The position numbers and the translations under genes are program-made. From Chthoniobacteraceae bacterium (GTDB lineage: Bacteria; Verrucomicrobiota; Verrucomicrobiia; Chthoniobacterales; Chthoniobacteraceae), in assembly GCA_947471505.1 (NCBI GenBank), contig CANIWM010000020.1, positions 1 through 64,000 on the forward strand: a stretch of DNA of 64,000 nt, read 5' to 3'. This document shows positions 1-64,000 of this stretch, piece by piece. Below the pieces are notes generated by a model, which worked only from the letters and a program-made list of their open reading frames with translations, made no database searches and was not told the DNA's origin. Each line of letters begins with the position of its first letter. Positions within the stretch are counted from its first letter, which is position 1.

Positions 1-348
1 CGTCCCGCGCTGATGCGCGCCCGTTTTTGCCCATTCCGCTTTTGTTCCGTCTCCATTCCGCTTTTGTTCCGGCCCCGACATATGCCGAAGCTCGACGGCA
101 TCTCGCTCGTCCGCGCACTGCGTGCAGGCGGCAGTCGCATCCGGGTGATGATGGTTTCCGGCTCGCTGATGGAGCGCGATTTACCCGCCGACCTTGTGCA
201 TGAAATCGCCGTCGCGATCCCGAAGCCCGCCCGCATGTGCGAGCTGATCAATGGCGTCGCGTGCGCACTTCGCGCCCAAGCCGGCGAGCCAGCAAAGGAG
301 AGCATCGCCGCCATCTTCCACACCGCCACACGCAACACACTCCAATGA
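1..348 (+). pseudogene. truncated response-regulator receiver fragment
   Basis: The frame is open from the window edge. From the ATG at 82 it encodes the second half of a CheY-like receiver domain: a MPKLDG motif, a VSG strand end carrying the conserved Ser/Thr position, and an IPKP motif carrying the conserved Lys-Pro. The phospho-acceptor Asp, normally three residues before MP, is replaced by Pro, and the preceding residues look like no receiver N-terminus. The DNA there is a perfect 19-bp direct repeat (31-49 and 53-71). I read this as a receiver gene whose 5' half was lost or scrambled. The stop overlaps the next ATG by four bases, so it may still be co-translated with it. A divergent but functional receiver starting outside the window is possible. 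Confidence 0.5.
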
Positions 349-539
349 AATCACTCCGCAAAAACATCCGCGGCCTCGTCACCGCACAAGCCGCCATCAT
401 CGTCGCCGTCATCATCGGGGCCACGGGCATCCTCATCTACGAATGGCACAACGCCCACCACGACAAGGGCGGAAAGAGCGGTGCAAGCGAGCATCACCAC
501 AAAAAGAAACACGAAGAAAAAACCGCCAGCGCAAAGTAA
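345..539 (+). CDS. small membrane protein with His/Lys-rich tail
   Basis: This 64-residue protein has a basic N-terminus (KSLRKNIR), one predicted transmembrane helix at about residues 11-32, and a hydrophilic tail with HNAHHD and HHHKKKHEE clusters. The tail composition suggests metal-ion or polyanion binding, but I recognise no family. The ATG at 345 overlaps the stop of the upstream receiver fragment (ATGA), which fixes the start and suggests translational coupling. A second His/Lys-rich envelope protein follows 41 bp downstream, and a metal-type RND efflux operon lies 2 kb away. Function unknown; a role in metal buffering at the membrane is only an inference from composition and location. 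Confidence 0.6.
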   Translation: MKSLRKNIRGLVTAQAAIIVAVIIGATGILIYEWHNAHHDKGGKSGASEHHHKKKHEEKTASAK

Positions 540-580
540 CGCGCATATCCATTTCCCCAAAACAAACACACCACATCAAT

Positions 581-904
581 ATGAACATCCATACCACTAT
601 CAAACGCCTCGGCGCATTCATCCTCGTCGGCAGCATCGCAGCGTTCACCGCATTTGCGGCAGACAAAGCAGCACCAGCGGATAGCAGCGCAGCGACCACT
701 CCCGCACCTGCCCCAGCAAAGCCGCACCACGCTAAAAAGCACCGCGCTGGAAAACATCGCGTAGCGAAGCGTCCAGCAAAGCACGCTCGTAAACATGCCA
801 AGAAACCTACGGCGCACGCGAAGCGCACCGCACGCCGGGCACATCACAAAAGCCACGCAAAGCCCGCGCCTGCCGCGCCTGCCGCGCCCGCTGAGACGAA
901 GTAA
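581..904 (+). CDS. secreted Lys/His/Ala-rich basic protein
   Basis: The predicted protein has 107 residues. Residues 1-26 form a signal peptide with an AFA-AD cleavage site. The mature part is low complexity: an Ala/Pro stretch, then KKHRAGKH, RVAKRPAKH and KKPTAHAK-type units resembling histone-H1-like or polycationic tails, ending in APAAPA repeats. No enzyme motif is visible. The start at 581 is chosen because the signal peptide begins there; the same frame runs open upstream to 251 but encodes an unlikely sequence. It could bind surface polysaccharide, nucleic acid or metal. The low-complexity character makes homology assignment unsafe. Confidence 0.6.
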   Translation: MNIHTTIKRLGAFILVGSIAAFTAFAADKAAPADSSAATTPAPAPAKPHHAKKHRAGKHRVAKRPAKHARKHAKKPTAHAKRTARRAHHKSHAKPAPAAPAAPAETK

Positions 905-924
905 AACAACCCACCCAAAAAGTC

Positions 925-955
925 GCCGCCGCCGACATACACCGTCGGCGGCGGC
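925..955. terminator. strong GC hairpin after the Lys/His-rich gene
   Basis: Arms GCCGCCGCCGAC (925-936) and GTCGGCGGCGGC (944-955) are perfectly complementary over 12 bp with a 7-nt loop. There is no T-run on the + side; five A residues precede the left arm, which would be the U-tract of a minus-strand transcript. It sits 20 bp after the stop at 904 and before the NHL gene, so it may limit read-through. Confidence 0.4.
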
Positions 956-1042
956 GCAGGGCGTGCGTTCGATAACGAAAGCGTGCATATTTTACCCCAT
1001 GCCCGTTCACAAACCCGCGCTATGCTGTCCCCACATTCCTTT

Positions 1043-2440
1043 ATGAACAAAACCATCACCGCCCTGATCTCGCTCATTTCGCTCACCCTCGGACATGCGA
1101 CGGAGTTCACGGATTTTTGCGCCAGCATGGGCACCGTGACGAACCTCGTCGGCATCCACCAAGCGGCGACGAATGACGCGAACGGATTCGCGATCAATTT
1201 TTGGCAGTCGGGATTTGAAGGCGCGAACGCGGCGAGCGTCGCGCTGTCGAACCCGCACATGGCGCAGGCGGATGCGTTTGGGAACGTGTACATCGCCGAC
1301 AAATCCAGTCACACCGTCCTGAAGCTTGCGGCGGATGGCACCATCCACACCATCGCAGGCATCCACACGGCGGGGTTTAATGGCGACGGCCCAGCGCAGG
1401 GCAACGCGCTGCAAATCAGCAATCCAAACGGGCTCTACGTTTTCCCCGACGGCACGGTGTTCATCCTCGATCCGGGCAATCACCGCATCCGCCGCATCGG
1501 CACGGACGGCGTGATGACGACGGTGGTGAACGACCCGGACCCGAACTGGTATCCCTCGGGCCGCGCGTTGTGGGTGCAGCCTGACGAGCAGCTTATTTAC
1601 TACACGAATGAATTTGCGCCCGTGCCGCCCAGCATCATCGCGGATGGCGCGACGGTGAAAAAATGGACGCCCGCTGGCGGCATCGAAGTCGTGTGTGAAA
1701 AGGCGGTGGGCTTTCGCAATCCCGGCAACCTCGCGGTGAACCCGATTGATGGAAAACTCTACGTGTGCGACCGCGCGGAGGAAGACCTCACGAAGGTCGA
1801 GATCGGCATGTGGCGAATTGACGGCTTCAACGCCCGCACACGCATGACGGGGAATGTGTACAACAGCTTCCCAGTGGATGGGCAGCCCGCGCTCACGAGC
1901 TTTGTGGACCAGCCGCGTGGCATCGCATTCTTCGCAAACGGTGCGTATTTGCTGTGCGGGCACAAAAACGGGAACGTCTATTATATCAGCACTACCGGGC
2001 AGATTTACCTTTACCTCCACGGACGCGCGACAAAGGACTACTACAACCTCACGAACGGCCTGCACCCACCACTCACGGGCCTCGCGCCGAACGGGCAAGA
2101 GTGGTTCAGCCAGCCTCGCGCCGTCACCCTCGCGCCCAACGGAAACATCCTCGTCGTCGGTGCCGATAGCGGCTTCGTGTTCCAAGTCGGGAACGCCACG
2201 ACGCCACATCTGCCGAGCGATTTACACATCACCACAAAGGACGCGACGGGCGCGCTGCTAAACTGGAGCGGGCAATACAGCCGAGGCTACCGCGTGCAGC
2301 ACACGTCCACACTTTCGCCGCCAAATTGGCAAACCGTCGGCGCAGCCCCCGGCACTCCGGCAGGCGTGCCGTCGCTCTTCCACGATGCCGCCGCAGGCGT
2401 GGAGACGCAGGGCTTTTACCGGCTGCTGCCCTCGCTGTGA
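1043..2440 (+). CDS. secreted NHL-repeat beta-propeller protein
   Basis: The protein has 465 residues. The start at 1043 gives a clean signal peptide (residues 1-19, ending LTLGHA). The body has NHL-type repeats, recognisable as A-G-NVYIAD-HTVLKL, NGLYVFPDGTVFILD-NHRIRRI and similar blades between about residues 60 and 390. The C-terminal 75 residues form a small beta module with LLNWSG, YRVQHTSTL, W and GFYRL landmarks, a C-terminal layout I associate with secreted verrucomicrobial proteins. NHL propellers usually bind ligands or partner proteins; no catalytic residues are evident. It is transcribed alone, between the His/Lys-rich genes and the efflux operon. Confidence 0.75.
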   Translation: MNKTITALISLISLTLGHATEFTDFCASMGTVTNLVGIHQAATNDANGFAINFWQSGFEGANAASVALSNPHMAQADAFGNVYIADKSSHTVLKLAADGTIHTIAGIHTAGFNGDGPAQGNALQISNPNGLYVFPDGTVFILDPGNHRIRRIGTDGVMTTVVNDPDPNWYPSGRALWVQPDEQLIYYTNEFAPVPPSIIADGATVKKWTPAGGIEVVCEKAVGFRNPGNLAVNPIDGKLYVCDRAEEDLTKVEIGMWRIDGFNARTRMTGNVYNSFPVDGQPALTSFVDQPRGIAFFANGAYLLCGHKNGNVYYISTTGQIYLYLHGRATKDYYNLTNGLHPPLTGLAPNGQEWFSQPRAVTLAPNGNILVVGADSGFVFQVGNATTPHLPSDLHITTKDATGALLNWSGQYSRGYRVQHTSTLSPPNWQTVGAAPGTPAGVPSLFHDAAAGVETQGFYRLLPSL

Positions 2441-2526
2441 TGAGATGATAACTCGGGCGTAAGGGAAATATGACGTGAGTCGTTAATGAAATAGTGGCTA
2501 CTGTCGGACTTGGATTTCTCCATTTT

Positions 2527-2994
2527 ATGAAACGCACACACATCATCCTCGCCGCGCTCGCGGCTTTCACCATCACCGCCACCGCCGACGACGCGCCCGT
2601 AAAGGGCATGAATAAAATTCCCGCCGCCGCTGCCGAGGGGCTCAAAAAATATGCCGCTGACCACGTGATGAAAATCGAAGAAGTCTCCACGGAGAAGCAC
2701 GGGAAAGTCACGGTCTATGAGGCCGTGCTGACTGCGCCGGGCAAGCCAAACCACGAAGTCGCCGTGACTGCGGACGGCAAGGTGAAAGGCGAAGAAGAAA
2801 CAGTGGAGCTCGCGACCGTGCCAGATGCGCCGCGCAAGGCGATCGAGGCGGGATTGCCCAAGGGCAGCAAGCTTCAGCGCGTGATGAAGATTCAGGAAGA
2901 CGGCGTGGTGACTTACGAAGCCGCCTACGTGAACGCGAAGGGGAAAGTCACAGAAGTCGCTTATTTAGAAGACGGGAAGGTTGCGCCCGAGTAA
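2527..2994 (+). CDS. PepSY-like periplasmic protein, first gene of efflux operon
   Basis: This 155-residue protein has a signal peptide (residues 1-20, ITATA-DD) followed by two PepSY-like half-repeats. Each half carries an alpha-helical segment (IPAAAAEGLKKYA; VPDAPRKAIEAGL) and then a YEA strand (VTVYEAVL; VTYEAAYV) and a V-V--DGKV strand. The ATG at 2527 is chosen over the in-frame ATG at 2494 because it starts the signal peptide. The next gene begins 9 bp downstream, so it is very likely co-transcribed with the TolC/HlyD/RND genes. It is a paralog of the proteins at 14725 and 16189. PepSY-like periplasmic proteins are often linked to metal or envelope stress, but the exact role is unknown. 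Confidence 0.75.
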   Translation: MKRTHIILAALAAFTITATADDAPVKGMNKIPAAAAEGLKKYAADHVMKIEEVSTEKHGKVTVYEAVLTAPGKPNHEVAVTADGKVKGEEETVELATVPDAPRKAIEAGLPKGSKLQRVMKIQEDGVVTYEAAYVNAKGKVTEVAYLEDGKVAPE

Positions 2995-3003
2995 GACGCA
3001 CGC

Positions 3004-4290
3004 ATGACACTTCGCCTCGCCACTACGACTGCGCTCGCTTTTGCCTGCGCGGGATGCCTCCACTTTGACTCCAAGCCGCTCGACCCATCGCGCCGCGCTG
3101 CCCGCCTGACGAGCCGCGAGCTCGCCAGCAAGACGTGGACGCTTCGCGCGCTGACAGATGAAGCCATCGCCAACAGCGCAGACATCGCGCTGGCTCGCGC
3201 ACAGTATGCCACGGCGAAGGCGGCGCTCGGCACGGCGGGCGAACGGCCCAATCCGACTGTGGCGATTTCCCCGCAGATCATCACGCCGACGACTTCGTGG
3301 ATCGCGAATACGTATGGCGTGGATTTCGACTGGACCTTCGAGACTGCCGATAAGCGCGCCCGGCGCATGGATGTGGCGCACGCCACAGCGCGAGTCGCGG
3401 CGGCAGGCGTCATCGAGGCGACGTGGAAAGTGCGCGCCGCAGTGCGGAAGGCGATGCTCGACTTGTCGGCGGCGGAGCGCAAAACGGCCCTGCTCAAAGA
3501 AGTCACCGGCAAGCAAAGCGAGGTGATCAAGTTGATCGAAGAGCGCATCAAAGCCGGAGCCGTCTCCGCGCTGGAAACTGCGCAGCCGCGCATCCTCGCC
3601 GCGCAACTCCGATTGCAGGGTTCCGACGCTGCGAAGTCTGCCGCGCTCGCCCGCGCCGCGCTGGCCGAGTCGCTCACGATGAGCACCAGCGGGCTGGCGG
3701 GTGCGAAGTTTTCCTTCGCCGCATTCGAGGGCATTCCGGGGAAAAGGATCGCGCACCGCAAAGCCGCGCTCACCCATCGTGCGGATGTGGTCGCCGCGCT
3801 CGCCGACTACGCCGCTGCCGAGGCGACGCTTCGTCTCGAAGTCGCGAAGCAGTATCCCGACATCCATCTCAATCCCGGCTACCAGCTCGACGCGGGCGAG
3901 AATAAGTGGACGGTCGGCATCGGTCTGACGCTCCCCATTTTGAACCAAAACAAAGGCCCCATCGCCGAGGCAGAAGCGAAGCGGAAGGAAGTCGCTGCGA
4001 AGTTCGACACCGTGCAGGCCAAGGTGCTCGCAGACTGCGACCGCGCCGCTGCCGGAGTCACCGCCGCGCGTGCGAAACTGGCGACGACGGATGATCTCCT
4101 CACCGAGCAAGGCACCCAAATCGAAAGCCTCAGCCGCATCCTCGCCGCTGGCGAAGGCGATAAAATTGCGCTCCTCAGCGCCGAAGTCGAACGCGCCACC
4201 ACGCGCATCTCGCGCCTCGACGCCATCGTAGAACTCCACGCCGCACTCGGCGCGCTAGAGGAAGCGACGCAGACGCCGCTCGAAAAATGA
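3004..4290 (+). CDS. TolC-family outer-membrane efflux lipoprotein (CzcC/CusC type)
   Basis: This 428-residue protein has a lipoprotein-type leader with Cys at residue 19 (FACAGC) followed by two long coiled-coil repeats typical of outer-membrane efflux channels: A-AQYATAKAALGTAGERPNP in the first half and YAAAEATLRLEVAKQYPDIHLNPGY in the second. It should form the trimeric exit duct of the RND pump encoded by the next two genes. Its TGA overlaps the ATG of the adaptor gene by four bases. Length is normal for the CzcC/CusC branch. The family assignment is firm; the substrate is not. Confidence 0.85.
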   Translation: MTLRLATTTALAFACAGCLHFDSKPLDPSRRAARLTSRELASKTWTLRALTDEAIANSADIALARAQYATAKAALGTAGERPNPTVAISPQIITPTTSWIANTYGVDFDWTFETADKRARRMDVAHATARVAAAGVIEATWKVRAAVRKAMLDLSAAERKTALLKEVTGKQSEVIKLIEERIKAGAVSALETAQPRILAAQLRLQGSDAAKSAALARAALAESLTMSTSGLAGAKFSFAAFEGIPGKRIAHRKAALTHRADVVAALADYAAAEATLRLEVAKQYPDIHLNPGYQLDAGENKWTVGIGLTLPILNQNKGPIAEAEAKRKEVAAKFDTVQAKVLADCDRAAAGVTAARAKLATTDDLLTEQGTQIESLSRILAAGEGDKIALLSAEVERATTRISRLDAIVELHAALGALEEATQTPLEK

Positions 4291-5315
4291 AAAAAGTCGC
4301 CCATTTTATTCTCATCGTCCTCACGCTGGTCGCGCTCTCGTGGGCACTGTGGCGTGGCTTGAAGCTCAAGCACGAAGCCGCTGGTGACCACGAAGGTGTC
4401 GTCCCGCCCGAGGCGGCTGCGGAAGAAGAAGCGGAGCACGAGGATTTCGTCGTCACGCTGGAGAAGGAAAAGTGGAAGGCTGCGGGCGTGGAAATGGCGG
4501 AGCCGGAGAAGGCGGAACTTGCAGTGCAACGCATCGCGTTTGGCCGAGTGCTGGACCCTTCGCCGCTTGTCGCGCTGGACGGCGAACTCGCGGCGGCGGA
4601 AGCGGCAATCGCGGCTTCGCGGGCGGAGTATGACCGTGCGAAAAAGCTCATGGCGGTCGGCGGCGGCACTTCGCCGAAAGTCTTTGAGACTGCGGAGGCG
4701 ACGTTCCACGCGGATGAAATCAAGCAGAGTAATCTGCACCGGCAATCCGCGCTGCAATGGGGTGCGGCGATGCCTGCGAGCGATGCGGAGAAGCGGCGCG
4801 TCTTTGTAGAATCGCTCGTGAATGGCGACTTGGCGCTGGTGCGTGTGGACCTTTTGCCCGGCGACGCCATCACCGATGCACCACGCGCTGCGCGTCTGCT
4901 GGTCATGGGGCGCGAGGCGCAGCCCATTTCGACGACGCACATTTCCGCCTCCGCCGATGCCGACGCGAAGACGCAGGCGCAGGGCTATATTATATTGGTG
5001 GAGAAGCCGCCGTTCCCTCTTCGCCCCGGCATGGCACTTACGGCTTGGCTGGAGCTTCCTGAGAAACCGCGCGCGGGCTTTTTGCTCCCGCGCTCAGCGG
5101 TGCTGCGGCACGACGGACGGACTTGGGTTTTTGTGCAGGCGGAGACGGAGAAGTTTGTGCGCACGCCCATCACGCTCGATTCGCCGTCGGAAAAAGGCTG
5201 GTTCATCGCGGCGGATGCGGGGCTGAAAGCGGATGACCTGCTCGTCGTCGAAGGCCCGCAAATCTTGCTCTCCGAGGAGATGAAAGCGGCGGCGGGAACT
5301 GCGGGGGAGGAATAA
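4287..5315 (+). CDS. RND efflux periplasmic adaptor (HlyD/CzcB type)
   Basis: The 342-residue adaptor has one N-terminal membrane anchor (about residues 6-22) followed by an acidic linker rich in Glu and containing two His (HEAAGDHEG, EEEAEHEDF). After that come a membrane-fusion core with an alpha-hairpin (AAAEAAIAASRAEYDRAKKL), a beta-barrel domain and a C-terminal domain (LLPRSAVLRHDGRTWVFV). It should bridge the RND pump and the TolC-type channel in the periplasm. It is shorter than many CzcB proteins. Four-base overlap with the channel gene and a one-base gap to the pump gene mark one operon. The acidic/His linker could hold metal ions, which is inference. Confidence 0.85.
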   Translation: MKKVAHFILIVLTLVALSWALWRGLKLKHEAAGDHEGVVPPEAAAEEEAEHEDFVVTLEKEKWKAAGVEMAEPEKAELAVQRIAFGRVLDPSPLVALDGELAAAEAAIAASRAEYDRAKKLMAVGGGTSPKVFETAEATFHADEIKQSNLHRQSALQWGAAMPASDAEKRRVFVESLVNGDLALVRVDLLPGDAITDAPRAARLLVMGREAQPISTTHISASADADAKTQAQGYIILVEKPPFPLRPGMALTAWLELPEKPRAGFLLPRSAVLRHDGRTWVFVQAETEKFVRTPITLDSPSEKGWFIAADAGLKADDLLVVEGPQILLSEEMKAAAGTAGEE

Positions 5316-5316
5316 G

Positions 5317-8300
5317 ATGCTGACCGCAATCGTCCGCCTCTCGCTGCGTCATCGCGGCATCGTGTTGGCGCTCTCGCTCGTGCTGCTTGGCTGGGGTGGC
5401 TACGTGGCGTCGCAGGCTTCGCTCGATGTGTTCCCGGAGTTCGTGCAGCCGCAAGTGACCATTCAGGCCGAAGCGCCCGGCCTCTCGCCTGAGCAGGTGG
5501 AAACGCTCGTCACGCGGCCCGTGGAGAATGCCGTGAACGGTGCCTCCGACCTCGAAGCCGTCCGCTCGGAAAGCATCCAAGGTCTGTGCGTCGTCACCGC
5601 CGTTTTCAAACCCAGCGCCGACATCCATCTCGCCCGCCAAGCTCTCTCGGAGCGGCTCGGCACGCTCGCTCGCCAGCTCCCGGATGGCGTGAACGCGCCG
5701 ACGATGTCGCCCCTCGTTTCGTCCACGATGGACTTGCTGAAAGTCGGCATGATTTCTGACAAACTCACGCCCCGCGAGCTGCGGACCTTTGCCGACTGGA
5801 CGCTGAAGCCGAGCCTGCTAGCCGTCCCCGGCGTCGCGGGAACGAACGTCTTCGGCGGCGAAGTCGAGCAACTCCAAGTGCAAGTCCTGCCGGAAAAACT
5901 CGCCGCATTTGATCTCACCGTCACCGACATTCTCGACGCCGCCAAAGCCGCGACCGGCGTGCGCGGAGCGGGCTTCGTGGACACGCCCGCACAGCGCGTC
6001 GTCATCCAGACCGACGGGCAAATGTTCACGCCCGCAGAGCTGGGCGAAGTCGTCGTGCGTAAGGGAACGCCCGTCGTCCGCATCCGCGATGTCGCGAACG
6101 TCGTGCTGGGTGCAGAGCCGAAATTTGGCGACACGCTCGTGATGGGCAAACCCGCCGTCTTGCTCACGCTGCGCAGCCAATACGGCGCGAACACGCTAAG
6201 CGTTACGCACGCGCTAGAACACGCGCTGGAGCAGATGAAGCCTGCGTTTGCGAAGAATGGAATCACGCTTTACCCGCGCCTGCACCGCCCCGCGACGTTC
6301 ATCGAGACGGCGCTGGCAAACGTCGGGCACTCGCTGCTCATCGGCGGCACGCTCGTCGGCATTATCCTGCTGCTCTTCCTGCTCGATCTGCGCACGGCGC
6401 TCATCTCGTTTATGAGCATCCCACTCTCGCTGCTCACGGCGGTGCTCGTGCTGGATTGGTTCGGCGTCGCGCTGAATACGATGACGCTCGGCGGCTTCGC
6501 AGTCGCCATTGGCGTCGTCGTGGATGATGCGATTATTGACGTGGAAAATATTCTGCGGCGGCTGCGAGAGAACGCGTCTGTTTCCACGCATCGCTCGCTC
6601 GCCCGCGTCGTCCTTGATGCCTCCATCGAAGTGCGCGGCGCGGTCGTCTATGCGACGCTCATCGTGTGCGTCGTCTTCCTGCCGGTGCTCACGATGTCCG
6701 GCTTGCAAGGGCGCTTCTTCGCCCCGCTCGGCGTCGCCTTTATCCTCTCTACGCTGGCCTCGCTCGCCGTCGCCCTCACCGTCACGCCTGCGCTGTGCCT
6801 CATGCTGCTTAGCGGCGCGAAGCAGCACGCCGAGCCCGCGTGGATTCGCTGGATGAAAATCCTCCACCGCGACTGGTGCCTCTTCTTCGCCCGCTGGCCC
6901 AAGCTCACCGCGCTCTTCGCACTCGCGCTTGCAGGCGGCTCGCTCTTCCTCGCGCGCGATTTTGGCGGCGAGCTGTTGCCGGAGTTTCGCGAAGGGCACT
7001 TCGTCGCCCAGCTCTCGCTGCGGCCCGGCACGTCGCTGGAGGAGTCTATGCGGGTCGGCAAGCTCGTGTCGGAGCAAATGCTGACGCTCGACCGCATCGC
7101 GACCGTCGAGCAGCAAGTTGGCCGGGCGGAAATGGGCGAGGACACTTGGGGGCCGCACAAGAGCGAGTTTCACATCGAGCTAAAACGCGGCACCACGCCC
7201 GAGCAGGAAATCGCCACGCAAGAAGCCCTCCGTGACATCCTCGACGAAACGCCCGGCGTCACCAGCGAAGTCCTCACTTTCCTCGGCGACCGCATCGGCG
7301 AGACGATCTCCGGCGAGACGGCGCAAGTCGTGGTGAACGTCTTCGGCGACGACCTCGATAAGCTCGACGGCGTCGCCCGCCTCGTGGAAGCCGAACTCGG
7401 CGCGGTGAACGGCAACGCCGACGTGCAAGTGAAAGCCCCGCCCGGCGCTCCCGTCCTCGCCGTCCACCTGCGGCCCGAGCGACTCACGCAATTTGGCTTC
7501 CAGCCGCTCCCCGTGCTGGAGGCCGTGCAGACAGCGTTCCAAGGCGCGGACGTTGCCCAAATGGTGCGCGGCAACCGTATCCACGAACTCGCCGTCATCC
7601 TCGCCGCCGAAGCCCGCCGTGATCCCGAGAGTGTCGGCGATTTGCTCATCGCGAACGGCGACGGCCTGCGCATTCCCCTCCGCCAACTCGCCGACATCGA
7701 GCTGACGAACGGACGCCCCAGCATCCAGCACGACGGAGCCCGCCGCCGCCAAACGGTGACGTGCAACGTGGAGAAGCGCGACGTCTCCAGCTTCACCGAG
7801 GAAGCCCGCAAGCGCATCGAAAAGAGCGTCCATTTGCCCAAAGGCGTCTATCTCGAATGGAGCGGTGCGGCTGGCGAACAAGCCGCCGCCACTCGCGAAC
7901 TCTACGTCCACAGCGGCGTCGCACTGTTCGGCATCCTCATCCTGCTCTCGCTAGTCTTCGGCAGCGCACGCCACGTGTTGCTCGTGCTTTTCAATATCCC
8001 GTTCGCCCTCGTCGGCGGCGTGCTCGCAGTATTTGCGAGCGGCAGCGTGATGAGCATCGGCTCGCTCGTCGGCTTCGTCACGCTCTTCGGAATCAGTATG
8101 CGCAACAGCATCATGCTCCTCTCGCACTACGAGCATCTCGTGCTGGAGGAAGGCGCGCAGTGGAACCTCGAAACCGTCGCCCGTGGAGCCAGCGAGCGCG
8201 TCGTCCCCATCCTCATGACCGCCCTAGTCACCGCCCTCGGCGTGCTCCCGCTCGCCCTCGGCAGCGGCGAAGCCGGACGCGAAATCGAAGGCCCCATGGC

Positions 8301-8412
8301 CATCGTCATCCTCGGCGGCTTGGCCAGCAGCACCGCGCTAAACCTCCTCGTCCTCCCCGCCCTCTGCGCATGGATCGCGCGCTTTAAGAAAAAGGCGGAC
8401 GAGTTCGCGTGA
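5317..8412 (+). CDS. RND efflux pump, CzcA/CusA family
   Basis: At 1031 residues this has the normal length of an RND permease. Visible landmarks are the first membrane helix (GIVLALSLVLLGWGGYV), the D-FPE-V-P-V-IQ-EAPG-S-EQVE block after it, TM4 with GVVVDDAIIDVEN near residues 395-410, and the second-half helix set with SIGSLVGFVTLFGISMRNSIML. TM4 Asp pairs drive proton-coupled export in the family. The sequence matches the heavy-metal branch best (channel and adaptor are of that type), but metal specificity cannot be read from it. The stop abuts the convergent sensor kinase stop with no base between (the two form TGATCA). Confidence 0.88.
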   Translation: MLTAIVRLSLRHRGIVLALSLVLLGWGGYVASQASLDVFPEFVQPQVTIQAEAPGLSPEQVETLVTRPVENAVNGASDLEAVRSESIQGLCVVTAVFKPSADIHLARQALSERLGTLARQLPDGVNAPTMSPLVSSTMDLLKVGMISDKLTPRELRTFADWTLKPSLLAVPGVAGTNVFGGEVEQLQVQVLPEKLAAFDLTVTDILDAAKAATGVRGAGFVDTPAQRVVIQTDGQMFTPAELGEVVVRKGTPVVRIRDVANVVLGAEPKFGDTLVMGKPAVLLTLRSQYGANTLSVTHALEHALEQMKPAFAKNGITLYPRLHRPATFIETALANVGHSLLIGGTLVGIILLLFLLDLRTALISFMSIPLSLLTAVLVLDWFGVALNTMTLGGFAVAIGVVVDDAIIDVENILRRLRENASVSTHRSLARVVLDASIEVRGAVVYATLIVCVVFLPVLTMSGLQGRFFAPLGVAFILSTLASLAVALTVTPALCLMLLSGAKQHAEPAWIRWMKILHRDWCLFFARWPKLTALFALALAGGSLFLARDFGGELLPEFREGHFVAQLSLRPGTSLEESMRVGKLVSEQMLTLDRIATVEQQVGRAEMGEDTWGPHKSEFHIELKRGTTPEQEIATQEALRDILDETPGVTSEVLTFLGDRIGETISGETAQVVVNVFGDDLDKLDGVARLVEAELGAVNGNADVQVKAPPGAPVLAVHLRPERLTQFGFQPLPVLEAVQTAFQGADVAQMVRGNRIHELAVILAAEARRDPESVGDLLIANGDGLRIPLRQLADIELTNGRPSIQHDGARRRQTVTCNVEKRDVSSFTEEARKRIEKSVHLPKGVYLEWSGAAGEQAAATRELYVHSGVALFGILILLSLVFGSARHVLLVLFNIPFALVGGVLAVFASGSVMSIGSLVGFVTLFGISMRNSIMLLSHYEHLVLEEGAQWNLETVARGASERVVPILMTALVTALGVLPLALGSGEAGREIEGPMAIVILGGLASSTALNLLVLPALCAWIARFKKKADEFA

Positions 8413-9828
8413 TCACGAGCGAGGGTGTTCGTGCCAGACGAGGCTGATGGTGAGGGCGCTGTTTTCACCTACTCGGGTGGTGAACTGGATTTGCAGGACA
8501 CGGGCAATTTCAAGAGCGAGGGCGAGGCCGAGGCCGGAGTGTGCGGAGTCGCTGCGAGCGGGGTCTTTGCGCCAGAACCGTTCGCCGAGGCGCGGTTCGT
8601 CGGCGGGGGCGAGGTTCGTCGGGCCGTTGGTGATGCAGAGTTGGTTCACGGAAAGCGTGAGCGTAATGACGCCGCCGGAGCGGGTGTATTGCACGGCGTT
8701 GTCGAGCAGGATGCGCAGCAGGCGGGTGAAAAGTGCGGCGTCTGTTTGGAGGACCACGGGTTCCGAATCGGCGTGGCCGAGCGCGAGTTGGCGGGCACGT
8801 GGGGTGTATTCGGTGCGCAGGGCGGCAAGCAGCGCGGTGATGTCCACAGGCGTTTGATCTACCGGCTGGGTGCCGCTTTCGCAGCGCGAGATGAAGATGA
8901 GCGCGGACACGGTGGCCTCCATTTTCCCGGCGATGTCGCGGGCGTCGCTGTAAAATGCGGCGGCCTCTGCGGTGTTGTCCGGCGCGGTGCAGCCTACGTC
9001 GGCGAGGGTGCGTAGCTCGGCGATGGGTGTGCGCAGTTCATGCGCAACGTCGGCGCTGAATCGGCGTTCGCGGGTAAATGCGGCGTCGAGTCGGGCAAGC
9101 AGATCGTTCAGCCGCGTGGCGATGGGCGCGAGTTCGGCAGGCACGCCGCGCGTGGGGAATCGCTCGGTGAGGTGCCCAGCATCGAGCCGCGTGGCGAGGT
9201 GGGAAAACTCGACGAGCTGCCCGAGCCCGCGTGCCAGCACTCGCCGCACGATGAAGGCGATGATGAGGATGCCGAAGCCGCACGCGCCGACGATTTCTAG
9301 CGCAAGCTGGCGCAGTTGCTTCGCGATGTTGCTCGTGGAGCCCGCTACTACGATGCTCGCGCCGCCCCCCGCCAGCGCGTGCTTTTTCTCGGGCTCAGCG
9401 GATTCGTGGTGCTCGTTCTCGATGACGCGCGGTGCGCGGATGGCGATGGCGCGGCCAGGCTTGCCGCTCGGCAGCACGATGTCGGCGACCTCGCCGATGT
9501 CCGTGAGTGGCGGGAGTCGGTCGCCGTGGAGCGAGTGTGAGTGCTCGATCCGCTCGCCCGTCTTCTCCATCCGCACCTCGAAGAAAAACCCGCCGCGCCG
9601 ATGCTCGAACTCGGGCATAAACTCGCCTTTGTAGTCGAGCGTCGCAGTGCCATCCGCTTGCCAGTGCAGCAGCGAGACGAGCGCAGCGGCGCGGGCCCGC
9701 AGCCCATCGTCAAACTGCGTGGTGAGCAGCGCACGAGCGCGGGCGTGGACGGCGAAGCCGAGCCCCGTGAGCAGCAGTGTGCCCGCAGTGATGAGGGCGA
9801 GCGTGAGTCGTGCGCGGATGCTCTTCAT
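8413..9828 (-). CDS. sensor histidine kinase, CusS/CopS type
   Basis: The protein has 471 residues. It has two membrane segments (about residues 8-26 and 175-195) flanking a periplasmic sensor domain with H/E-rich stretches (EHRRGG, ENEHHESAEPEKKHAL). Then follow a HAMP linker, an H-box (FSADVAHELRTPIAEL) with the phospho-accepting His, an N-box (LLDNAVQYT) and a G-box (GLGLALALEIARVL). The His-rich periplasmic loop is consistent with metal sensing, though that is inference. The start overlaps the stop of the response-regulator gene by four bases, so regulator and kinase are translated together. It lies convergent to the RND efflux operon. Confidence 0.88.
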   Translation of the reverse strand: MKSIRARLTLALITAGTLLLTGLGFAVHARARALLTTQFDDGLRARAAALVSLLHWQADGTATLDYKGEFMPEFEHRRGGFFFEVRMEKTGERIEHSHSLHGDRLPPLTDIGEVADIVLPSGKPGRAIAIRAPRVIENEHHESAEPEKKHALAGGGASIVVAGSTSNIAKQLRQLALEIVGACGFGILIIAFIVRRVLARGLGQLVEFSHLATRLDAGHLTERFPTRGVPAELAPIATRLNDLLARLDAAFTRERRFSADVAHELRTPIAELRTLADVGCTAPDNTAEAAAFYSDARDIAGKMEATVSALIFISRCESGTQPVDQTPVDITALLAALRTEYTPRARQLALGHADSEPVVLQTDAALFTRLLRILLDNAVQYTRSGGVITLTLSVNQLCITNGPTNLAPADEPRLGERFWRKDPARSDSAHSGLGLALALEIARVLQIQFTTRVGENSALTISLVWHEHPRS

Positions 9829-10505
9829 AGCACGTCGAGCACGTATCCATGCCCACGCCGCGTGTGCAGCAGCGGGGCGGTGCCGGGTGGCTGGAGTTTG
9901 CGGCGCAGCGCATACACGGCGCTATCCACGGCGTTGCTCATTAGCTCCGCGTTTTCGTCGTAAAGGTGCGCCTCGATCTCCGTGCGGGAGACGACCTTCC
10001 CCCGGCGCGTGGCGAGAAATTCCAGCAGCCCATACTCACGCGGCGCGAGTAAAATGGGTGCGCCATCGCGGGTGACGGTGCGAGCGGCGCGGTCGAGGAT
10101 GAGGTCGCCGATTTCAAGCAGCGGGTTCTTTTTTCCACACGCACGGCGGGCGAGCGCCTCCACGCGGGCAAGCAGTTCTTGGAAGTCGAACGGCTTCGCC
10201 AAATAATCATCAGCGCCCGCTCGGAGGCCGAGCACGCGATCATCCACGGCATCGCGTGCGGTGAGGATGAGCACATGAGTCTCCGCCCGCGCATCCTTGC
10301 TGGCGCGGAGTTGGCGGAGGACTTCGATGCCGCCGAGCCCCGGCAGCATGAGGTCGAGAAGGATGACATCGTAGGTAAATTCGCGCGCTTTCCACAGCCC
10401 GTCCTCGCCATCCGCAGCAACATCCACCGCGTAGCCCACGCGGCGAAAGCCGACGGTGAGCGAGCGGCGAAAGCGCTCGGAGTCTTCGATGATGAGTAGA
10501 TGCAT
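9825..10505 (-). CDS. OmpR/CusR-family response regulator
   Basis: At 226 residues it has the standard length. The receiver has acidic residues E7-D8, phospho-acceptor Asp51 (VILLDLMLPGLGG), Thr in LILTARDAVDD and Lys in YLAKPFDF. The C-terminal winged helix follows (LLAPREYGLLEFLA, NAVDSAVYALRRKL, RGHGYVLDV). OmpR-family regulators bind tandem direct repeats one helical turn apart. Such a repeat (10594-10615) lies 89 bp upstream of this start, and matching repeats precede four other nearby minus-strand genes. I infer autoregulation and control of those genes. The leader between box and ATG contains five GTCATTC heptamers. Confidence 0.9.
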   Translation of the reverse strand: MHLLIIEDSERFRRSLTVGFRRVGYAVDVAADGEDGLWKAREFTYDVILLDLMLPGLGGIEVLRQLRASKDARAETHVLILTARDAVDDRVLGLRAGADDYLAKPFDFQELLARVEALARRACGKKNPLLEIGDLILDRAARTVTRDGAPILLAPREYGLLEFLATRRGKVVSRTEIEAHLYDENAELMSNAVDSAVYALRRKLQPPGTAPLLHTRRGHGYVLDVL

Positions 10506-10523
10506 GGGTGGGTTCTAAATGAT

Positions 10524-10565
10524 GAATGATGAATGACGAATGACGAATGACGAATGACGAATGAC
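10524..10565. repeat. GAATGAC heptamer tandem repeat in the response-regulator leader
   Basis: One GAATGAT (10524-10530) is followed by five perfect GAATGAC units (10531-10565). The run lies between the predicted operator and the start of the response regulator, in its 5' untranslated region. The same heptamer recurs inside an inverted repeat at 21060-21107 and as a single copy near 55111. Such a run can gain or lose units by slippage. Confidence 0.8.
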
Positions 10566-10593
10566 CAATGGTGTGCTCGCAGGAAAGCACGGC

Positions 10594-10615
10594 GAAGATG
10601 AGGAGAAGATGAGGG
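10594..10615 (-). promoter_or_regulatory. tandem 11-bp operator A (response-regulator operon)
   Basis: Two 11-mers in direct repeat, GAAGATGAGGA then GAAGATGAGGG on the + strand, read CCCTCATCTTC and TCCTCATCTTC on the coding strand. The 11-bp period, one helical turn, is what OmpR-family dimers bind. GTGCTTTCC follows 3 nt downstream on the coding strand and may hold an extended -10. The match with four more boxes is direct observation; the bound protein is inferred. Confidence 0.65.
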
Positions 10616-10625
10616 CGCTATAGGA

Positions 10626-11372
10626 TCACAGCACTTCGGCGATGTCCCAATTCGCCACGCTCTCGCGCGGATATGATGCGATCCACGCGATGTCCGAGAC
10701 GCAGAAGCGGTAGGGCAAGTGGAGCTTCGGAAATCGCACCGCCGTCCCGCGCAGGGGGAGGTATTCCACGCGGTGGAAATAAAACCGCAGCAAGTGATCC
10801 AGCTCGGTGAACGAGAAGTGGTGGATATGTGTCGGGTCGCCGGAGAGTCGCTTGCCGCGCATCACCTTCCAGCGGCGGTGCAGATGGTAGTCGAGCGGCA
10901 CGGAGCCGAAGAATGCGCTCTTCGGCTTCTTCACGAGGATGCGATGAATCTCGCGCACGGTGATGACGGGATACGCGAGATGCTCCAGCACCTCTGTCAT
11001 CATCACTGCGTCGAACGATGCGTCCTTGAAGTGAATGCCGATGCCGATGTCCATCTCCACGCACGGCACGCCCGCCGCATTTGCGAGGGCGACGGCCACG
11101 CCATCCACATCCACGCCGACCCAGCGCATGTCGCCGAGCCTGCGAGTGAGTGCGCCGCCCCGGCAGCCGAGGTCCACGCCGAGCGCATTACGTGGCGCGA
11201 GTGTATCCCGCACATAGCGCCCAAAGAACGCTGCCTTTTGCTCCGCGTGTTGCGCCGTCTTGTAGTTCCGCCGTTCGTGGTGCTGCTGGTAAAAAGCGCG
11301 AAGGAGCGACTGCCCACGGTGCGGCTGGTCGAGCAGAAGCTCTGCGGGGAATGGCGCGGGCTCGGTTTTCAT
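10626..11372 (-). CDS. class I SAM-dependent methyltransferase
   Basis: This 248-residue protein has the Rossmann motif I (LGVDLGCRGGALTRRL), motif II (VGVDVDG), and the motif around FDAVMMTEVLEHL found in Methyltransf_11/23-type enzymes. The C-terminal part (DPTHIHHFSFTELDHLLRFY) fits the same fold and is like methyltransferases that act on sugars or lipids. The substrate cannot be deduced. Its ATG overlaps the stop of the small secreted protein upstream by four bases, so both are likely made from the promoter carrying operator B. A cytosolic methyltransferase coupled to a secreted protein is an odd pairing. Confidence 0.8.
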   Translation of the reverse strand: MKTEPAPFPAELLLDQPHRGQSLLRAFYQQHHERRNYKTAQHAEQKAAFFGRYVRDTLAPRNALGVDLGCRGGALTRRLGDMRWVGVDVDGVAVALANAAGVPCVEMDIGIGIHFKDASFDAVMMTEVLEHLAYPVITVREIHRILVKKPKSAFFGSVPLDYHLHRRWKVMRGKRLSGDPTHIHHFSFTELDHLLRFYFHRVEYLPLRGTAVRFPKLHLPYRFCVSDIAWIASYPRESVANWDIAEVL

Positions 11373-11680
11373 TTGGATTTCAGCGAAGTGGTGTCGAGCT
11401 TGAGGTCTTTGAACGGAGCGTCCACCACAGCGAGTTTCGTGGCGACTTCTCCCTCCGCGCTCACGGTTGCCTTCATGTCTTTCTTCACGGAGCGAAGTGG
11501 CGAACGGATGCCGTTGACGGTGATCTCGGTTCTCGAATCTATTTTATAGGAATGGGCGTGTTTCTTTCCTACGACGACGGAATCTTTCGCGACGGATACG
11601 ATCTTGCCCGTGTCTTCTTTGGCCCACGAAGGTGCAGATGTGATGATGAGTGCCATGAGTGCGATGTGAATGTGTTTCAT
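11369..11680 (-). CDS. small secreted beta-domain protein under operator B
   Basis: This 103-residue protein has a signal peptide (residues 1-20, SAPSWA-KE). A small beta-rich domain follows (TGKIVSVAKDSVVVG, SYKIDSRTEITVNG, KKDMKATVSAE) resembling DUF5666-like OB-type domains. The open frame extends upstream to 11917, but the signal peptide begins at 11680 and operator B lies 42 bp before it, so 11680 is the start. The stop overlaps the methyltransferase ATG. The strand pattern is similar to the duplicated domain in the protein at 46471. It probably acts in the periplasm; function unknown. Confidence 0.65.
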   Translation of the reverse strand: MKHIHIALMALIITSAPSWAKEDTGKIVSVAKDSVVVGKKHAHSYKIDSRTEITVNGIRSPLRSVKKDMKATVSAEGEVATKLAVVDAPFKDLKLDTTSLKSK

Positions 11681-11721
11681 AGTTGTTTGCGGACTTCGCC
11701 GCGCCCACATGAATACTCCGC

Positions 11722-11743
11722 GCACATGAGGGGAGGATGAGGG
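11722..11743 (-). promoter_or_regulatory. tandem 11-bp operator B
   Basis: GCACATGAGGG followed directly by GAGGATGAGGG (+ strand) is a direct repeat of period 11 bp, 42 bp upstream of the small secreted protein gene. On the coding strand it is followed by TATTCA, a plausible -10. It matches operators A, C, D and E in spacing and in the core ATGAGG. The divergent gene at 11865 starts 121 bp away and could also be affected. Confidence 0.65.
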
Positions 11744-11864
11744 CTTCATAATTAAATGTTTAAACTCGCGATTGACTGCCCGCAGTTTGTCGGAAACATC
11801 TCGCTCCATCGTCGGTGCGATGGTCGCAGCGGCGATAAACAACCTACCAATAAAACATACTCCT

Positions 11865-12542
11865 ATGGCTCGCATGATCACCGAACGTGAATCCACGAAC
11901 GTCCACCTCACCACCACGCGCAGGCACCAGCGCCTCGCCCGTCGTTACCGCCGCGAAGCCCTCGCGGATACCATCGAGCCGCTTATCGCCGCACTCGCGG
12001 CAAAGCGCGATACCGCCGAAGACAAGGCCTTTGAAACCCAAGCCGCCTACGACTCCGTCCTCGCCGCCGATGCCGATCTTGACGATGCGGTGCGCAACCT
12101 TTTTAACGCCGCCGAACAGCACGACCGCGATGCGCAAAACGCGGCGACTCCCGCCCTGCTTACACTGTTTCCCACGGGCGGATTTAGCGACCTCATTGAT
12201 GAACCGCTCGCCCAAGAGCCCGCGAGCGTGGATGCGCTCGCCACGCGCCTCGATAGCCTCGGCGCAACATCCACCCTCGCCCCGCACGCGGCAAAACTCC
12301 GCACCGCCGCGCAAGCCGTGCGTGATGCGCTGAAAGCACAGGACGACGCCATCCGCATCGAAAAATCCGCCGATGCCGAAGAAGAGATCGCCCAAGGCGG
12401 CCTCCGCCGCCAATACGAGGCAAACTACCTGAGCGCACGCGGGCAGTGGGGCAAGCCGTTCGCCGAACGTCTCTTCCCACGCCTCTACCCCGCAAAAGAA
12501 AAAGGCGCGGCCAAAGCGGAAACGCCCGCGAAACCCGTGTAA
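11865..12542 (+). CDS. hypothetical helical protein
   Basis: I do not recognise this 225-residue protein. It is rich in Ala, Asp and Glu and predicted mostly helical, with a basic start (TTRRHQRLARRYRREAL), a long acidic/Ala helix region to residue 170, and a conserved-looking end (LRRQYEANYLSARGQWGKPFAERLFPRLYP). No signal peptide or membrane helix is visible, so it is probably cytoplasmic. The ATG at 11865 follows TACTCCT; the longer frame from 11772 gives an unlikely N-terminus. It is transcribed divergently from the operator-B gene and followed by the 42-bp hairpin array. Confidence 0.6.
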   Translation: MARMITERESTNVHLTTTRRHQRLARRYRREALADTIEPLIAALAAKRDTAEDKAFETQAAYDSVLAADADLDDAVRNLFNAAEQHDRDAQNAATPALLTLFPTGGFSDLIDEPLAQEPASVDALATRLDSLGATSTLAPHAAKLRTAAQAVRDALKAQDDAIRIEKSADAEEEIAQGGLRRQYEANYLSARGQWGKPFAERLFPRLYPAKEKGAAKAETPAKPV

Positions 12543-12566
12543 CGCCCGCACCCGTGCAGCCGGGCA

Positions 12567-12797
12567 CACTCCCCCACGGGGGAGCCGCCCCGGCTGCACG
12601 GAAAAGTGCATTCCCCCACGGGGGAGTCGCCCCCGCTGCACAGAAAAGACGACTCCCAACAAGGGAGCCGCCCCCGCTGCACGGAAAAGACAACTCCCTA
12701 ACGGGGGAGTCGCCCCCGCTGCACGGAAAATACGACTCCCCCACGGGGGAAGCGGCCCTCCTACAGAGAAAAGCGCGCTCCCCCACGGGGGAGGCCC
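12567..12797. repeat. tandem array of six 42-bp hairpin repeats
   Basis: Six units start at 12567, 12609, 12651, 12692, 12734 and 12776. Unit lengths are 42, 42, 41, 42 and 42 bp, with the last partial. Each unit has a self-complementary block such as ACTCCCCCACGGGGGAGT, then GCCCCCGCTGCACGGAAAA. The 41-bp unit breaks any shared reading frame, and the protein repeats seen in each frame change character there, so a coding repeat is unlikely. Compensating changes occur in some arms (for example CTCCC/GGGAG in unit 3). The array fills the gap between two convergent genes. A seventh small palindrome lies near 12812-12825. Confidence 0.85.
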
Positions 12798-12848
12798 AAA
12801 TCCGTAGAGGTGGGGCAGCTCCCCTGGTTTTTAGGCAGGTAACGCACT

Positions 12849-14516
12849 CTACGACGGCGGCAGGACGACTTCAAAAGCGGTATCCGTGAGGTTCACCACA
12901 CCGGCGGAACTGTTGTCTGCGACGAGGTCGCTGCGGGTGTCCGTTCCATCGCCGCCGTCGGCGATGATGTTGGCGAGGAAGCGCACGAGGTTGTCTTCCG
13001 AGCCATCGCCAATCGTCAAACTGTCGTCACCCACGCCCAGTAGGATCGTCGCCAGTTTGCGAAATGTGGAGATGCCATAATTGCCGTCCCCCTCGATGAC
13101 GACGTCGTCGTTGCCACCACGGGTGTCTATGCTCACGGCACCGGCGTTCACATTATCGAAGTCCACGGAACTCGCTCCTTCACCGAGCGAGACTGTGAGG
13201 GCTCCGCCGATACTCACGTTGGTGAGCTTGATAAGGTCGGTCGTCGCGGCGTCGCCAGTCGTATCCGCAGTCACCGCGCCGGTTATTTTCAAACTATTGG
13301 GCAGGCCACTCCTCCCGCGTATCCCGACGAACTGCTCGTCAATCAGGGCACCGCCGAGGTGGAGCGTGACCGCCCCCTTGATCGATCCATTGGCCTCGAT
13401 GTCGGCCTGATCAAAATCGTCGCCTCCTTCAAAAAGGAAGTTACCCGTGACGAGAAGATTGTCCGCGCCGACTTTGAATTCATCAAACCCGGCACCGCCG
13501 TCGAAGTGCGCTCCGCCCTTAAGTGTGAGATTATGATTCCCGGATAAATCGAGCAAATCATCGCCAAGGCCACCGTCGAGCGACACGAGCCCTCCCACTT
13601 TAACGGTGCTGCCGTGGATGCCGATCTGGTCTTTGCCATCGCCGCCCACGAGCTGCACGGAGACGCCTGCACGGGATTTCCCGACGGAGATTTTCAGCCC
13701 ATCAAGAGTGATCCTGTCATTGCCGAGATCGCCCGTCATTTCCACGGAGCCGAGGATGGAGACGCTGCTGCTGCCAATGGCGATGCGGTCGTTGCCGATG
13801 CCGCCGTTGTAAATAATCGAGCGGCCCATCGCATCGCGCCCGATGGAGATGGTGCCTTCGCTGCCAAACGTGAGGCGGTCGCTGCCACCGTTGGCAGTGA
13901 AGTCAATTCGCTTGCCGATCTTCAGCATCGTGTCCGTCGTCATCGTCAAAATATCAGCGGCGGAGGAGCCGACGTAGGTGACGCTGCCGCCCACGGTGGC
14001 TTGCTCGGCGCGAAAGGTGAAAGTCAGCCCATCGGCGGTGTCGCTGATGCCGAGGTTGCCCGAGATTTTGCCTACGAGGCCGTCGAATTCAACAGTGTCC
14101 ACGCCTGCGCCCGTGGCAAAAAAGGCGTTGCCTTTGACAACAAAGCCCTCCGTTTTCACCGAGTCATCACCAGCGCCCGTATCCACATTCACCGACGTGA
14201 GGGTGGTGAGATTAGTGATCTCCAAGCGGTCATTACCGCCAGCGGTGGCGATGGTAAGTTTCGCGATGGTGCCCACATCAAACTGGGTTTCACCGAGAAC
14301 ATTGATCGCGGTTTCCAGCACCGGGTCGAGCCCTGCCGTATCTCTCCCCTCGATGCGCCATGTGAATTTGCTGATCTGGAAAATGGCGATCTTATTGTCG
14401 AGATCGTCCCCCGTGAGCGCGAGTTCGTGAGTCGCCGGATCATAGACGGCGAGGACGAGCCCCGCCGGCGCGATGCGGGCTTCAAGATGTTCGATGGATG
14501 TGTGAGTTGGTTTCAT
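12849..14516 (-). CDS. surface protein with LEAR-type N-terminal motif and degenerate RTX-like repeats
   Basis: The protein has 555 residues. The N-terminus carries HLEARIAPAG, resembling the LEPR-XLL-type motif at the start of large exported proteins of Planctomycetes and Verrucomicrobia, rather than a classical signal peptide. The rest is built of beta repeats with a G-G-D core: GGNDRLEI, GAGDDSVK, GGIGNDRIAIG, GDLGNDRITLDG, GGDGKDQIGIHG, GGLGDDLLDLSG, GGAGFDEFKVG, GVGDDSLTIGDG. These look like calcium-binding RTX nonapeptides that have drifted. No enzyme domain is seen. The start at 14516 is chosen because operator C lies 46 bp upstream; the longer frame to 14762 runs through the previous gene's terminator. 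Probably an exported structural protein; partners unknown. Confidence 0.7.
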   Translation of the reverse strand: MKPTHTSIEHLEARIAPAGLVLAVYDPATHELALTGDDLDNKIAIFQISKFTWRIEGRDTAGLDPVLETAINVLGETQFDVGTIAKLTIATAGGNDRLEITNLTTLTSVNVDTGAGDDSVKTEGFVVKGNAFFATGAGVDTVEFDGLVGKISGNLGISDTADGLTFTFRAEQATVGGSVTYVGSSAADILTMTTDTMLKIGKRIDFTANGGSDRLTFGSEGTISIGRDAMGRSIIYNGGIGNDRIAIGSSSVSILGSVEMTGDLGNDRITLDGLKISVGKSRAGVSVQLVGGDGKDQIGIHGSTVKVGGLVSLDGGLGDDLLDLSGNHNLTLKGGAHFDGGAGFDEFKVGADNLLVTGNFLFEGGDDFDQADIEANGSIKGAVTLHLGGALIDEQFVGIRGRSGLPNSLKITGAVTADTTGDAATTDLIKLTNVSIGGALTVSLGEGASSVDFDNVNAGAVSIDTRGGNDDVVIEGDGNYGISTFRKLATILLGVGDDSLTIGDGSEDNLVRFLANIIADGGDGTDTRSDLVADNSSAGVVNLTDTAFEVVLPPS

Positions 14517-14561
14517 TGTTTTAGACACGCCGGGTTGAGACGTGCGCGAGAGTGCACTGCG

Positions 14562-14583
14562 GAAGATGAGGGGAGCATGAGGG
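14562..14583 (-). promoter_or_regulatory. tandem 11-bp operator C
   Basis: GAAGATGAGGG followed directly by GAGCATGAGGG (+ strand), period 11 bp, 46 bp upstream of the RTX-like surface protein gene. GTGCACTC follows 4 nt downstream on the coding strand in the place where A, D and E have GTGC. Confidence 0.65.
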
Positions 14584-14662
14584 CGGAGAATTAAGTGAGG
14601 GGAGAAACCAAATTTGTCCGATGGAAAGTGGCTCGTTAGCGCGGCGAGTGTGATCTCGACGC

Positions 14663-14705
14663 AAAAAAAAACGGCCCCCGAGCGCCGACGCACTCGGGGG
14701 CCGTT
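14663..14705 (-). terminator. rho-independent terminator of the 14725-15219 gene
   Basis: Thirteen-bp perfect arms, AACGGCCCCCGAG (14670-14682) and CTCGGGGGCCGTT (14693-14705), with a 10-nt loop. On the minus strand the stem is followed by a run of nine T residues. It lies 20 bp after the stop of the PepSY-like gene. Confidence 0.9.
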
Positions 14706-14724
14706 CACAGATCTACAGAGTAGG

Positions 14725-15219
14725 TTACTTCTTCTCTTTGCCTTCTTCTTTCTTCTCCGCATCGGGGTCTTCGCGTTCGAGCACTTTGCCCTTTGCGTTA
14801 AACCGAACGGCTACCTTGCCTTTGCCATTCTGGATTTCCGCCTCGAAGAAGGTCTTTCCCTTTTCGAGCACCTTGTTCGAGCCTGCTTCCTTCGCAATCG
14901 CAGCGCGGATGATCTCCGGGGCTTCTTCGAGGGTGATGATTTCTTCGAGGCCGAGCACGGTGCCGTCTTTGGCGACGGCGATTTCGTGCTGGTGTCCGTT
15001 TGCGAGCCAGACGGCTTCGTAGGCGGGAGTGCCGTCTTCATCGCCGAGCACGATGCTTTTCAGCTTCGCATCGCCAGTCGCGGCTTTGATGGCTTTGGCA
15101 ACGGCGGCAGGAAGCTCGCTGAACTTGACGGGTTTATCCTCCTCCTCCCCGCGAACGGTGGTGAATGAGACGGCTGCCGCGCAGAGCACGGCGAGTGTGG
15201 TATTGATGTGTAGTTTCAT
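14725..15219 (-). CDS. PepSY-like periplasmic protein under operator D
   Basis: This 164-residue protein has a signal peptide (residues 1-24, TTVRG-EE) and two PepSY-like halves: LPAAVAKAIKAATGDAKL with PAYEAVWL and DGTVLGLEE, then APEIIRAAIAKEAGSNKV with TFFEAEIQ and NAKGKVLE. The C-terminal tail is a Lys/Glu stretch. It stands alone between operator D and a strong terminator, so it is monocistronic. It is a paralog of the proteins at 2527 and 16189. By analogy with PepSY-domain proteins it probably acts in the periplasm in stress response or as an inhibitor or chaperone; the precise role is unknown. Confidence 0.75.
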   Translation of the reverse strand: MKLHINTTLAVLCAAAVSFTTVRGEEEDKPVKFSELPAAVAKAIKAATGDAKLKSIVLGDEDGTPAYEAVWLANGHQHEIAVAKDGTVLGLEEIITLEEAPEIIRAAIAKEAGSNKVLEKGKTFFEAEIQNGKGKVAVRFNAKGKVLEREDPDAEKKEEGKEKK

Positions 15220-15274
15220 TGATGTGTTTGTTTTTTGTGTGAGCGGTGTGTCCGCACACGCGAATATGCACGGT

Positions 15275-15296
15275 GAAGATGAGGGGAAGATGAGGG
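15275..15296 (-). promoter_or_regulatory. tandem 11-bp operator D (perfect repeat)
   Basis: The 11-mer GAAGATGAGGG occurs twice in direct succession with no mismatch, 56 bp upstream of the PepSY-like gene. It is the best representative of the five boxes. On the coding strand ACCGTGCATATTC follows, a plausible extended -10. Confidence 0.7.
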
Positions 15297-15330
15297 CCTT
15301 GGACAGAATTCTACGGTATTCCTGCCGTCC

Positions 15331-15377
15331 AAAAATAATGAACGGCCCCCGAGCAACGTAGCGCCCGAGGACCGTTC
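15331..15377 (-). terminator. rho-independent terminator after the outer-membrane protein gene
   Basis: In the minus-strand RNA, GAACGGUCCUCGGG can pair with the segment ending GGGGCCGUUC (about 14 bp including G-U pairs) and is followed by AUUAUUUUU. It lies 30 bp after the stop at 15407 and shares the ACGGCCCCCGAG sequence with the terminator at 14663. Confidence 0.75.
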
Positions 15378-15406
15378 ACCTGACCAAACACCAATTTAGC
15401 CCAAGC

Positions 15407-16174
15407 CTAGAATGCCCATTCCAGCGAGAGCGTGCTTTCGTTATCCGGCGAGTCGAGGCCGACTCCGAAGAAGCTACCTGCACGCACAGTGAGTCGGTCC
15501 ATCGGACGCCAGATCATCGCAGGGCCGACGAGCAGTTCTTTTGCCGTGCCAGCATCCACGCCGTAGGTTTTTGCGTGCTCGAATTTCGCTTCCGCACCGA
15601 GCGTGAATTTATTCGGGACGATGACGTAGTGCAGGCCGGTCTTCGCGATCAGCTCGCGCTCTTTGTCGCCGCCGACGCGCTTTTGATACGTGAAGTTTGC
15701 CGCCCACAACCACTGCCCGCCGCCAAATTCTTCGGCGAGGTAGAGGCTTGTTTTTACGACATCTTTATCGTGCGCGACGAATTCGTAGCCGAGGCCGAGT
15801 GTGGGATTGAGCGGCAACTCGCCCCACGGCGCGATGCCCCAGCGGACTTCGGGGAAGACGGCGGCGTTGCGCCACCTGTCGCCTTTCGCCTTCACGCTCT
15901 CCTGCGAGAGCGAGAGCTGGAAGCGGCCCGGCAAGCCGATGGTAATCTCCGGGATGAAGACGACCTCGCTCGGGTCGCTCGGGAACCACGCTGCGTCAAA
16001 CCGCGTGCGCAGCACTGCCTGCCCCTCTGGCAAGACGAACACTTTATTCGTGACGAGCAAGTCGCCGAACGCCGGCCCTGATGGAGTGACTTTCGGAGCG
16101 GGTGCCGCTGGCTGGCCTGCGATTGCGGCTGCTGCGGAGAGGGCGAGTGTGGAAAAGAGAGATTTTGAGTTCAT
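15407..16174 (-). CDS. outer-membrane beta-barrel protein
   Basis: The 255-residue protein has a signal peptide (residues 1-20, AAAIAG) and a body of alternating hydrophobic strands with aromatic girdle residues: RFQLSLSQESV, NPTLGLGYEFVAH, WLWAANFTYQKRV, KFTLGAEAKFEHA, RLTVRAGSFFGVGL. The C-terminus ends in Phe (LSLEWAF), the usual BAM-recognition end of outer-membrane barrels. It resembles transporter-like barrels of the MetA/phenol-meta type. The start at 16174 begins the signal peptide. It follows the PepSY-like gene at 16189 by 14 bp and so shares its operator-E promoter. Function unknown; a role in export or sensing of the signal for the two-component system is speculative. Confidence 0.7.
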   Translation of the reverse strand: MNSKSLFSTLALSAAAAIAGQPAAPAPKVTPSGPAFGDLLVTNKVFVLPEGQAVLRTRFDAAWFPSDPSEVVFIPEITIGLPGRFQLSLSQESVKAKGDRWRNAAVFPEVRWGIAPWGELPLNPTLGLGYEFVAHDKDVVKTSLYLAEEFGGGQWLWAANFTYQKRVGGDKERELIAKTGLHYVIVPNKFTLGAEAKFEHAKTYGVDAGTAKELLVGPAMIWRPMDRLTVRAGSFFGVGLDSPDNESTLSLEWAF

Positions 16175-16188
16175 TGAGAATCGTCTGG

Positions 16189-16689
16189 TTACTTCTTTTC
16201 CGCTTCGTCCTTCTCGTCGTCGGCTTTCACTTTGCCGCCTTCGGTGAATTTCACTTCGACCTTTTTGCCGTCGGTTTCGATCTCCGCCTCGTAGAGCGTG
16301 TGTCCGTCTTCTTTGATCTGGATGACTTCCGTGATCTTCCCGCCCTTCGCGTGCGCAGTCATTGCCGCACGCGCTTTCTCCGGCACCTCGGCGAGGGTGA
16401 TGACGATTTCCTCGCACTGGATTTTACCGTCTTCCGTCACCGCGACTTCGCGCTGTGCTTTGCCGGGGCCTGCGATGGCGGCTTCATAGACGGTGGTCTT
16501 GCCATGCTTTTCGAGCAGGATTTTCCCGACCTTTCCTTCGCCCGCATATTTCTGGATCGCGGCGAGTGCTGCGGCGGGGACTTTCGCTTTTGCGATTTCT
16601 TTCCCCTCCTCCTCCGCACGAGCGGGTGAAAAGGAAACAGCCAGCGCGATGAGCGCGGCGATGGTGGTTTTTATGATGATGTTCTTCAT
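16189..16689 (-). CDS. PepSY-like periplasmic protein under operator E
   Basis: This 166-residue protein has a signal peptide (residues 1-24, FSPARA-EE) and two PepSY-like halves: VPAAALAAIQKYAGEGKV with TTVYEAAI and EVAVTEDGKI, then VPEKARAAMTAHAKGGKI with TLYEAEI and VEVKFTEGGKV. A Lys/Glu tail closes it. It is closest in layout to the protein at 2527. The ATG at 16689 lies 59 bp from operator E; upstream parts of the open frame are not protein-like. First gene of a two-gene operon with an outer-membrane barrel. Confidence 0.75.
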   Translation of the reverse strand: MKNIIIKTTIAALIALAVSFSPARAEEEGKEIAKAKVPAAALAAIQKYAGEGKVGKILLEKHGKTTVYEAAIAGPGKAQREVAVTEDGKIQCEEIVITLAEVPEKARAAMTAHAKGGKITEVIQIKEDGHTLYEAEIETDGKKVEVKFTEGGKVKADDEKDEAEKK

Positions 16690-16748
16690 TGGTAGTTTTT
16701 GTTTTTTGTTGTGATGCGGACGTTGCCGCACCCGCAGCAAAGCACAGC

Positions 16749-16770
16749 GAACATGATGGGAAGATGAGGA
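16749..16770 (-). promoter_or_regulatory. tandem 11-bp operator E
   Basis: GAACATGATGG followed directly by GAAGATGAGGA (+ strand), period 11 bp, 59 bp upstream of the PepSY-like/outer-membrane-protein operon. Downstream on the coding strand GTGCTTTGCTGCG almost repeats the GTGCTTTCCTGCG found after operator A. Confidence 0.65.
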
Positions 16771-16825
16771 ACCGTGACACACCCGACGATGTGCGGCACG
16801 CGGCGCGGAAGCAGGCCGCGTAGAA

Positions 16826-16863
16826 AATAAAACGCCCTCCTCCGCTTGAGCGAAGGAGGGCGT
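16826..16863 (-). terminator. rho-independent terminator of the Gfo/Idh gene
   Basis: Arms ACGCCCTCCT (16832-16841) and AGGAGGGCGT (16854-16863) pair perfectly, with an inner CGCT/AGCG stem. On the minus strand GTTTTATTTTC follows. It lies 23 bp after the stop at 16887. Confidence 0.88.
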
Positions 16864-16886
16864 ATGAATTGTCTGCGCGGCCTGTT

Positions 16887-18245
16887 TTAGTAAGGCTTTG
16901 TCGTGCCGGGGATGGAGCGCGGATATATGCCGTCTGGGCCTGGTTTCACGGGCATATCGGCGTCCCATGCGAGCGTTGGCGGGAAGAGGCTCTTGCCTTC
17001 TTTGAGTGCCTTATCCATCGAGACTTCGACGCCTGTGTAGGTCGCCATACGTCCGAGGATGGAAGTCATGGAGCTCATCGCGCCGTATTCCAACTCGCTG
17101 TATTCCTTGTTGTTGCGGATGGCGTCGAAGAAGTCGTCGTGCTCTTGCTGATACGGGTCTTTGTCGCCCTCGTTCTTGTGCCGCCATGCTTCGCCTTCGG
17201 TGGGGCTGATGGTGTGGCGCGAGATGTCGGCCCTGCCTTTGGAGCCCTGTGCGTGCTCGGAGACACTGTTCCAGCAACCGACGATGTGGCGGCATTGGCT
17301 GAAGCAGCGCGAGCCGTCTTCGTATTCAAACTCGACGGCGTGATGGTCGAAAATCTCGCCGTAGTCCTGTCCTTTGCGCACTTCGCAGCCGCCCATGCCG
17401 TTTGCTTTGACGGGATACTTGAAGCCCTTGGCCCAGTTGATGACGTCGAGGTTGTGGATGTGCTGCTCGGTGATGTGGTCGCCGCAAATCCATGTGAAGT
17501 AGTACCAGTTGCGCATCTGGTATTCCATCTCGGTGAGCTTGCGTCCGGCTGCTTTTTCGAGGTCGGCCCGTTTTTTGAGCCAAGGTGTTGCGCCGTTCCA
17601 GTAGGCGCGCAGGGTGTGGATGTCGCCGATGGCTCCATCATGGAGGCGCTTCATCGTTTCGAGATAGCCTTTCTGGTGATGGCGCTGGAGGCCGACGCCG
17701 ATTTTGAGGCCCTTCTTTTTCGCCTCTGCCGCTGCGGCGAGGACGGTGCGGACGCCGGGAGCGTCGGTGGCGACGGGCTTTTCCGTGAAGATGTTTTTTC
17801 CCTGCTTTACGGCTTCTTCGATCTGCATCGGGCGGAAGCCGGGAGGCGTGGCGAGGATGACGACGTCGGCCAGCGCGATGGCTTTCTTATATGCGTCGAA
17901 ACCGATGAATTGGTTCTCCGGCTTCACGTCCACGCGCTCTTTGTGCTGGCTCTGGAGGTTGCTGAGCGAGCTTTTCAGGCGATCTTCAAAAACGTCCGCC
18001 ATGGCGATGAGTTTCACCGGTCCTTGGTTGAACGTGCTGAGCGCCTGACCTGCCGCGCCGGAGCCGCGTCCGCCACAGCCGATGAGGGCGATTTTGATCT
18101 CTTCGCTCGCGGCAGCGCCGTGGGCAAATTTCGATGGGTCGATAGCGGACGCGATTGCGGCGCCGCTGAGGAGTCCGCCCGTCCGGCGCAGGAAGCTGCG
18201 TCGGTCGAACTGGGCTGGAGTGATGATTCTGGATTCTTGATTCAT
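16887..18245 (-). CDS. Tat-exported Gfo/Idh/MocA family oxidoreductase
   Basis: This 452-residue protein has a twin-arginine leader (FDRRSFLRRTGGLLSGAAIASA, residues 14-35). An NAD(P)-binding Rossmann domain follows with IALIGCGGRGSGA, then the EKPVATD motif typical of the family near residue 140 and a C-terminal substrate domain with GDHITEQHIHNLDVINWA carrying the usual conserved His. Such exported enzymes are abundant in PVC bacteria and oxidise or rearrange sugars and inositols; the substrate here is unknown. It has its own terminator, and no sugar-catabolic neighbours are adjacent, so it appears to be a single-gene unit. Confidence 0.88.
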   Translation of the reverse strand: MNQESRIITPAQFDRRSFLRRTGGLLSGAAIASAIDPSKFAHGAAASEEIKIALIGCGGRGSGAAGQALSTFNQGPVKLIAMADVFEDRLKSSLSNLQSQHKERVDVKPENQFIGFDAYKKAIALADVVILATPPGFRPMQIEEAVKQGKNIFTEKPVATDAPGVRTVLAAAAEAKKKGLKIGVGLQRHHQKGYLETMKRLHDGAIGDIHTLRAYWNGATPWLKKRADLEKAAGRKLTEMEYQMRNWYYFTWICGDHITEQHIHNLDVINWAKGFKYPVKANGMGGCEVRKGQDYGEIFDHHAVEFEYEDGSRCFSQCRHIVGCWNSVSEHAQGSKGRADISRHTISPTEGEAWRHKNEGDKDPYQQEHDDFFDAIRNNKEYSELEYGAMSSMTSILGRMATYTGVEVSMDKALKEGKSLFPPTLAWDADMPVKPGPDGIYPRSIPGTTKPY

Positions 18246-18385
18246 TGGTTGTTTTTGGAGTTTGTGAAACGGTTGCCTGGCAGTGAGCCCGGTGCGCCGC
18301 GAGTGTTCTTCACCCGTAGCGGGTAGCGTTCTTTGGCGTGGTGTATGGGAAATGTCGAATGCCGAATGATGACGTTAATTTACGT

Positions 18386-18808
18386 CTACGTCGGGTCGTC
18401 GCCAAAGCGGTTCGGGCCTTCGGTGCCGCGCAGGCAACCAGGCTCTACGAATGCCCAGATGGCTCCGATGACAGGAATGAGACCGATGAGCATCCACCAC
18501 CCGCTTTTATCGCGGTCGTGCCAGCGCTTGATCCCGAGGGCGAAGCTTGCCCAGATGATGCCGATGTAGGCGACAACACCGATAATGCCTCCAAGTATGG
18601 AGACGGCACCGCTGTTGGACTCTCCAACGAGAAAAACGATAAAAACGATGGGGATTGCCGCCAAAATGAGGATCCCCGTCCCGCCCCAATACTGCCGACG
18701 CGGGATGCGTCCTTTGAACGAGAAGAGGATTTCTTTCCATGTCAGTGGGTTCTGTCCGCCGGATGGTGTGAGGATTTCGCCGCGTGGGGCTTGGTAGGGA
18801 TTGTCCAT
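18386..18808 (-). CDS. DUF805 membrane protein
   Basis: The protein has 140 residues. After a soluble N-terminal stretch ending in FKGRIPRRQYW, the hallmark of the DUF805 family, it has three to four membrane segments (IAAIPIVFIVFLVG-like, ILGGIIGVVAYIGIIWASFALG, GWWMLIGLIPVIGAIWAFV) with the conserved KRWHDRDKSGWW loop between them. The family is widespread and its role is not established. It lies between the Gfo/Idh gene and a repeat-rich intergenic region upstream of the divergent ribonuclease gene. Confidence 0.85.
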   Translation of the reverse strand: MDNPYQAPRGEILTPSGGQNPLTWKEILFSFKGRIPRRQYWGGTGILILAAIPIVFIVFLVGESNSGAVSILGGIIGVVAYIGIIWASFALGIKRWHDRDKSGWWMLIGLIPVIGAIWAFVEPGCLRGTEGPNRFGDDPT

Positions 18809-18878
18809 GTTGTTTTTTGTGTTGTAGCGCGTGTTTAAGAAACGGCTGGCTGGCTTGGCAAGCGGGAATTGGGGGAAA

Positions 18879-18965
18879 GTCAGGGAGTCACGGAGTGAGG
18901 GAGTCAGGGAGTTTGTGGCGAGCCGAGCAACTCCCTGACTCCCTGACTCCCTGACTCCCTGACTC
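18879..18965. repeat. inverted repeat built of CTCCCTGA octamers
   Basis: The left arm (18879-18913) has imperfect GGGAGTCA-type units; the right arm (18929-18965) has four head-to-tail CTCCCTGA units. The arms are complementary and enclose a 15-nt spacer, so the whole can fold into a hairpin with a stem of about 30 bp. It sits in the shared promoter region of DUF805 (minus) and ribonuclease R (plus). Confidence 0.75.
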
Positions 18966-19021
18966 GATAACTCCCCGACTTCGCCCTCGCCATCCTCGCC
19001 GCCGCCTGTTTTCCTCCCGCC

Positions 19022-21049
19022 ATGCCCGTGCCAAATAATTCAGCCCTCGTAGGAAAACTTCTCTTCAATATGCGTGGCGGCGGCGCGCGGTTGATTGGGG
19101 AAAAGGATGAAGTGCTCGCTTGGATCGCGGACGGCGATTCGGGCGTGGGGCTGCATGGCGATACGGTGGAGGCACGACCTACGCAGGGCGACCGAGGCCG
19201 CGTGACGAAGCTCATCTCGCGGGCAAAGGACACGTTTGTCGGCACTTTCCAAAAGGAAAAGGCGCAGGCGTTCCTCGCCCCGGATGAGCCCCGGATGCCC
19301 TTCAATATCGGCATCCGTCCCGGTGGGCCGGAGCTTTCCCGTCCGCCGCGTGTGGGGGACAAGGTCGTGGTGAAAATGGACGATTGGATTGACCCCGAGC
19401 AACCGCCGTGGGGGCAGATCGTGGAGCTTCTCGGCGCGGCGACGGATAAGGGCGTGGACATGGTTTCCATCATCCGCACGCACAACATCGCCACGGATTT
19501 CCCGGCGGCGTGTGAAAAGGAAGCTGCGACTTTTTCCGACACGATCTCTGCGGAGGAAATCGCCAAGCGCGAGGACTGTCGCGGGCAGATGGTGCTCACG
19601 ATTGACCCCGACGATGCGAAGGACCACGACGACGCGATCAGCGTGGAGAAGACGGCGAGCGGCTATCGCGTGGCCGTCCACATCGCAGACGTGGCGGCCT
19701 ACGTGCGCCCCGGCGGCGCGCTGGATGCGGAGGCGCGCAAGCGCGGCAATTCCACGTATCTCGCCGACCGCACAATCCCCATGCTGCCCTTCCGCCTGAG
19801 CGCCGACCTGTGCTCGCTCCGGGAGCGGGTGGACCGGCTGGCGCACTCGGTCTTTTTTGAATACACGGCGACGGGCATTTTGAAGAAGGTGCGCTTCGCG
19901 AGGACGGTGATTCGCGTCCACTCGAAGCTCTCTTACCGGCAGGCTTACGCGCTGCTCAAGGGTGAGACGGTGCCGGGCTTCGGCGCGGAAGTCGCGGAGG
20001 CGGTGAAGACTTCGTGGGAGCTGGCGGCGATGCTGCGCAAGGCGCGCTTTGCGGCGGGTTCGCTGGAGATGGATTTCCCGGAAGTGAAGGTCATTTTGGA
20101 CGAGCAGGGCCGGGCGGACCGCATCGAGCGCGTGGTGAACGACGAGTCGCATCAACTCATCGAAGAGTTCATGTTGGCCGCGAATGAAGCCGTGGCGCAC
20201 GAGATCAAAAATCGCACGCTCCCGTGCGTCTATCGCATCCACGAAACGCCCGAGTCCGAGCGGCTCAACGACTTCCGCCAATACGCCGCGACGCTGGGGA
20301 TGAAGGTGAGCGATTTGAAGCAGCGCAAGGAAGTCGTGCGGATGCTCAACGCCATCAAAGGCCGCCCCGATGAGCACCGCCTCAAGCTCGAGTTTCTCAA
20401 GAGCCTCAAGCGCGCCGCATACAGCGTGGACGCCCTCGGGCACTACGGCCTCGCGAAGGTGGACTACCTGCATTTCACCTCGCCCATCCGGCGCTATGCA
20501 GACCTCATCGCCCACCGCGTGCTAGGCCGCGAGAAGGTCGGCGGGCGTGCGGAACTGGAGGAAACCGCCAAGCACATCTCCGACACCGAGCGCACCTCCG
20601 CCGACGCTGAGCGCGACAGCCGGACGGTGAAAAAGATGGAGTTCTTCCAGCGCCAGCTCGACCGCCAGAAGCCGGAGGAATTCGAGGCATTCATCAGCGA
20701 TGTGAAGTCGCACGGCCTGCTCATCGAGCTGCCCACCGTGGACACCGTCGGCTTTATCCCCGCCGGGCTGCTGCCGGGCGGGCCGTATGACTTCGACAGC
20801 GCCCGCGTGCGCTTCGTGAACCGCCGCACCATGCGCGTCTTCAAGCTCGGCGACCGCTTCAACGTCATCGTGGTGAAAGTGGACGCCGAGCGGCGGACGA
20901 TGGACTTCACCGTGGCCGAGAAGCCGGGGCAAAAAACCGAGCGGCAGCCCGAGCGCCACGAGCGCCCGCAGCATCGCCCTCAGCCTTCCAAGGGGAAGCG
21001 CCCGCCCGAGCGAAAGCCCAAGCGCCCGCAGGGGAAAAAGCGGCGGTAG
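19022..21049 (+). CDS. rnr: ribonuclease R family 3'-5' exoribonuclease
   Basis: The enzyme has 675 residues and degrades structured RNA 3' to 5'. An OB/cold-shock-like N-terminal part (residues 1-130) precedes the RNB catalytic domain. That domain has the metal-binding Asp cluster DPDDAKDHDDA at residues 195-205, then VAVHIADVAAYV, NSTYLADRTIPMLP and the SPIRRYADLIAHR block. An S1-like domain follows (FEAFISDVKSHGLLIEL) and then a Lys/Pro/Arg tail. It is shorter than E. coli RNase R, mainly at the N-terminus. It is a monocistronic gene bounded by two intergenic inverted repeats. Confidence 0.92.
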   Translation: MPVPNNSALVGKLLFNMRGGGARLIGEKDEVLAWIADGDSGVGLHGDTVEARPTQGDRGRVTKLISRAKDTFVGTFQKEKAQAFLAPDEPRMPFNIGIRPGGPELSRPPRVGDKVVVKMDDWIDPEQPPWGQIVELLGAATDKGVDMVSIIRTHNIATDFPAACEKEAATFSDTISAEEIAKREDCRGQMVLTIDPDDAKDHDDAISVEKTASGYRVAVHIADVAAYVRPGGALDAEARKRGNSTYLADRTIPMLPFRLSADLCSLRERVDRLAHSVFFEYTATGILKKVRFARTVIRVHSKLSYRQAYALLKGETVPGFGAEVAEAVKTSWELAAMLRKARFAAGSLEMDFPEVKVILDEQGRADRIERVVNDESHQLIEEFMLAANEAVAHEIKNRTLPCVYRIHETPESERLNDFRQYAATLGMKVSDLKQRKEVVRMLNAIKGRPDEHRLKLEFLKSLKRAAYSVDALGHYGLAKVDYLHFTSPIRRYADLIAHRVLGREKVGGRAELEETAKHISDTERTSADAERDSRTVKKMEFFQRQLDRQKPEEFEAFISDVKSHGLLIELPTVDTVGFIPAGLLPGGPYDFDSARVRFVNRRTMRVFKLGDRFNVIVVKVDAERRTMDFTVAEKPGQKTERQPERHERPQHRPQPSKGKRPPERKPKRPQGKKRR

Positions 21050-21059
21050 TGCGGGGGGG

Positions 21060-21107
21060 GAATGACGAATGACGGGGGAGATGTCTCCAGCCCGTCATTC
21101 GTCATTC
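21060..21107. repeat. 17-bp inverted repeat containing GAATGAC heptamers
   Basis: GAATGACGAATGACGGG (21060-21076) and its exact complement (21091-21107) flank a 14-nt spacer. The repeat fills the gap between the convergent stops of ribonuclease R and the glycosyltransferase at 21111. No T-run follows on either side, so it is not a classical terminator. The heptamer is the one found in the leader of the response regulator. Confidence 0.8.
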
Positions 21108-21110
21108 GCG

Positions 21111-22121
21111 CTACAGCCCTTTATACAGGCTCTCATACCGCCGCCCGAGCGTGTCCCAGTGGTAAATCGCGCGGGTGTTTTCGGCGATGCTGGTGCGCTG
21201 AGATTCGGTGAGCGCGGGGTTCTTGAAAAAGCGCGCGAGCTGATGTTGCAGGCTGTCTGCGCGGGGCTCGGCGATGTAGCCGCTCGGTGCTGTGAGCGAG
21301 CCCCACGGCGTGCCGGTGGTGGTGAGCACGGGCGTGCCGACTTGCAGCGATTCGAGGACGACGAGGCCGAAGTTCTCCGAATGCGTGGGCAGGCAAAAGA
21401 GGTCGGCCCCTTGGAAAAAGCGGAAGCGCTCATCGCCCCACACCGGCCCGAGCCAGTCAATGCGCGGCAGCGACATCGCGTGGCGCTCGGCGAGCCGACG
21501 GCACTGCTGGGCAAAGGCGGGCTGCTCCTCCGGGCCGACGATGACGAGGCGGGTGTTCGGCTTCTGCTCCGTCGCGGCGAGGGCGGTGAGGAGTAAATCG
21601 AGCCCCTTCTTTTCGTGGATGCGCGAGAGGTAGAGCAGCACCGTCTCATTCTCGCGCCAGCCGAGCGCAGCACGAGCGGCGGTGTAGTCGGGCCGCGCGT
21701 CGCTCGTGAGCCCGAGCGGGATGCTCTCGATGCGCGTCGCGGGCAGAAGCTCACGCAGCCGCGCCCCCTCCGGCTCGGCAGTGGCTAAAATGCACGCTGC
21801 CCGCGCCAGCCAGCGTTTTTCGATGAGGTGGAAGTAAGGCAGTTTCTTCCACCGTTTGTGGTGCAGCGCCCACGGCTCCAGCATCCCGTGCGGCGAGACA
21901 ATGACCGGGACGCTCGCCTTCCCCGCACGCGCCGCCAGCGCCGGATATCCGCGCTGCCACAGCCCGTGAAAATGCACGACATTCGGCGGCTCGCGGTAAT
22001 CCGTAGGATTGACGAGCACCGTGTGCCCGAGCGCCCGCAGCGCCGCCTCCATACTGCGGATCGCGGCATCGAGGCCCCCGAGCTTTTGCGCGGGCGGTGG
22101 TTCGTGGAAATGAATGTTCAC
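21111..22121 (-). CDS. glycosyltransferase family 4-like
   Basis: This 336-residue protein has a GT-B fold. Landmarks are VVHFHGLWQRGYPAL in the N-terminal domain, SPHGMLEPWAL, the nucleotide-sugar binding region LLYLSRIHEKKGLDLLL, and LFCLPTHSENFGLVVLESLQVGTPVLTT with the E-(7)-E type motif. These are typical of retaining GT4 enzymes that transfer sugars from NDP donors to polysaccharide precursors at the cytoplasmic membrane. It is the last of five genes joined by ATGA overlaps. The donor and acceptor are unknown. Confidence 0.85.
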   Translation of the reverse strand: MNIHFHEPPPAQKLGGLDAAIRSMEAALRALGHTVLVNPTDYREPPNVVHFHGLWQRGYPALAARAGKASVPVIVSPHGMLEPWALHHKRWKKLPYFHLIEKRWLARAACILATAEPEGARLRELLPATRIESIPLGLTSDARPDYTAARAALGWRENETVLLYLSRIHEKKGLDLLLTALAATEQKPNTRLVIVGPEEQPAFAQQCRRLAERHAMSLPRIDWLGPVWGDERFRFFQGADLFCLPTHSENFGLVVLESLQVGTPVLTTTGTPWGSLTAPSGYIAEPRADSLQHQLARFFKNPALTESQRTSIAENTRAIYHWDTLGRRYESLYKGL

Positions 22122-23251
22122 TTCACCAAGTATAGCGCCTCGTAGTCGCGTGCCATCCGTGCAAAGCTAAATTTTTCTTCGGCGAGGGCGCGGGTGTTGT
22201 GGGCGAGCTTGGCGAGGTGGGCGGGGCTTTGGAGGGGTTCGCGCCATGCGCCGTCGTCGGAGAGCGCGACTGAGACTTCGGGGGTTAGGAAGGGGAGTTC
22301 GGCGAGGAGGTTTTGGGTGATGAGGATGGGGAGGCCGGCGGAGAGGGCCTCCAATAGGGCGAAGGAGAGTCCTTCAAATTCGGCGGTGTGCATGAAGGCG
22401 TCGGCGGCGAGGAGGTAGCGGGGGACGTTGTTGGTCCAGGCGACGCGGTGGACGGGGAGGTGGCGCTCCTTCGCGGTGCGGTCGAAGTCGGGGGCGAGTT
22501 CTCCGTCGCCGACCCAGACGAAGCGTGTGCTGGGGAGTTGGCGGTGCATTTTATCTACCCAGTCGAGCCAGAGGAGCGGGCGCTTTTGGGGGACGATGCG
22601 GCCTACGGCGAGGATGATGTTTTGGTCGGCGGGGATGTTGAGTTCGGCGTGAACTTCGGCGCGGGAGGTGGCGCGCTGGGTGAGGTCGAGGAGGGGGACG
22701 CCGTTGACGACGGTGTGGATGCGGGGGCCGGGGCCGACGAAGTGGCGGAGTTCGCGTTCGCGCTGGTCGAGCGTGGGGATGAGGATGCCGGGGAACTTTT
22801 TGAGGAAGCGGCGCGCGGCCCAGTCGCGGGCGGGGGCGTATTTGGCGCGGAGGTATTTTGCGTCCTGCGTGATGTGGATGGTGGCGAGGCTGTGGATGCC
22901 GGTGAGGCGGGCGGCTTCGAGGAGGTCGAGGCAGTCTTCGAGGTTCTGCTTGTTGAGGTGGATGACGTCGGGTTTTAGCTGGCACCATTGTTGGGCGATG
23001 CGCTTGGCGATGCTGCCGCCGAGGAGGTGGTTGAGGGAGCGGAAGCGGTAGTCGTAGGTGTTCGTGTAGGGCTCGCGGATGACTGGGCCGATGGGGGCGA
23101 AGAGGGCGGCGAGTTCGTCCATGCGCTCGTGGGTGGACATCCAGAGGGTGACTTCGTGGCCGCGCTCGCGGAGGGCTTGGCCGAGGTAGAGCTGGTAAAG
23201 CTCGCCGCCGCCACGGGAGCCGGAACTGCTGGAGACGAGGAGTGTTTTCAT
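22118..23251 (-). CDS. glycosyltransferase family 4-like
   Basis: The 377-residue GT-B protein starts at 23251, four bases inside the previous stop (ATGA). The N-terminal domain begins LLVSSSSGSRGGGELYQLYLGQ, a common start of GT4 proteins. The C-terminal domain has ILAVGRIVPQKRPLLWLDWV and ADAFMHTAEFEGLSFALLEALSAGLPILIT. The open frame runs far upstream of 23251, but that part is Arg/Pro-rich shadow of the preceding gene. It acts in the same polysaccharide pathway as its neighbours; specificity unknown. Confidence 0.85.
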   Translation of the reverse strand: MKTLLVSSSSGSRGGGELYQLYLGQALRERGHEVTLWMSTHERMDELAALFAPIGPVIREPYTNTYDYRFRSLNHLLGGSIAKRIAQQWCQLKPDVIHLNKQNLEDCLDLLEAARLTGIHSLATIHITQDAKYLRAKYAPARDWAARRFLKKFPGILIPTLDQRERELRHFVGPGPRIHTVVNGVPLLDLTQRATSRAEVHAELNIPADQNIILAVGRIVPQKRPLLWLDWVDKMHRQLPSTRFVWVGDGELAPDFDRTAKERHLPVHRVAWTNNVPRYLLAADAFMHTAEFEGLSFALLEALSAGLPILITQNLLAELPFLTPEVSVALSDDGAWREPLQSPAHLAKLAHNTRALAEEKFSFARMARDYEALYLVK

Positions 23252-24306
23252 GCGGTGATTGTTCGTAGTGCGGTGAGCCAACGCTGTGCGCCGGAGGTGG
23301 GGGTCCAGTCTGCGGCGCGGGCGCGGGAGGCTGCGCCTTGGCGGGCGGCGAGTGTGTGGTCTTGGGTGAAGTGGCGCATTTTTTCGGCTAGGGATGCGGT
23401 GTCTCCGGCGCGGAAGATGGCTCCGTTTTCGCCGTCGCGGACGAGGTCGTGGCCTGCGCCGACTTGGTCGCTGCAAATGATGGGGAGGCCGGCGCCGAGG
23501 GCTTGGTTGACGACAACGCCCCATCCGTCGTAGCGGCTGGGGAGGACGAAGACGTCGGCTTGGGCGAAGTATTGGGGGAGGGCGTCGGGGGTTTGGAAGC
23601 CGGCGTAGTGGACGCGGGCGCGGACGCTTTCCGGCAGGGCGGCGAGGAGCGCGGGTAGCTCGGCTTCGCGGCCTACGAGGAGGAGGCGGGCGCTGTCTGG
23701 GAGCTGTGCGAATGCGGCGAGGAGGAGGTCGAGGCCTTTGCGGGCGATCATTTGTCCGCAGAAGAAGAAGGTGACGGTGCCGGGCTGGCGGGCGGGGCGC
23801 TGGGCGTCGAGAAAGGGCTGGAGGTCGCAGTGATACGGGATGTTGAAAACGGGGACGCGGGGGAAGCGTGCGCGGTAGTCGCGCTCGGCCCAGGAGCCGA
23901 TGGCGGCGATGCCGCTGGCGCGGTGGAGGGGGGCGGTGAGGAGGTCTTGTTTGCGGCTGCGGGGGCCGAGTTTTTCGCCGAAGAACATCCACTTTTTGCG
24001 GCGCAGCCGGGCGCGCATGAGCCACTGGCCGGTGAGGGAGACGGTGAGGGTGTTGATGATGGTGATGTCGTAGTCGGCGGGCGAGGGGAGCTGCCAATTC
24101 CAATGGATGCGTGCTTTTCCGAGGCCGAACCAGAAGCCGGGGAGGTAACGCTCGTAGCTGGCGAGGGGTTTTTGCGGCCAGGGCGAATCGGGGGCGGCTT
24201 GCTCCATATAGAAGACGCTCAATTGAACCTCGGGAAGCGCGGCGATGGCGGCGAAGAGGTCGCGCTGGTAGGGGGAGGGTAGGACGGAGACGAGGGCGAC
24301 TTTCAT
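23248..24306 (-). CDS. glycosyltransferase family 4-like
   Basis: The 352-residue GT-B protein starts MKVALVSVLPSPYQRDLF, fixed by the ATGA overlap with the upstream gene. A membrane-proximal region (WMFFGEKLGPRS) precedes the donor-binding domain with TFFFCGQMIARKGLDLLL and ADVFVLPSRYDGWGVVVNQALGAGLPIICS, the family E-x7-E region being modified to D/N-Q here. It may use a different donor from its two neighbours. Part of the five-gene exopolysaccharide operon. Confidence 0.84.
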   Translation of the reverse strand: MKVALVSVLPSPYQRDLFAAIAALPEVQLSVFYMEQAAPDSPWPQKPLASYERYLPGFWFGLGKARIHWNWQLPSPADYDITIINTLTVSLTGQWLMRARLRRKKWMFFGEKLGPRSRKQDLLTAPLHRASGIAAIGSWAERDYRARFPRVPVFNIPYHCDLQPFLDAQRPARQPGTVTFFFCGQMIARKGLDLLLAAFAQLPDSARLLLVGREAELPALLAALPESVRARVHYAGFQTPDALPQYFAQADVFVLPSRYDGWGVVVNQALGAGLPIICSDQVGAGHDLVRDGENGAIFRAGDTASLAEKMRHFTQDHTLAARQGAASRARAADWTPTSGAQRWLTALRTITA

Positions 24307-25244
24307 CCCACAGCGGGGAGGTAGGAGTGATACCATTTCCAGCGCCCCGTGCGGCGCAGGTATTCGGCGTTGACCTGTCGGCGGACTTCGCGCCAGCGCT
24401 GGTATGCCTCGTGCGAGATGGGGCTGCGGTGGCGGAGGAAGGAGGGGAGTAGTTTGATGGCGAAGAGCAGTCCTTTTATCGCGATGAGCGGGCGGCGGCG
24501 GAGGACGAGGACTTGGAAGAAATAGAAGAGCTGCAACGCGGGATACCAGAAGAGGACGCCGGGGAAGGGGAACTTGAGGAGGGCGGTGCCGGCGACCATG
24601 ACGACGTCGCAGAGGTTGTAGCGCGCGCTGTTGTCCTCGTGGCGGCCCGTCAGTTCGGGTATGTGGATGCTGGAGACGGTGGGGATGTAGTGGATTTCTT
24701 TGCCGATGCCGTAGAAGCCGAGGCTGATGACGCGCTCTTCGCCGTAGAGCCAGAAGTCTTCGTAGTACCAGCCCGCCGCGGCGAAGTCGGTGCGCCGGAA
24801 CATGGTGCCGCAGGCGATGAAGGTGTAGTGCGGCATGGCGTCGGGGGCGTCGAACTGCGGGTTCCAGTCGCCCGCGCCGTCGCCCACGCGGAATGCGAGG
24901 CACGCGGCCTCGGGGTGGGCCTGTGCGTATTCTACGGCGGTGCTCACGTCGTGGTGGGAGTGGAAAAAGCTGTCGTCATCGTGGAAGACGACGAACTCCC
25001 CGCGCGCTGTGGCGACGAGGATATTGCGGGCGGCGGGGAGGGGAATCGGGTGGGCGGTTTTGATGCTCTTTACCTGCGGGTATGCTTCGAGCAGCCAGCG
25101 GTGGATGTCGTCCTTGGGCGAGTTATCCAGCACGAGGACTTCGATGGCGGGATAGTCCTGCTCCAGCGCGCTCTTGATGCCGCGCTCCAGCGCGTCGCGG
25201 CGTTGCCATCCGACAAATGTGACTGTGACGAGTGGTGTGCTCAT
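24303..25244 (-). CDS. glycosyltransferase family 2
   Basis: This 313-residue GT-A protein opens with TPLVTVTFVGWQRRDALERGIKSAL, the usual GT2 beginning. It has LDNSPKDD and a metal-binding DDD-type motif (FVVFHDDDSFF) near residue 95, and an acceptor-side ED motif in WYYEDFWLYGEER. A hydrophobic segment near residues 235-265 (FPGVLFWYPALQLFYFFQVLVL) suggests membrane association. The start at 25244 overlaps the stop of the polymerase-like gene by four bases. It probably adds a sugar to a lipid-linked repeat unit. Confidence 0.86.
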   Translation of the reverse strand: MSTPLVTVTFVGWQRRDALERGIKSALEQDYPAIEVLVLDNSPKDDIHRWLLEAYPQVKSIKTAHPIPLPAARNILVATARGEFVVFHDDDSFFHSHHDVSTAVEYAQAHPEAACLAFRVGDGAGDWNPQFDAPDAMPHYTFIACGTMFRRTDFAAAGWYYEDFWLYGEERVISLGFYGIGKEIHYIPTVSSIHIPELTGRHEDNSARYNLCDVVMVAGTALLKFPFPGVLFWYPALQLFYFFQVLVLRRRPLIAIKGLLFAIKLLPSFLRHRSPISHEAYQRWREVRRQVNAEYLRRTGRWKWYHSYLPAVG

Positions 25245-26788
25245 GGTCTGCGCGGTGGTGGTAGTCCGGGGCGAGCGGTGCGCATGACTTGGCGCGCTCG
25301 ATTTCCGCCCCGGAAGCCGAGGACGCGGGCTTTTTCCGCGAGGTAGCGGACCAAGTATGTGCCGCCGACGATGGCGGCGACGGTGGGTAAAAGGGCCGTC
25401 GTGTACGTGAAGAGGCTGCGCATCGAGATGACGGCGGCGAAGAAGCCCGAGGCGTAAATGAGGATGCCCAGCTCGGAGTTGCGCGGCGATGCGAGGTGCG
25501 ACCACCATCCGTTGATCGCGCCGAAGAACATCCCGAACAGCATCACGGCAAACACGCCGCCGGAGATGTAAGCCTCGCCGGCGAAGCTCGCGGAGATGGT
25601 GATGTTTCCTTGTTTGTAGCCGAGGGCATCTTCGATAGTGCTGGAGAGACCTTCGGGCTTGCCCGGCCAGAGTACGCGAGGGACGGGGCGGATCGCCGCG
25701 AGGTAGGCGACTTCGAGGCCGAGGTAAGGGAGGCGCTTGGGGAAGACTTCGGTGAGCTTGGAGATGTTGTAGAGGTTGTAGTCCACGTAGAGCGAATCCG
25801 TCTTGCCCACGGAGTGCGGGAGTTCGCCTGCGAGATACTTTTTCAGCCCCACGGTGCGGATGTGGATCATCGTGAGAGTGCCGAACACGAGCAACGCCGC
25901 CGCCGCTCCGCCGATGACGAACAGCTCCTTCTTTTTGCCCTTGGGCGAAGCGAATGCGTAGCCGATGACGAACGTGACGAGGAACGTCGCGAGCACATTC
26001 CGAGTGCCGCCGCAGAACGCGAGGAAGAGCGTCAGCAAATACGCCAGCACGATCAGCAGGAGCGAGACGCCGCCGAAGCGCTGCCGCCGAGCGAGGATGA
26101 TCCCGGCCAACGGCGGCACGAGATTGATGAGCATGTTCAGCTCATAGATGAGCGCGCCAAAGTCGCCGAGTCGTCCACGCCCCCACGGCTGCTCGAAGCG
26201 CGCGGCCATCGAGTAATCAATCCACTTCACGAAGTCCCAGTTCACCTTCGGGGCCGTCCACTGGTGCATATAGCCCACGCAAAACGCCACCCAGAACAGC
26301 CCCACGAGGAACCCCGCCGGAATCTCGTAAGTGAGCACTTTTTGAAAAGGCTGCACTTTCGGATGGATGAAGTGCCGCCCAATCAGCATCCCGATGAACG
26401 CCGCCAGCACGATCTGCGTCGCGAACATCGCGCTCGTCGGACGCGCCATTGTGTCGAAGAGATTCTGCGGAAAGAGGAACTCGAACAGCGTCAGGAAGTA
26501 GAACGCCAGCATCGCCATCACGTCTGCGCGGATGAGGTTCGAGAGCCCCTTTTTTAAATCGAAGAGGAAGCTCAAAATGAGTGCGCTGAGCGTGAGTTTC
26601 GCAGCGTATGCAGCGACGGCGGAAGGGTAGTCGCCCTTCAGCGTCAGCAGCGCGATGGCGATCGTCATTACCGCCACCGTCGTGCCGATGGGGTCTGGCC
26701 GCGGGCAATCCTCCACGACCGCCGCAGGCGTGCGCACAAAGACGCCGGCATTGCGGCGTGGTGGTGGATTGTCTTTCGGTCGATTCAT
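25241..26788 (-). CDS. multi-pass membrane protein, O-antigen/exopolysaccharide polymerase-like
   Basis: The 515-residue protein has roughly ten membrane segments, for example VAVMTIAIALLTL, LTLSALILSFLF, MFATQIVLAAFIGMLIG, LLLIVLAYLLTLFLAFCGG and VFAVMLFGMFFGAING. A large loop after the middle helices (residues 315-395, with PRVLWPGKPEGLSSTIED) is the layout of Wzy-type polymerases, which join repeat units in the periplasm. Sequence identity within the family is always low, so the call rests on topology and on the four downstream glycosyltransferases. First gene of the operon; no flippase gene is present in the window. Confidence 0.72.
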   Translation of the reverse strand: MNRPKDNPPPRRNAGVFVRTPAAVVEDCPRPDPIGTTVAVMTIAIALLTLKGDYPSAVAAYAAKLTLSALILSFLFDLKKGLSNLIRADVMAMLAFYFLTLFEFLFPQNLFDTMARPTSAMFATQIVLAAFIGMLIGRHFIHPKVQPFQKVLTYEIPAGFLVGLFWVAFCVGYMHQWTAPKVNWDFVKWIDYSMAARFEQPWGRGRLGDFGALIYELNMLINLVPPLAGIILARRQRFGGVSLLLIVLAYLLTLFLAFCGGTRNVLATFLVTFVIGYAFASPKGKKKELFVIGGAAAALLVFGTLTMIHIRTVGLKKYLAGELPHSVGKTDSLYVDYNLYNISKLTEVFPKRLPYLGLEVAYLAAIRPVPRVLWPGKPEGLSSTIEDALGYKQGNITISASFAGEAYISGGVFAVMLFGMFFGAINGWWSHLASPRNSELGILIYASGFFAAVISMRSLFTYTTALLPTVAAIVGGTYLVRYLAEKARVLGFRGGNRARQVMRTARPGLPPPRRP

Positions 26789-26954
26789 TCGGGCTGAGCC
26801 TTATTAGCAAGACCCGTGCAGGGATGGTCCACCTCTAAATAAATTTGTCTCGGCGCGTTTGTTCGAGGTGGTCACAGTTTTGCCAATCAATATGAAGATT
26901 CCAATCATTTCACAGGATTCACGCTCTACGACCGCGAGTTCGCGGAGGACGCCG

Positions 26955-27788
26955 ATGTTCTTCATTGGGGTATTCTTTTTCTGCCTGCTCGGCGGCGTGC
27001 TCGGTGGGCAGGGGAACTGGGTTTTTCTCGATAATGGCAAAGTCCGGTTGGGGGTGAATCTGGATGCCGGCGGCAGCATCGGCTGGTTCTCTCGCTCCGA
27101 CTCGAAGGACAATCTCCTGAACGCATTCGACCACGGCCGCTACGTGCAGCAGTCGTTTTATGGCGACGCGGATGGCTCCGATTGGAACGGCCAACCGTGG
27201 CGCTACAACCCCGTGCAAGGCGGGAGCTGGAAGGGCGTGCCCGCGACCGTGCTGGAGAAAAAGGAGACGCCAACGTCCCTCTACGTGAAGACAAAGCCGC
27301 GCCAGTGGGCCAGCGGTAAGGATGTGGACGACATGATCCTCGAGGAGTGGCTCACCCTCGACGGCGCGCTCGCCCGGATGAAGTTCCGCATGACTTACAC
27401 CGGCACGACCGAGCACAAAGCCCGGCACCAAGAACTCCCCGCCATGTTCGTCCCGCCGCGATTCGACACGCTCGTCTTTTGCGACAAGGCGACGGGCACC
27501 ATCGTCCGCCAGCAGCCAGGCAAGCCGAACGAATACATCAAGTTCAGCGAACCCTGGCTCGCCTGGGTCGATGCGGCGGGGCAGGGGATCGGCATCTACG
27601 CCCCGCACACCGACTTCGCCACCGTCTATCGCGTCCGCGACTCGGGCAAAGGCGATGTCTCCTACGCCGCGCCGCTCCAGACCTTCGGGCTCAAAGCGGG
27701 CCTCGTCTTTGAATACGACAGCGCCCTCATCACCGGCACCGTGGAGGAAATCCGCGCCGTCTGCACCAAGCTCAAAGCCGCACGCTGA
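26955..27788 (+). CDS. secreted protein, galactose-mutarotase-like fold
   Basis: I chose the ATG at 26955 because GGAGGA lies 6-7 nt before it and the product (277 residues) starts directly with a signal peptide (FFIGVFFFCLLGG). In-frame ATGs at 26892 and 26859 would add a 21- or 32-residue prefix. The mature protein has NGKVRLGVNLDAGGSIGWFS, WNGQPWRYNPVQGG and GQGIGIYAPHTDF, a pattern I associate with conserved secreted proteins of the mutarotase-like superfamily that bind sugars. No catalytic residue can be assigned. It may be co-transcribed with the SGNH hydrolase 45 bp downstream. Confidence 0.7.
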   Translation: MFFIGVFFFCLLGGVLGGQGNWVFLDNGKVRLGVNLDAGGSIGWFSRSDSKDNLLNAFDHGRYVQQSFYGDADGSDWNGQPWRYNPVQGGSWKGVPATVLEKKETPTSLYVKTKPRQWASGKDVDDMILEEWLTLDGALARMKFRMTYTGTTEHKARHQELPAMFVPPRFDTLVFCDKATGTIVRQQPGKPNEYIKFSEPWLAWVDAAGQGIGIYAPHTDFATVYRVRDSGKGDVSYAAPLQTFGLKAGLVFEYDSALITGTVEEIRAVCTKLKAAR

Positions 27789-27833
27789 GGAACCTGCTTG
27801 CAATCTCCATCGCACCATTATCCATCATCGCCC

Positions 27834-28763
27834 ATGAACTCCATCATCCGCCTTCTCTTCCTATCCATCCTCTGCATCACCGCCCGCGCCGCCGACTTCC
27901 TGCCCGGCGTGAAGCGCATCCTCTTCCTCGGCGACAGCATCACCTACGCGGGGCACTACGTTGATGAGTTCGAGGCCTTCCTCGTCACCAAATTCCCCGA
28001 CCGCAAGTTCGAGATCATCGACTGCGGACTCCCCAGCGAGACCGTCAGCGGCCTCAGCGAAGCCGGCCATGCAGGCGGCGCATTCCCCCGCCCCGATGTC
28101 CACGAGCGCCTCGACCGCGTCCTCGCCGCCGTAAAGCCCGACCTCGTCTTCGCCTGCTACGGCATGAACTGCGGCATCTACCTCCCCCTCGACGAAGCCC
28201 GCTTCGCCGCCTACCGCACCGGCATCGAAAAACTCCGCGCCAAAGTCAAAGCCGCCGGCGCCGACATCATCCACCTCACCCCGCCCGTCTTCGACGCCCT
28301 CCCCATCGCAGGCCGCCTCCGCCCCGCCGACACCGTCAAAGACGGCAGCATGTTCGACGGCTACGACACCGTCCTCGCCCGCTACGGCGAATGGCTCGTC
28401 GAGCAGGGAAAAACGAACGGCTGGCGTGTCATCGACACCCATACCGCCATGGCCACCGCCCTCGCCGAAGCCCGCAAAAGCAACGCCGCCTTCACCTTCG
28501 CCAAAGACGGAGTCCACGCCAACGAACAAGGCCACCAGATCCTCGCCGCCGCCCTCATCAAAGGCCTCGGCGAGACCTTCGACCTCGCAACCGTGAGCGC
28601 CGAACTCCGCAAACTCATCCGCCAGCGCGGCCGCATCCTCGCCGACGCCTACCTCAACGCCGCCGGCCACAAGCGCCCCGGCATGGCCAAAGGAATCCCC
28701 GTCGAAGCCGCCCAAGCCAAAGCCGCCGAGCTAGACCCAGGCATCCGCGCAGCCGTAAAATAA
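27834..28763 (+). CDS. secreted SGNH/GDSL hydrolase
   Basis: This 309-residue protein has a signal peptide (residues 1-19, CITARA) and the SGNH blocks: ILFLGDSITYAG with the nucleophile Ser, the Gly block GLPSETVSGL, an Asn block in YGMNCGI, and DGVHANEQGHQIL with the catalytic Asp-His pair. These enzymes are esterases or deacetylases, often acting on acylated sugars. The C-terminus is an Ala-rich helical tail. The start at 27834 begins the signal peptide. The neighbour upstream is a putative sugar-binding secreted protein, which suggests extracellular glycan turnover. Confidence 0.87.
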   Translation: MNSIIRLLFLSILCITARAADFLPGVKRILFLGDSITYAGHYVDEFEAFLVTKFPDRKFEIIDCGLPSETVSGLSEAGHAGGAFPRPDVHERLDRVLAAVKPDLVFACYGMNCGIYLPLDEARFAAYRTGIEKLRAKVKAAGADIIHLTPPVFDALPIAGRLRPADTVKDGSMFDGYDTVLARYGEWLVEQGKTNGWRVIDTHTAMATALAEARKSNAAFTFAKDGVHANEQGHQILAAALIKGLGETFDLATVSAELRKLIRQRGRILADAYLNAAGHKRPGMAKGIPVEAAQAKAAELDPGIRAAVK

Positions 28764-28776
28764 CCTCGTCCAAATT

Positions 28777-29220
28777 TCAATCCACCGCGAGGGCGGCGGC
28801 GAAGACTTCGTGGATGGGGACTCCGGCGGCTTCGGCGACTTTGCGGCAGCTCTCGAACTCGGGGGCGCGCTGGAGGATTCGCCCGTCGCGGAGGCCGAGT
28901 TTTATGGTGACTTCGCCGTAGGGGGTCGCGATTTGGCGGAACTCGCGGTCGAGCTTGAGGCGCATTATTTTCTCTACGCGGAGGCCGAAGGCGGTGGTGT
29001 CGCGGAAGATGATGTCGGCCATCGGCTCGACGGCGTTTTCATCGCAGAGGACGGAGAGCATGACGCCGGGGCGGCACTTTTTCATCTGGATGGGGGTGAG
29101 CCATACGTCGAGCGCGCCTGCGGCTAGAAGGCGCACGGTGACTGCGCCGAGGAGTTCTCCTGTGCAGTCGTCGAGGTTGGTCTCCAGCCTCGCCACGGTA
29201 TCGGTGGGATACGCGGGCAT
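28777..29220 (-). CDS. larC: nickel-pincer cofactor protein LarC, C-terminal half
   Basis: This 147-residue protein matches the second half of LarC: [47 protein letters not shown] and [19 protein letters not shown]. LarC inserts nickel into the pincer cofactor of lactate racemase and related enzymes. It begins with an ATG three codons after the in-frame TAA of the N-terminal half, in the same reading frame. No Shine-Dalgarno is visible before this ATG. It may be a separate subunit made by reinitiation, or the tail of a full-length protein made by stop-codon read-through. Confidence 0.82.
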   Translation of the reverse strand: [147 protein letters not shown]

Positions 29221-29229
29221 GGGTGGCGA

Positions 29230-30087
29230 TTATGCGGTGGTGCCGAGGACGGCGCGGAGGACGTTGGGGCGCTTGGCGAGTTCGCGGGTGCCGAGGCCGT
29301 AGCCGATTTTTTCGACGACCATCGTGGGCATGAGGCCGAAGCTTTCTGCAAATTCGGCGACGATGGCTGCGCCGGTGGGCGTGATGAGTTCGTGGGGCTC
29401 GTCGATTTGTCCGATGGCGATGCCGCGCAGAATTTCCAGCGTTGCGGGGGCGGGGACGGGGAATGTGCCGTGGGCGCATTCGACGGTGCCGTGACCGTCG
29501 TTGAGGGCGCTGCATACGACGCGCTCGACGCCGAGTGCCTCGATGCCGACGCAGGTGAGGACGATGTCGGCGATGCTGTCGAGCGCGCCGACTTCGTGAA
29601 AGTGGACGTCGTCCGCAGACATGCCGTGGATTTTTCCCTCGGCGACTGCGATGCGCTGGAAGATGGCGAGGGCGCGTTTCTTTACGCCTGCGGAGAGTTC
29701 GCTGGCGGTGATGAGGGCTTTGATTTCTTTGTGGGTGCGCCCGTGCTCGTGGGCGTGCTCCTCGTGGTCATGGTCGTGGTCGTGGTCGCAGCATTCCTCG
29801 CCGTGCTTGTGCTCATGGCTGTGGTCGTGTTCGTGGGAATGCGTGTGTTCCTCGTGCTTGTGGTCGTGCCCGCAGCCTTCGCCGTGGGTTTCGCCGCCGT
29901 GGATGTCGAACTTCACGCCCTCGATGTCCTTTCGCTTGGCGCGGTCGTAGTGCATGTGGAAGTGGCCGAGGTTGAGCTTTTCGATTTCCCATTCGAGGGC
30001 GCTGGGTTTTACGCCGAGGTCGATCAAAGCGCCCACCGTCATGTCGCCGCTGATGCCGGAAATACAGTCGAGATAAAGTGTCTTCAT
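29230..30087 (-). CDS. larC: nickel-pincer cofactor protein LarC, N-terminal half
   Basis: The 285-residue protein begins LYLDCISGISGDMTVGALIDLG, the LarC start, and ends RPNVLRAVLG, the point where other LarC proteins continue into the C-terminal domain. Residues 63-119 are a long His/Glu/Asp-rich insertion (HDHKHEEHTHSHEH and similar), a probable nickel store. The frame ends with TAA at 29230-29232. No larA, larB or larE gene is in the window. The ATG at 30087 is chosen over the frame start at 30192 because it gives the conserved N-terminus. LarC in Lactiplantibacillus plantarum is also made from two ORFs, but by programmed frameshifting; here the two parts are in one frame. Confidence 0.87.
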   Translation of the reverse strand: MKTLYLDCISGISGDMTVGALIDLGVKPSALEWEIEKLNLGHFHMHYDRAKRKDIEGVKFDIHGGETHGEGCGHDHKHEEHTHSHEHDHSHEHKHGEECCDHDHDHDHEEHAHEHGRTHKEIKALITASELSAGVKKRALAIFQRIAVAEGKIHGMSADDVHFHEVGALDSIADIVLTCVGIEALGVERVVCSALNDGHGTVECAHGTFPVPAPATLEILRGIAIGQIDEPHELITPTGAAIVAEFAESFGLMPTMVVEKIGYGLGTRELAKRPNVLRAVLGTTA

Positions 30088-30151
30088 AGAGTTTGGGAGA
30101 GTGGCGATCCCGGTGCGGGAATCACAAGCGAATTTGGAAGGCAGATTTATA

Positions 30152-30241
30152 GGAGCGGCGGCACTCTCGCCGCCGACAGGGAGCGGGAGCATGGAGCTTT
30201 TATGAATGGGGCGCTGTCGGCGACAGGAGTGTCGCCGCTCC
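30152..30241. repeat. 28-bp imperfect inverted repeat (REP-like)
   Basis: The left arm GGAGCGGCGGCACTCTCGCC (30152 onward, 28 bp) and right arm (30214-30241, ending GTGTCGCCGCTCC) are complementary at 24 of 28 positions across a 34-nt spacer. It lies between larC and the DUF2017 gene, both on the minus strand. No T-run follows. The arms look like an extragenic palindrome likely to be present elsewhere in the genome. Confidence 0.7.
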
Positions 30242-30261
30242 CATGCGTGCTCATCTGCGGT

Positions 30262-30753
30262 TTAGTCCTCCCACTTGAGCCGGATGAGGAACTCCATGAG
30301 CATGCCGTAGAAGTCGATTCTGAGGATGGCCATGGTGCGCTCCGGGGCGCCGTTGGCGCTGCCGTGGCCGCTGTTCATGTCGTCTTCGGTGACGTCCCAG
30401 ATTTCGCCGAGGGCGAGGCGGGCGAGGTTGAGGGTGTGCATCCAAGGGTCGAGGTGGTTGGGGGGAATGATGAGCATGAGGCCTTCGAGTTCGTCCTGCT
30501 TCATGGCGGCGAGGTCGTCCACGACCATGTCCACGGCGTTGGCGAAGAGGTCGCGCAGCTCGGGCTCGACGTTTTCTTTCCAATCGTCGTCGATGTCGTC
30601 GTCCTTTCCGCCGGTGGGGCGTTGGTAGATGCGGGCTTGTGCGCGGTCGTCGTGGCTCCCTGCGATGCCGGGGAGTTCGCGGATGAGCATGGCGGCAAAT
30701 TCGTCGATGTCGTCGAGCTGCGCGCCGCCGTTTTCGGTGATGCGGACGTTCAC
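30262..30753 (-). CDS. DUF2017 family protein
   Basis: This 163-residue protein has an acidic, mostly helical sequence with HLDPWMHTLNLARLALGEIW and an FYGMLMEFLIRLKW end that fit the DUF2017 family. In Actinobacteria DUF2017 genes follow clpS, and here too it overlaps the clpS stop by four bases. The conserved pairing suggests a role in adaptor-mediated proteolysis, but no activity is known. It has no signal peptide or membrane helix and is probably cytoplasmic. Confidence 0.7.
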   Translation of the reverse strand: MNVRITENGGAQLDDIDEFAAMLIRELPGIAGSHDDRAQARIYQRPTGGKDDDIDDDWKENVEPELRDLFANAVDMVVDDLAAMKQDELEGLMLIIPPNHLDPWMHTLNLARLALGEIWDVTEDDMNSGHGSANGAPERTMAILRIDFYGMLMEFLIRLKWED

Positions 30754-31073
30754 TTGCTTTGCTCCATGGTGGCGAGGAGCAGGGCTTGGTGGAGCTGCTG
30801 GGTGTAGAGTTCTGCTTGCTCGTGGGCGCCGCTCCAGACGAGGGATTTGCCCTTTTTGTGGACTTCGGTCATGTGGACTTCGGCTTTCTTTTTGGTCATG
30901 CCGAAGATGCGCATGAAGGTGAGGGTGACGTAGCTCATTAAGTTGATGGGGTCGTTGTGGACGATGATGTTCCAGGGTGTGTCGAGGGCTTCATCGGTTT
31001 CGGTGTCCTCCAGCACGCCGATGTCCGGCGTGGAGGTGCCGAGGGTTGGTCGTTTTGCCAAAAGGAATCGCAT
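30750..31073 (-). CDS. clpS: ATP-dependent Clp protease adaptor ClpS
   Basis: The 107-residue protein has the ClpS core: PWNIIVHNDPINLMSYVT (N-degron pocket Asn-Asp), FMRIFGMTKKKAEVHMTEVHKKGKSLVW with the conserved HxxGK-like region, and AELYTQQLHQALLLATME. ClpS delivers N-end-rule substrates to ClpA or ClpC. The N-terminus is 30 residues of flexible, acidic sequence. It starts directly after the stop of the secreted protein gene at 31074 (no gap) and overlaps the DUF2017 gene by four bases. No clpA or clpC gene is in the window. Confidence 0.9.
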   Translation of the reverse strand: MRFLLAKRPTLGTSTPDIGVLEDTETDEALDTPWNIIVHNDPINLMSYVTLTFMRIFGMTKKKAEVHMTEVHKKGKSLVWSGAHEQAELYTQQLHQALLLATMEQSK

Positions 31074-32222
31074 TTATTGCGTGGCGGGCTTCGGGTTTAG
31101 GCGAAATGGATCGACGGCGGGGGCGGCGGGGGCTGTGGCCGGGGGGACGGGGACGGGCGCGGCGAGGGTGCCGGGAGAGGATGGGGCAGGGGCGGCGGGT
31201 TGCGCGACGGTGGCGGGGGTGATGGCCGCTTCGATGGCGCTGATCCAACTGGTGACTTGGGGGTGTTGCGGGTTGGATTTGACGAGGTTGAACATCTCGG
31301 CGATGGCGCGGTTTTTTTGGCCAAGAATCATGACGTCCTGGGTGCGTGCCCAGATCATACTGGGGCGCTTCACTTGCAGCCAATCGCGCTGCTCGACGTC
31401 GAGTTTCTTTTCGGCGACGCGTTCGGTTTCTGTTTTGATCTTGAGGTCCCAGTATTCGAGGAGGCGAGCGTCTTTGGAGAGGCGGAATTCGGGGAGGATG
31501 ATTTGGGTGAAGATACCGTCCCAGTTTCCGGGCGTGTGTTCCCAGCCGTTCGGGGCGTCTGCTTGCCCGTCGTTGCGTGCGGCACGCTGGCCGCCCTTCT
31601 TTTTCCCATCGTCGCCAAGCAAGTCGCTGAGCTGGAGCCAGCGGGCGACGGGGCTGCCGCCGACGCTGGTGCGGAGGATTTGGTCGTGGACGCGCTTGAC
31701 GGTTTGTTCTTCGGCGGCGTCCTTGCGGTCTTTGCGGTCTTTCATGCGCTCGATGGTGGCGTCGAGCTTGTTCATGACATCTTCTTCGGCGCGGATCTGC
31801 TTGGTGAACTCGATGATGTTTTGGAGCATCGTTTTGGTCTCGGTGCCCATGGCGTGCTGGAGCGAGAGGCCGAGCCAGTAGAGGTGAAGTTTGGCCGCGT
31901 TCTGGCATTCCTTGCTGGTGAGGGCTTCGCCGTCGCCGTCTTTCCAATCGCTCATTTTTGCGGATTGGTGATCAGCGCCGTCGAACTGGGTTTCTTTCAC
32001 GGCTTCCTTCCAAAAGGCAGCAGCGGCGGGGCCGGTGGCGGCGGCGGCCATGACTTTGGTGTAGGCGTTTTGCTTCCGTGTTTTGATGCCGACTTCGTTT
32101 TGCTCGCGGATGGCTTTGAGGGCTTCGAGCAGTTGGCGCGCATCCATGGGTGGCGCGTCCTGTGTCTGGGCGATGCTGAGCGCGGGGAGCGACATGATGG
32201 TGGCGAGAAGGCGAAGTTTCAT
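31074..32222 (-). CDS. secreted hypothetical protein with Ala/Pro tail
   Basis: I do not recognise this 382-residue protein. It has a signal peptide (residues 1-18, PALSIA) and a helical, charged domain with WLGLSLQHAMGTETKTMLQNI and IWARTQDVMILGQKNRAIAEMF. The last 60 residues are an Ala/Pro/Val low-complexity tail. Its stop codon abuts the clpS start with no gap, so it is probably the first gene of a three-gene transcript with clpS and DUF2017. An extracytoplasmic protein in that position is unexpected. A wall- or membrane-spanning Pro tail is possible. Confidence 0.65.
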   Translation of the reverse strand: MKLRLLATIMSLPALSIAQTQDAPPMDARQLLEALKAIREQNEVGIKTRKQNAYTKVMAAAATGPAAAAFWKEAVKETQFDGADHQSAKMSDWKDGDGEALTSKECQNAAKLHLYWLGLSLQHAMGTETKTMLQNIIEFTKQIRAEEDVMNKLDATIERMKDRKDRKDAAEEQTVKRVHDQILRTSVGGSPVARWLQLSDLLGDDGKKKGGQRAARNDGQADAPNGWEHTPGNWDGIFTQIILPEFRLSKDARLLEYWDLKIKTETERVAEKKLDVEQRDWLQVKRPSMIWARTQDVMILGQKNRAIAEMFNLVKSNPQHPQVTSWISAIEAAITPATVAQPAAPAPSSPGTLAAPVPVPPATAPAAPAVDPFRLNPKPATQ

Positions 32223-32332
32223 ATTGGCGAGATAATCAAGTAGGACGCGAGAAAACAGCAGGAAGATCGGGGTTCTGCAAATTAGAACATTGCGATTGAC
32301 GCTGTCGCGCGTTTCCCGATAGCGCGTGTGCC

Positions 32333-33265
32333 ATGAAATACCTTTCTGCTTCCATCGTCTTCAGCGCTGCCATTTCGACCTTTGCAGCGGAATCGTTTAC
32401 CGACGCTGCGGCGGCGGGCGTCGATTATCAGATCCAAGGCGAATACGCGGGGGAGGGGAGCGGCGCGCAAGTGATCGCGATGGGAGATGGAAAGTTCCGC
32501 GTGGTCGGCTGGGATGGCGGATTGCCCGGCACGGTGGAGACTGCGGAGCGCAAGCAGGAGATAGTGGGCGAGCTGAAGGACGGAAAGGTCGCCTTCAAAA
32601 ACGCGGACTGGGATGCGGTGCTGGAGAACGGAGTCATCACCGGCAAGCACGAGGATAAAACTTACACGCTCAAGAAAACGGAGCGTAAATCCCCGACCAT
32701 CGGTGCCAAGCCGCCAGCCGGGGCGCTCGTCCTTTTCGACGGAACAAACGCCGATGCGTGGAAGGGCGGCAAGGTGGGCGAGGACGGCTACCTGTCGATG
32801 GGCGTCGTGAGCAAACAGGAGTTCGGCGACTGCACGTTGCACGTCGAGTTCCGCACGCCGTTCATGCCGAAAGCATCTGGGCAGGGCCGGGGAAACAGCG
32901 GCGTCTATCTGCAAAATCGCTATGAAGTTCAGGTGCTCGATTCTTTCGGGCTCAAGGGCGAGAACAACGAAGCGGGCGGCATCTATACGAAGCACAAGCC
33001 CAAGGTGAACATGTGCTTCCCGCCGCTTACGTGGCAGACTTACGACATTGATTTCACGGCGGCAAAGTGGGACGCGGAGGGCAAGAAGACTGCCAACGCC
33101 CGTATCACCGTGAAGCACAACGGCGTGCTCGTTCAGGATAATGTGGAGATTGATAAAGAGACGACCGCCGCCGGGATGAAAGACGGCCCCGGCCCCGGCC
33201 CGATCCAGCTCCAGAACCACGGCAACCCAGTGGCTTACCGGAACATCTGGATCGTGACGAAATAG
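32333..33265 (+). CDS. secreted DUF1080 (3-keto-disaccharide hydrolase-like) protein
   Basis: This 310-residue protein has a signal peptide (residues 1-19, STFAA). The DUF1080 domain covers about residues 125-310, with LVLFDGTNADAWKGG, GDCTLHVEFRTPF, GRGNSGVYLQNRYEVQVLDSFG, GGIYTKHKPKVNMCFPPLTWQTYDIDF and PIQLQNHGNPVAYRNIWI. This concanavalin-like family includes 3-keto-glycoside hydrolases and is often found with exported Gfo/Idh oxidoreductases such as the one at 16887. The first 100 residues form an extra N-terminal beta domain. It converges on the Mla operon with a 3-bp gap. Confidence 0.85.
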   Translation: MKYLSASIVFSAAISTFAAESFTDAAAAGVDYQIQGEYAGEGSGAQVIAMGDGKFRVVGWDGGLPGTVETAERKQEIVGELKDGKVAFKNADWDAVLENGVITGKHEDKTYTLKKTERKSPTIGAKPPAGALVLFDGTNADAWKGGKVGEDGYLSMGVVSKQEFGDCTLHVEFRTPFMPKASGQGRGNSGVYLQNRYEVQVLDSFGLKGENNEAGGIYTKHKPKVNMCFPPLTWQTYDIDFTAAKWDAEGKKTANARITVKHNGVLVQDNVEIDKETTAAGMKDGPGPGPIQLQNHGNPVAYRNIWIVTK

Positions 33266-33268
33266 CCG

Positions 33269-34234
33269 CTACTCCTTCGCCTTGTCGCGGTAGAAGAGGA
33301 TGCCGTGTTCCTTGATGTTGCGGACGAGGGATTTCAAATTTAAGGCGGTTTCTTTGTCGGCGAGCAGCATCCCGAGCGCGCCGCCGCCGTTGTTGGCTTT
33401 GCCGATCAGAGTGCGGACGGAGTCCATCGTCTTGTTGGCGTTGTCTGCAAATTTGGTGATGGAAGCGAAACTGGTCTTCATGTCGTCCACGGCGGAATCT
33501 ACTTTGCCGAAGGCGCTGTCGGCTTTCACGAGGGCTCCGTCGAGCTTGGAGACTGCGCCTTTTGCGCCGTCCATCGCGTCTTTAGCGGAGGTCATGGCTT
33601 CTTTGCCTTTGGCGACGAGTTGGTCGAGGTCGGTGGTGGCTTTCTTGAAGTTCTCGGAGGTGCCTTTGAGGTTGTCGAACGTGGCTTGGAGGCTCTTGAG
33701 GTTGCTTTCGCTCAGGAGTTCTTTGTTCACTTTCTCGATGGTCATTTCGAGCTGGCCGAGGCGCTTTTTGAGTTCCTCGATCACGTCGCCGCTTTTCGCC
33801 GCGAGGTCGCTGAAACCCTCCTGGCGCGAGCCGACGATGTATGCGCCGGGCTCGATGGCGTCGTCGGGGCTGGCGTCTTTCTCGGGGTTGATGGAGACGA
33901 ATACGTCGCCCATAAATCCCGCGCTGCCGACGACGATTTTGCACTTCTTGGGGAGCTTCACGGCTTGCTTCACTTTCAGCCCGACCTGCACGGCGTAGCG
34001 GCCTTCGATGAGCTGCGGGGCGCGGCTGATGAAGCCGACTTTCGAGCCTGCGAGATAAACGTCTGCGCCGCCGAGGAGTCGGTCGGCGTTTTCAAATTCG
34101 ACGGTGATTTCGTAGTGCTTTTCGAGGCCGGTGCCGAGCTTGCCGAAATAGACGGCCATTGCGGCGGTGACGACGATGCTGATGAAGAGAAAGAGGCCGA
34201 CTTTCCATTCGGTGCCTTGGGATGAGTTGTTCAT
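33269..34234 (-). CDS. mlaD: MCE/MlaD-type lipid-binding protein
   Basis: The 321-residue protein has one N-terminal membrane anchor (VGLFLFISIVVTAAMAVYFG), an MCE domain at residues 38-120 (ITVEFENADRLLGGADVYLAGSKVG), and a long helical tail with repeated A/K/D patterns (AKDAMDGAKGAVSKLDGALVKADSAFGKVDSAVDDM) typical of coiled coils. MlaD-type proteins form hexameric rings that pass phospholipids across the periplasm for the MlaEF transporter. It is three bp downstream of the ATPase gene. Its extended coiled coil, longer than E. coli MlaD, could span more of the periplasm. Confidence 0.85.
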   Translation of the reverse strand: MNNSSQGTEWKVGLFLFISIVVTAAMAVYFGKLGTGLEKHYEITVEFENADRLLGGADVYLAGSKVGFISRAPQLIEGRYAVQVGLKVKQAVKLPKKCKIVVGSAGFMGDVFVSINPEKDASPDDAIEPGAYIVGSRQEGFSDLAAKSGDVIEELKKRLGQLEMTIEKVNKELLSESNLKSLQATFDNLKGTSENFKKATTDLDQLVAKGKEAMTSAKDAMDGAKGAVSKLDGALVKADSAFGKVDSAVDDMKTSFASITKFADNANKTMDSVRTLIGKANNGGGALGMLLADKETALNLKSLVRNIKEHGILFYRDKAKE

Positions 34235-34237
34235 ACG

Positions 34238-34975
34238 TTATTCGGTATCTCCGCTCCGGCCTTCGATAAAGTCCTGAACGATGGTGTCTGTGTTTGCTTT
34301 GAGTTCGGCGACTGTGCCGTAAAAATGAACGCGCCCTTCGTGGAGAAAGGCGACGTGGTCCGCGCAGTGAAAGGCGGTCTTCATGTCGTGGGTGACGACG
34401 ATAGAGGTGACGCCGAGTCGTCGTTGTAGGCGGCGGATGAGGAAATTGATGCTGTCGGAGGTGATGGGGTCGAGGCCCGTCGTGGGTTCGTCGTAAAGCA
34501 CGCAGCGGGGCCGCCCGACGATCGTGCGGGCGAGGCCGACGCGCTTGCGCATCCCGCCGCTGAGGTCGGCGGGCATTTTGCGCTGCTCGCCAGCGAGATC
34601 GACCATGTCGAGCGCTTGGGCCACGCGCTCGTCGATTTCTTTCATGTCGCGAATCCCTTGCTCCAGCAGCGGGAACGCGAGGTTTTGCTCTACACTCATC
34701 GAGTCGAAAAGCGCGGCGCTTTGGAAGAGCATCCCGATTTTTGCCCGCACTTCGCCGAGCTTGCGTTCGGGGAGTCCGGCGATGGTTTCGCCGTCCACGA
34801 AGACCTCGCCGGAGTCGGGATGAAGTAGGCCGATGAGGTGCTTGAGGATGACGCTTTTGCCGCAACCGGAGCGCCCGAGGACGACAAGCGTCTCGCCTTC
34901 GTTGACCTTCAGGGAGACGCCTTGCAGCACCTTTTTGTCGCCGAAACTTTTCGTGAGGTCGCGAGTCTCGATCAT
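34238..34975 (-). CDS. mlaF: MlaF-type ABC transporter ATPase
   Basis: At 245 residues it has the usual size. It has Walker A GRSGCGKSVILK (residues 33-44), signature LSGGMRKRVGLART and Walker B CVLYDEPTTGLDP, followed by the switch His in VVTHDM. It energises lipid transport with the permease whose stop overlaps its ATG by four bases. Sequence and neighbours identify it as the MlaF type. A small STAS protein of the MlaB type is not encoded here. Confidence 0.9.
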   Translation of the reverse strand: MIETRDLTKSFGDKKVLQGVSLKVNEGETLVVLGRSGCGKSVILKHLIGLLHPDSGEVFVDGETIAGLPERKLGEVRAKIGMLFQSAALFDSMSVEQNLAFPLLEQGIRDMKEIDERVAQALDMVDLAGEQRKMPADLSGGMRKRVGLARTIVGRPRCVLYDEPTTGLDPITSDSINFLIRRLQRRLGVTSIVVTHDMKTAFHCADHVAFLHEGRVHFYGTVAELKANTDTIVQDFIEGRSGDTE

Positions 34976-35754
34976 ACGCCGACGGGGAAAAGCACGTTGA
35001 GCGCGAACGTTAGGATGAAGTTGAAAATGAGGATCGAGAGCGATGCGATGACGACGGCCTCCGTCGGCGCACGCCCGACGCCTGCTGCGCCGTTGGTCGT
35101 CTTGAGCCCTTGGTGGCAGGCGACGAAGACGATAATGACCCCGAAGACGAAGCCTTTAATCACCGCCTTGTAGATGTCCTCGATGACGACCCAGTATTCG
35201 AGGTTGCGCATGAAGCTGGCCTCCGCGACGCCGAGCGTGTGGACGGATACAAGGTAGCAGGCCACGAGCGCCAGCGCGCACGCCTCCAGCACGAGGAGCG
35301 GCATGGAAATCATCATCGCCAGCGAGCGCGGGACGACGAGGTAATCAATGGGATGCACGCCGAGTGCCCGCAGTGCGTCCACTTGCTCGGTGACTTTCAT
35401 CGTGCCGATTTCTGCGGCGATGGCTGCGCCCACGCGACCTGCGACCATGAGCCCGGAAAGCGCTGGCCCTAGCTCGCGGAAAATAGCGACGGCTGTGACT
35501 GAACCGACGGTCGATTCCATGCCGAAACGCTTGAGCTGAAAGAAGAGCTGAGCCGCGAATACTGCGCCGGTGAATGCGCCGGTGACGGCGACGACAAGCT
35601 GGGAGCGCGTCCCGATTTCATAGAGCTGCTGGAGCACGAGCCGCCAGCGCACTTTCGATACGAAGAGCGCCACGATAGTCTCCTGCGCAAGCCGCGCGAC
35701 TTCGCCGAGATAGTTGAGAAACGTCAGTACCGTCCTACCGAGCGCAGAGAACAT
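34972..35754 (-). CDS. mlaE: MlaE-type permease
   Basis: This 260-residue membrane protein has about five helices and the family landmarks GAFTGAVFAAQLFFQLKRFG, LGPALSGLMVAGRVGAAIAAEIGTMKVTEQVDALRALGVHPIDYLVVPR and GFVFGVIIVFVACHQGL. These identify the MlaE/YrbE family, which moves phospholipids between the inner membrane and MCE proteins. The loop with AAEIGTMKVTEQVDALRALG contacts the ATPase. It is followed by mlaF and mlaD in one operon, and a small conserved gene precedes it by 13 bp. Confidence 0.9.
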   Translation of the reverse strand: MFSALGRTVLTFLNYLGEVARLAQETIVALFVSKVRWRLVLQQLYEIGTRSQLVVAVTGAFTGAVFAAQLFFQLKRFGMESTVGSVTAVAIFRELGPALSGLMVAGRVGAAIAAEIGTMKVTEQVDALRALGVHPIDYLVVPRSLAMMISMPLLVLEACALALVACYLVSVHTLGVAEASFMRNLEYWVVIEDIYKAVIKGFVFGVIIVFVACHQGLKTTNGAAGVGRAPTEAVVIASLSILIFNFILTFALNVLFPVGV

Positions 35755-35767
35755 GAAGCGCGTCGCG

Positions 35768-36040
35768 TCAGGCCGGGAACTTAATCGGCTGCGTCTTTGA
35801 CTTTTTCGCGCTCATCTCGGAGGGGATCGTCCCGACGATCTTCGCGTTGAGTGCCAGCTTGGAGAAAATTGCGCGGATGTCCGTGACGGTGAAAGTCGGG
35901 GTCTCCAGCTCCATATAGACGATGTCGTGGTTGCTATCGACTTTGTAGTGGAGTCCGGGGATCGCCTCCAGTTCGTGATCAAGCTCTAGGATTTTCTCCA
36001 GATTGCGGACTCCAGCGGCGTAAACCTCGATTTCGATCAT
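35768..36040 (-). CDS. small conserved-looking protein at the head of the mla operon
   Basis: The 90-residue protein has an alternating strand/helix pattern (IEIEVYAAGV, NLEKILELDHELEAI, HYKVDSNHDIVYMELE, DIRAIFSKLALNAKIVG) suggesting a ferredoxin-like beta-alpha-beta fold, with a Lys/Pro tail. I do not recognise the family. No signal peptide or membrane segment is visible. It ends 13 bp before mlaE, so it is probably the first gene of the operon. A regulatory or adaptor role analogous to the missing MlaB is possible but unsupported by motif. Confidence 0.6.
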   Translation of the reverse strand: MIEIEVYAAGVRNLEKILELDHELEAIPGLHYKVDSNHDIVYMELETPTFTVTDIRAIFSKLALNAKIVGTIPSEMSAKKSKTQPIKFPA

Positions 36041-36196
36041 GATATGTGCAGGGAATGGTTAAAGATTTCTTCGCGGCAAACTACGCGACCGCGCGCCAAA
36101 CAGGCAAAGGGAAAGTTTGTTTCTGCGCAAATCATCGCTCGGAGCCATTTCCGGCTTCACGGGCAGGCCGCGTGTTTCTATGGGTGAAAGGAACGA

Positions 36197-38077
36197 ATGA
36201 ATATCACCGCTGTCCTTTACTTCGCAATCGCGCTCCCGCTCGTAGCCGACATCGGGCTCCAAGATGCGAAATTTGCCAAGCTCCCGGACGCGGAATCCGT
36301 TACTGGCGCAGGGGCACTGGAGGGGATGGCTCGCGCGCTGGGGAAGTCCAACCCGCTGGGCTATGCTGAATGGAAGGAAATCAAGGACGGCCCCGACAAA
36401 CGCGCGACGGACGCCCTGCGGCTCGCGACGAAAAAGGCAGGAGAAAAAGAAAAGCCCTATAGCTTCCAAGCGACGGCGAAAATCACGACTCCCGTGGTGA
36501 AGAACGACCTCCTGCTTGCCGTCTTTTACGCGCGCGGCGAATACATTCCGAACAGCACGGCGCAATGCGTTTTCGTTTTCGAGGAATCCAAGGCTCCTTA
36601 CGCAAAGTCTGCCTACAAGCGACTGGAGATCGAGGGCGAGTGGCGGAAGTTCTACGTCGCGTTTCACGCAAAGCAGGATTTCCCCGTAGGCTCTGCGCAG
36701 GTCAGTTTTCAGGCGGGCTTTAGTCCGCAGATTATCCAAATCGCCGACCTCCGCGTGCTGAACTATCGCCACGCCGTCAAATACATGGACCTGCCCTACA
36801 CGCCCCTCACGTATCGCGGGCGGGCGGAGAATGCGGAGTGGCGGGCGGAGGCCAACGAGCGCATCGAGAAATACCGCAAATCCACGCTCACGCTCCGCAT
36901 TCACAACGCCAAAGGCCGCAGTGTCTCGGGGGCCGAAGTCCGCATCCGGCAGGTGCGCCATGCGTATGGATTCGGGAGCGCCGTGGATGCGAAGACGCTG
37001 CTGGGCGAGGGCGATGATGGGGAGAAGTATCGCTCCATCATCGAGTCGTCCTTTAACAAAGTGACCCTCGAAAACGACCTCAAATGGCCGCAGTGGGAGA
37101 GCAACAAACAGCCGGGGCTCGACGCCCTCGCTTGGCTCAAAGAGCGCAACATCCCCGTGCGTGGCCACACCCTCCTTTGGCCCGGCTGGAAGAACCTGCC
37201 CAAGGACCTCGAAGCCCTCAGCAGCGACCCGGCCAAGCTGCACGCCCGCATCCTCGACCACATCCGCGATGAAGCCGGGGCGCTGAAGGGCCAAGTCTCT
37301 GAGTGGGATGTAGTGAACGAGCCTTACAGCAACACCGACATCCAAAATATCCTCGGCGAAGGCATCCTCGCCGACGCCTTCAAAGCAGCCCGCCTCGCCG
37401 ACCCGAAAGCGCAACTTTGCATCAACGACTACGGCATCCTCTCCTACGGCGGCGCGGATACGGAGCATCAAGACGCCTATTATAAAACCATCAAAACCCT
37501 CCGCGCAGCCGGAGCACCCATCAGCGGCATCGGGATGCAAGGGCACTTCAACGAAGAAGGGCTCACCGCGCCCCAGAAAGTCTGGGAAATCCTCGACCGC
37601 TTCTCCGACCTTGGCATCCCCATCCAAGTCACCGAGCACGACATTGACGTCTCCGACGAAGAAGCGTGGGCCGATTATACGCGCGACATTATGACCGTCT
37701 GCTTCGCCCACCCCGCGACGAGCGCCTTCACCATCTGGGGCTTCTGGGAAGGCCGCCACTGGATACCCAACGCTGCCTATTTTGCAAAAAACTGGGAGCC
37801 CCGCCCCGCCGCAAAAGTGTGGTATGATCTCGTCTTCAAAAAGTGGTGGACGAACCTCCGCACATGGACCGACTACCGGGGCCGTGTGAAGTCGGAGTGC
37901 TTCCTCGGCGACTACATCATCGAGGTAAAATACGGCACCATGACAGCGGTAAAGCAAGTCACCCTCAAGCGAGGCGGGGACTACATCGAAATCGAACTCC
38001 GCCCCCCGCCCAAAGTGCCCGCGCCCGTGCCGGGAGCGGTGGTTCCTGTCGTTCCTGCCGCAACTCCGAAGAAGTAA
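36197..38077 (+). CDS. secreted GH10 endo-1,4-beta-xylanase
   Basis: The 626-residue protein has an N-terminal signal peptide (about residues 1-18), a beta-sandwich region like a carbohydrate-binding module (residues 20-195), and a GH10 domain at about 225-570. Catalytic residues are visible: acid/base Glu375 in EWDVVNEP and nucleophile Glu480 in IQVTEHDID. Substrate-site motifs ENDLKWPQWE and RGHTLLWPGW are also present. GH10 enzymes cleave xylan backbones. The last 50 residues are a beta module and an Ala/Pro/Val tail. It is divergent from the small mla-operon gene and shows no polysaccharide-utilisation neighbours, so it may work as a stand-alone enzyme. Confidence 0.9.
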   Translation: MNITAVLYFAIALPLVADIGLQDAKFAKLPDAESVTGAGALEGMARALGKSNPLGYAEWKEIKDGPDKRATDALRLATKKAGEKEKPYSFQATAKITTPVVKNDLLLAVFYARGEYIPNSTAQCVFVFEESKAPYAKSAYKRLEIEGEWRKFYVAFHAKQDFPVGSAQVSFQAGFSPQIIQIADLRVLNYRHAVKYMDLPYTPLTYRGRAENAEWRAEANERIEKYRKSTLTLRIHNAKGRSVSGAEVRIRQVRHAYGFGSAVDAKTLLGEGDDGEKYRSIIESSFNKVTLENDLKWPQWESNKQPGLDALAWLKERNIPVRGHTLLWPGWKNLPKDLEALSSDPAKLHARILDHIRDEAGALKGQVSEWDVVNEPYSNTDIQNILGEGILADAFKAARLADPKAQLCINDYGILSYGGADTEHQDAYYKTIKTLRAAGAPISGIGMQGHFNEEGLTAPQKVWEILDRFSDLGIPIQVTEHDIDVSDEEAWADYTRDIMTVCFAHPATSAFTIWGFWEGRHWIPNAAYFAKNWEPRPAAKVWYDLVFKKWWTNLRTWTDYRGRVKSECFLGDYIIEVKYGTMTAVKQVTLKRGGDYIEIELRPPPKVPAPVPGAVVPVVPAATPKK

Positions 38078-38080
38078 TGC

Positions 38081-39865
38081 TTACAACCGCGAGATGAGTA
38101 GCTCGCGCTGGAAGATGAGTTCTTTCGGCAGGCGGGCGTGGATTTTTAGTAGGAGTTCGTCTTGCCAGAGGAGTTCGCGTTGCCATTCGGCGGGGTCGAA
38201 TTTGTTGAGTTCGTCCCAGCGGGCGCGGGGGAAGTCGAGGCCGCGCCAGTCGAATTCGCTGTAGCGCGGCATCCAGCCGACTTGTGTCTCGCGGGCTTTG
38301 CCTCGGCCACGGCAGCGGTCCACGACCCATTTTAAAACGCGGAAGTTTTCGCCGAAGCCCGGCCAGAGGAATTTGTCGTCGGCGTCTTTGCGGAACCAAT
38401 TCACATGGAAGATGCGCGGTGGGTCGGTGAGGTCGCGGCGGATGTGTAGCCAGTGGCCGAAGTAGTCGCCCATGTGGTAGCCGCAAAAGGGGAGCATCGC
38501 CATCGGGTCGCGGCGGACTTGGCCGACGGTGCCAGCGGCGGCGGCGGTCATTTCGCTGCCCATCGTCGCGCCGAGATAGACGCCGTGAATCCAGTTAAAC
38601 GCTTGGAAGACGAGCGGCATTGTCGTCGCCCGGCGTCCGCCGAAAATGATGGCGCTGATAGGCACGCCCGCTGAGTCATTCGCCTCGCTGGCGAGCGACG
38701 GGTTGTTGTGCGTGGGGGAAGTGAACCGCGAGTTTGGGTGCGCGGCCTTTTCTTTGCTGGCGGGCGTCCACGGGTTGCCGCGCCAGTCGAGGGCTTCGGC
38801 GGGTGGCGGGCCGTCTTTGCCTTCCCACCACACGTCGCCGTCGGGGAGCAGCGCGACATTGGTGTAAATGGTGTCGCGTGCGATGGTCTTCATCGCGTTT
38901 GGGTTCGTCGCGTAGTTGGTGCCGGGGGCGACGCCGAAGTATCCGTTCTCGGGATTGATGGCGCGAAGTTGGCCGTTTTCATCCGCCCACATCCACGCGA
39001 TGTCGTCGCCGATAGTGGTGATTTTCCAGCCCTCAAATGCCGGCGGCGGAATCATCATGGCGAAGTTCGTTTTTCCACACGCGCTGGGGAATGCTGCGGC
39101 GACATACGTCTTCTCACCCTCGGGAGATTCGACGCATAAAATGAGCATGTGCTCCGCGAGCCAGTCTTGATTTCGCCCAAGCCAGGAGCCGATTCGCAGC
39201 GCGAGGCATTTCTTGCCGAGCAGCACATTTCCGCCGTAGCCGCTGCCGACGCTGATGATGCTATTGGTCTGCGGGAAGTGACAAATGAACCGCCGCTCCG
39301 GGTCGCAATCGAGCACGCTGTGCACGCCGCGATTGAAGTCATCGCCATCGCCAAGCTGCTGCCACGCGACCGCGCCCATGCGGGCCATGATGCGCATATT
39401 CAGCACGACGTAGATGCTGTCCGTAATCTCCACGCCGACCAACGCCAGCGGCGATCCCGGCGGCCCCATGAGATACGGGATGACATACATCGTCCGCCCG
39501 CGCATGGAGCCTTCGAGGAGGCCGTGGAGCTTCGCCGTCATTTCGCGAGGGTCGGCCCAGTTGTTCGTCGGCCCCGCTTCATCGCGGCCCGGCGTGCAGA
39601 TGAAAGTGCATTGCTCCACACGAGCGACATCGTTCTCGTTGGAGCGGTGGTAGTAGCAACCGGGCAGCTTCTCTTGGTTCAAAGGCACGAGCACTCCGGC
39701 AGCGACAGCCTCGGCGGTGAGATGTTCCTTTTCCTCGATGCTGCCGTCGCACCAAAAGATGCGGTCTGGCTGGCACAGCGCTGCGTATTCCTCCACGAAC
39801 CTCTGCACATGCGCGTTGGCGCAGTGCGTCTCTCCATATTTCATTTCCATGCGAAGAGTGTGCAT
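38081..39865 (-). CDS. pckG: GTP-dependent phosphoenolpyruvate carboxykinase
   Basis: The enzyme (594 residues from the ATG at 39865; in-frame ATGs also at 39880 and 39919) decarboxylates oxaloacetate to PEP using GTP, linking the TCA cycle to gluconeogenesis. Diagnostic motifs are the N-terminal IFWCDGS block, the kinase-1a loop [13 protein letters not shown] at about residues 259-271 with the reactive Cys, the metal-site region TIGDDIAWM and the GTP/guanine region [21 protein letters not shown] near the C-terminus. Length matches bacterial PckG. The choice of start is uncertain because no clear ribosome-binding site separates the candidates. Confidence 0.93.
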
Positions 39866-39989
39866 GGGTTCTTGCCGCATGTGAAGTCTGCGGTCGGAAA
39901 AATCCGTTCCGGAAAACAACGAGACTGCGGATCAAATCGAATCCCGCCGTGAAGTTGCGGAACTGAGGCCGAACAGGGGCGCCCCGAAC

Positions 39990-40307
39990 GTCTCTTCCGA
40001 AATCGCTTACGCCTGAGAATTATCGTAGTGAGCGGTTGGTGGCGTGATATATAATAAAAACATTTTCAACCGAATTTTAGCGATTCGTTTATCATCAAAG
40101 GTTACCTGTAGAACTGCCTTGGTAACACTTTTGTAAACAAAAGATGGCGCGTTAGATAAAAACTTCATTGACGCTCGGGAATAAAAAACGCTATCAACTC
40201 GTCCATACAACGAACACACAGCGTTGCAGAAAGATAAAACCACTAAAAACAAACCAAAGGTGACCCGCGAAAAGGCCGCCGCAAAAACAGAAAGCTAGGG
40301 TAATTAT
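39990..40307 (+). promoter_or_regulatory. AT-rich leader/promoter region of the sigma factor gene
   Basis: No gene is supported in the stretch 39866-40307. From about 40010 it becomes clearly AT-rich against the window average. A possible sigma-70 promoter is TTGACG (40168-40173), 18 bp, TATCAA (40192-40197); a TATAAT also occurs near 40055. Codons in the sigma factor frame are open from 40185 to a TAG at 40296-40298 and encode a Lys/Thr/Ala-rich stretch (QKDKTTKNKPKVTREKAAAK). Only GGT AAT TAT lies between that stop and the ATG. The stretch could be a leader peptide or a lost N-terminal extension. Confidence 0.4.
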
Positions 40308-41201
40308 ATGTCACATTTCGAAGACTCAGATTCAGGATTCAAACAATACATGCGCGAAATCGCAAAGACCCCACTCCTCACCATCCAAGAGGAAATCGTG
40401 CTCGCCGCAAAAATCAAACGAGGGAACAAAGAAGCTCGCGCCACGATGATCAAGGCGAACCTTCGCCTCGTCGTCAAAATCGCCCATGACTACAGCAACA
40501 TCGGATTGCCGCTCATGGACCTCATCTCGGAGGGCAACATCGGCCTCATGAAGGCGGTCGAACGCTTCGACCCCGCAAAAGGCGGCAAGCTCTCGACCTA
40601 CGCCGCATGGTGGATCAAACAATCCATCAAACGAGCTCTCGCCAACCAATCGAAGACCATCCGACTGCCCGTACACTTAGTGGACAAAATCTCGAAAATC
40701 CGCCGCGTCGCGCTCAGCATGAGCGAAGCACTCGGACGCGAACCCACCGACGAAGAGCTCGCCGAAGAAGTCGGCATCAACGCCGCTAAACTCGCCCAAC
40801 TCCGCACCGTGAGCATCCGCCCCGCATCTCTCGACGCCCCGATGAGCGATGAAGACGGCACGCAATTCGGCGAAATCGTCGGCGACGACAACGCCGTGGA
40901 CCCTGCGGAGAACCTCTCCGACAAGAACATGCAGGAGGAGATCGCAGACCTTATCAACGTCCTCGATACCCGCGAGCGGAAGATCATCATGGCGCGATTT
41001 GGCCTCGACGGCGGCAACGCGCGCACTCTGGAAGAAGTCGGCGAGAAATTCGGCGTCACCCGTGAACGCATCCGCCAACTGCAAAACATGGCACTTGCCA
41101 AACTTCGCCGCGCCCTTCGCAAGCGCGAGCATCCATTCGAGCACCTCATTCAGAAAGCCGCGGATGCAGACGACCTTGTCGCGGTGTTCTCCAATAATTA
41201 A
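40308..41201 (+). CDS. sigma-70 family RNA polymerase sigma factor
   Basis: The 297-residue protein has all main sigma-70 regions: 1.2 (FKQYMREIAKTPLLTIQEEIVLA), 2.1-2.4 (NLRLVVKIAHDYSNIGLPLMDLISEGNIGLMKAVERFDPAKGGKLSTYAAWWIKQSIKRAL), 3 (RLPVHLVDKISKIRRVA), and 4 (TLEEVGEKFGVTRERIRQLQNMALAKLR). It lacks the long region 1.1 and spacer of RpoD and so looks like a group 2 or short primary sigma factor. Region 2.4 and 4.2 are standard, predicting ordinary -10/-35 recognition. A terminator follows. Which promoters it serves cannot be read from the sequence. Confidence 0.9.
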   Translation: MSHFEDSDSGFKQYMREIAKTPLLTIQEEIVLAAKIKRGNKEARATMIKANLRLVVKIAHDYSNIGLPLMDLISEGNIGLMKAVERFDPAKGGKLSTYAAWWIKQSIKRALANQSKTIRLPVHLVDKISKIRRVALSMSEALGREPTDEELAEEVGINAAKLAQLRTVSIRPASLDAPMSDEDGTQFGEIVGDDNAVDPAENLSDKNMQEEIADLINVLDTRERKIIMARFGLDGGNARTLEEVGEKFGVTRERIRQLQNMALAKLRRALRKREHPFEHLIQKAADADDLVAVFSNN

Positions 41202-41228
41202 CGGCAAAAACCGCCGCGAATCAACCTT

Positions 41229-41267
41229 GGGGCCGGATGATCATGTGAAAGCATGTCACCCGGCCCC
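41229..41267 (+). terminator. rho-independent terminator of the sigma factor gene
   Basis: GGGGCCGG (41229-41236) pairs with CCGGCCCC (41260-41267), and an inner CATG/CATG pairing strengthens the stem. It is followed by CGAAGTTTTC and lies 27 bp after the stop. Confidence 0.75.
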
Positions 41268-41408
41268 CGAAGTTTTCAGGTAAGCGATGCAGGTTTACGT
41301 AAAGAATTTACCCCTTTTGGCAGTTTCAAATAGAAAACCGCTTGCCAAAATCTCGTCATTCCCTATTGATGCGCGCCCTCGCTGACGCCGCAATGGCGAT
41401 TCGGTAAA

Positions 41409-41481
41409 GGCTGGATAGCTCAGTTGGTAGAGCAGAGGATTGAAAATCCTCGTGTCCCCGGTTCGATTCCGGGTCCAGCCA
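41409..41481 (+). tRNA. tRNA-Phe (anticodon GAA)
   Basis: The acceptor arms GGCTGGA and TCCAGCC pair perfectly. The D arm has GCTCAGTTGGTAGAGC, the anticodon stem GAGGA/TCCTC encloses TTGAAAA (anticodon GAA), and the T arm is CCGGTTCGATTCCGG. The discriminator is A at 41481. CCA is not encoded in full. Total length 73 nt. Confidence 0.97.
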
Positions 41482-41871
41482 CTCCCCCTGTATTTATCAG
41501 GGTTTAAGGGTGTTTAGATTCACCTAGATAGCGAGTGTAAGCTGGGAGGAGAGAAAAGCCGTTCCGACCCGGCAGCGCGGGAGCACTGGACTTGGGCGAG
41601 GTTCGTGATTACCTCTTGATGCACCGCAGGTTCGAAGGACACAGCGGGCGTAAATCTAGGGCCAGGGTTCCGACGTTTTGGCAGAGTTTTGAACTGATGT
41701 TTATGTCGGAATTCGATGGGGCAATGATTCGAATAATTACCGCGCTTTTGCTGTGGAAAAGCGAGCTGTCGCGTTTGGAGGTTCTGAAAATGCGGCTGTT
41801 CTGAAAATGCGGCTTGCAAGCGAGCGAAGCGTGTTCATGTTCCGCCTCTTTTTTCATAAGCCAAAGAAGAC
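41482..41871. other. gene-free stretch after tRNA-Phe with a 17-bp tandem duplication
   Basis: No convincing gene is seen; short frames such as 41592-41804 have no recognisable product or clear ribosome-binding site. GTTCTGAAAATGCGGCT is duplicated head to tail (41781-41797 and 41798-41814). Base composition is lower in GC than the neighbours. Its position behind a tRNA gene would suit an old integration scar, but no integrase or duplicated tRNA end is visible. The last bases hold the start region of argF. Confidence 0.4.
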
Positions 41872-42816
41872 ATGAAGCACCTGCTTTCCATTGAATCGTT
41901 ATCTCGGGACGAAATCCTCGCCATCCTAGACCTTGCCCATGTGATGAAGACCACGCGCGGTTGCCATGAGAAACATCCGCTCCGGCATCAGTGTTGGGCG
42001 CTGATGTTTTCGAAGTCTTCGACGCGCACTCGGGTATCGTTTGAGGTCGGTATCCGCGAACTTGGCGGCGATGTGTTCTTTCTCGCTGCCGACGATATTC
42101 AGCTTGGGCGCGGCGAGCCTATCGAGGACACGGCGCGTGTGATGGGGCGGATGTGCCACGGTGCTGTCATCCGCACATTTGCGCAGCAGGACGTGGAGAC
42201 GTTTGCGCGCTACAGCGGCATCGCGACGGTGAACGCGCTGACGGACGGGGAGCATCCGTGCCAGATTTTGGCGGACCTTTATACCGTCACTGAAGCGTGC
42301 GGAGGATATGCGGGGAAGGTAGTCACTTTCATCGGCGATGGCGCATGCAATGTGCCACTCTCGTGGGTGTGGGCAGCGAGCAAGCTGGACTTTGAGCTGC
42401 GGATCGCTGCGCCCCGGCAATACCAGCCAGACCCAGCGGTGGTGGCGCGTGCTTTCCCCTCGGGGATGGGCGGTCCTGGCACTTATGAGAATGCGAAGGG
42501 CGGGCGGCTCGTCATCACCGACGACCTTGATGGAGCGTGCCGCAATGCCGATGTTCTCTACACGGATGTGTGGGTCAGTATGGGCAAGGAAAAGGAGGCG
42601 GAATACCGCAAGGCGCAGCTCGCGAAGTATCAAATCAATGAACACGCGGTGCAACTTGCGAAGCCCGGCACGCTCGTCATGCACTGTCTCCCGGCGTATC
42701 GAGGGTTGGAGATTACGGCGTCCATTTTCGACGCCCACGCGGATACGATATTCACGCAAGCCGAGAACCGTCTGCACGCGCAGAAGGCGATTCTGACGAT
42801 GCTCGCGGCGGGCTAG
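41872..42816 (+). CDS. argF: ornithine carbamoyltransferase
   Basis: The 314-residue enzyme transfers the carbamoyl group from carbamoyl phosphate to ornithine, giving citrulline for arginine synthesis. Carbamoyl-phosphate site residues STRTR are at 50-54 and HPCQ at 128-131. The ornithine side has DVWVSMG and the HCLPA loop with its Cys. The sequence is typical of the anabolic branch. Its stop shares the palindrome CTAG with the stop of the convergent flavoprotein gene. No other arg gene is adjacent. Confidence 0.94.
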   Translation: MKHLLSIESLSRDEILAILDLAHVMKTTRGCHEKHPLRHQCWALMFSKSSTRTRVSFEVGIRELGGDVFFLAADDIQLGRGEPIEDTARVMGRMCHGAVIRTFAQQDVETFARYSGIATVNALTDGEHPCQILADLYTVTEACGGYAGKVVTFIGDGACNVPLSWVWAASKLDFELRIAAPRQYQPDPAVVARAFPSGMGGPGTYENAKGGRLVITDDLDGACRNADVLYTDVWVSMGKEKEAEYRKAQLAKYQINEHAVQLAKPGTLVMHCLPAYRGLEITASIFDAHADTIFTQAENRLHAQKAILTMLAAG

Positions 42817-44066
42817 GACTGCCAGCCGTAGGGCAGCTCGGCGGGCAACTCGGCGAACTCCCGCATCGCGCGGTGGAGGTCGGTGAAATCCAGCTCGAAG
42901 AGATCGCCGATGAGGCAGTCCGTGAGGCGACCGCGCTGTGTGGGGTGGGCCTTGATCATTTTGCCAAATGAGAACCCATCGTCGTAGAATGCATAGACGA
43001 GCTTGCGCATGTTCTCGATGCCCCGGCAGAGCGTCGCGCCGTAGCTATCGAAGCGCGCGGCGCTCGTATCACCTGCGGTGAGCGCGGCGTCGATGGCGTC
43101 GGCTGCGAGTTCTCCGCTTTTGAGCGCGAGGAAGACGCCGCTGGAAAACACGGGATCGAGAAATGCGAACGCGTCTCCTGCCAGCACGAGGCCATCGCCA
43201 GCGGGGTGCTTCGAGCGGTAGCTGAACTCCGCTGTGACCCAGTATTCGCCAAATTGCGTGCCTTCCGCGAGGTGCTCTTTGATCCACGCGTTGCGCTCGA
43301 TTTCACGCGCGAGGATTTGCGCTGGGTCTTTGCTGTCGCTGAAAAGGTAGTCTTTCTCCGCGACGACGCCGACGCTGAGGATGTCGTCTTTGAGCGGGAT
43401 GTACCAGAACCACCCTCGCCCTTCCACGTAGGCAACGGTCGTGTTCCCCGCGTCGATGCCGGGGTCTCGTTTTGCACCGCGCCAGTAGCTCCAGACGGCG
43501 ATCTTATTGAGCGCCGGGTCTTTGGAGAACCAGCCGTCGCGCCCCTTCGCCACACGGTCGCGGCCCGAGCAATCCAGCGTCACCGGCGCGTGGACGTGAA
43601 AGGTCACGCCGTCCGGCCCTGTCGCTTCCACGCCGATAGTGCGGCCTGTATCGTCCGAGAGAATGCGTTGCACGGGCGTCTGCTCGCGCACTTCGGCCCC
43701 TTTGCTGCGAGCGTTATCGAGCATCATCTGGTCGAACTCCGAGCGTTCGATCTGCCACGTCACCGCGCTCGGGTGGTCGTAGTGCTGGAAGAAATAGAAT
43801 GGCTGCGACTGACGCCCATCCTGAGTGACGAATTGGACGCTGTATTTCTTCGTGAAGGCCCGCCGCTCCATCTCATCCACGAGCCCTAGACGGCTCAGTG
43901 TGAACCAGCAGTAGGGCATCAGCGATTCGCCGATGTGATAGCGGGGGAATTTCGCCTTTTCCAAGATGAGAACGCGCCGCCCTTTCTCCGCGAGAAGCGC
44001 TCCAGTAGTGGTTCCAGCGGGACCAGCGCCGATGATGATAACGTCGTAGTGCGATGAAGCAGACAT
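42813..44066 (-). CDS. FAD-dependent halogenase-like oxidoreductase
   Basis: The 417-residue flavoprotein has the FAD motif IIIGAGPAGTTTG at residues 10-22 and FPRYHIGESL at 40-49. Both signatures of flavin-dependent halogenases are present: WFWYIP (WxWxIP) at 219-224 and FLDPVFSSG (FxxPxxSxG type) at 302-310. Lys73 or Lys74 in FTKKYSVQF lies where variant-B halogenases have the catalytic lysine. The same family also contains geranylgeranyl-reductase-like and monooxygenase-like enzymes, so halogenation is possible but unproven. No polyketide, peptide-synthetase or carrier-protein gene is nearby, so any substrate would be free rather than carrier-bound, or made elsewhere. Confidence 0.75.
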   Translation of the reverse strand: MSASSHYDVIIIGAGPAGTTTGALLAEKGRRVLILEKAKFPRYHIGESLMPYCWFTLSRLGLVDEMERRAFTKKYSVQFVTQDGRQSQPFYFFQHYDHPSAVTWQIERSEFDQMMLDNARSKGAEVREQTPVQRILSDDTGRTIGVEATGPDGVTFHVHAPVTLDCSGRDRVAKGRDGWFSKDPALNKIAVWSYWRGAKRDPGIDAGNTTVAYVEGRGWFWYIPLKDDILSVGVVAEKDYLFSDSKDPAQILAREIERNAWIKEHLAEGTQFGEYWVTAEFSYRSKHPAGDGLVLAGDAFAFLDPVFSSGVFLALKSGELAADAIDAALTAGDTSAARFDSYGATLCRGIENMRKLVYAFYDDGFSFGKMIKAHPTQRGRLTDCLIGDLFELDFTDLHRAMREFAELPAELPYGWQS

Positions 44067-44221
44067 AGCGGGAGTATTACGTGTGCGTAGGATATTGCAA
44101 CTGTCGAGATGGCGGAATTTTGGGTGGGAGCGGTGGTGCGATACCGGGAATCTCGACTCACCAGGTATGCGGCTACATGGAACGCAACGGCTGAACCGAT
44201 TATGGTCCGCATTTTAAAGCC

Positions 44222-44255
44222 AAAAGGCGGAGCGGCTTTCTCAGCTCGCTCCGCC
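44222..44255 (-). terminator. terminator of the four-gene secreted-protein operon
   Basis: GGCGGAGC (44226-44233) pairs with GCTCCGCC (44248-44255) and is followed on the minus strand by TTTTGGCTTTAAAA. It lies 198 bp after the stop at 44453 but only 43 bp after the stop of the shifted frame at 44298, supporting the longer reading of the last gene. Confidence 0.75.
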
Positions 44256-44297
44256 CCAACCCTACAGTTTAAAGTCTGCTAGAGGAATCGAGGTGGC

Positions 44298-44505
44298 CTA
44301 GTTCTTAGGCTCGGCTTTATCCTCGTCGGTTTTCCCCTTCTTTTTTCCTTTTCCTTTTGTTGGTTCGCCTGCCGGTTCTGCCGGTTGAGGAGTTGGAGGC
44401 GCTTCCTTTCGGATGTCCGGACTTTTTCGAACTGCTTTATCGACTTCGGGTTTCAGGACTGGCGGCTTTTTTCCACCCGTTTTGGCTCCACTAGTGGCAA
44501 GGGGG
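44298..44505 (-). pseudogene. shifted-frame C-terminal continuation of the DUF6600 gene
   Basis: In the frame one base away from the DUF6600 ORF, codons stay open past its stop to a TAG at 44298-44300. They encode TGGKKPPVLKPEVDKAVRKS, then APPTPQPAEPAGEPTKGKGK and a GKTDEDKAEPKN end. The Lys/Pro/Glu composition equals that of the main protein. A shift at the homopolymers AAAAA and CCCCC near 44502-44512 would join the two. It may be a sequencing error, a recent mutation, or a frameshifting site. Confidence 0.55.
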
Positions 44506-45955
44506 CTTTTTCGCGTTTCGTATCGATGTTCTTCTCGGGTTCACGCGGAGGTGTGTCTCTCCCCGGAAGGACTTTTTCGCGCTGCTTGGTCTCTGTGCGC
44601 ACCGGGGTATCATTGTTTTTACTCTTCTTGGAAGGCACGACGAGCGGCGTCTTTTCTTTCTCGATGGCGGGCGCTGCTGGCCTCGCTTCTTCCGGAGTAA
44701 CTGGTCGCGCAACCACCGCTGGCTTGGGCTTCGGCGGAGCGTCAGCCTTCGGTTCGGCCTTGGGTTCCTCTTTCTTCGGTGCTTTGCCTTTCGGCATCTT
44801 TGCATCGGGGACTGGCTTCTCATCCTTCGGAGTTGCTTCTTTCGCAACCTCTGGAGCTTTCGGAACGGGCGTCGCAATGGCCTTGGGTTCCTCTTTCTTT
44901 GGAGTCTTGCCTTTAGGCATTTTTCCATCAGGGACGGGGTTTTCATCCTTCGCAGGTGCTTCTTTCGCGACTACTGGAGCTTTGGGCACCGGCGTTGCAA
45001 CCGGTTTGGTGTCTTCTTTTACGGGCGCGGCGGTAGGCTCTTGCTTGGGCGGCGCTGGTTCCTCTTTGATCTTCGTCCGCAGCTTCGCGACTTCCTCGGT
45101 TGTCCCGGCGTCTTTCCAGCCGTGATTTACTTCTGCTTTTTCCACTTTCGCCACGACTTTGCGTGGAGCTTTTGCCGGCGTGGTGTCGAATGCGGGTGCT
45201 GCGATTCTGACGGAGTCGCCCTTTACGACGGTGCGTAGCTGGTCGGCTTTCATCGTACGCGGGTCGCCTTCGAAATCCTCTCGCCGGTCGAGCTTGAGCT
45301 TCCGGATGGGCACTGCGCTCTCGCGGGAGATCACGTCGTACTGCGGGCCGTTGTTGATCACCGTGTTGTTTACGTAGGTGATGTTCGTGATGTTTGTCGT
45401 CCGATTGATAATCGTGATGTTTTGCTGCGGCGCGATGATGACTCGGCTCAGTCGGCGCGATCCGAAGTCACGCACGTCCACGAAGCTGTAGTTCGTCGGC
45501 CCGATGTCGAAGTCCGCATCTACCCTTACGTTAAAGCCGATGGAGCGCGTGAACGTCGCCTCCGGTGGGAGCGGGGCCCAGCCGACGTGCCGCTCGCTTC
45601 TTCTCCACGAAACCCACGCGGGCCCCCATTCGGTCCCTGGGACCCAGACCCAGCCGATGCGGTCCACGCGTGCCCAGCGACCGTAGTGATAGACGGCCCA
45701 AGAGTAGGGTTCGTCGGAATCCCACGTCCACCCGGCATCGGTATAAAGCCAGCGGCCATCGCGATAGGGCCGCCAGTCGCGGTCCACGTCGCGCGGTTGC
45801 CAGCAGTAGCCGTAATCGCCGACTTCACGCCAGTCGCCGTGCGCCTCAAGATTGTCGTGGAAGAAATCCACGGAGAGTTGCACTGCGCCTTGTGCGGAAG
45901 GAATGGCGGAACTCGCGAAGAGCGTCGCCGCGAGGATGGAGTAGAATTGTTTCAT
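44453..45955 (-). CDS. secreted DUF6600 protein with Lys/Pro/Glu repeats
   Basis: This 500-residue protein (as read) has a signal peptide (residues 1-23, SAQGA) and a Trp-rich DUF6600 domain at about 25-125 (YGYCWQP, WRPYRDGRW, AVYHYGRWARVDRIGWVWVPG, GPAWVSWRR). An Asn/Thr region follows (QNITIINRTTNITNITYVNN), then two copies of a 40-residue repeat with KPVATPVPKAPVVAKEAPAK and GKMPKGKTPKKEEPKA, and a Lys/Arg/Glu tail. The start at 45955 begins the signal peptide and is 16 bp after the previous stop. The native C-terminus probably lies in another frame, ending at 44298. Likely an envelope structural protein; function unknown. Confidence 0.75.
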   Translation of the reverse strand: MKQFYSILAATLFASSAIPSAQGAVQLSVDFFHDNLEAHGDWREVGDYGYCWQPRDVDRDWRPYRDGRWLYTDAGWTWDSDEPYSWAVYHYGRWARVDRIGWVWVPGTEWGPAWVSWRRSERHVGWAPLPPEATFTRSIGFNVRVDADFDIGPTNYSFVDVRDFGSRRLSRVIIAPQQNITIINRTTNITNITYVNNTVINNGPQYDVISRESAVPIRKLKLDRREDFEGDPRTMKADQLRTVVKGDSVRIAAPAFDTTPAKAPRKVVAKVEKAEVNHGWKDAGTTEEVAKLRTKIKEEPAPPKQEPTAAPVKEDTKPVATPVPKAPVVAKEAPAKDENPVPDGKMPKGKTPKKEEPKAIATPVPKAPEVAKEATPKDEKPVPDAKMPKGKAPKKEEPKAEPKADAPPKPKPAVVARPVTPEEARPAAPAIEKEKTPLVVPSKKSKNNDTPVRTETKQREKVLPGRDTPPREPEKNIDTKREKAPLPLVEPKRVEKSRQS

Positions 45956-45971
45956 TGGAATCCAGACGCAC

Positions 45972-46157
45972 TCAGTAGGAGTGCGTCGTTTCTGTGTGTG
46001 TGGTAACGCCGGGGTGCCGGGTTGTTGTCGTTTCTTCGGTCGTCGTCGTGCGTGTCGTCGCAGGCGCGGGGGCGATGTAGGTTTCGTCCGTCGTCTCACA
46101 TCCGGAGAAGGATATTACGGCGGTGACTGCGAGGCAGGATAGGATGATTGTTTTCAT
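45972..46157 (-). CDS. small Thr-rich lipoprotein
   Basis: This 61-residue protein has a lipobox ISFSGC with Cys at residue 20. The mature part is Thr-rich (TTRTTTTEETTTT, VTTHTETTHSY). It lies 22 bp after the preceding lipoprotein gene and 16 bp before the DUF6600 gene. No function is recognisable. The poly-Thr run resembles the start of the mature part of the protein at 46471. Confidence 0.7.
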   Translation of the reverse strand: MKTIILSCLAVTAVISFSGCETTDETYIAPAPATTRTTTTEETTTTRHPGVTTHTETTHSY

Positions 46158-46179
46158 AGGTATGATGGTTGTTTTGTGG

Positions 46180-46437
46180 CTATTTCGCGGGTGGCGGCGG
46201 AACGGGCGCGGGCGGGTTGATGATAGTGGTGTTGTTTTCCACTTTCTTGGTCTCCTTCGCCGGTGGGTTGATGATCGTAGTGTTGTTCTCCACTTTCTTT
46301 TCCTCCTTTGCAGGCGGGGCGATGATTGTTGTGTTCTTCTCGACGACCTTTTCGGGTGCAGGCGCCGTCGTGCGCAGATCGCATGCGGCGAGGAAAAATA
46401 CCGAGCTGAGTGTGATGAGGATTGGTTTCATATTCAT
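46180..46437 (-). CDS. small lipoprotein with three NTTIINPPA-type repeats
   Basis: This 85-residue protein has a lipobox FFLAAC with Cys near residue 19. The mature part contains three repeats of about 17 residues: EKNTTIIAPPAKEEKK, ENNTTIINPPAKETKK and ENNTTIINPPAP, ending in Pro/Lys. The Asn/Thr/Ile core also occurs in the DUF6600 protein of the same operon (QNITIIN, NNTVINN). An ATG two codons downstream (46431) is an alternative start. Possibly a self-assembling or partner-binding strand; unproven. Confidence 0.7.
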   Translation of the reverse strand: MNMKPILITLSSVFFLAACDLRTTAPAPEKVVEKNTTIIAPPAKEEKKVENNTTIINPPAKETKKVENNTTIINPPAPVPPPPAK

Positions 46438-46470
46438 GATGAGTTTTCGGTGCTTCGTTCGGTCGCGGCG

Positions 46471-47100
46471 CTATTTGACGACTGCGGTGCGCACGATGAC
46501 TTTGGTGGCGATCATCTTGTCGCCGTCTTTCGTGTAATGAATGGTCACGGGCAGTCCGGATTTCACCGTCTCGACGGAGACTGGCTCACCCGCCTCATTC
46601 ACGTAGGTGGTTTTCTTCGTGTAGGTGTAGCGAACCGGCGATGTCGCTGTTTCCGAGCGGACGACGATTGTGTCTCCGCCGAATTCGCTAATCGTTCCGG
46701 CGTTCGTGGTCGTCGTGGTGGTCGTGATCTTCTTCGTCTCGACCTCGGGCACGTTGGCCGGGGCTGCGTTTCTCACGATGACTTTTGTCGCGACCATCCG
46801 GTCGCCGTCCTTTGTGTAGTAAACGGTTACGGGAAGTCCCGACTTCACGGTCTGGATCGAAACAGCCTTGCCCGATTCGTCCACGTAAGTGGTCGTCTTG
46901 CTGTAGCTGTAACGAATGGGCGTGGGCGACGTCTCGGAACGAACGATAATCGTATCGGCTCCGAATTCGCTGATGGTTCCCGCGGTCGTCGTCGTGGTCG
47001 TTTCCTTCACGACGGTCTCCGCAAGAGCGATGTTGTTGGTGGTGGTGAACGCAAGGCCGAGAATGGCTGCGCTGGCGAGTGTGAGAATGTTGTTTTTCAT
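46471..47100 (-). CDS. secreted protein with a tandemly duplicated domain
   Basis: This 209-residue protein has a signal peptide (residues 1-27, NNIALA-ET) and two almost identical domains of about 90 residues (roughly 28-117 and 123-209). Each begins with a Thr run and has AGTISEFGADTIIVRSE, RYSYSKTTTYVDESG and GLPVTVYYTKDGDRMVATKV. The fold looks like a small beta barrel similar to the DUF5666-like protein at 11369. First gene of the four-gene operon. The start at 47100 begins the signal peptide. Confidence 0.7.
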   Translation of the reverse strand: MKNNILTLASAAILGLAFTTTNNIALAETVVKETTTTTTAGTISEFGADTIIVRSETSPTPIRYSYSKTTTYVDESGKAVSIQTVKSGLPVTVYYTKDGDRMVATKVIVRNAAPANVPEVETKKITTTTTTTNAGTISEFGGDTIVVRSETATSPVRYTYTKKTTYVNEAGEPVSVETVKSGLPVTIHYTKDGDKMIATKVIVRTAVVK

Positions 47101-47268
47101 ATTCACAGATGAATCGCGGCAGCGCACGCGCTGGCCGTATCGATTACTGAATATTTTTTGCGCTGCGGCTGGGCGCGGCGTTTTCTTTTCTCCGCCGATG
47201 GGCACTGTTGTCCGTCTTCGTACGCATCCCCAGCACGATACCCCTGAGCGGCTGGCTGCGAGTATCCG

Positions 47269-48426
47269 CTACAGTTCTGCCGGAGGCGCGGCGAAGGTGT
47301 TCAAATACCAATCTACCAACTCGCGCCCGCAGAAGAACCACAGCAGCGCGCCGAGGGCGAGATAGGGGCCGAAGGGGATTTTTGCGGACCACTCTTTCTT
47401 GCCGATGAGCTTTGGCACTCCACCGATGAGTGCGCCGATGACGGATGCCGCCATGATGGTAAAAAGGACGGCTTGCCAGCCGAGGAATGCGCCGATGCAG
47501 GCGATGAACTTTACATCGCCAAAGCCCATCGCGATGCGGCGAAACTCAATCTTCGTCAGCGTGCCGGAGAACTCTTTCGCTTCGTTGAGGTCGTGCTCTT
47601 TACCAGCGAGCGTGAGCTTTTCGTAGAGGCTGCGCACTTCGCAGGGGCCGCTCGTTTCGCCCTCGAACTCGATGCGCTCGCACTGCATCACGAGCGTATC
47701 CTTTTCGCTGCCGAACAGCTCGTCCCACCAATAGTCGGTGCCGTCTGCGGTGAACCTCGCGCGCTCGCCTTCGAGCTTCCAGATAAAGGGGACGGGCTTT
47801 TCAAAGACGAGCTTCCTGCGGCCAAACGCCAGCTTCCCCAGCCAGGAGACGAGCCACAGCAGCGCGAAGCCGCCCGCCGCACCGACTGCCGACCACGCCA
47901 GCGAGCGGATGTTCTCCTGCACGCCAAACGTCGTCTCGCCGTGCATCCACGGCAGCCCGGCGCTGAACACGAGCCCCACGATGGTGCCGCCGATGGTCAC
48001 GCCGTCGGGGATGATGTAATGCTCGAAGTCAATGAACGTCGCCACGATGAGCAGCGAGGCGAAGGTGAACATCGGGAAGAGCAAAATCCAGTTGCCGGGG
48101 AATTGCGTGCCAGAGCGGTAGGCGAGCTGCCCCCACACGGCGAGGAACATGAGCGCCGTGAGCAATTCCACACCGAAATAGCGGAAGGGAATCGGGGCTT
48201 TGCAGTTCTTGCATTTGCCGCGCTGGACGAGCCAGGTGATGAGCGGGAGGTTCGAGGTCCACGGGATTTGGTATTTGCAGAGCGGGCAGAACGAGCGCTT
48301 CGGCTCATCCACCGACATATCGAGCGGGAGCCGATAAATGCAGACGTTCAGGAAGGAGCCGACGCACGCCCCGAGGAGGAAGGCGAACGTGGCAAATAGG
48401 ATTTCGTAGATGGTTTGGGCTGGCAC
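47269..48426 (-). CDS. prepilin peptidase (type IV leader peptidase)
   Basis: The 385-residue membrane protease has eight or so helices. It shows the N-terminal GACVGSFLNVCIYRLP block, two zinc-type Cys pairs (CPLC and CKNC), the first catalytic Asp in FIDFEHYIIPD and the second in GFGDVKF. It cleaves type IV pilin-like leaders and may N-methylate them. It is longer than usual because of a soluble insertion of about 110 residues (FGRRKLVFEKP to SGTLTKIEF) before the GFGD motif. No pilin or secretion genes are adjacent, so it is an orphan locus. Confidence 0.9.
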   Translation of the reverse strand: MPAQTIYEILFATFAFLLGACVGSFLNVCIYRLPLDMSVDEPKRSFCPLCKYQIPWTSNLPLITWLVQRGKCKNCKAPIPFRYFGVELLTALMFLAVWGQLAYRSGTQFPGNWILLFPMFTFASLLIVATFIDFEHYIIPDGVTIGGTIVGLVFSAGLPWMHGETTFGVQENIRSLAWSAVGAAGGFALLWLVSWLGKLAFGRRKLVFEKPVPFIWKLEGERARFTADGTDYWWDELFGSEKDTLVMQCERIEFEGETSGPCEVRSLYEKLTLAGKEHDLNEAKEFSGTLTKIEFRRIAMGFGDVKFIACIGAFLGWQAVLFTIMAASVIGALIGGVPKLIGKKEWSAKIPFGPYLALGALLWFFCGRELVDWYLNTFAAPPAEL

Positions 48427-48514
48427 TGTGGTGGAGTGAAAGCAGCCTCGGTGCCGTGGTCAATGCTGCTGCCGCATTTGACTTCCCTCGTTCCGCCGCC
48501 ACGATGCGCGCCCG

Positions 48515-49687
48515 ATGGCACTGCCGATCAAATACAGCTTCAAAAACGTGACCGTGCGCTGGCGCTCCACGGTGGCGACCATTGTGGGTGTGGGCCTCAC
48601 CATCCTCGTCTATGTCGGCCTGCAAATGATGGCGGCGGCTATCGAGGCCTCCGGGGGAAATACGGGCGACCCTCGTAATTTGCTCGTCGTCCGGCGCGGT
48701 GCGGACTCCGAGTCTTCCTCGCAAGTCACGCGGGAAGACTTCGCCACCTTCCAGTATGCCGAGGAAATCGCGCGTGATGCTGGGGGCAAAGCGCTCATCT
48801 CCGCCGACACGCTCGTGGTCGTCTATCTCCCGCGCAATGGCGGAGAGAAAGCGGCGGGCGGGGCCAACGTCATCTTTCGCGGCATCTCGCCGAATGGCCC
48901 AGCCCTTCGCCCGCAGGTGAAGCTCACCACGGGCCGCATGTTCGAGGGCGGCAAACGCGAGATGATCGTGAGCCAGAAGCTCGCCGCGCGCTTTGACAAT
49001 ATGGCCGTCGGCGCGACGGTGAAGATCGGCGTCCGCGAGCTGAAGGTCGTCGGGCAGTTCGACGCGGGCGGCAGCGCGTTCGACTCCGAGGCTTGGCTGG
49101 ATGCCGATGAAGCGCGTGCGATCTTCAGCCGCGACAACTATTGCAGCGTCCTCATTCGCCCGACCGACGAGGCTGCGGGGAAGAAGCTCACCGAGCGACT
49201 GGAGGGCGACAAGCGGCTCGCCATCCGCGTCGTCTCCGAGGTGAAATACTACGCCGAGCAGACAAAGACCGCCGGGCCGATTCGCTTTGCCGCTAATTGG
49301 CTGGCAGGCGCGATGTCCATCGGCGCAGGGCTCGCCGCGATGAATACGATGTATGCCAGCGTCGGCGCGCGGACGCGGGAAATTGGGACGCTGCGCGTGC
49401 TCGGGTTCCGCCGCCGCACGGTCGTCACTGCCATCCTCATCGAGGGCGCATTCCTCGCCAGCATCGGCGGGCTTTTTGGCTGTGGGCTGGCGTTTTTCCT
49501 GAACGGGCACCGCGCGGGGACGTTTAATTTCCAGACGTTCGGCGAGACGGTCTTCGAGCTAAAGTTGACGCCCGACATCGTAGTTCAGGCGCTCGTTTTC
49601 TCCGCCGTCGTCGGCGTCATCGGCAGTCTCCTCCCCGCCCTGCGCGCCGCGCGGATGCCGGTGATTGCCGCGCTGAAAGAGGCGTGA
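48515..49687 (+). CDS. ABC transporter permease, MacB/FtsX type
   Basis: The 390-residue protein has one N-terminal helix (about residues 18-41), a large periplasmic domain (45-270) and three C-terminal helices with LGFRRRTVVTAILIEGAFLASIGGLFGCGLAF and VVQALVFSAVVGVIGSLLPALRAARMPVIAALKEA. This is the MacB/LolC-type topology, in which the periplasmic domain couples ATP use to work on lipoproteins or exported substrates. No cognate ATPase or adaptor gene is adjacent, so its partner is encoded elsewhere. Confidence 0.88.
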   Translation: MALPIKYSFKNVTVRWRSTVATIVGVGLTILVYVGLQMMAAAIEASGGNTGDPRNLLVVRRGADSESSSQVTREDFATFQYAEEIARDAGGKALISADTLVVVYLPRNGGEKAAGGANVIFRGISPNGPALRPQVKLTTGRMFEGGKREMIVSQKLAARFDNMAVGATVKIGVRELKVVGQFDAGGSAFDSEAWLDADEARAIFSRDNYCSVLIRPTDEAAGKKLTERLEGDKRLAIRVVSEVKYYAEQTKTAGPIRFAANWLAGAMSIGAGLAAMNTMYASVGARTREIGTLRVLGFRRRTVVTAILIEGAFLASIGGLFGCGLAFFLNGHRAGTFNFQTFGETVFELKLTPDIVVQALVFSAVVGVIGSLLPALRAARMPVIAALKEA

Positions 49688-49737
49688 GGCTCAATTTGCC
49701 GTGACATCTCCGCGCGGGCCGTCGAAGGAATCAACCC

Positions 49738-50205
49738 ATGCCAGCTAAACTACCAAACCACGACGCCGATGAAGCGTCTCTCGATGAAGTCCGCGCCGTC
49801 TATGCCGACCTCGCCAAGCGCCCCGTGCAGCGCGACTGCATCCGCCGCACGGAATGCTGCCAGTTCAAGCTCACGGGCGTCATGCCACTCGTCACGAAGG
49901 GCGAAGTCGCGCTGATGGTGAAAGCCTTGCGCGCTGGCGGGCGCACCGAGCTTCCCACGCCCAAGATCGAAGGCGCGTGCCCGATGCTCTTGGCGAACGG
50001 CAAATGCCTCACGTACGAAGCGCGCCCTTTCGGTTGTCGCACCCACTTTTGCGAAGCTGCGGGCGGGCCTTACGCGCGCAAAGAAGTCATCGACCTCATC
50101 CGCCGACTCGAATCCGTGGACACCGATCTCCAAGGCGAAGGCCCGCACAAGCTGGACGTGGGCCTGAAGCGAATGCTGCGCGAGCTGAAGGAAGGGCGGC
50201 GGTGA
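49738..50205 (+). CDS. YkgJ-family cysteine cluster protein
   Basis: The 155-residue protein has eight or so cysteines arranged DCIRRTECCQF, GACPML, GKCLTYEARPFGCRTHFC, as in the YkgJ/CxxCxxCC family that binds zinc or an Fe-S centre. The motif pattern matches despite the first spacing being four residues. The rest is helical with a KLDVGLKRMLRELKEG end. Function unknown. It stands between the ABC permease and the NusG-like gene with short gaps on both sides. Confidence 0.8.
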   Translation: MPAKLPNHDADEASLDEVRAVYADLAKRPVQRDCIRRTECCQFKLTGVMPLVTKGEVALMVKALRAGGRTELPTPKIEGACPMLLANGKCLTYEARPFGCRTHFCEAAGGPYARKEVIDLIRRLESVDTDLQGEGPHKLDVGLKRMLRELKEGRR

Positions 50206-50294
50206 GTGGAGTGACGAAGGCCATCTCGCGCTGAGCAAGAGCAGCACGCTGAACGCTTGCATTTTCCCGCCGCGATTTGAAAAATGCCCCGCAC

Positions 50295-50843
50295 ATGCCC
50301 ACTCACGGCAGCAACACTTCACCGGACCTCTCATGGTTCTGCCTCCGCTCTCAGCCCTCGCGGCAAAACGTCGCGGCGGCGCATCTGCGCTCGTTTGGCG
50401 TTGAGGTGTTCAATCCCCACATGCGCCTGCGCAAAGCCACACGGCTCGGTGTGATGTGGCGCAGCGAGCCGCTTTTTCCCAACTACCTCTTCGCAAAGTT
50501 CTCCCTCGTGGAAAGCCAGCGCCGCATCCGCTACGCTTTCGGCGTCGCTGACATCGTGCGCTTTGGCAGCACGCCGCGCATCGTCGCAGAGCGCGAAATC
50601 GCGGACCTGCAAACGCAGTGGGGACCGGCGGAAGAGTTCACCATCGAGCGTCGTGTGAAACCCGGCGACGTCGTGAAGCTCAGCGGGCGCCTCTTCCACG
50701 GAGTCGAAGCCGAAGTCCTCTGCCTGCTCCCCGCCCGGCAGCGGGTGAAAGTGCTCATCGACTTTCTCGGCGGGCCGAAAGAGACCGAGGTTGCCGAGGG
50801 AGACGTGGTCCCAGTGGGGCTTCCTCAGGTGGTCCGTAGTTGA
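50295..50843 (+). CDS. NusG/RfaH-type transcription antitermination factor paralog
   Basis: The protein has 182 residues from the ATG at 50295 (an earlier in-frame ATG at 50277 adds six). It has an NGN domain (WFCLRSQPSRQNVAAAHLRSFGVEVFNPHMR, PLFPNYLFAKF) and a C-terminal KOW domain (VKPGDVVKLSGRLFHGVEAEVL). The FP-YLF core and the missing long acidic parts of NusG place it with specialised paralogs such as RfaH or UpxY, which act on long operons, frequently surface polysaccharide ones. The polysaccharide operon in this window (21-26.8 kb) is a possible target, but no ops-like element was identified. Confidence 0.82.
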   Translation: MPTHGSNTSPDLSWFCLRSQPSRQNVAAAHLRSFGVEVFNPHMRLRKATRLGVMWRSEPLFPNYLFAKFSLVESQRRIRYAFGVADIVRFGSTPRIVAEREIADLQTQWGPAEEFTIERRVKPGDVVKLSGRLFHGVEAEVLCLLPARQRVKVLIDFLGGPKETEVAEGDVVPVGLPQVVRS

Positions 50844-50857
50844 GCGCGAACACGACG

Positions 50858-52759
50858 CTACAACGTGAAATAGATCGTCGCGCCTTGGTCCACGGCCCCA
50901 TCCGCCCAAGCGTGACCGCCGTGGCGGTGGAGAATTCGGAGGACGGTCGCGAGGCCCACCCCGGTGCCTTCAAATTCATCGGGCCGATGCAGGCGTTGGA
51001 AGGGCGCGAAGAGTTTGTCGGAGTAGCTCATGTCGAAGCCAGCGCCGTTGTCGCGGACTCGGTAAATGCGACGTCCTTTTTGCTCATCCACGACAAACTC
51101 TACGCGAGCATCCTCGCGACGAGCCGTGTATTTCCACGCGTTGTTAAATAGGTTTTCGAGCGCGATGCGGAGCAGCGATGCGTCGCCGCTCACGATTAGA
51201 TCGGGCTGGATGGTGACGAGGACTTTACGGGCGGGAAAGCTCTGCTGGAGCTCCGCGCAGATGTCGGTGGCGAGCGTGGAAAGGTTCACATCCTCCCGGC
51301 TCATCTCGGTGCGGGAGACACGGGAAAGGTTGAGCAGATCGTCGATCAATCGAGCCATACGCTGGGTGGCGGTGCGGACCCGGATCATAAAGTCCTTTCC
51401 GAGCCCTCCGAGGAGGTGGCCGTAGTCTTCGATCACGGCGAGGCTGAAGCCATCAATGGAGCGGAGTGGAGCGCGTAAGTCATGCGACACCGAGTAGCAA
51501 AACGCCTCCAGCTCCCGATTCGCCGCGGCGGCATCTTCGATGCGGTGTTCGAGTTGCTGGTTGAGGTCGAGAATGTGGTGCTCTGCGCTCTTGCGATCCG
51601 CGATGTCTCGAATGAATGCCGTGAAGGCAATGGAGCGACCGGTGCCGACGCCGGTGATGGACATCTCTGCCGCAAACGGAGTTCCATCTTTGCGCACTGC
51701 GCTGATTTCGAGCAACCTGCCGATGGCTGGCCCAGTGCCGGTTTCACGGGCATTCGCGAGTTCCATCCGGTGTCGCGGGCGATCTTCATAGGGGATGATG
51801 AGTTCGGCGAGTTCGCGACCTGTGGCCTCGTCGTGTGTCCAGCCGAAGATGCGCTCTGCTGCTTTGTTCCAGCCTGTAATGAAGCCGTCGCGCTTCATCG
51901 TCACGACCGCGTCGAGCGCGTTGGAGAGGATGGAAGTGGTGCGCTCTTCGCTGGCGCGTAGGGCGGAGTTTGCTGCTGCGAGTTCGTCGGTGCGCATGGC
52001 GACCCGGAGTTCGAGTTGCTCGTTCAGGCGGCGGAATTCCATCTCGGCTTGAAACTGCGGAGTGACGTCGTATGCGAAGACGACCACGTTGGTGACGGCG
52101 TTATCCGGCCCGAGTAGCGGGGCCTTATCCACGCTCGCCCAGCGCATCTCGCCGCGCACCATCCATCGCTCGATGGACCGCCAGACGGGGTGGCCGGTGG
52201 CGATGACTTGCAGCGTCTCGGCGAAGCACTCATCGGGCGAGTCCAACCCTGGCTTCATGTCCTCGCGGCGCTTGCCGATGAGCTTGGCCTCGTCGATTCC
52301 GAGCACGGTGGAGACGTAGCTGTTCGTCTGCACGATGATTCCTTTGCTGTCCAAGAGCCAGACTTCGGCGGTCACCGCTTCCATCTCGGCTTCGAGTCGG
52401 TGCAGGTGGTGGACATCGCTGCGCTGCACCGTCACATCGCGCGCTGCGGCGAAAATGCGGGCGTCTGCGGAAGAGCATGTCCATTCGATCCAACGCCAGT
52501 CGCCATTCGCTGCGCGGCATCGCACGCAAACGGCGACTCGCCCGGCGACTGGGGGCAAAGAGCGGAGCGCATCGAGCCAAGTCTGCATGTCCTCGGGGTG
52601 GATGAATCCGCTCGTGCCTTCGGCCATGAGCGCGCTGCCGGGGCGTCCGAGCAGGAAGCGGAACGCGTCATTTGCGGCCAGCAGCGAGCCATCGCCTCCC
52701 AAGACTGCGAGAGGCTCGGGTGAAAGATCGAAGAAGTCGGAGGTCGCAGATTGGGCCAT
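50858..52759 (-). CDS. multi-PAS sensor histidine kinase
   Basis: The protein is 633 residues and soluble, with three PAS domains: about 5-120 (PLAVLGGDGSLLAANDAFRFLLG), 135-250 (EVWLLDSKGIIVQTNSYVSTVLG) and 280-390 (DAVVTMKRDGFITGWNKAAERIFGW). Coiled coils separate them. The HisKA H-box is FCYSVSHDLRAPLRSIDGFS, followed by the N-box ENLFNNAWKYT and G-box EGTGVGLATVLRILHRHGG. PAS ligands cannot be deduced. No response regulator is adjacent, so the partner is elsewhere. The start at 52759 lies 17 bp after the ligA stop, so the two may be co-transcribed. The frame is also open further upstream over ligA, which is a shadow. Confidence 0.88.
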   Translation of the reverse strand: MAQSATSDFFDLSPEPLAVLGGDGSLLAANDAFRFLLGRPGSALMAEGTSGFIHPEDMQTWLDALRSLPPVAGRVAVCVRCRAANGDWRWIEWTCSSADARIFAAARDVTVQRSDVHHLHRLEAEMEAVTAEVWLLDSKGIIVQTNSYVSTVLGIDEAKLIGKRREDMKPGLDSPDECFAETLQVIATGHPVWRSIERWMVRGEMRWASVDKAPLLGPDNAVTNVVVFAYDVTPQFQAEMEFRRLNEQLELRVAMRTDELAAANSALRASEERTTSILSNALDAVVTMKRDGFITGWNKAAERIFGWTHDEATGRELAELIIPYEDRPRHRMELANARETGTGPAIGRLLEISAVRKDGTPFAAEMSITGVGTGRSIAFTAFIRDIADRKSAEHHILDLNQQLEHRIEDAAAANRELEAFCYSVSHDLRAPLRSIDGFSLAVIEDYGHLLGGLGKDFMIRVRTATQRMARLIDDLLNLSRVSRTEMSREDVNLSTLATDICAELQQSFPARKVLVTIQPDLIVSGDASLLRIALENLFNNAWKYTARREDARVEFVVDEQKGRRIYRVRDNGAGFDMSYSDKLFAPFQRLHRPDEFEGTGVGLATVLRILHRHGGHAWADGAVDQGATIYFTL

Positions 52760-52776
52760 AGATGAAGTGGGTGAGG

Positions 52777-55164
<2,388 letters not shown>

Positions 55165-55171
55165 TCAACTC

Positions 55172-55579
55172 TCAACGCCCCCAGCGCCGCACGATGACCA
55201 TATATACAAAAGCCGCGAGGGGCGCGCCGGCAGTGGCGCCGAGGGTGTCGGCGAGCCAGTCCCAGACGTCGAGGGCGCTGCGGCTGGGGGTGAACTTTTG
55301 GTGGTATTCGTCGAGCGCGCCGTAGGTGGAGAGGCATAGCACGGCGATGAGGCATATCTTTTTCCAGGGCCAATCGGTGGTGAGGCGGAGGGCGGGGACG
55401 AGGGCTAGGACGCCGGAGAAGAAGGCGATGAAGTGGAGGAGTTTGTCGCTGGCGTCGAAGACGTTCATTTCCGAGATCTCGGTGCTGCCGAGGGATGAGA
55501 GGTAGAAGACGGTGGAGACCCAGATGAGGACGCCGAGCCAGCAGACCCAGGCGAACCAGTGGAGGTGTGGGAGTTTCAT
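55172..55579 (-). CDS. VanZ-like membrane protein
   Basis: The 135-residue protein has four membrane segments (WFAWVCWLGVLIWVSTVFYLSS, LLHFIAFFSGVLALVPALRL, ICLIAVLCLSTYGALDEYHQ, ATAGAPLAAFVYMVIV). The VanZ-type core KLLHFIAFF...YGALDEYHQKFTPSRSALDVWDWLADTLGA carries the conserved acidic and His residues. VanZ gives low teicoplanin resistance in enterococci, but most family members have no known role. It stands alone between ligA and a large inverted repeat. Confidence 0.85.
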   Translation of the reverse strand: MKLPHLHWFAWVCWLGVLIWVSTVFYLSSLGSTEISEMNVFDASDKLLHFIAFFSGVLALVPALRLTTDWPWKKICLIAVLCLSTYGALDEYHQKFTPSRSALDVWDWLADTLGATAGAPLAAFVYMVIVRRWGR

Positions 55580-55618
55580 CGCCTAGGGAAAGGCTGAATA
55601 AAGCGGGAACCAAGTTTT

Positions 55619-55704
55619 GAAACCGCTAATCTCCGCTCATCTCCGCTAATCCTAGGGGCTTTCTCCCTCAAAATTAGCGAGGATGAGCGGAGATTAGCGG
55701 TTTC
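55619..55704. repeat. perfect 23-bp inverted repeat, extended to about 32 bp
   Basis: The arm 55619-55641 (GAAACCGCTAATCTCCGCTC and three more bases) is exactly complementary to 55682-55704. The next nine bases on each side (TCCGCTAAT and ATTAGCGAG) extend the stem with two mismatches, leaving a 22-nt loop. It also contains an internal CCGCTAAT direct repeat. It lies between trpC (stop 55737) and the VanZ-like gene (start 55579). There is no U-tract, so it is more like an extragenic palindrome than a terminator. Confidence 0.85.
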
Positions 55705-55736
55705 CTTTTCCATACTTCGATTAAATCAGCGTTTCC

Positions 55737-56552
55737 CTAGAGGAGGCCGAAGCCGACTAGCTCGCGGACTTGTTGGGGGATGCCGGGGAGGCCGGCGCGC
55801 ATGAGGGATTCGCCGACTAGGATGGCGTTGCAGCCGCAGTCGAAGACGCGCTGGGTGTCTTTGCGGGTTTTGAGGCCGCTCTCGCTGACGAGGAGGATGT
55901 CTTTGGGGGCTTCTTCGCTGAGTTGTTCGGTGGCGGTGAGATCGACCTCGAAGGTGTGGAGGTTGCGGTTGTTGATGCCGATGAGCGTCGCGCCGAGGTC
56001 GATGGCGCGTTCCATTTCTTCGTGGGTATGGACTTCGACGAGGACGTCGAGCTGACATGCGAGGGCTTCTTTATAGAGGAGTTCGAGCTGGGGCTGGTCG
56101 AGGGCGGCGACGATGAGGAGGATGGCGTCGGCTCCGGCGACGCTGGCTTCCCAGATTTGGACGGGGTGGATGGTGAAGTCCTTGCGGAGTAGGGGGAGAC
56201 GGGTGGCGCGGCGAATCTGGGCGAGGTAGCCGAGGCTGCCTTGGAAGAATTGCTCGTCGGTGAGGACGGAGATGCAGTGGGCTCCGGCGGCTTCGTAGGC
56301 TTCTGCGGTGGCGACGGCGTCGAAGTCGGGGGAGATGACGCCTGCGCTGGGGCTGGCCTTTTTGACCTCGGCGATGAGGGCGAGGGAGAGTGGGTCGCCG
56401 TTTTCGTCGCGCCCTTGGTCGAGGGCGGCGGCGAATCCGCGAAAGTCGTTGCGCTCAAGCGCGGCGGCGCGGAGGTAGTCGGCTTTGGGGAGGATTTTGG
56501 CGACTTCGGTCTCTTTGACGTCGATGATTTTTTGCAGGCGCGTGGGCAGCAT
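55737..56552 (-). CDS. trpC: indole-3-glycerol phosphate synthase
   Basis: The 271-residue TIM-barrel enzyme converts CdRP to indole-3-glycerol phosphate in tryptophan synthesis. Conserved blocks are ALIAEVKKASPSAG (catalytic Lys), LPLLRKDFTI (Lys), LDVLVEVHT (Glu), IGINNRNLHTF (Asn) and LVSESGLKT (Ser/Gly phosphate loop). It is a stand-alone trpC, not fused to trpF. It follows purQ by 11 bp, giving an unusual purine-tryptophan operon; other trp genes are absent from the window. Confidence 0.94.
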   Translation of the reverse strand: MLPTRLQKIIDVKETEVAKILPKADYLRAAALERNDFRGFAAALDQGRDENGDPLSLALIAEVKKASPSAGVISPDFDAVATAEAYEAAGAHCISVLTDEQFFQGSLGYLAQIRRATRLPLLRKDFTIHPVQIWEASVAGADAILLIVAALDQPQLELLYKEALACQLDVLVEVHTHEEMERAIDLGATLIGINNRNLHTFEVDLTATEQLSEEAPKDILLVSESGLKTRKDTQRVFDCGCNAILVGESLMRAGLPGIPQQVRELVGFGLL

Positions 56553-56563
56553 GGGCGCTGGTG

Positions 56564-57226
56564 CTAGGCGAGGGAGGCGAGGATGCTTTGGAAGATGATG
56601 CGTCCGTCGGTGCTGCCGAGGTGCGGGTCGCAGGCGCGCTCGGGGTGGGGCATGAGGCCGAAGACGTTGCGTGCGGCGTTGCAGATGCCGGCGATGTTTT
56701 CCGTAGCGCCGTTGGGGTTTGTGCCCGAGTAGCGGAGGAGGACGCGGTTTTCTGCGTTGAGCTGGGCGAGGGTGGTGGCGTCGCAGACGTAGTTTCCTTC
56801 GCCGTGGGCGATGGGGATATTGAGCAGGCTGCCGACTGTGGAGCCGGAAAGAAACGGGCTGGCGGTGCTCTCGACGCGGAGCTGGACGTGCTCGCAGATG
56901 AAGCGCAGGTCGCGGTTGCGGACGAGTGCGCCGGGGAGGAGTCCGCTTTCGCAGAGGATCTGGAAGCCGTTGCAGATGCCGAGGACGAGGACGCCCTTCG
57001 CGGCTTGCTCGATGACGCTCTTCATGATGGGCGAGTAGCGGGCGATGGCTCCGCAGCGGAGGTAGTCGCCATAGCTGAAGCCACCGGGGAGGACGATGAG
57101 GTCGAAGCCCGCAGCGCTGGTGTCTTTGTGCCAGACAAACTCGGTCTGGAAGCCTTGCTCTCTAAGGACGAACTCGCAGTCTTGGTCGCAGTTGGAGCCG
57201 GGGAAGCGGATGATGGCGGCTTTCAC
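56564..57226 (-). CDS. purQ: phosphoribosylformylglycinamidine synthase subunit PurQ
   Basis: This 220-residue class I glutamine amidotransferase has [15 protein letters not shown] at the start, the nucleophile Cys in [13 protein letters not shown] and the His-Glu pair in [11 protein letters not shown]. It supplies ammonia to PurL in the fourth step of purine synthesis. The three-subunit form (PurS, PurQ, small PurL) is indicated because purS is immediately upstream. purL is not in the window. The start overlaps no gene; 3 bp separate it from purS. Confidence 0.95.
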
Positions 57227-57229
57227 TTT

Positions 57230-57460
57230 TTAGGCTCCGAGCTGGATGGTGTAGTCCTCGACGACGGGGTTGCTGAGCAGGTCGCGGGCGATTTCGTGGA
57301 GCTGGGCTTCTGTCGCGCCTTCGACCTCGAGATCGATCACTTTTCCGACGCGGACGAACTTTACCCCCGGCATTCCGTGGTGACGCATGGCGTCCCGAAC
57401 GGCGACCCCTTGTGGGTCGAGAATGCTTTGCTTTGGCATGACGAAGACTTTGGCTTTCAT
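57230..57460 (-). CDS. purS: phosphoribosylformylglycinamidine synthase subunit PurS
   Basis: The 76-residue protein has the PurS pattern: AKVFVMPKQSILDPQGVAVRDAM, VRVGKVIDLEVEG and ARDLLSNPVVEDYTIQL. PurS is a small structural subunit that links PurQ to PurL. The ATG at 57460 gives the family N-terminus; the open frame upstream to 57607 is a shadow of the divergent gene's leader. First gene of purS-purQ-trpC. Confidence 0.95.
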   Translation of the reverse strand: MKAKVFVMPKQSILDPQGVAVRDAMRHHGMPGVKFVRVGKVIDLEVEGATEAQLHEIARDLLSNPVVEDYTIQLGA

Positions 57461-57564
57461 AGAGCGTTGTTGGGTAAGGAAGCGGCTGGCTGGTGTCCAG
57501 ACTCGTTTGGAAAAAGTGTGTTTCCGGCTTCCCAAAGGGGCGGATTCTCTCCACATCGGCGGCC

Positions 57565-58557
57565 ATGCTCTACCGCACTGCTCTTCTCTTCTGCTCACTA
57601 CACGCAAGTCTCCACGCCGCTGGCTTCGGCTTCAAAACGAACGGCACCGAGAACGTGGACCTGGAGCGCGACGGCGTGGTGCTGGCGCGCTTCATGACGG
57701 CGCACGACGCGTCCACGCCGACGCGCAAGACGGACACCTACAAGCCCTACTTGCACCTCTTCGACCCGAGTGGCGCGCTGCGTTTGACGAAAGGCCCCGG
57801 CTTTCAGTTTCCGCATCATCGCGGGATTTTCGTGGGCTTTAATAAGATCGCCTTCGAGGGGAAAAGCTACGACCGCTGGCACATGTCCGGCGGCGACCAG
57901 GTGATGAGCAAGCTGCTGCCCTTCGAGGTGACGCCCGACCGCGCGGTACTCGCGGCGGAGGTAAATTGGGAGGGCGCTGCGGGCGCACCGCTGATCACGG
58001 AGGAACGCCGGATGACGTTCACCGCTGCGGCCAAGCCGTTCTACCTCGGAGTGGAGCTGGAAAGCTCGCTGAAGCCCGTGCGCGGCGAGGCGACGCTAGA
58101 CGGCGACCCCGAGCACTCCGGCGCGCAGTTCCGCCCCTCGGAGAAAATCGACGTCACGAAGACGACCTACATTTTCCCCGGCGAAAATGTGGACCCAAAG
58201 AAGATGCGCGACATCCCGTGGGTGGCGGAGATTTTCACCGTCGAGGGGAAGACGTTCACCGCATTGCTCCTGAGCGATCCGGCGAATGCGAAGGGTGCCG
58301 CCTTTTCCGCGTATCGCGATTACGGTCGGTTCGGCGTGTTCTCGAAGGGCGTCGCGAAAGTGGACGCGCCGTTCAAGGTGCATGTCCAGTGGCTCATCGC
58401 CGAGGGCGAAGTGCGCGACGCCGCCGTGCTCCAAAAGGCGTGGAATGCTTTCGCGAAAAAGGACGAGCCGACGCCCGTGCTGACGGTCCGCGCCGCCGAT
58501 GCCAAAGCCGCGCCGAAGAAACCCGCTGAGCCCAAGGCGCAGCCTGCCGCGCAGTAG
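57565..58557 (+). CDS. secreted DUF6807 (PmoA-like) protein
   Basis: The 330-residue protein has a signal peptide (residues 1-19, SLHAAG). The DUF6807 domain follows, with KPYLHLFDPSGALRLTKGPGFQFPHHRGIFVGFNKI (HHRG signature), WHMSGGDQV, and DPEHSGAQFRPSEKI carrying conserved acidic and His residues. The family is common in PVC bacteria and Bacteroidetes near glycan utilisation genes; its activity is not established. The tail is Ala/Pro/Lys-rich. Its last 164 bases overlap, on the other strand, the end of the giant surface protein. It is divergent from purS. Confidence 0.82.
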   Translation: MLYRTALLFCSLHASLHAAGFGFKTNGTENVDLERDGVVLARFMTAHDASTPTRKTDTYKPYLHLFDPSGALRLTKGPGFQFPHHRGIFVGFNKIAFEGKSYDRWHMSGGDQVMSKLLPFEVTPDRAVLAAEVNWEGAAGAPLITEERRMTFTAAAKPFYLGVELESSLKPVRGEATLDGDPEHSGAQFRPSEKIDVTKTTYIFPGENVDPKKMRDIPWVAEIFTVEGKTFTALLLSDPANAKGAAFSAYRDYGRFGVFSKGVAKVDAPFKVHVQWLIAEGEVRDAAVLQKAWNAFAKKDEPTPVLTVRAADAKAAPKKPAEPKAQPAAQ

Positions 58558-61500
58558 TACGCCACGAGCCCCCCGCGATGATCGCGGCGATTCTCATGGT
58601 AGTCGGGGCTGCGGTGAAAGTGTCCTCAATGCTGCCGCGCAGGACTTTGAACTGGTCTTTGTTGTTGGTGAAGATGAGGTCCGCGTCTTCGTCGCCGTTG
58701 ATGTCGCAGGCGTAGAGCTTGGTCGGCGTGAAGTTCGTCGGGAAGATCGCCCCGGCTGTGAACTTGCCGGTGCCGGAGTTGGTGATGGCGGATGCGGTTT
58801 TGTTGGCAGTGCTCGCGGCGAGGTCGAGGTCGAGGTCGTCTTCAAAGTCCGCCGTGGCGACCAATGTCGCGCCTTTGGGGGCGGCTACGAGGTCGTTGAT
58901 TCCGAAGCGTCCCGTGTTGTAGCCCATGATGAATGCGATGCGGTTCTTGGCAATCATCCCGACGAAATCGAACACGCCGTCGCCGTCGAAGTCCCCCGTG
59001 AGGAAGGTCGCGGGTTTGAGCCCCGCCCCCGTCTTCCCGATGAACGAGACAATCGGCGCGGCAAAGCCCTGCGTGCCCTTGCTGGGGAGCATGTAAATCG
59101 CGGGCTTCAGTCCGCCGTTCGTCACCGCGAGGTCGGTGCGTCCGTCGCCGGTGAAGTCGCCCGCCACGAGCGCGCCGAGGGCTTTGCCCGCCTTGAGCGT
59201 GGTGGCTGGCGCGAAGCCGTTGCCGTTGTTCAGCAAGACGTTCACGCCCTTCGTTTGCAGCGCGGCGAGGTCGAGTCGCCCGTCGCCATTGAAGTCGCCC
59301 GAGACGAGGTTCTTCGTCGCTTTGCCGCTGAAGAATATGCGCGGCGGAGCGAAAGTGCCGTCGCCATTTCCCGTGAGCAGGAACACGGCCTTGCTCGCAA
59401 CGCTCATAATCACGACATCCGCGTTGCCGTCGCCGGTGAAGTCGGTGGTGAGGAATTCCTTCCCGCCTTTCACCGCTGGCAGCAGCGTGCCCGTGCCGAA
59501 GCCGCCGTTGCCGTTGCCAAGGTGGAGGTAGAACTTCGCGCCTTTGGTGATGATGAGGTCGAGCTTGCCGTCGTTGTTGAAGTCGGCGAGCGGGCAGCCT
59601 TCATCGTCAATAATGGTGAGCGTCGCGGAAGCCTGCGCGCCGAGCGTGGTGCCGCCCGTGGGACTGCCAAGCGTGGAGGTGAACGTTTCGTCGGCTTCGC
59701 CCAAATAGTCGTTCCGCAGCGGAACGCGAATGGTCTTGCTGATCTCTCCATCCCCAAACTGCACAAGGATCGGCGTCGCCGTGAAATCGCGCGTCGCGTG
59801 TGCCGTGCCCGCCGTCAGCGAGACGAGGACCGAAGCCGCGCCCGCCGCGCCATCCGTGCGCAGAACGATTAGCGGGATGCCGCCACTATGCTCGCTCGCC
59901 GATGCCGTGGTACCGAGAAACTGGAACGAGCCCGCAGACAGCCGCACGGGGAAAGCGTCGTTATCCAAGATACTGAGTGTCGCGCTGCCGTCCGCGCCCA
60001 CGGTCGGCTCGGTGAGCGTGGTGAGCACGACTTCGCCCGTCGGCGTATCGAGCGTGAGAAGCACAGTGCGCTCGCCGTTCACCGCGTAGTCGTCGAAGAC
60101 CGGAACGAACGCGGACGCCGAAGTCTGGCCGTCCGCAAAAAGCAGCGTCGTGGTGAAAGGAATGAAGTCCAGCCCATCGCGCGCAGTGCCTGCCGAGGCT
60201 GATAGCTTCACGCTCGCCGAGCCGCTGCTGCCGCCCGTGCGCAGGACGGTGACCAAGTAGCCGCCGCTATCCTCGCGCGTCTCCAGTTGCGTCGCGCCAA
60301 AGCCAAACGCGCCGCCATTCGGCGTCTCGTCGTTCACGATAGTCAGCCGCGCGGCAGGCACATCGCCGAGCGTCGCGCCGCCGAGCGGAGTCGTCAGCGT
60401 GACGATGATCGTCTTGTCCTCGCCAATCGCCGAGTCGTCTATGAGCGAAACGGCAATCGTCTTCTCCACCTCGCCGTTCGCAAAATTCACCGTGCCGCTG
60501 AACGCCACGAAGTGCTGCCCCGCCACCGCCGTCCCGCCCGTGACGCTATAGCTGGCGCTGATTGCGCCGAGGTTCCCATCCGTCCGGCGAACCGTGAACG
60601 TCGCCGTCCCCGCATTCTCCATCGCGGAAAAAGCTGGCGCGGAAAACGCCAGCACGCCCGGCTGATCGTCATCAATAATCGTCGCCGTCCCCGTGCTGCG
60701 AGTAGGGCTCAACAGCGCGCCGCCCGTCGCACCGCTGAGCGTAAATGTGAACGTCTCATTCGCATCGGCGAGGAGGTCGTCGGTGATGGGGATACTCACC
60801 GTTTTCACGCCCTCCTCGCGGTCGCCCCACGAAAGAACCTGCGTCGTTGCGGTGAAGTCGCTGCCCGCAAGCGCCGTCCCGCTCACCGCTGTAAAAGTCA
60901 CGCTCACCGCGCCATCGAGCCCCGCGATTCGCTCCACGGGGATGATGAGATTTCCGCCGCTTTCGCTCACTTTTGCGGTGAGCCAGTTCAGCCGGAACGC
61001 GCCCGCCACCGGCCCGCCGATGAAGCGCGAAAGCTGCGCATCGGCACCAGTGAAGGAGTTGCCACCCGCGATGACCACACGCCCGTTTGCCTGCACGAGC
61101 AAGTCCGAGCCAGTGCCGTTTGAGCCCCTGCCATTGGGCCCAAAGCCCGAGTCCGCACGCCCGTCCGGCAGCATCCGTGCAAAGCCGTTCCCACTCACCA
61201 CGATGATTTTCCCCGCTTCATCGAGCGTCGCATCGCGTATCTCTCCGATGAACGCGCCGACGATTTCTTTCGCTCCATTCGTGCCGAAAGAAACGTCCGG
61301 CGTGCCGTCCGCGTGGTAACGTAGCATGAGCAATCCACCGCGCAGGCTCTCGGTGAAATTGAGCGACGACCCAGCGGGCTTCGCAGAGCCGTAAGCCTGC
61401 CCGAGCAAAAGGATGTCGCCGCCCGGCAGCGTCACGACTTCTTGAATAGACGCGGTGTCCGTGTACACGAGTCCCGGCGAAAGCAGCGTCGCCGCCGGAT

Positions 61501-64000
61501 TCGCGCTCACGACGCCGTCGTCGCCGAATGCAGAGTCCACGGAACCGTCCGCATTAAACCGCACCGCACGAGCGAGCCCAGCGCCAAAGGTCGCGATGAT
61601 TTTCCCGTCCGGCTGCACAGTGATTCCCTTCGGGTAATCATCGCTGAACCCAAGATCGTAAGTCAGCGTCCCACCCGCGCCAAACGTCGTATCTAGCTTG
61701 CCCGTCGGAAGGAAGCGCATGAGCCCGAGGTCAATGTCCATGCCGTTTCGCGAGTAGGCCGCCACGACAAATTTCCCATCCGGTCCGACTTCGACATCGC
61801 CGTTCCCTTGGACGAAAGTGAGCGCCAGATTGTTCTGAACTTCCGTCCTCACGATGCCAAACGACGCATCCAGCGCGCCCGCCGCCGTATAGCGCGCCAT
61901 CACGATTTCCTCGCGCTTTCCGTCCGCCGTGTTCGCGCCGATGACGAGGATTTTCCCATCCGGCTGGATGCGCAGGCCGAGCGCGAGTTCCTCATACTCG
62001 CTGCCAAGACTCGTGATCGTTTTCCCCGCCGTACCAAACGTCGTATCCGGCGAACCGTCCGCATTATGCCGCGCGATGAAGAAGCCGCCGCTCGCCCCCG
62101 CTTGCCCCACGGACACGAGCTTTCCGTCCGCCTGTTGCGCGGTGGCGAAAAAATTGTCCCCGCCCACCGCCACGCCGGAGTCCGTCGTCAGTCGCCCGTC
62201 CGTGTCGAAGGTCACATCCGCATTTCCCGCGTAAGGAAACGTCTCTGTCGGCACGCTGTCCGGCATAAACAGAGTCATCGTCTGCAAGCCCAGCGGCAAC
62301 GCGCTGCCGCCAGTGGGCGTCGTGAACTTGAGGTAAAACGTCTCCGTCCCTTCCACGAGATCGTCCGCAGTCGTGATGATGAAAATCTGCTTGGAGGTCT
62401 GCCCCGCTGCGAAGCTGATCGTGCCAAATGTCGGTGTGTAATCCTCGCCCGCCTTCGCCGTGCCGTCTTCCGTGTGATAGTCAATAGACACAGCACCGAG
62501 GCTGCTTCCCGTGCGATTCACCGTCACCGAGGCAAACCCCTCGAACACGAAATCGCTAAAGTCGCTTCCGAACGAAAAGCCTTTCGCCACCGCCGTCGAG
62601 TCATTCGCCGGAATCGCCACCGTCGCGTAGGACGCGCTGGAGAGCTGCGCGCCGCCCGTAGGATTCGTGAGCAAGATGCCGAAGACCTCGATGCCTTCCA
62701 TCACCACGTCGTTGAGAATTGGGATGTTAAATGTCTTCACCGTCTCCGTCTCGCGAAACGTCAGCGTGCCCGCGACAGGCGTGTAATCCTGCCCCGACTG
62801 CGCGCTGATGCCGACCACCGCATAGTCCACCGACACGACGCCGTAGCTCGTCTCGTGAGGGCGCGAGACTGTCACCGTCAGCGTTCCGCCGTTCTCGGCG
62901 ATGACGTAAGACGGAGCGTTCAGCGCGAACGCACCTTCTTTCGGAGCCGCCGAGTTCTTCAAAATCTGCGCGACTTCAAACGCTCCGCCGACCGTCACGA
63001 TGTTCCCGTCTTCCGCAAAAGCCAGCGCCCGCCCGCTGCCGAGCGTCGGCAAGACCGAGACGGAGGAAACGCCGAAGTCTGCGTCGAAGCGGAAGTCGGA
63101 CTCATACCGCTTCACGAACAACCGCTGCGTCGTCTCGCCGGGGAAAATCGTGTGGCCCAGAGCGACAACTTTGCCGTCCGGCGCAAAGGCGAGATCGTTG
63201 ATCGTTTCCGTGCTCAGCGTGAGTTGCGGTCCACCGCCGAGCTGCGCCAGCGTGAAATTATCGCTGGTGTAAAATGAAAGACTCCCTGCGGGACTAATCT
63301 CCCCAAGCATGATGTCGCCGCCGACGCTGCCGCCGAAAATGATGCGCCCATCATCGCGCAGGAGCATCGTGTTGAGCGTCGTGCCCGTGCTGGCTCCGGT
63401 GGTGAAGTTGTCGTTGCCCAGCAATTTCCCATCGCCCGCGAATGTCGTGTCGAGTGCACCCGCCGCAGTCAGCCGCACGAGCGCGAAGTCTTTCACCGAG
63501 CCTGTGCGGAAGATGAGCGACGAAGTGCCGCCGAGCACGATTGCGCCGTCCGGTTGCACCAGCACAGCGTTCGCCATGTCTTGCTTGTCCGCAAAATCCA
63601 CGGTCGCGCGACCGTCGGCGCTGAAGGTCGTGTCCAGCGTTCCGTTCTCCAGCAGCACTGCCACGGCCATGTCGAACTTCTGCACGCCGCTCGTCCAGCC
63701 CGCCACCACGATGCGGTCGTCATCGGTGAAAGCGAACGACGAGGCGCGGTCGTCGAGCCCGCTGAAATCCACTGTCGCCCGGCCATCCGTGTCGAACGAT
63801 GGGTCGAGCGTTCCGTTTGCCAAATAGCGCGCCACGGCGAAGTCCGCACGCCCATCGTGCAGCGCCCAACCCGCGACAACGATGCGCCCGCGAGCATCCA
63901 GGGCGACGGAACGCGCGCTGTCGGCTCCGCCGAAAAAGACCGTCGCCACCGTGCCTCCGACGCCGAAGGTCGTGTCGAGCGTCCCGTCCGCGAGATAGCG
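58394..64000 (-). CDS. giant mosaic surface protein (Delta-60, Calx-beta, FG-GAP), 5' end outside window
   Basis: At least 1868 residues are encoded; the frame is open to the window edge and the last bases still encode a Delta-60 unit (DGTLDTTFG), so the ATG at 63949 is not the true start. Order from the N-terminal side: Delta-60 repeats (64.0-63.0 kb), two Calx-beta domains (about 62.95-62.27), more Delta-60 repeats (62.24-61.02), four Calx-beta domains (61.0-59.6) and five to seven FG-GAP/VCBS repeats (59.6-58.64; DFNNDGKLDLII, DFTGDGNADVV, DFNGDGRLDL). The region after about 58640 (Arg-rich) is antisense to the DUF6807 tail and may not be native. No signal or anchor is visible here. Probable role: adhesion or surface structure. 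Confidence 0.85.
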   Translation of the reverse strand, partial: RYLADGTLDTTFGVGGTVATVFFGGADSARSVALDARGRIVVAGWALHDGRADFAVARYLANGTLDPSFDTDGRATVDFSGLDDRASSFAFTDDDRIVVAGWTSGVQKFDMAVAVLLENGTLDTTFSADGRATVDFADKQDMANAVLVQPDGAIVLGGTSSLIFRTGSVKDFALVRLTAAGALDTTFAGDGKLLGNDNFTTGASTGTTLNTMLLRDDGRIIFGGSVGGDIMLGEISPAGSLSFYTSDNFTLAQLGGGPQLTLSTETINDLAFAPDGKVVALGHTIFPGETTQRLFVKRYESDFRFDADFGVSSVSVLPTLGSGRALAFAEDGNIVTVGGAFEVAQILKNSAAPKEGAFALNAPSYVIAENGGTLTVTVSRPHETSYGVVSVDYAVVGISAQSGQDYTPVAGTLTFRETETVKTFNIPILNDVVMEGIEVFGILLTNPTGGAQLSSASYATVAIPANDSTAVAKGFSFGSDFSDFVFEGFASVTVNRTGSSLGAVSIDYHTEDGTAKAGEDYTPTFGTISFAAGQTSKQIFIITTADDLVEGTETFYLKFTTPTGGSALPLGLQTMTLFMPDSVPTETFPYAGNADVTFDTDGRLTTDSGVAVGGDNFFATAQQADGKLVSVGQAGASGGFFIARHNADGSPDTTFGTAGKTITSLGSEYEELALGLRIQPDGKILVIGANTADGKREEIVMARYTAAGALDASFGIVRTEVQNNLALTFVQGNGDVEVGPDGKFVVAAYSRNGMDIDLGLMRFLPTGKLDTTFGAGGTLTYDLGFSDDYPKGITVQPDGKIIATFGAGLARAVRFNADGSVDSAFGDDGVVSANPAATLLSPGLVYTDTASIQEVVTLPGGDILLLGQAYGSAKPAGSSLNFTESLRGGLLMLRYHADGTPDVSFGTNGAKEIVGAFIGEIRDATLDEAGKIIVVSGNGFARMLPDGRADSGFGPNGRGSNGTGSDLLVQANGRVVIAGGNSFTGADAQLSRFIGGPVAGAFRLNWLTAKVSESGGNLIIPVERIAGLDGAVSVTFTAVSGTALAGSDFTATTQVLSWGDREEGVKTVSIPITDDLLADANETFTFTLSGATGGALLSPTRSTGTATIIDDDQPGVLAFSAPAFSAMENAGTATFTVRRTDGNLGAISASYSVTGGTAVAGQHFVAFSGTVNFANGEVEKTIAVSLIDDSAIGEDKTIIVTLTTPLGGATLGDVPAARLTIVNDETPNGGAFGFGATQLETREDSGGYLVTVLRTGGSSGSASVKLSASAGTARDGLDFIPFTTTLLFADGQTSASAFVPVFDDYAVNGERTVLLTLDTPTGEVVLTTLTEPTVGADGSATLSILDNDAFPVRLSAGSFQFLGTTASASEHSGGIPLIVLRTDGAAGAASVLVSLTAGTAHATRDFTATPILVQFGDGEISKTIRVPLRNDYLGEADETFTSTLGSPTGGTTLGAQASATLTIIDDEGCPLADFNNDGKLDLIITKGAKFYLHLGNGNGGFGTGTLLPAVKGGKEFLTTDFTGDGNADVVIMSVASKAVFLLTGNGDGTFAPPRIFFSGKATKNLVSGDFNGDGRLDLAALQTKGVNVLLNNGNGFAPATTLKAGKALGALVAGDFTGDGRTDLAVTNGGLKPAIYMLPSKGTQGFAAPIVSFIGKTGAGLKPATFLTGDFDGDGVFDFVGMIAKNRIAFIMGYNTGRFGINDLVAAPKGATLVATADFEDDLDLDLAASTANKTASAITNSGTGKFTAGAIFPTNFTPTKLYACDINGDEDADLIFTNNKDQFKVLRGSIEDTFTAAPTTMRIAAIIAGGSWRTTARQAAPWAQRVSSARLWHRRRGPSARASARPFSRKHSTPFGARRRRALRPRR

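Follow-up and report, generated by a model that had tools for sequence, protein, structure and literature searches.

A secreted protein with two predicted OB-fold-like barrels is encoded beside small threonine-tailed lipoproteins in Verrucomicrobiota and Desulfobacterota

The genes described here appear, from comparison of their sequences and surroundings, to form a real and conserved envelope module, the core of which is a secreted protein (g1) plus small Thr-tailed lipoproteins (g2 and g3), and in which a DUF6600 protein (g4) is an occasional partner. They were found in a window of 64,000 bp (the whole stretch of DNA that was analysed, G000:C20:1-64000, from a genome, G000, of 6.07 Mb).

A first-pass annotation of the window described four consecutive genes with gaps of 16-33 bp that end at one terminator, and this layout was confirmed, on the minus strand and with one strong hairpin, as follows: g1 (46471..47100, minus strand) encodes a 209 aa secreted protein with a signal peptide and two OB-fold-like barrels, each with a Thr run ahead of it; g2 (46180..46437, minus strand) encodes 85 aa with a lipobox and a 17-aa repeat of the ENNTTIINPPA type; g3 (45972..46157, minus strand) encodes 61 aa with a lipobox and a TTTTEETTTT run; and g4 (44453..45955, minus strand) encodes a 500 aa DUF6600 protein with a Trp-rich domain, an Asn/Thr strand region and a Lys/Pro/Ala-rich C-terminal half. 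The three intergenic gaps are 33, 22 and 16 bp. A terminator-like hairpin (44225..44270, minus strand), with a T-rich stretch after it, lies 3' of g4 and has a calculated folding energy of -26.8 kcal/mol (z of -4.64; 0 of 200 shuffles were equally good). One strand, short gaps and a single terminator mark g1 to g4 as an operon. A prepilin peptidase gene (Peptidase_A24, 2.7e-15) lies on the same strand 168 bp upstream of g1, a gene for an FAD-dependent halogenase-like protein adjoins the operon downstream, and a sigma-70 scan found no site. The complete set of four genes was found only in the window; partial sets are g1-g2-g3, in the same order as in the window, at four Verrucomicrobiota loci (L127, L131, L136 and L156), g1-g3-g4 in genome G039 and g3-g4 in genome G032.

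The duplicated domain that had been proposed for g1 is real (two 238-nt copies that are 74% identical), as is its signal peptide. A structure model built from 55 sequences gives two 5-strand barrels (aa 36-109 and 130-203) in which most residues have pLDDT >90, while the Thr linkers are of low confidence. A sequence search against solved chains gave no match. Pfam DUF5666 (PF18914), a small beta domain similar to that of g1, is matched at E <=0.01 by 6 of the 55 g1 homologs (best 8.1e-6), but the window g1 itself gave no match to it up to E 1. Elsewhere (L006, 1465-1620) a 51-aa open reading frame resembles only the signal peptide end of g1 and is possibly a remnant.

The products of g2 and g3 are predicted, as had been claimed, to be small lipoproteins by the pattern of their lipoboxes (FLAAC in g2, FSGC in g3); the LPAM_1 profile gives g2 13.1 bits, which is under its cut-off of 20. 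The g2 gene contains about 2.6 tandem 51-nt units, and its homologs at L127 and L156 additionally carry a KKTTTTTTE tail. With known small outer-membrane lipoproteins (the NCBIfam PG1828 family and Lpp/OprI) g2 and g3 share a tiny size, a lipobox and an extended polar tail, but g3 scores only 21.3 against the PG1828 cut-off of 50, the lipoprotein of L149 scores 15.4 against the Ala-zipper family cut-off of 43, and there is no fixed C-terminal Lys like that of Lpp/OprI-type proteins. Covalent anchoring through such a Lys, in the manner of Braun lipoprotein, was rejected as a rule, since 24 of 58 g1 proteins and 12 of 36 lipoproteins end in Lys. A literature search found no paper on threonine-rich or polythreonine lipoproteins of such a system.

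The assignment of g4 to DUF6600 (PF20245) is secure (127.3 bits over residues 34-132, with a cut-off of 27). To our knowledge this family has no known function, and a literature search found no paper naming it; a structure prediction, made from a 3-row alignment, gave a pLDDT of 30.9 and was unusable. The first-pass annotation had g4 running to 44298 in one frame, which is incorrect: its own frame ends at 44453, and the stop at 44298 belongs to a different frame. The two frames join at GAAAAAAG, with an A6 run near 44468-44474, and a -1 shift is required to pass from g4 into the 56 aa continuation (44298..44468, minus strand). This tail resembles the C-termini of in-frame orthologs, with a score of 86 against that in G032 (2 of 500 shuffles as good) and 76 against that in G039 (6 of 500). 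As these orthologs end in matching sequence with no shift, the likely cause at the A6 run is an indel, an error in assembly or slippage; this falls short of proof because the tail has a low third-position GC (0.44, versus 0.67 in g4), which counts against its being coding. A programmed -1 frameshift is not supported, since the G032 and G039 orthologs reach the equivalent tail in one frame. The window genome also encodes a second DUF6600 protein (L003, 6978-9014, in G000:C4) of 678 aa, which has a NITIIN-type motif and no adjacent g1, g2 or g3.

How far does this gene company extend to relatives? Among 40 genomes sampled from the family, DUF6600 is present in all 40 (at 66 places), g1 in 15, g3 in 9 and g2 in 5. 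Only in G000, G039 and G032 does a DUF6600 gene in this sample adjoin g1 and/or a clear g3; further cases are a degenerate g3-like open reading frame in G002 and locus L133, which is outside the family set. Most DUF6600 genes lie outside operons of the g1/lipoprotein kind. Neighbouring g1 and g3 genes occur in G039, G028, G026, G023 and G022, with another pair in G017:C58, and g1 and g2 are neighbours in G017:C26. When named genomes were searched with an alignment built from eight g1 proteins, 59 loci emerged, most of them from Verrucomicrobiota and Desulfobacterota; one of the 59 (L177, with no full open reading frame) was dropped before counting. The remaining 58 represent fewer genomes, as several genomes give two loci each, and the locus sets overlap (L124 is contig G039:C159, and others of the 59 are likely also among the family genomes). 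Occurrence of g1 is patchy (12 of 387 in the phylum sample). In a g1 tree that leaves out 10 loci because their domain pattern failed, Verrucomicrobiota and the rest fall on opposite sides of one branch, with weak support from few columns.

The linkage of g1 to a lipoprotein was measured with a strict rule (a same-strand lipoprotein 36-110 aa long in which some stretch of 7 residues holds at least 5 Thr, <=600 bp from g1), whose Thr-run part was set after examples had been seen. Such a lipoprotein lies beside g1 in 32 of the 58 loci, and the remaining 894,656 strand-bases of those loci hold none. The pair is also present at L149, in Desulfoprunum benzoelyticum. The lipoprotein is downstream of g1 in 17 of 33 Verrucomicrobiota loci and never upstream, and upstream in 15 of 24 other loci (mostly Desulfobacterota) and never downstream. 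Because gene order is reversed between the two phyla, chance linkage is unlikely. By the strict rule 26 of the 58 loci have no lipoprotein; looser rules add one at L128, L138 and L147. When the strict rule was applied to 22 loci from the phylum search, here over the whole locus and not by distance, 3 passed, all of them among the 6 strongest (0 of the other 16), and a loose rule finds an adjacent small lipoprotein in 5 of those 6.

The Thr runs reported in g1 and g3 are real. In 45 of 58 g1 proteins a Thr run lies within the last 25 residues, and at 18 of the 32 linked loci a [KRQE]TTTT-type motif is present in both partners. An origin by DNA slippage or as microsatellites was rejected, as the codons are mixed both in the window runs and across the 58 loci (of 538 pairs of neighbouring Thr codons, 174 are identical, with 186.7 expected); the Thr runs are therefore maintained at the protein level. 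The expectation that the genes and their motifs would be conserved together in relatives held for g1 with its small lipoproteins, also where gene order is reversed in a second phylum, but not for DUF6600, which rarely joins them. A shared envelope function is supported by this, because both the linkage and the Thr-run tails are retained across orthologs.

The genes near these loci bear on when the module might be made. Among 114 neighbour open reading frames picked by hand from 328 listed, domain matches include BON (6), OmpA (5) and DUF1003 (3), and single loci have CsbD (L127), DUF892 and a sub-cut-off match to DUF883 (G032), DUF4142 (L133) and BON (L138). We take these to be stress families. 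BON lies on the same contig as g3-g4 in G032 and is uncommon among the window genome's relatives (13 matches in 19 genomes and none in G000; this yardstick is for Verrucomicrobiota only). The immediate neighbours of the window operon are not stress genes. In G023 (L085, 2476-3486) the position of DUF6600 after g1-g3 is taken by a gene whose Lys/Pro-rich product has a peptidoglycan-binding domain, and in G039 an LpxR gene (L124, 8084-9112) lies downstream of the g1-g3-g4 operon, after a DUF883-like open reading frame.

A 16-bp motif, TAGGGTTWCACCCCAT (also given as TAGGGTT(A/T)CACCCCAT), was first spotted by eye in g1 upstream sequences and then tested. It lies 51-59 nt before the g1 start in L127, L156, L188 and G023. 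Three CsbD genes, two DUF2934 genes (one in G000), an LpxR gene (G000) and others have it 51-53 nt upstream; some sites are farther off, at 79, 95, 106 and 176 nt. Sites are at L127:4527 and 5901, L156:2011 and 3409, L161:6198, L188:1084 and in L216, and in G000 at C2:74493, C14:32770 and C151:1473. With a leading G the motif occurs 10 times in the 40 genomes, versus 0 for a reversed control. No copy precedes the window operon. Blind counts of 6-mers and dyads in the sequences ahead of g1 were little above shuffles in Verrucomicrobiota, and in the other group of loci T-rich words and purine words resembling ribosome sites were raised. Nothing was found in the literature on the motif sequence, or on CsbD in Verrucomicrobia, for such a system. 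We consider the motif a candidate promoter or operator in Verrucomicrobiota. Because of the neighbour genes, and because the motif is common to CsbD, DUF2934 and LpxR genes, an envelope-stress module is suggested, with stress control of this kind in the relatives only.

What might the products do together? We envisage g1 as a secreted OB-fold protein, periplasmic or at the surface, co-produced with one or two tiny lipoproteins. These would be sorted to the outer membrane, where their extended Thr-rich tails, which resemble the g1 tail, would most likely hold or position g1 by binding it. The gene set would be made under envelope or osmotic stress, and DUF6600, an independently widespread envelope protein, would have been recruited to the operon in a few lineages. 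Our judgement of this explanation as a whole, that of an old envelope module, is evenly balanced. The Thr tails could instead be simple spacers, disordered or glycosylated, whose task is to keep anchored proteins soluble, with no contact between the gene products, so that the linkage reflects co-regulation only. The low confidence of the Thr linkers in the g1 model is in keeping with spacers, as is the fact that the partners have composition and not a fixed sequence in common; so tight a linkage with reversed order exceeds that of most co-regulated pairs, yet is compatible with spacers, and we regard this account as possible but rather doubtful. At the other extreme, the poly-Thr tails might be a recognition code that zips g1 and the lipoproteins into a stress-induced outer-membrane scaffold in Verrucomicrobiota and Desulfobacterota, which we think unlikely.

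Two further proposals give the operon a more specific product. A surface or amyloid-like structure in which all four proteins co-assemble through shared Asn/Thr strand motifs would fit the single tight operon of the window and the Thr runs in g1 and g3. This proposal drew also on an echo between the g2 repeat and g4, which is weak: g2 against N-terminal g4, a part picked after the motif had been seen, beats 997 of 1000 shuffles (3 score as well or better), but with the whole mature g4 the score is no better than chance (equalled or exceeded by 227 of 400 shuffles). Operons that lack DUF6600 (L127, L156) retain the g2 motif, and DUF6600 proteins that occur without g2 (G018, G020, the G000 paralog and L133) retain the NITIIN-type motif. 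Because each half persists without the other, the echo is no evidence of co-assembly, and with DUF6600 so rarely linked we find such a structure decidedly improbable. For g1 itself the solved structures nearest the model are the Cu/Ag chaperones CusF and SilF (TM-score by target 0.74; for 2qcp, Z of 10.6 and rmsd of 2.0 over 72 residues), followed by other OB folds, which might make g1 a periplasmic metal chaperone of their type with the lipoproteins as docking partners. The likeness is that of a small exported OB fold, in g1 from the predicted model only, at 12% identity, and OB folds of many functions reach Z near 8 against the same model. The metal ligands of CusF are His, Met and Trp. The g1 alignment of 55 rows has no His, Cys or Trp in its invariant or nearly invariant columns, where the only Met is the start, so that g1 differs from CusF and SilF in lacking conserved metal ligands as well as in having two barrels and Thr tails; a metal chaperone is thus very improbable.

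The positioning of g1 by lipoproteins, which we prefer, makes three or four hypothetical genes into a module that can be tested, one with set partners and a predicted fold, and the relatives supply a candidate promoter motif common to CsbD, DUF2934, BON and LpxR genes. If the tails do bind each other, this would be a new and simple means of outer-membrane attachment for a secreted protein. The side-by-side occurrence of g1 and a lipoprotein gene in two phyla points to a shared, so far unnamed envelope job, probably under stress.
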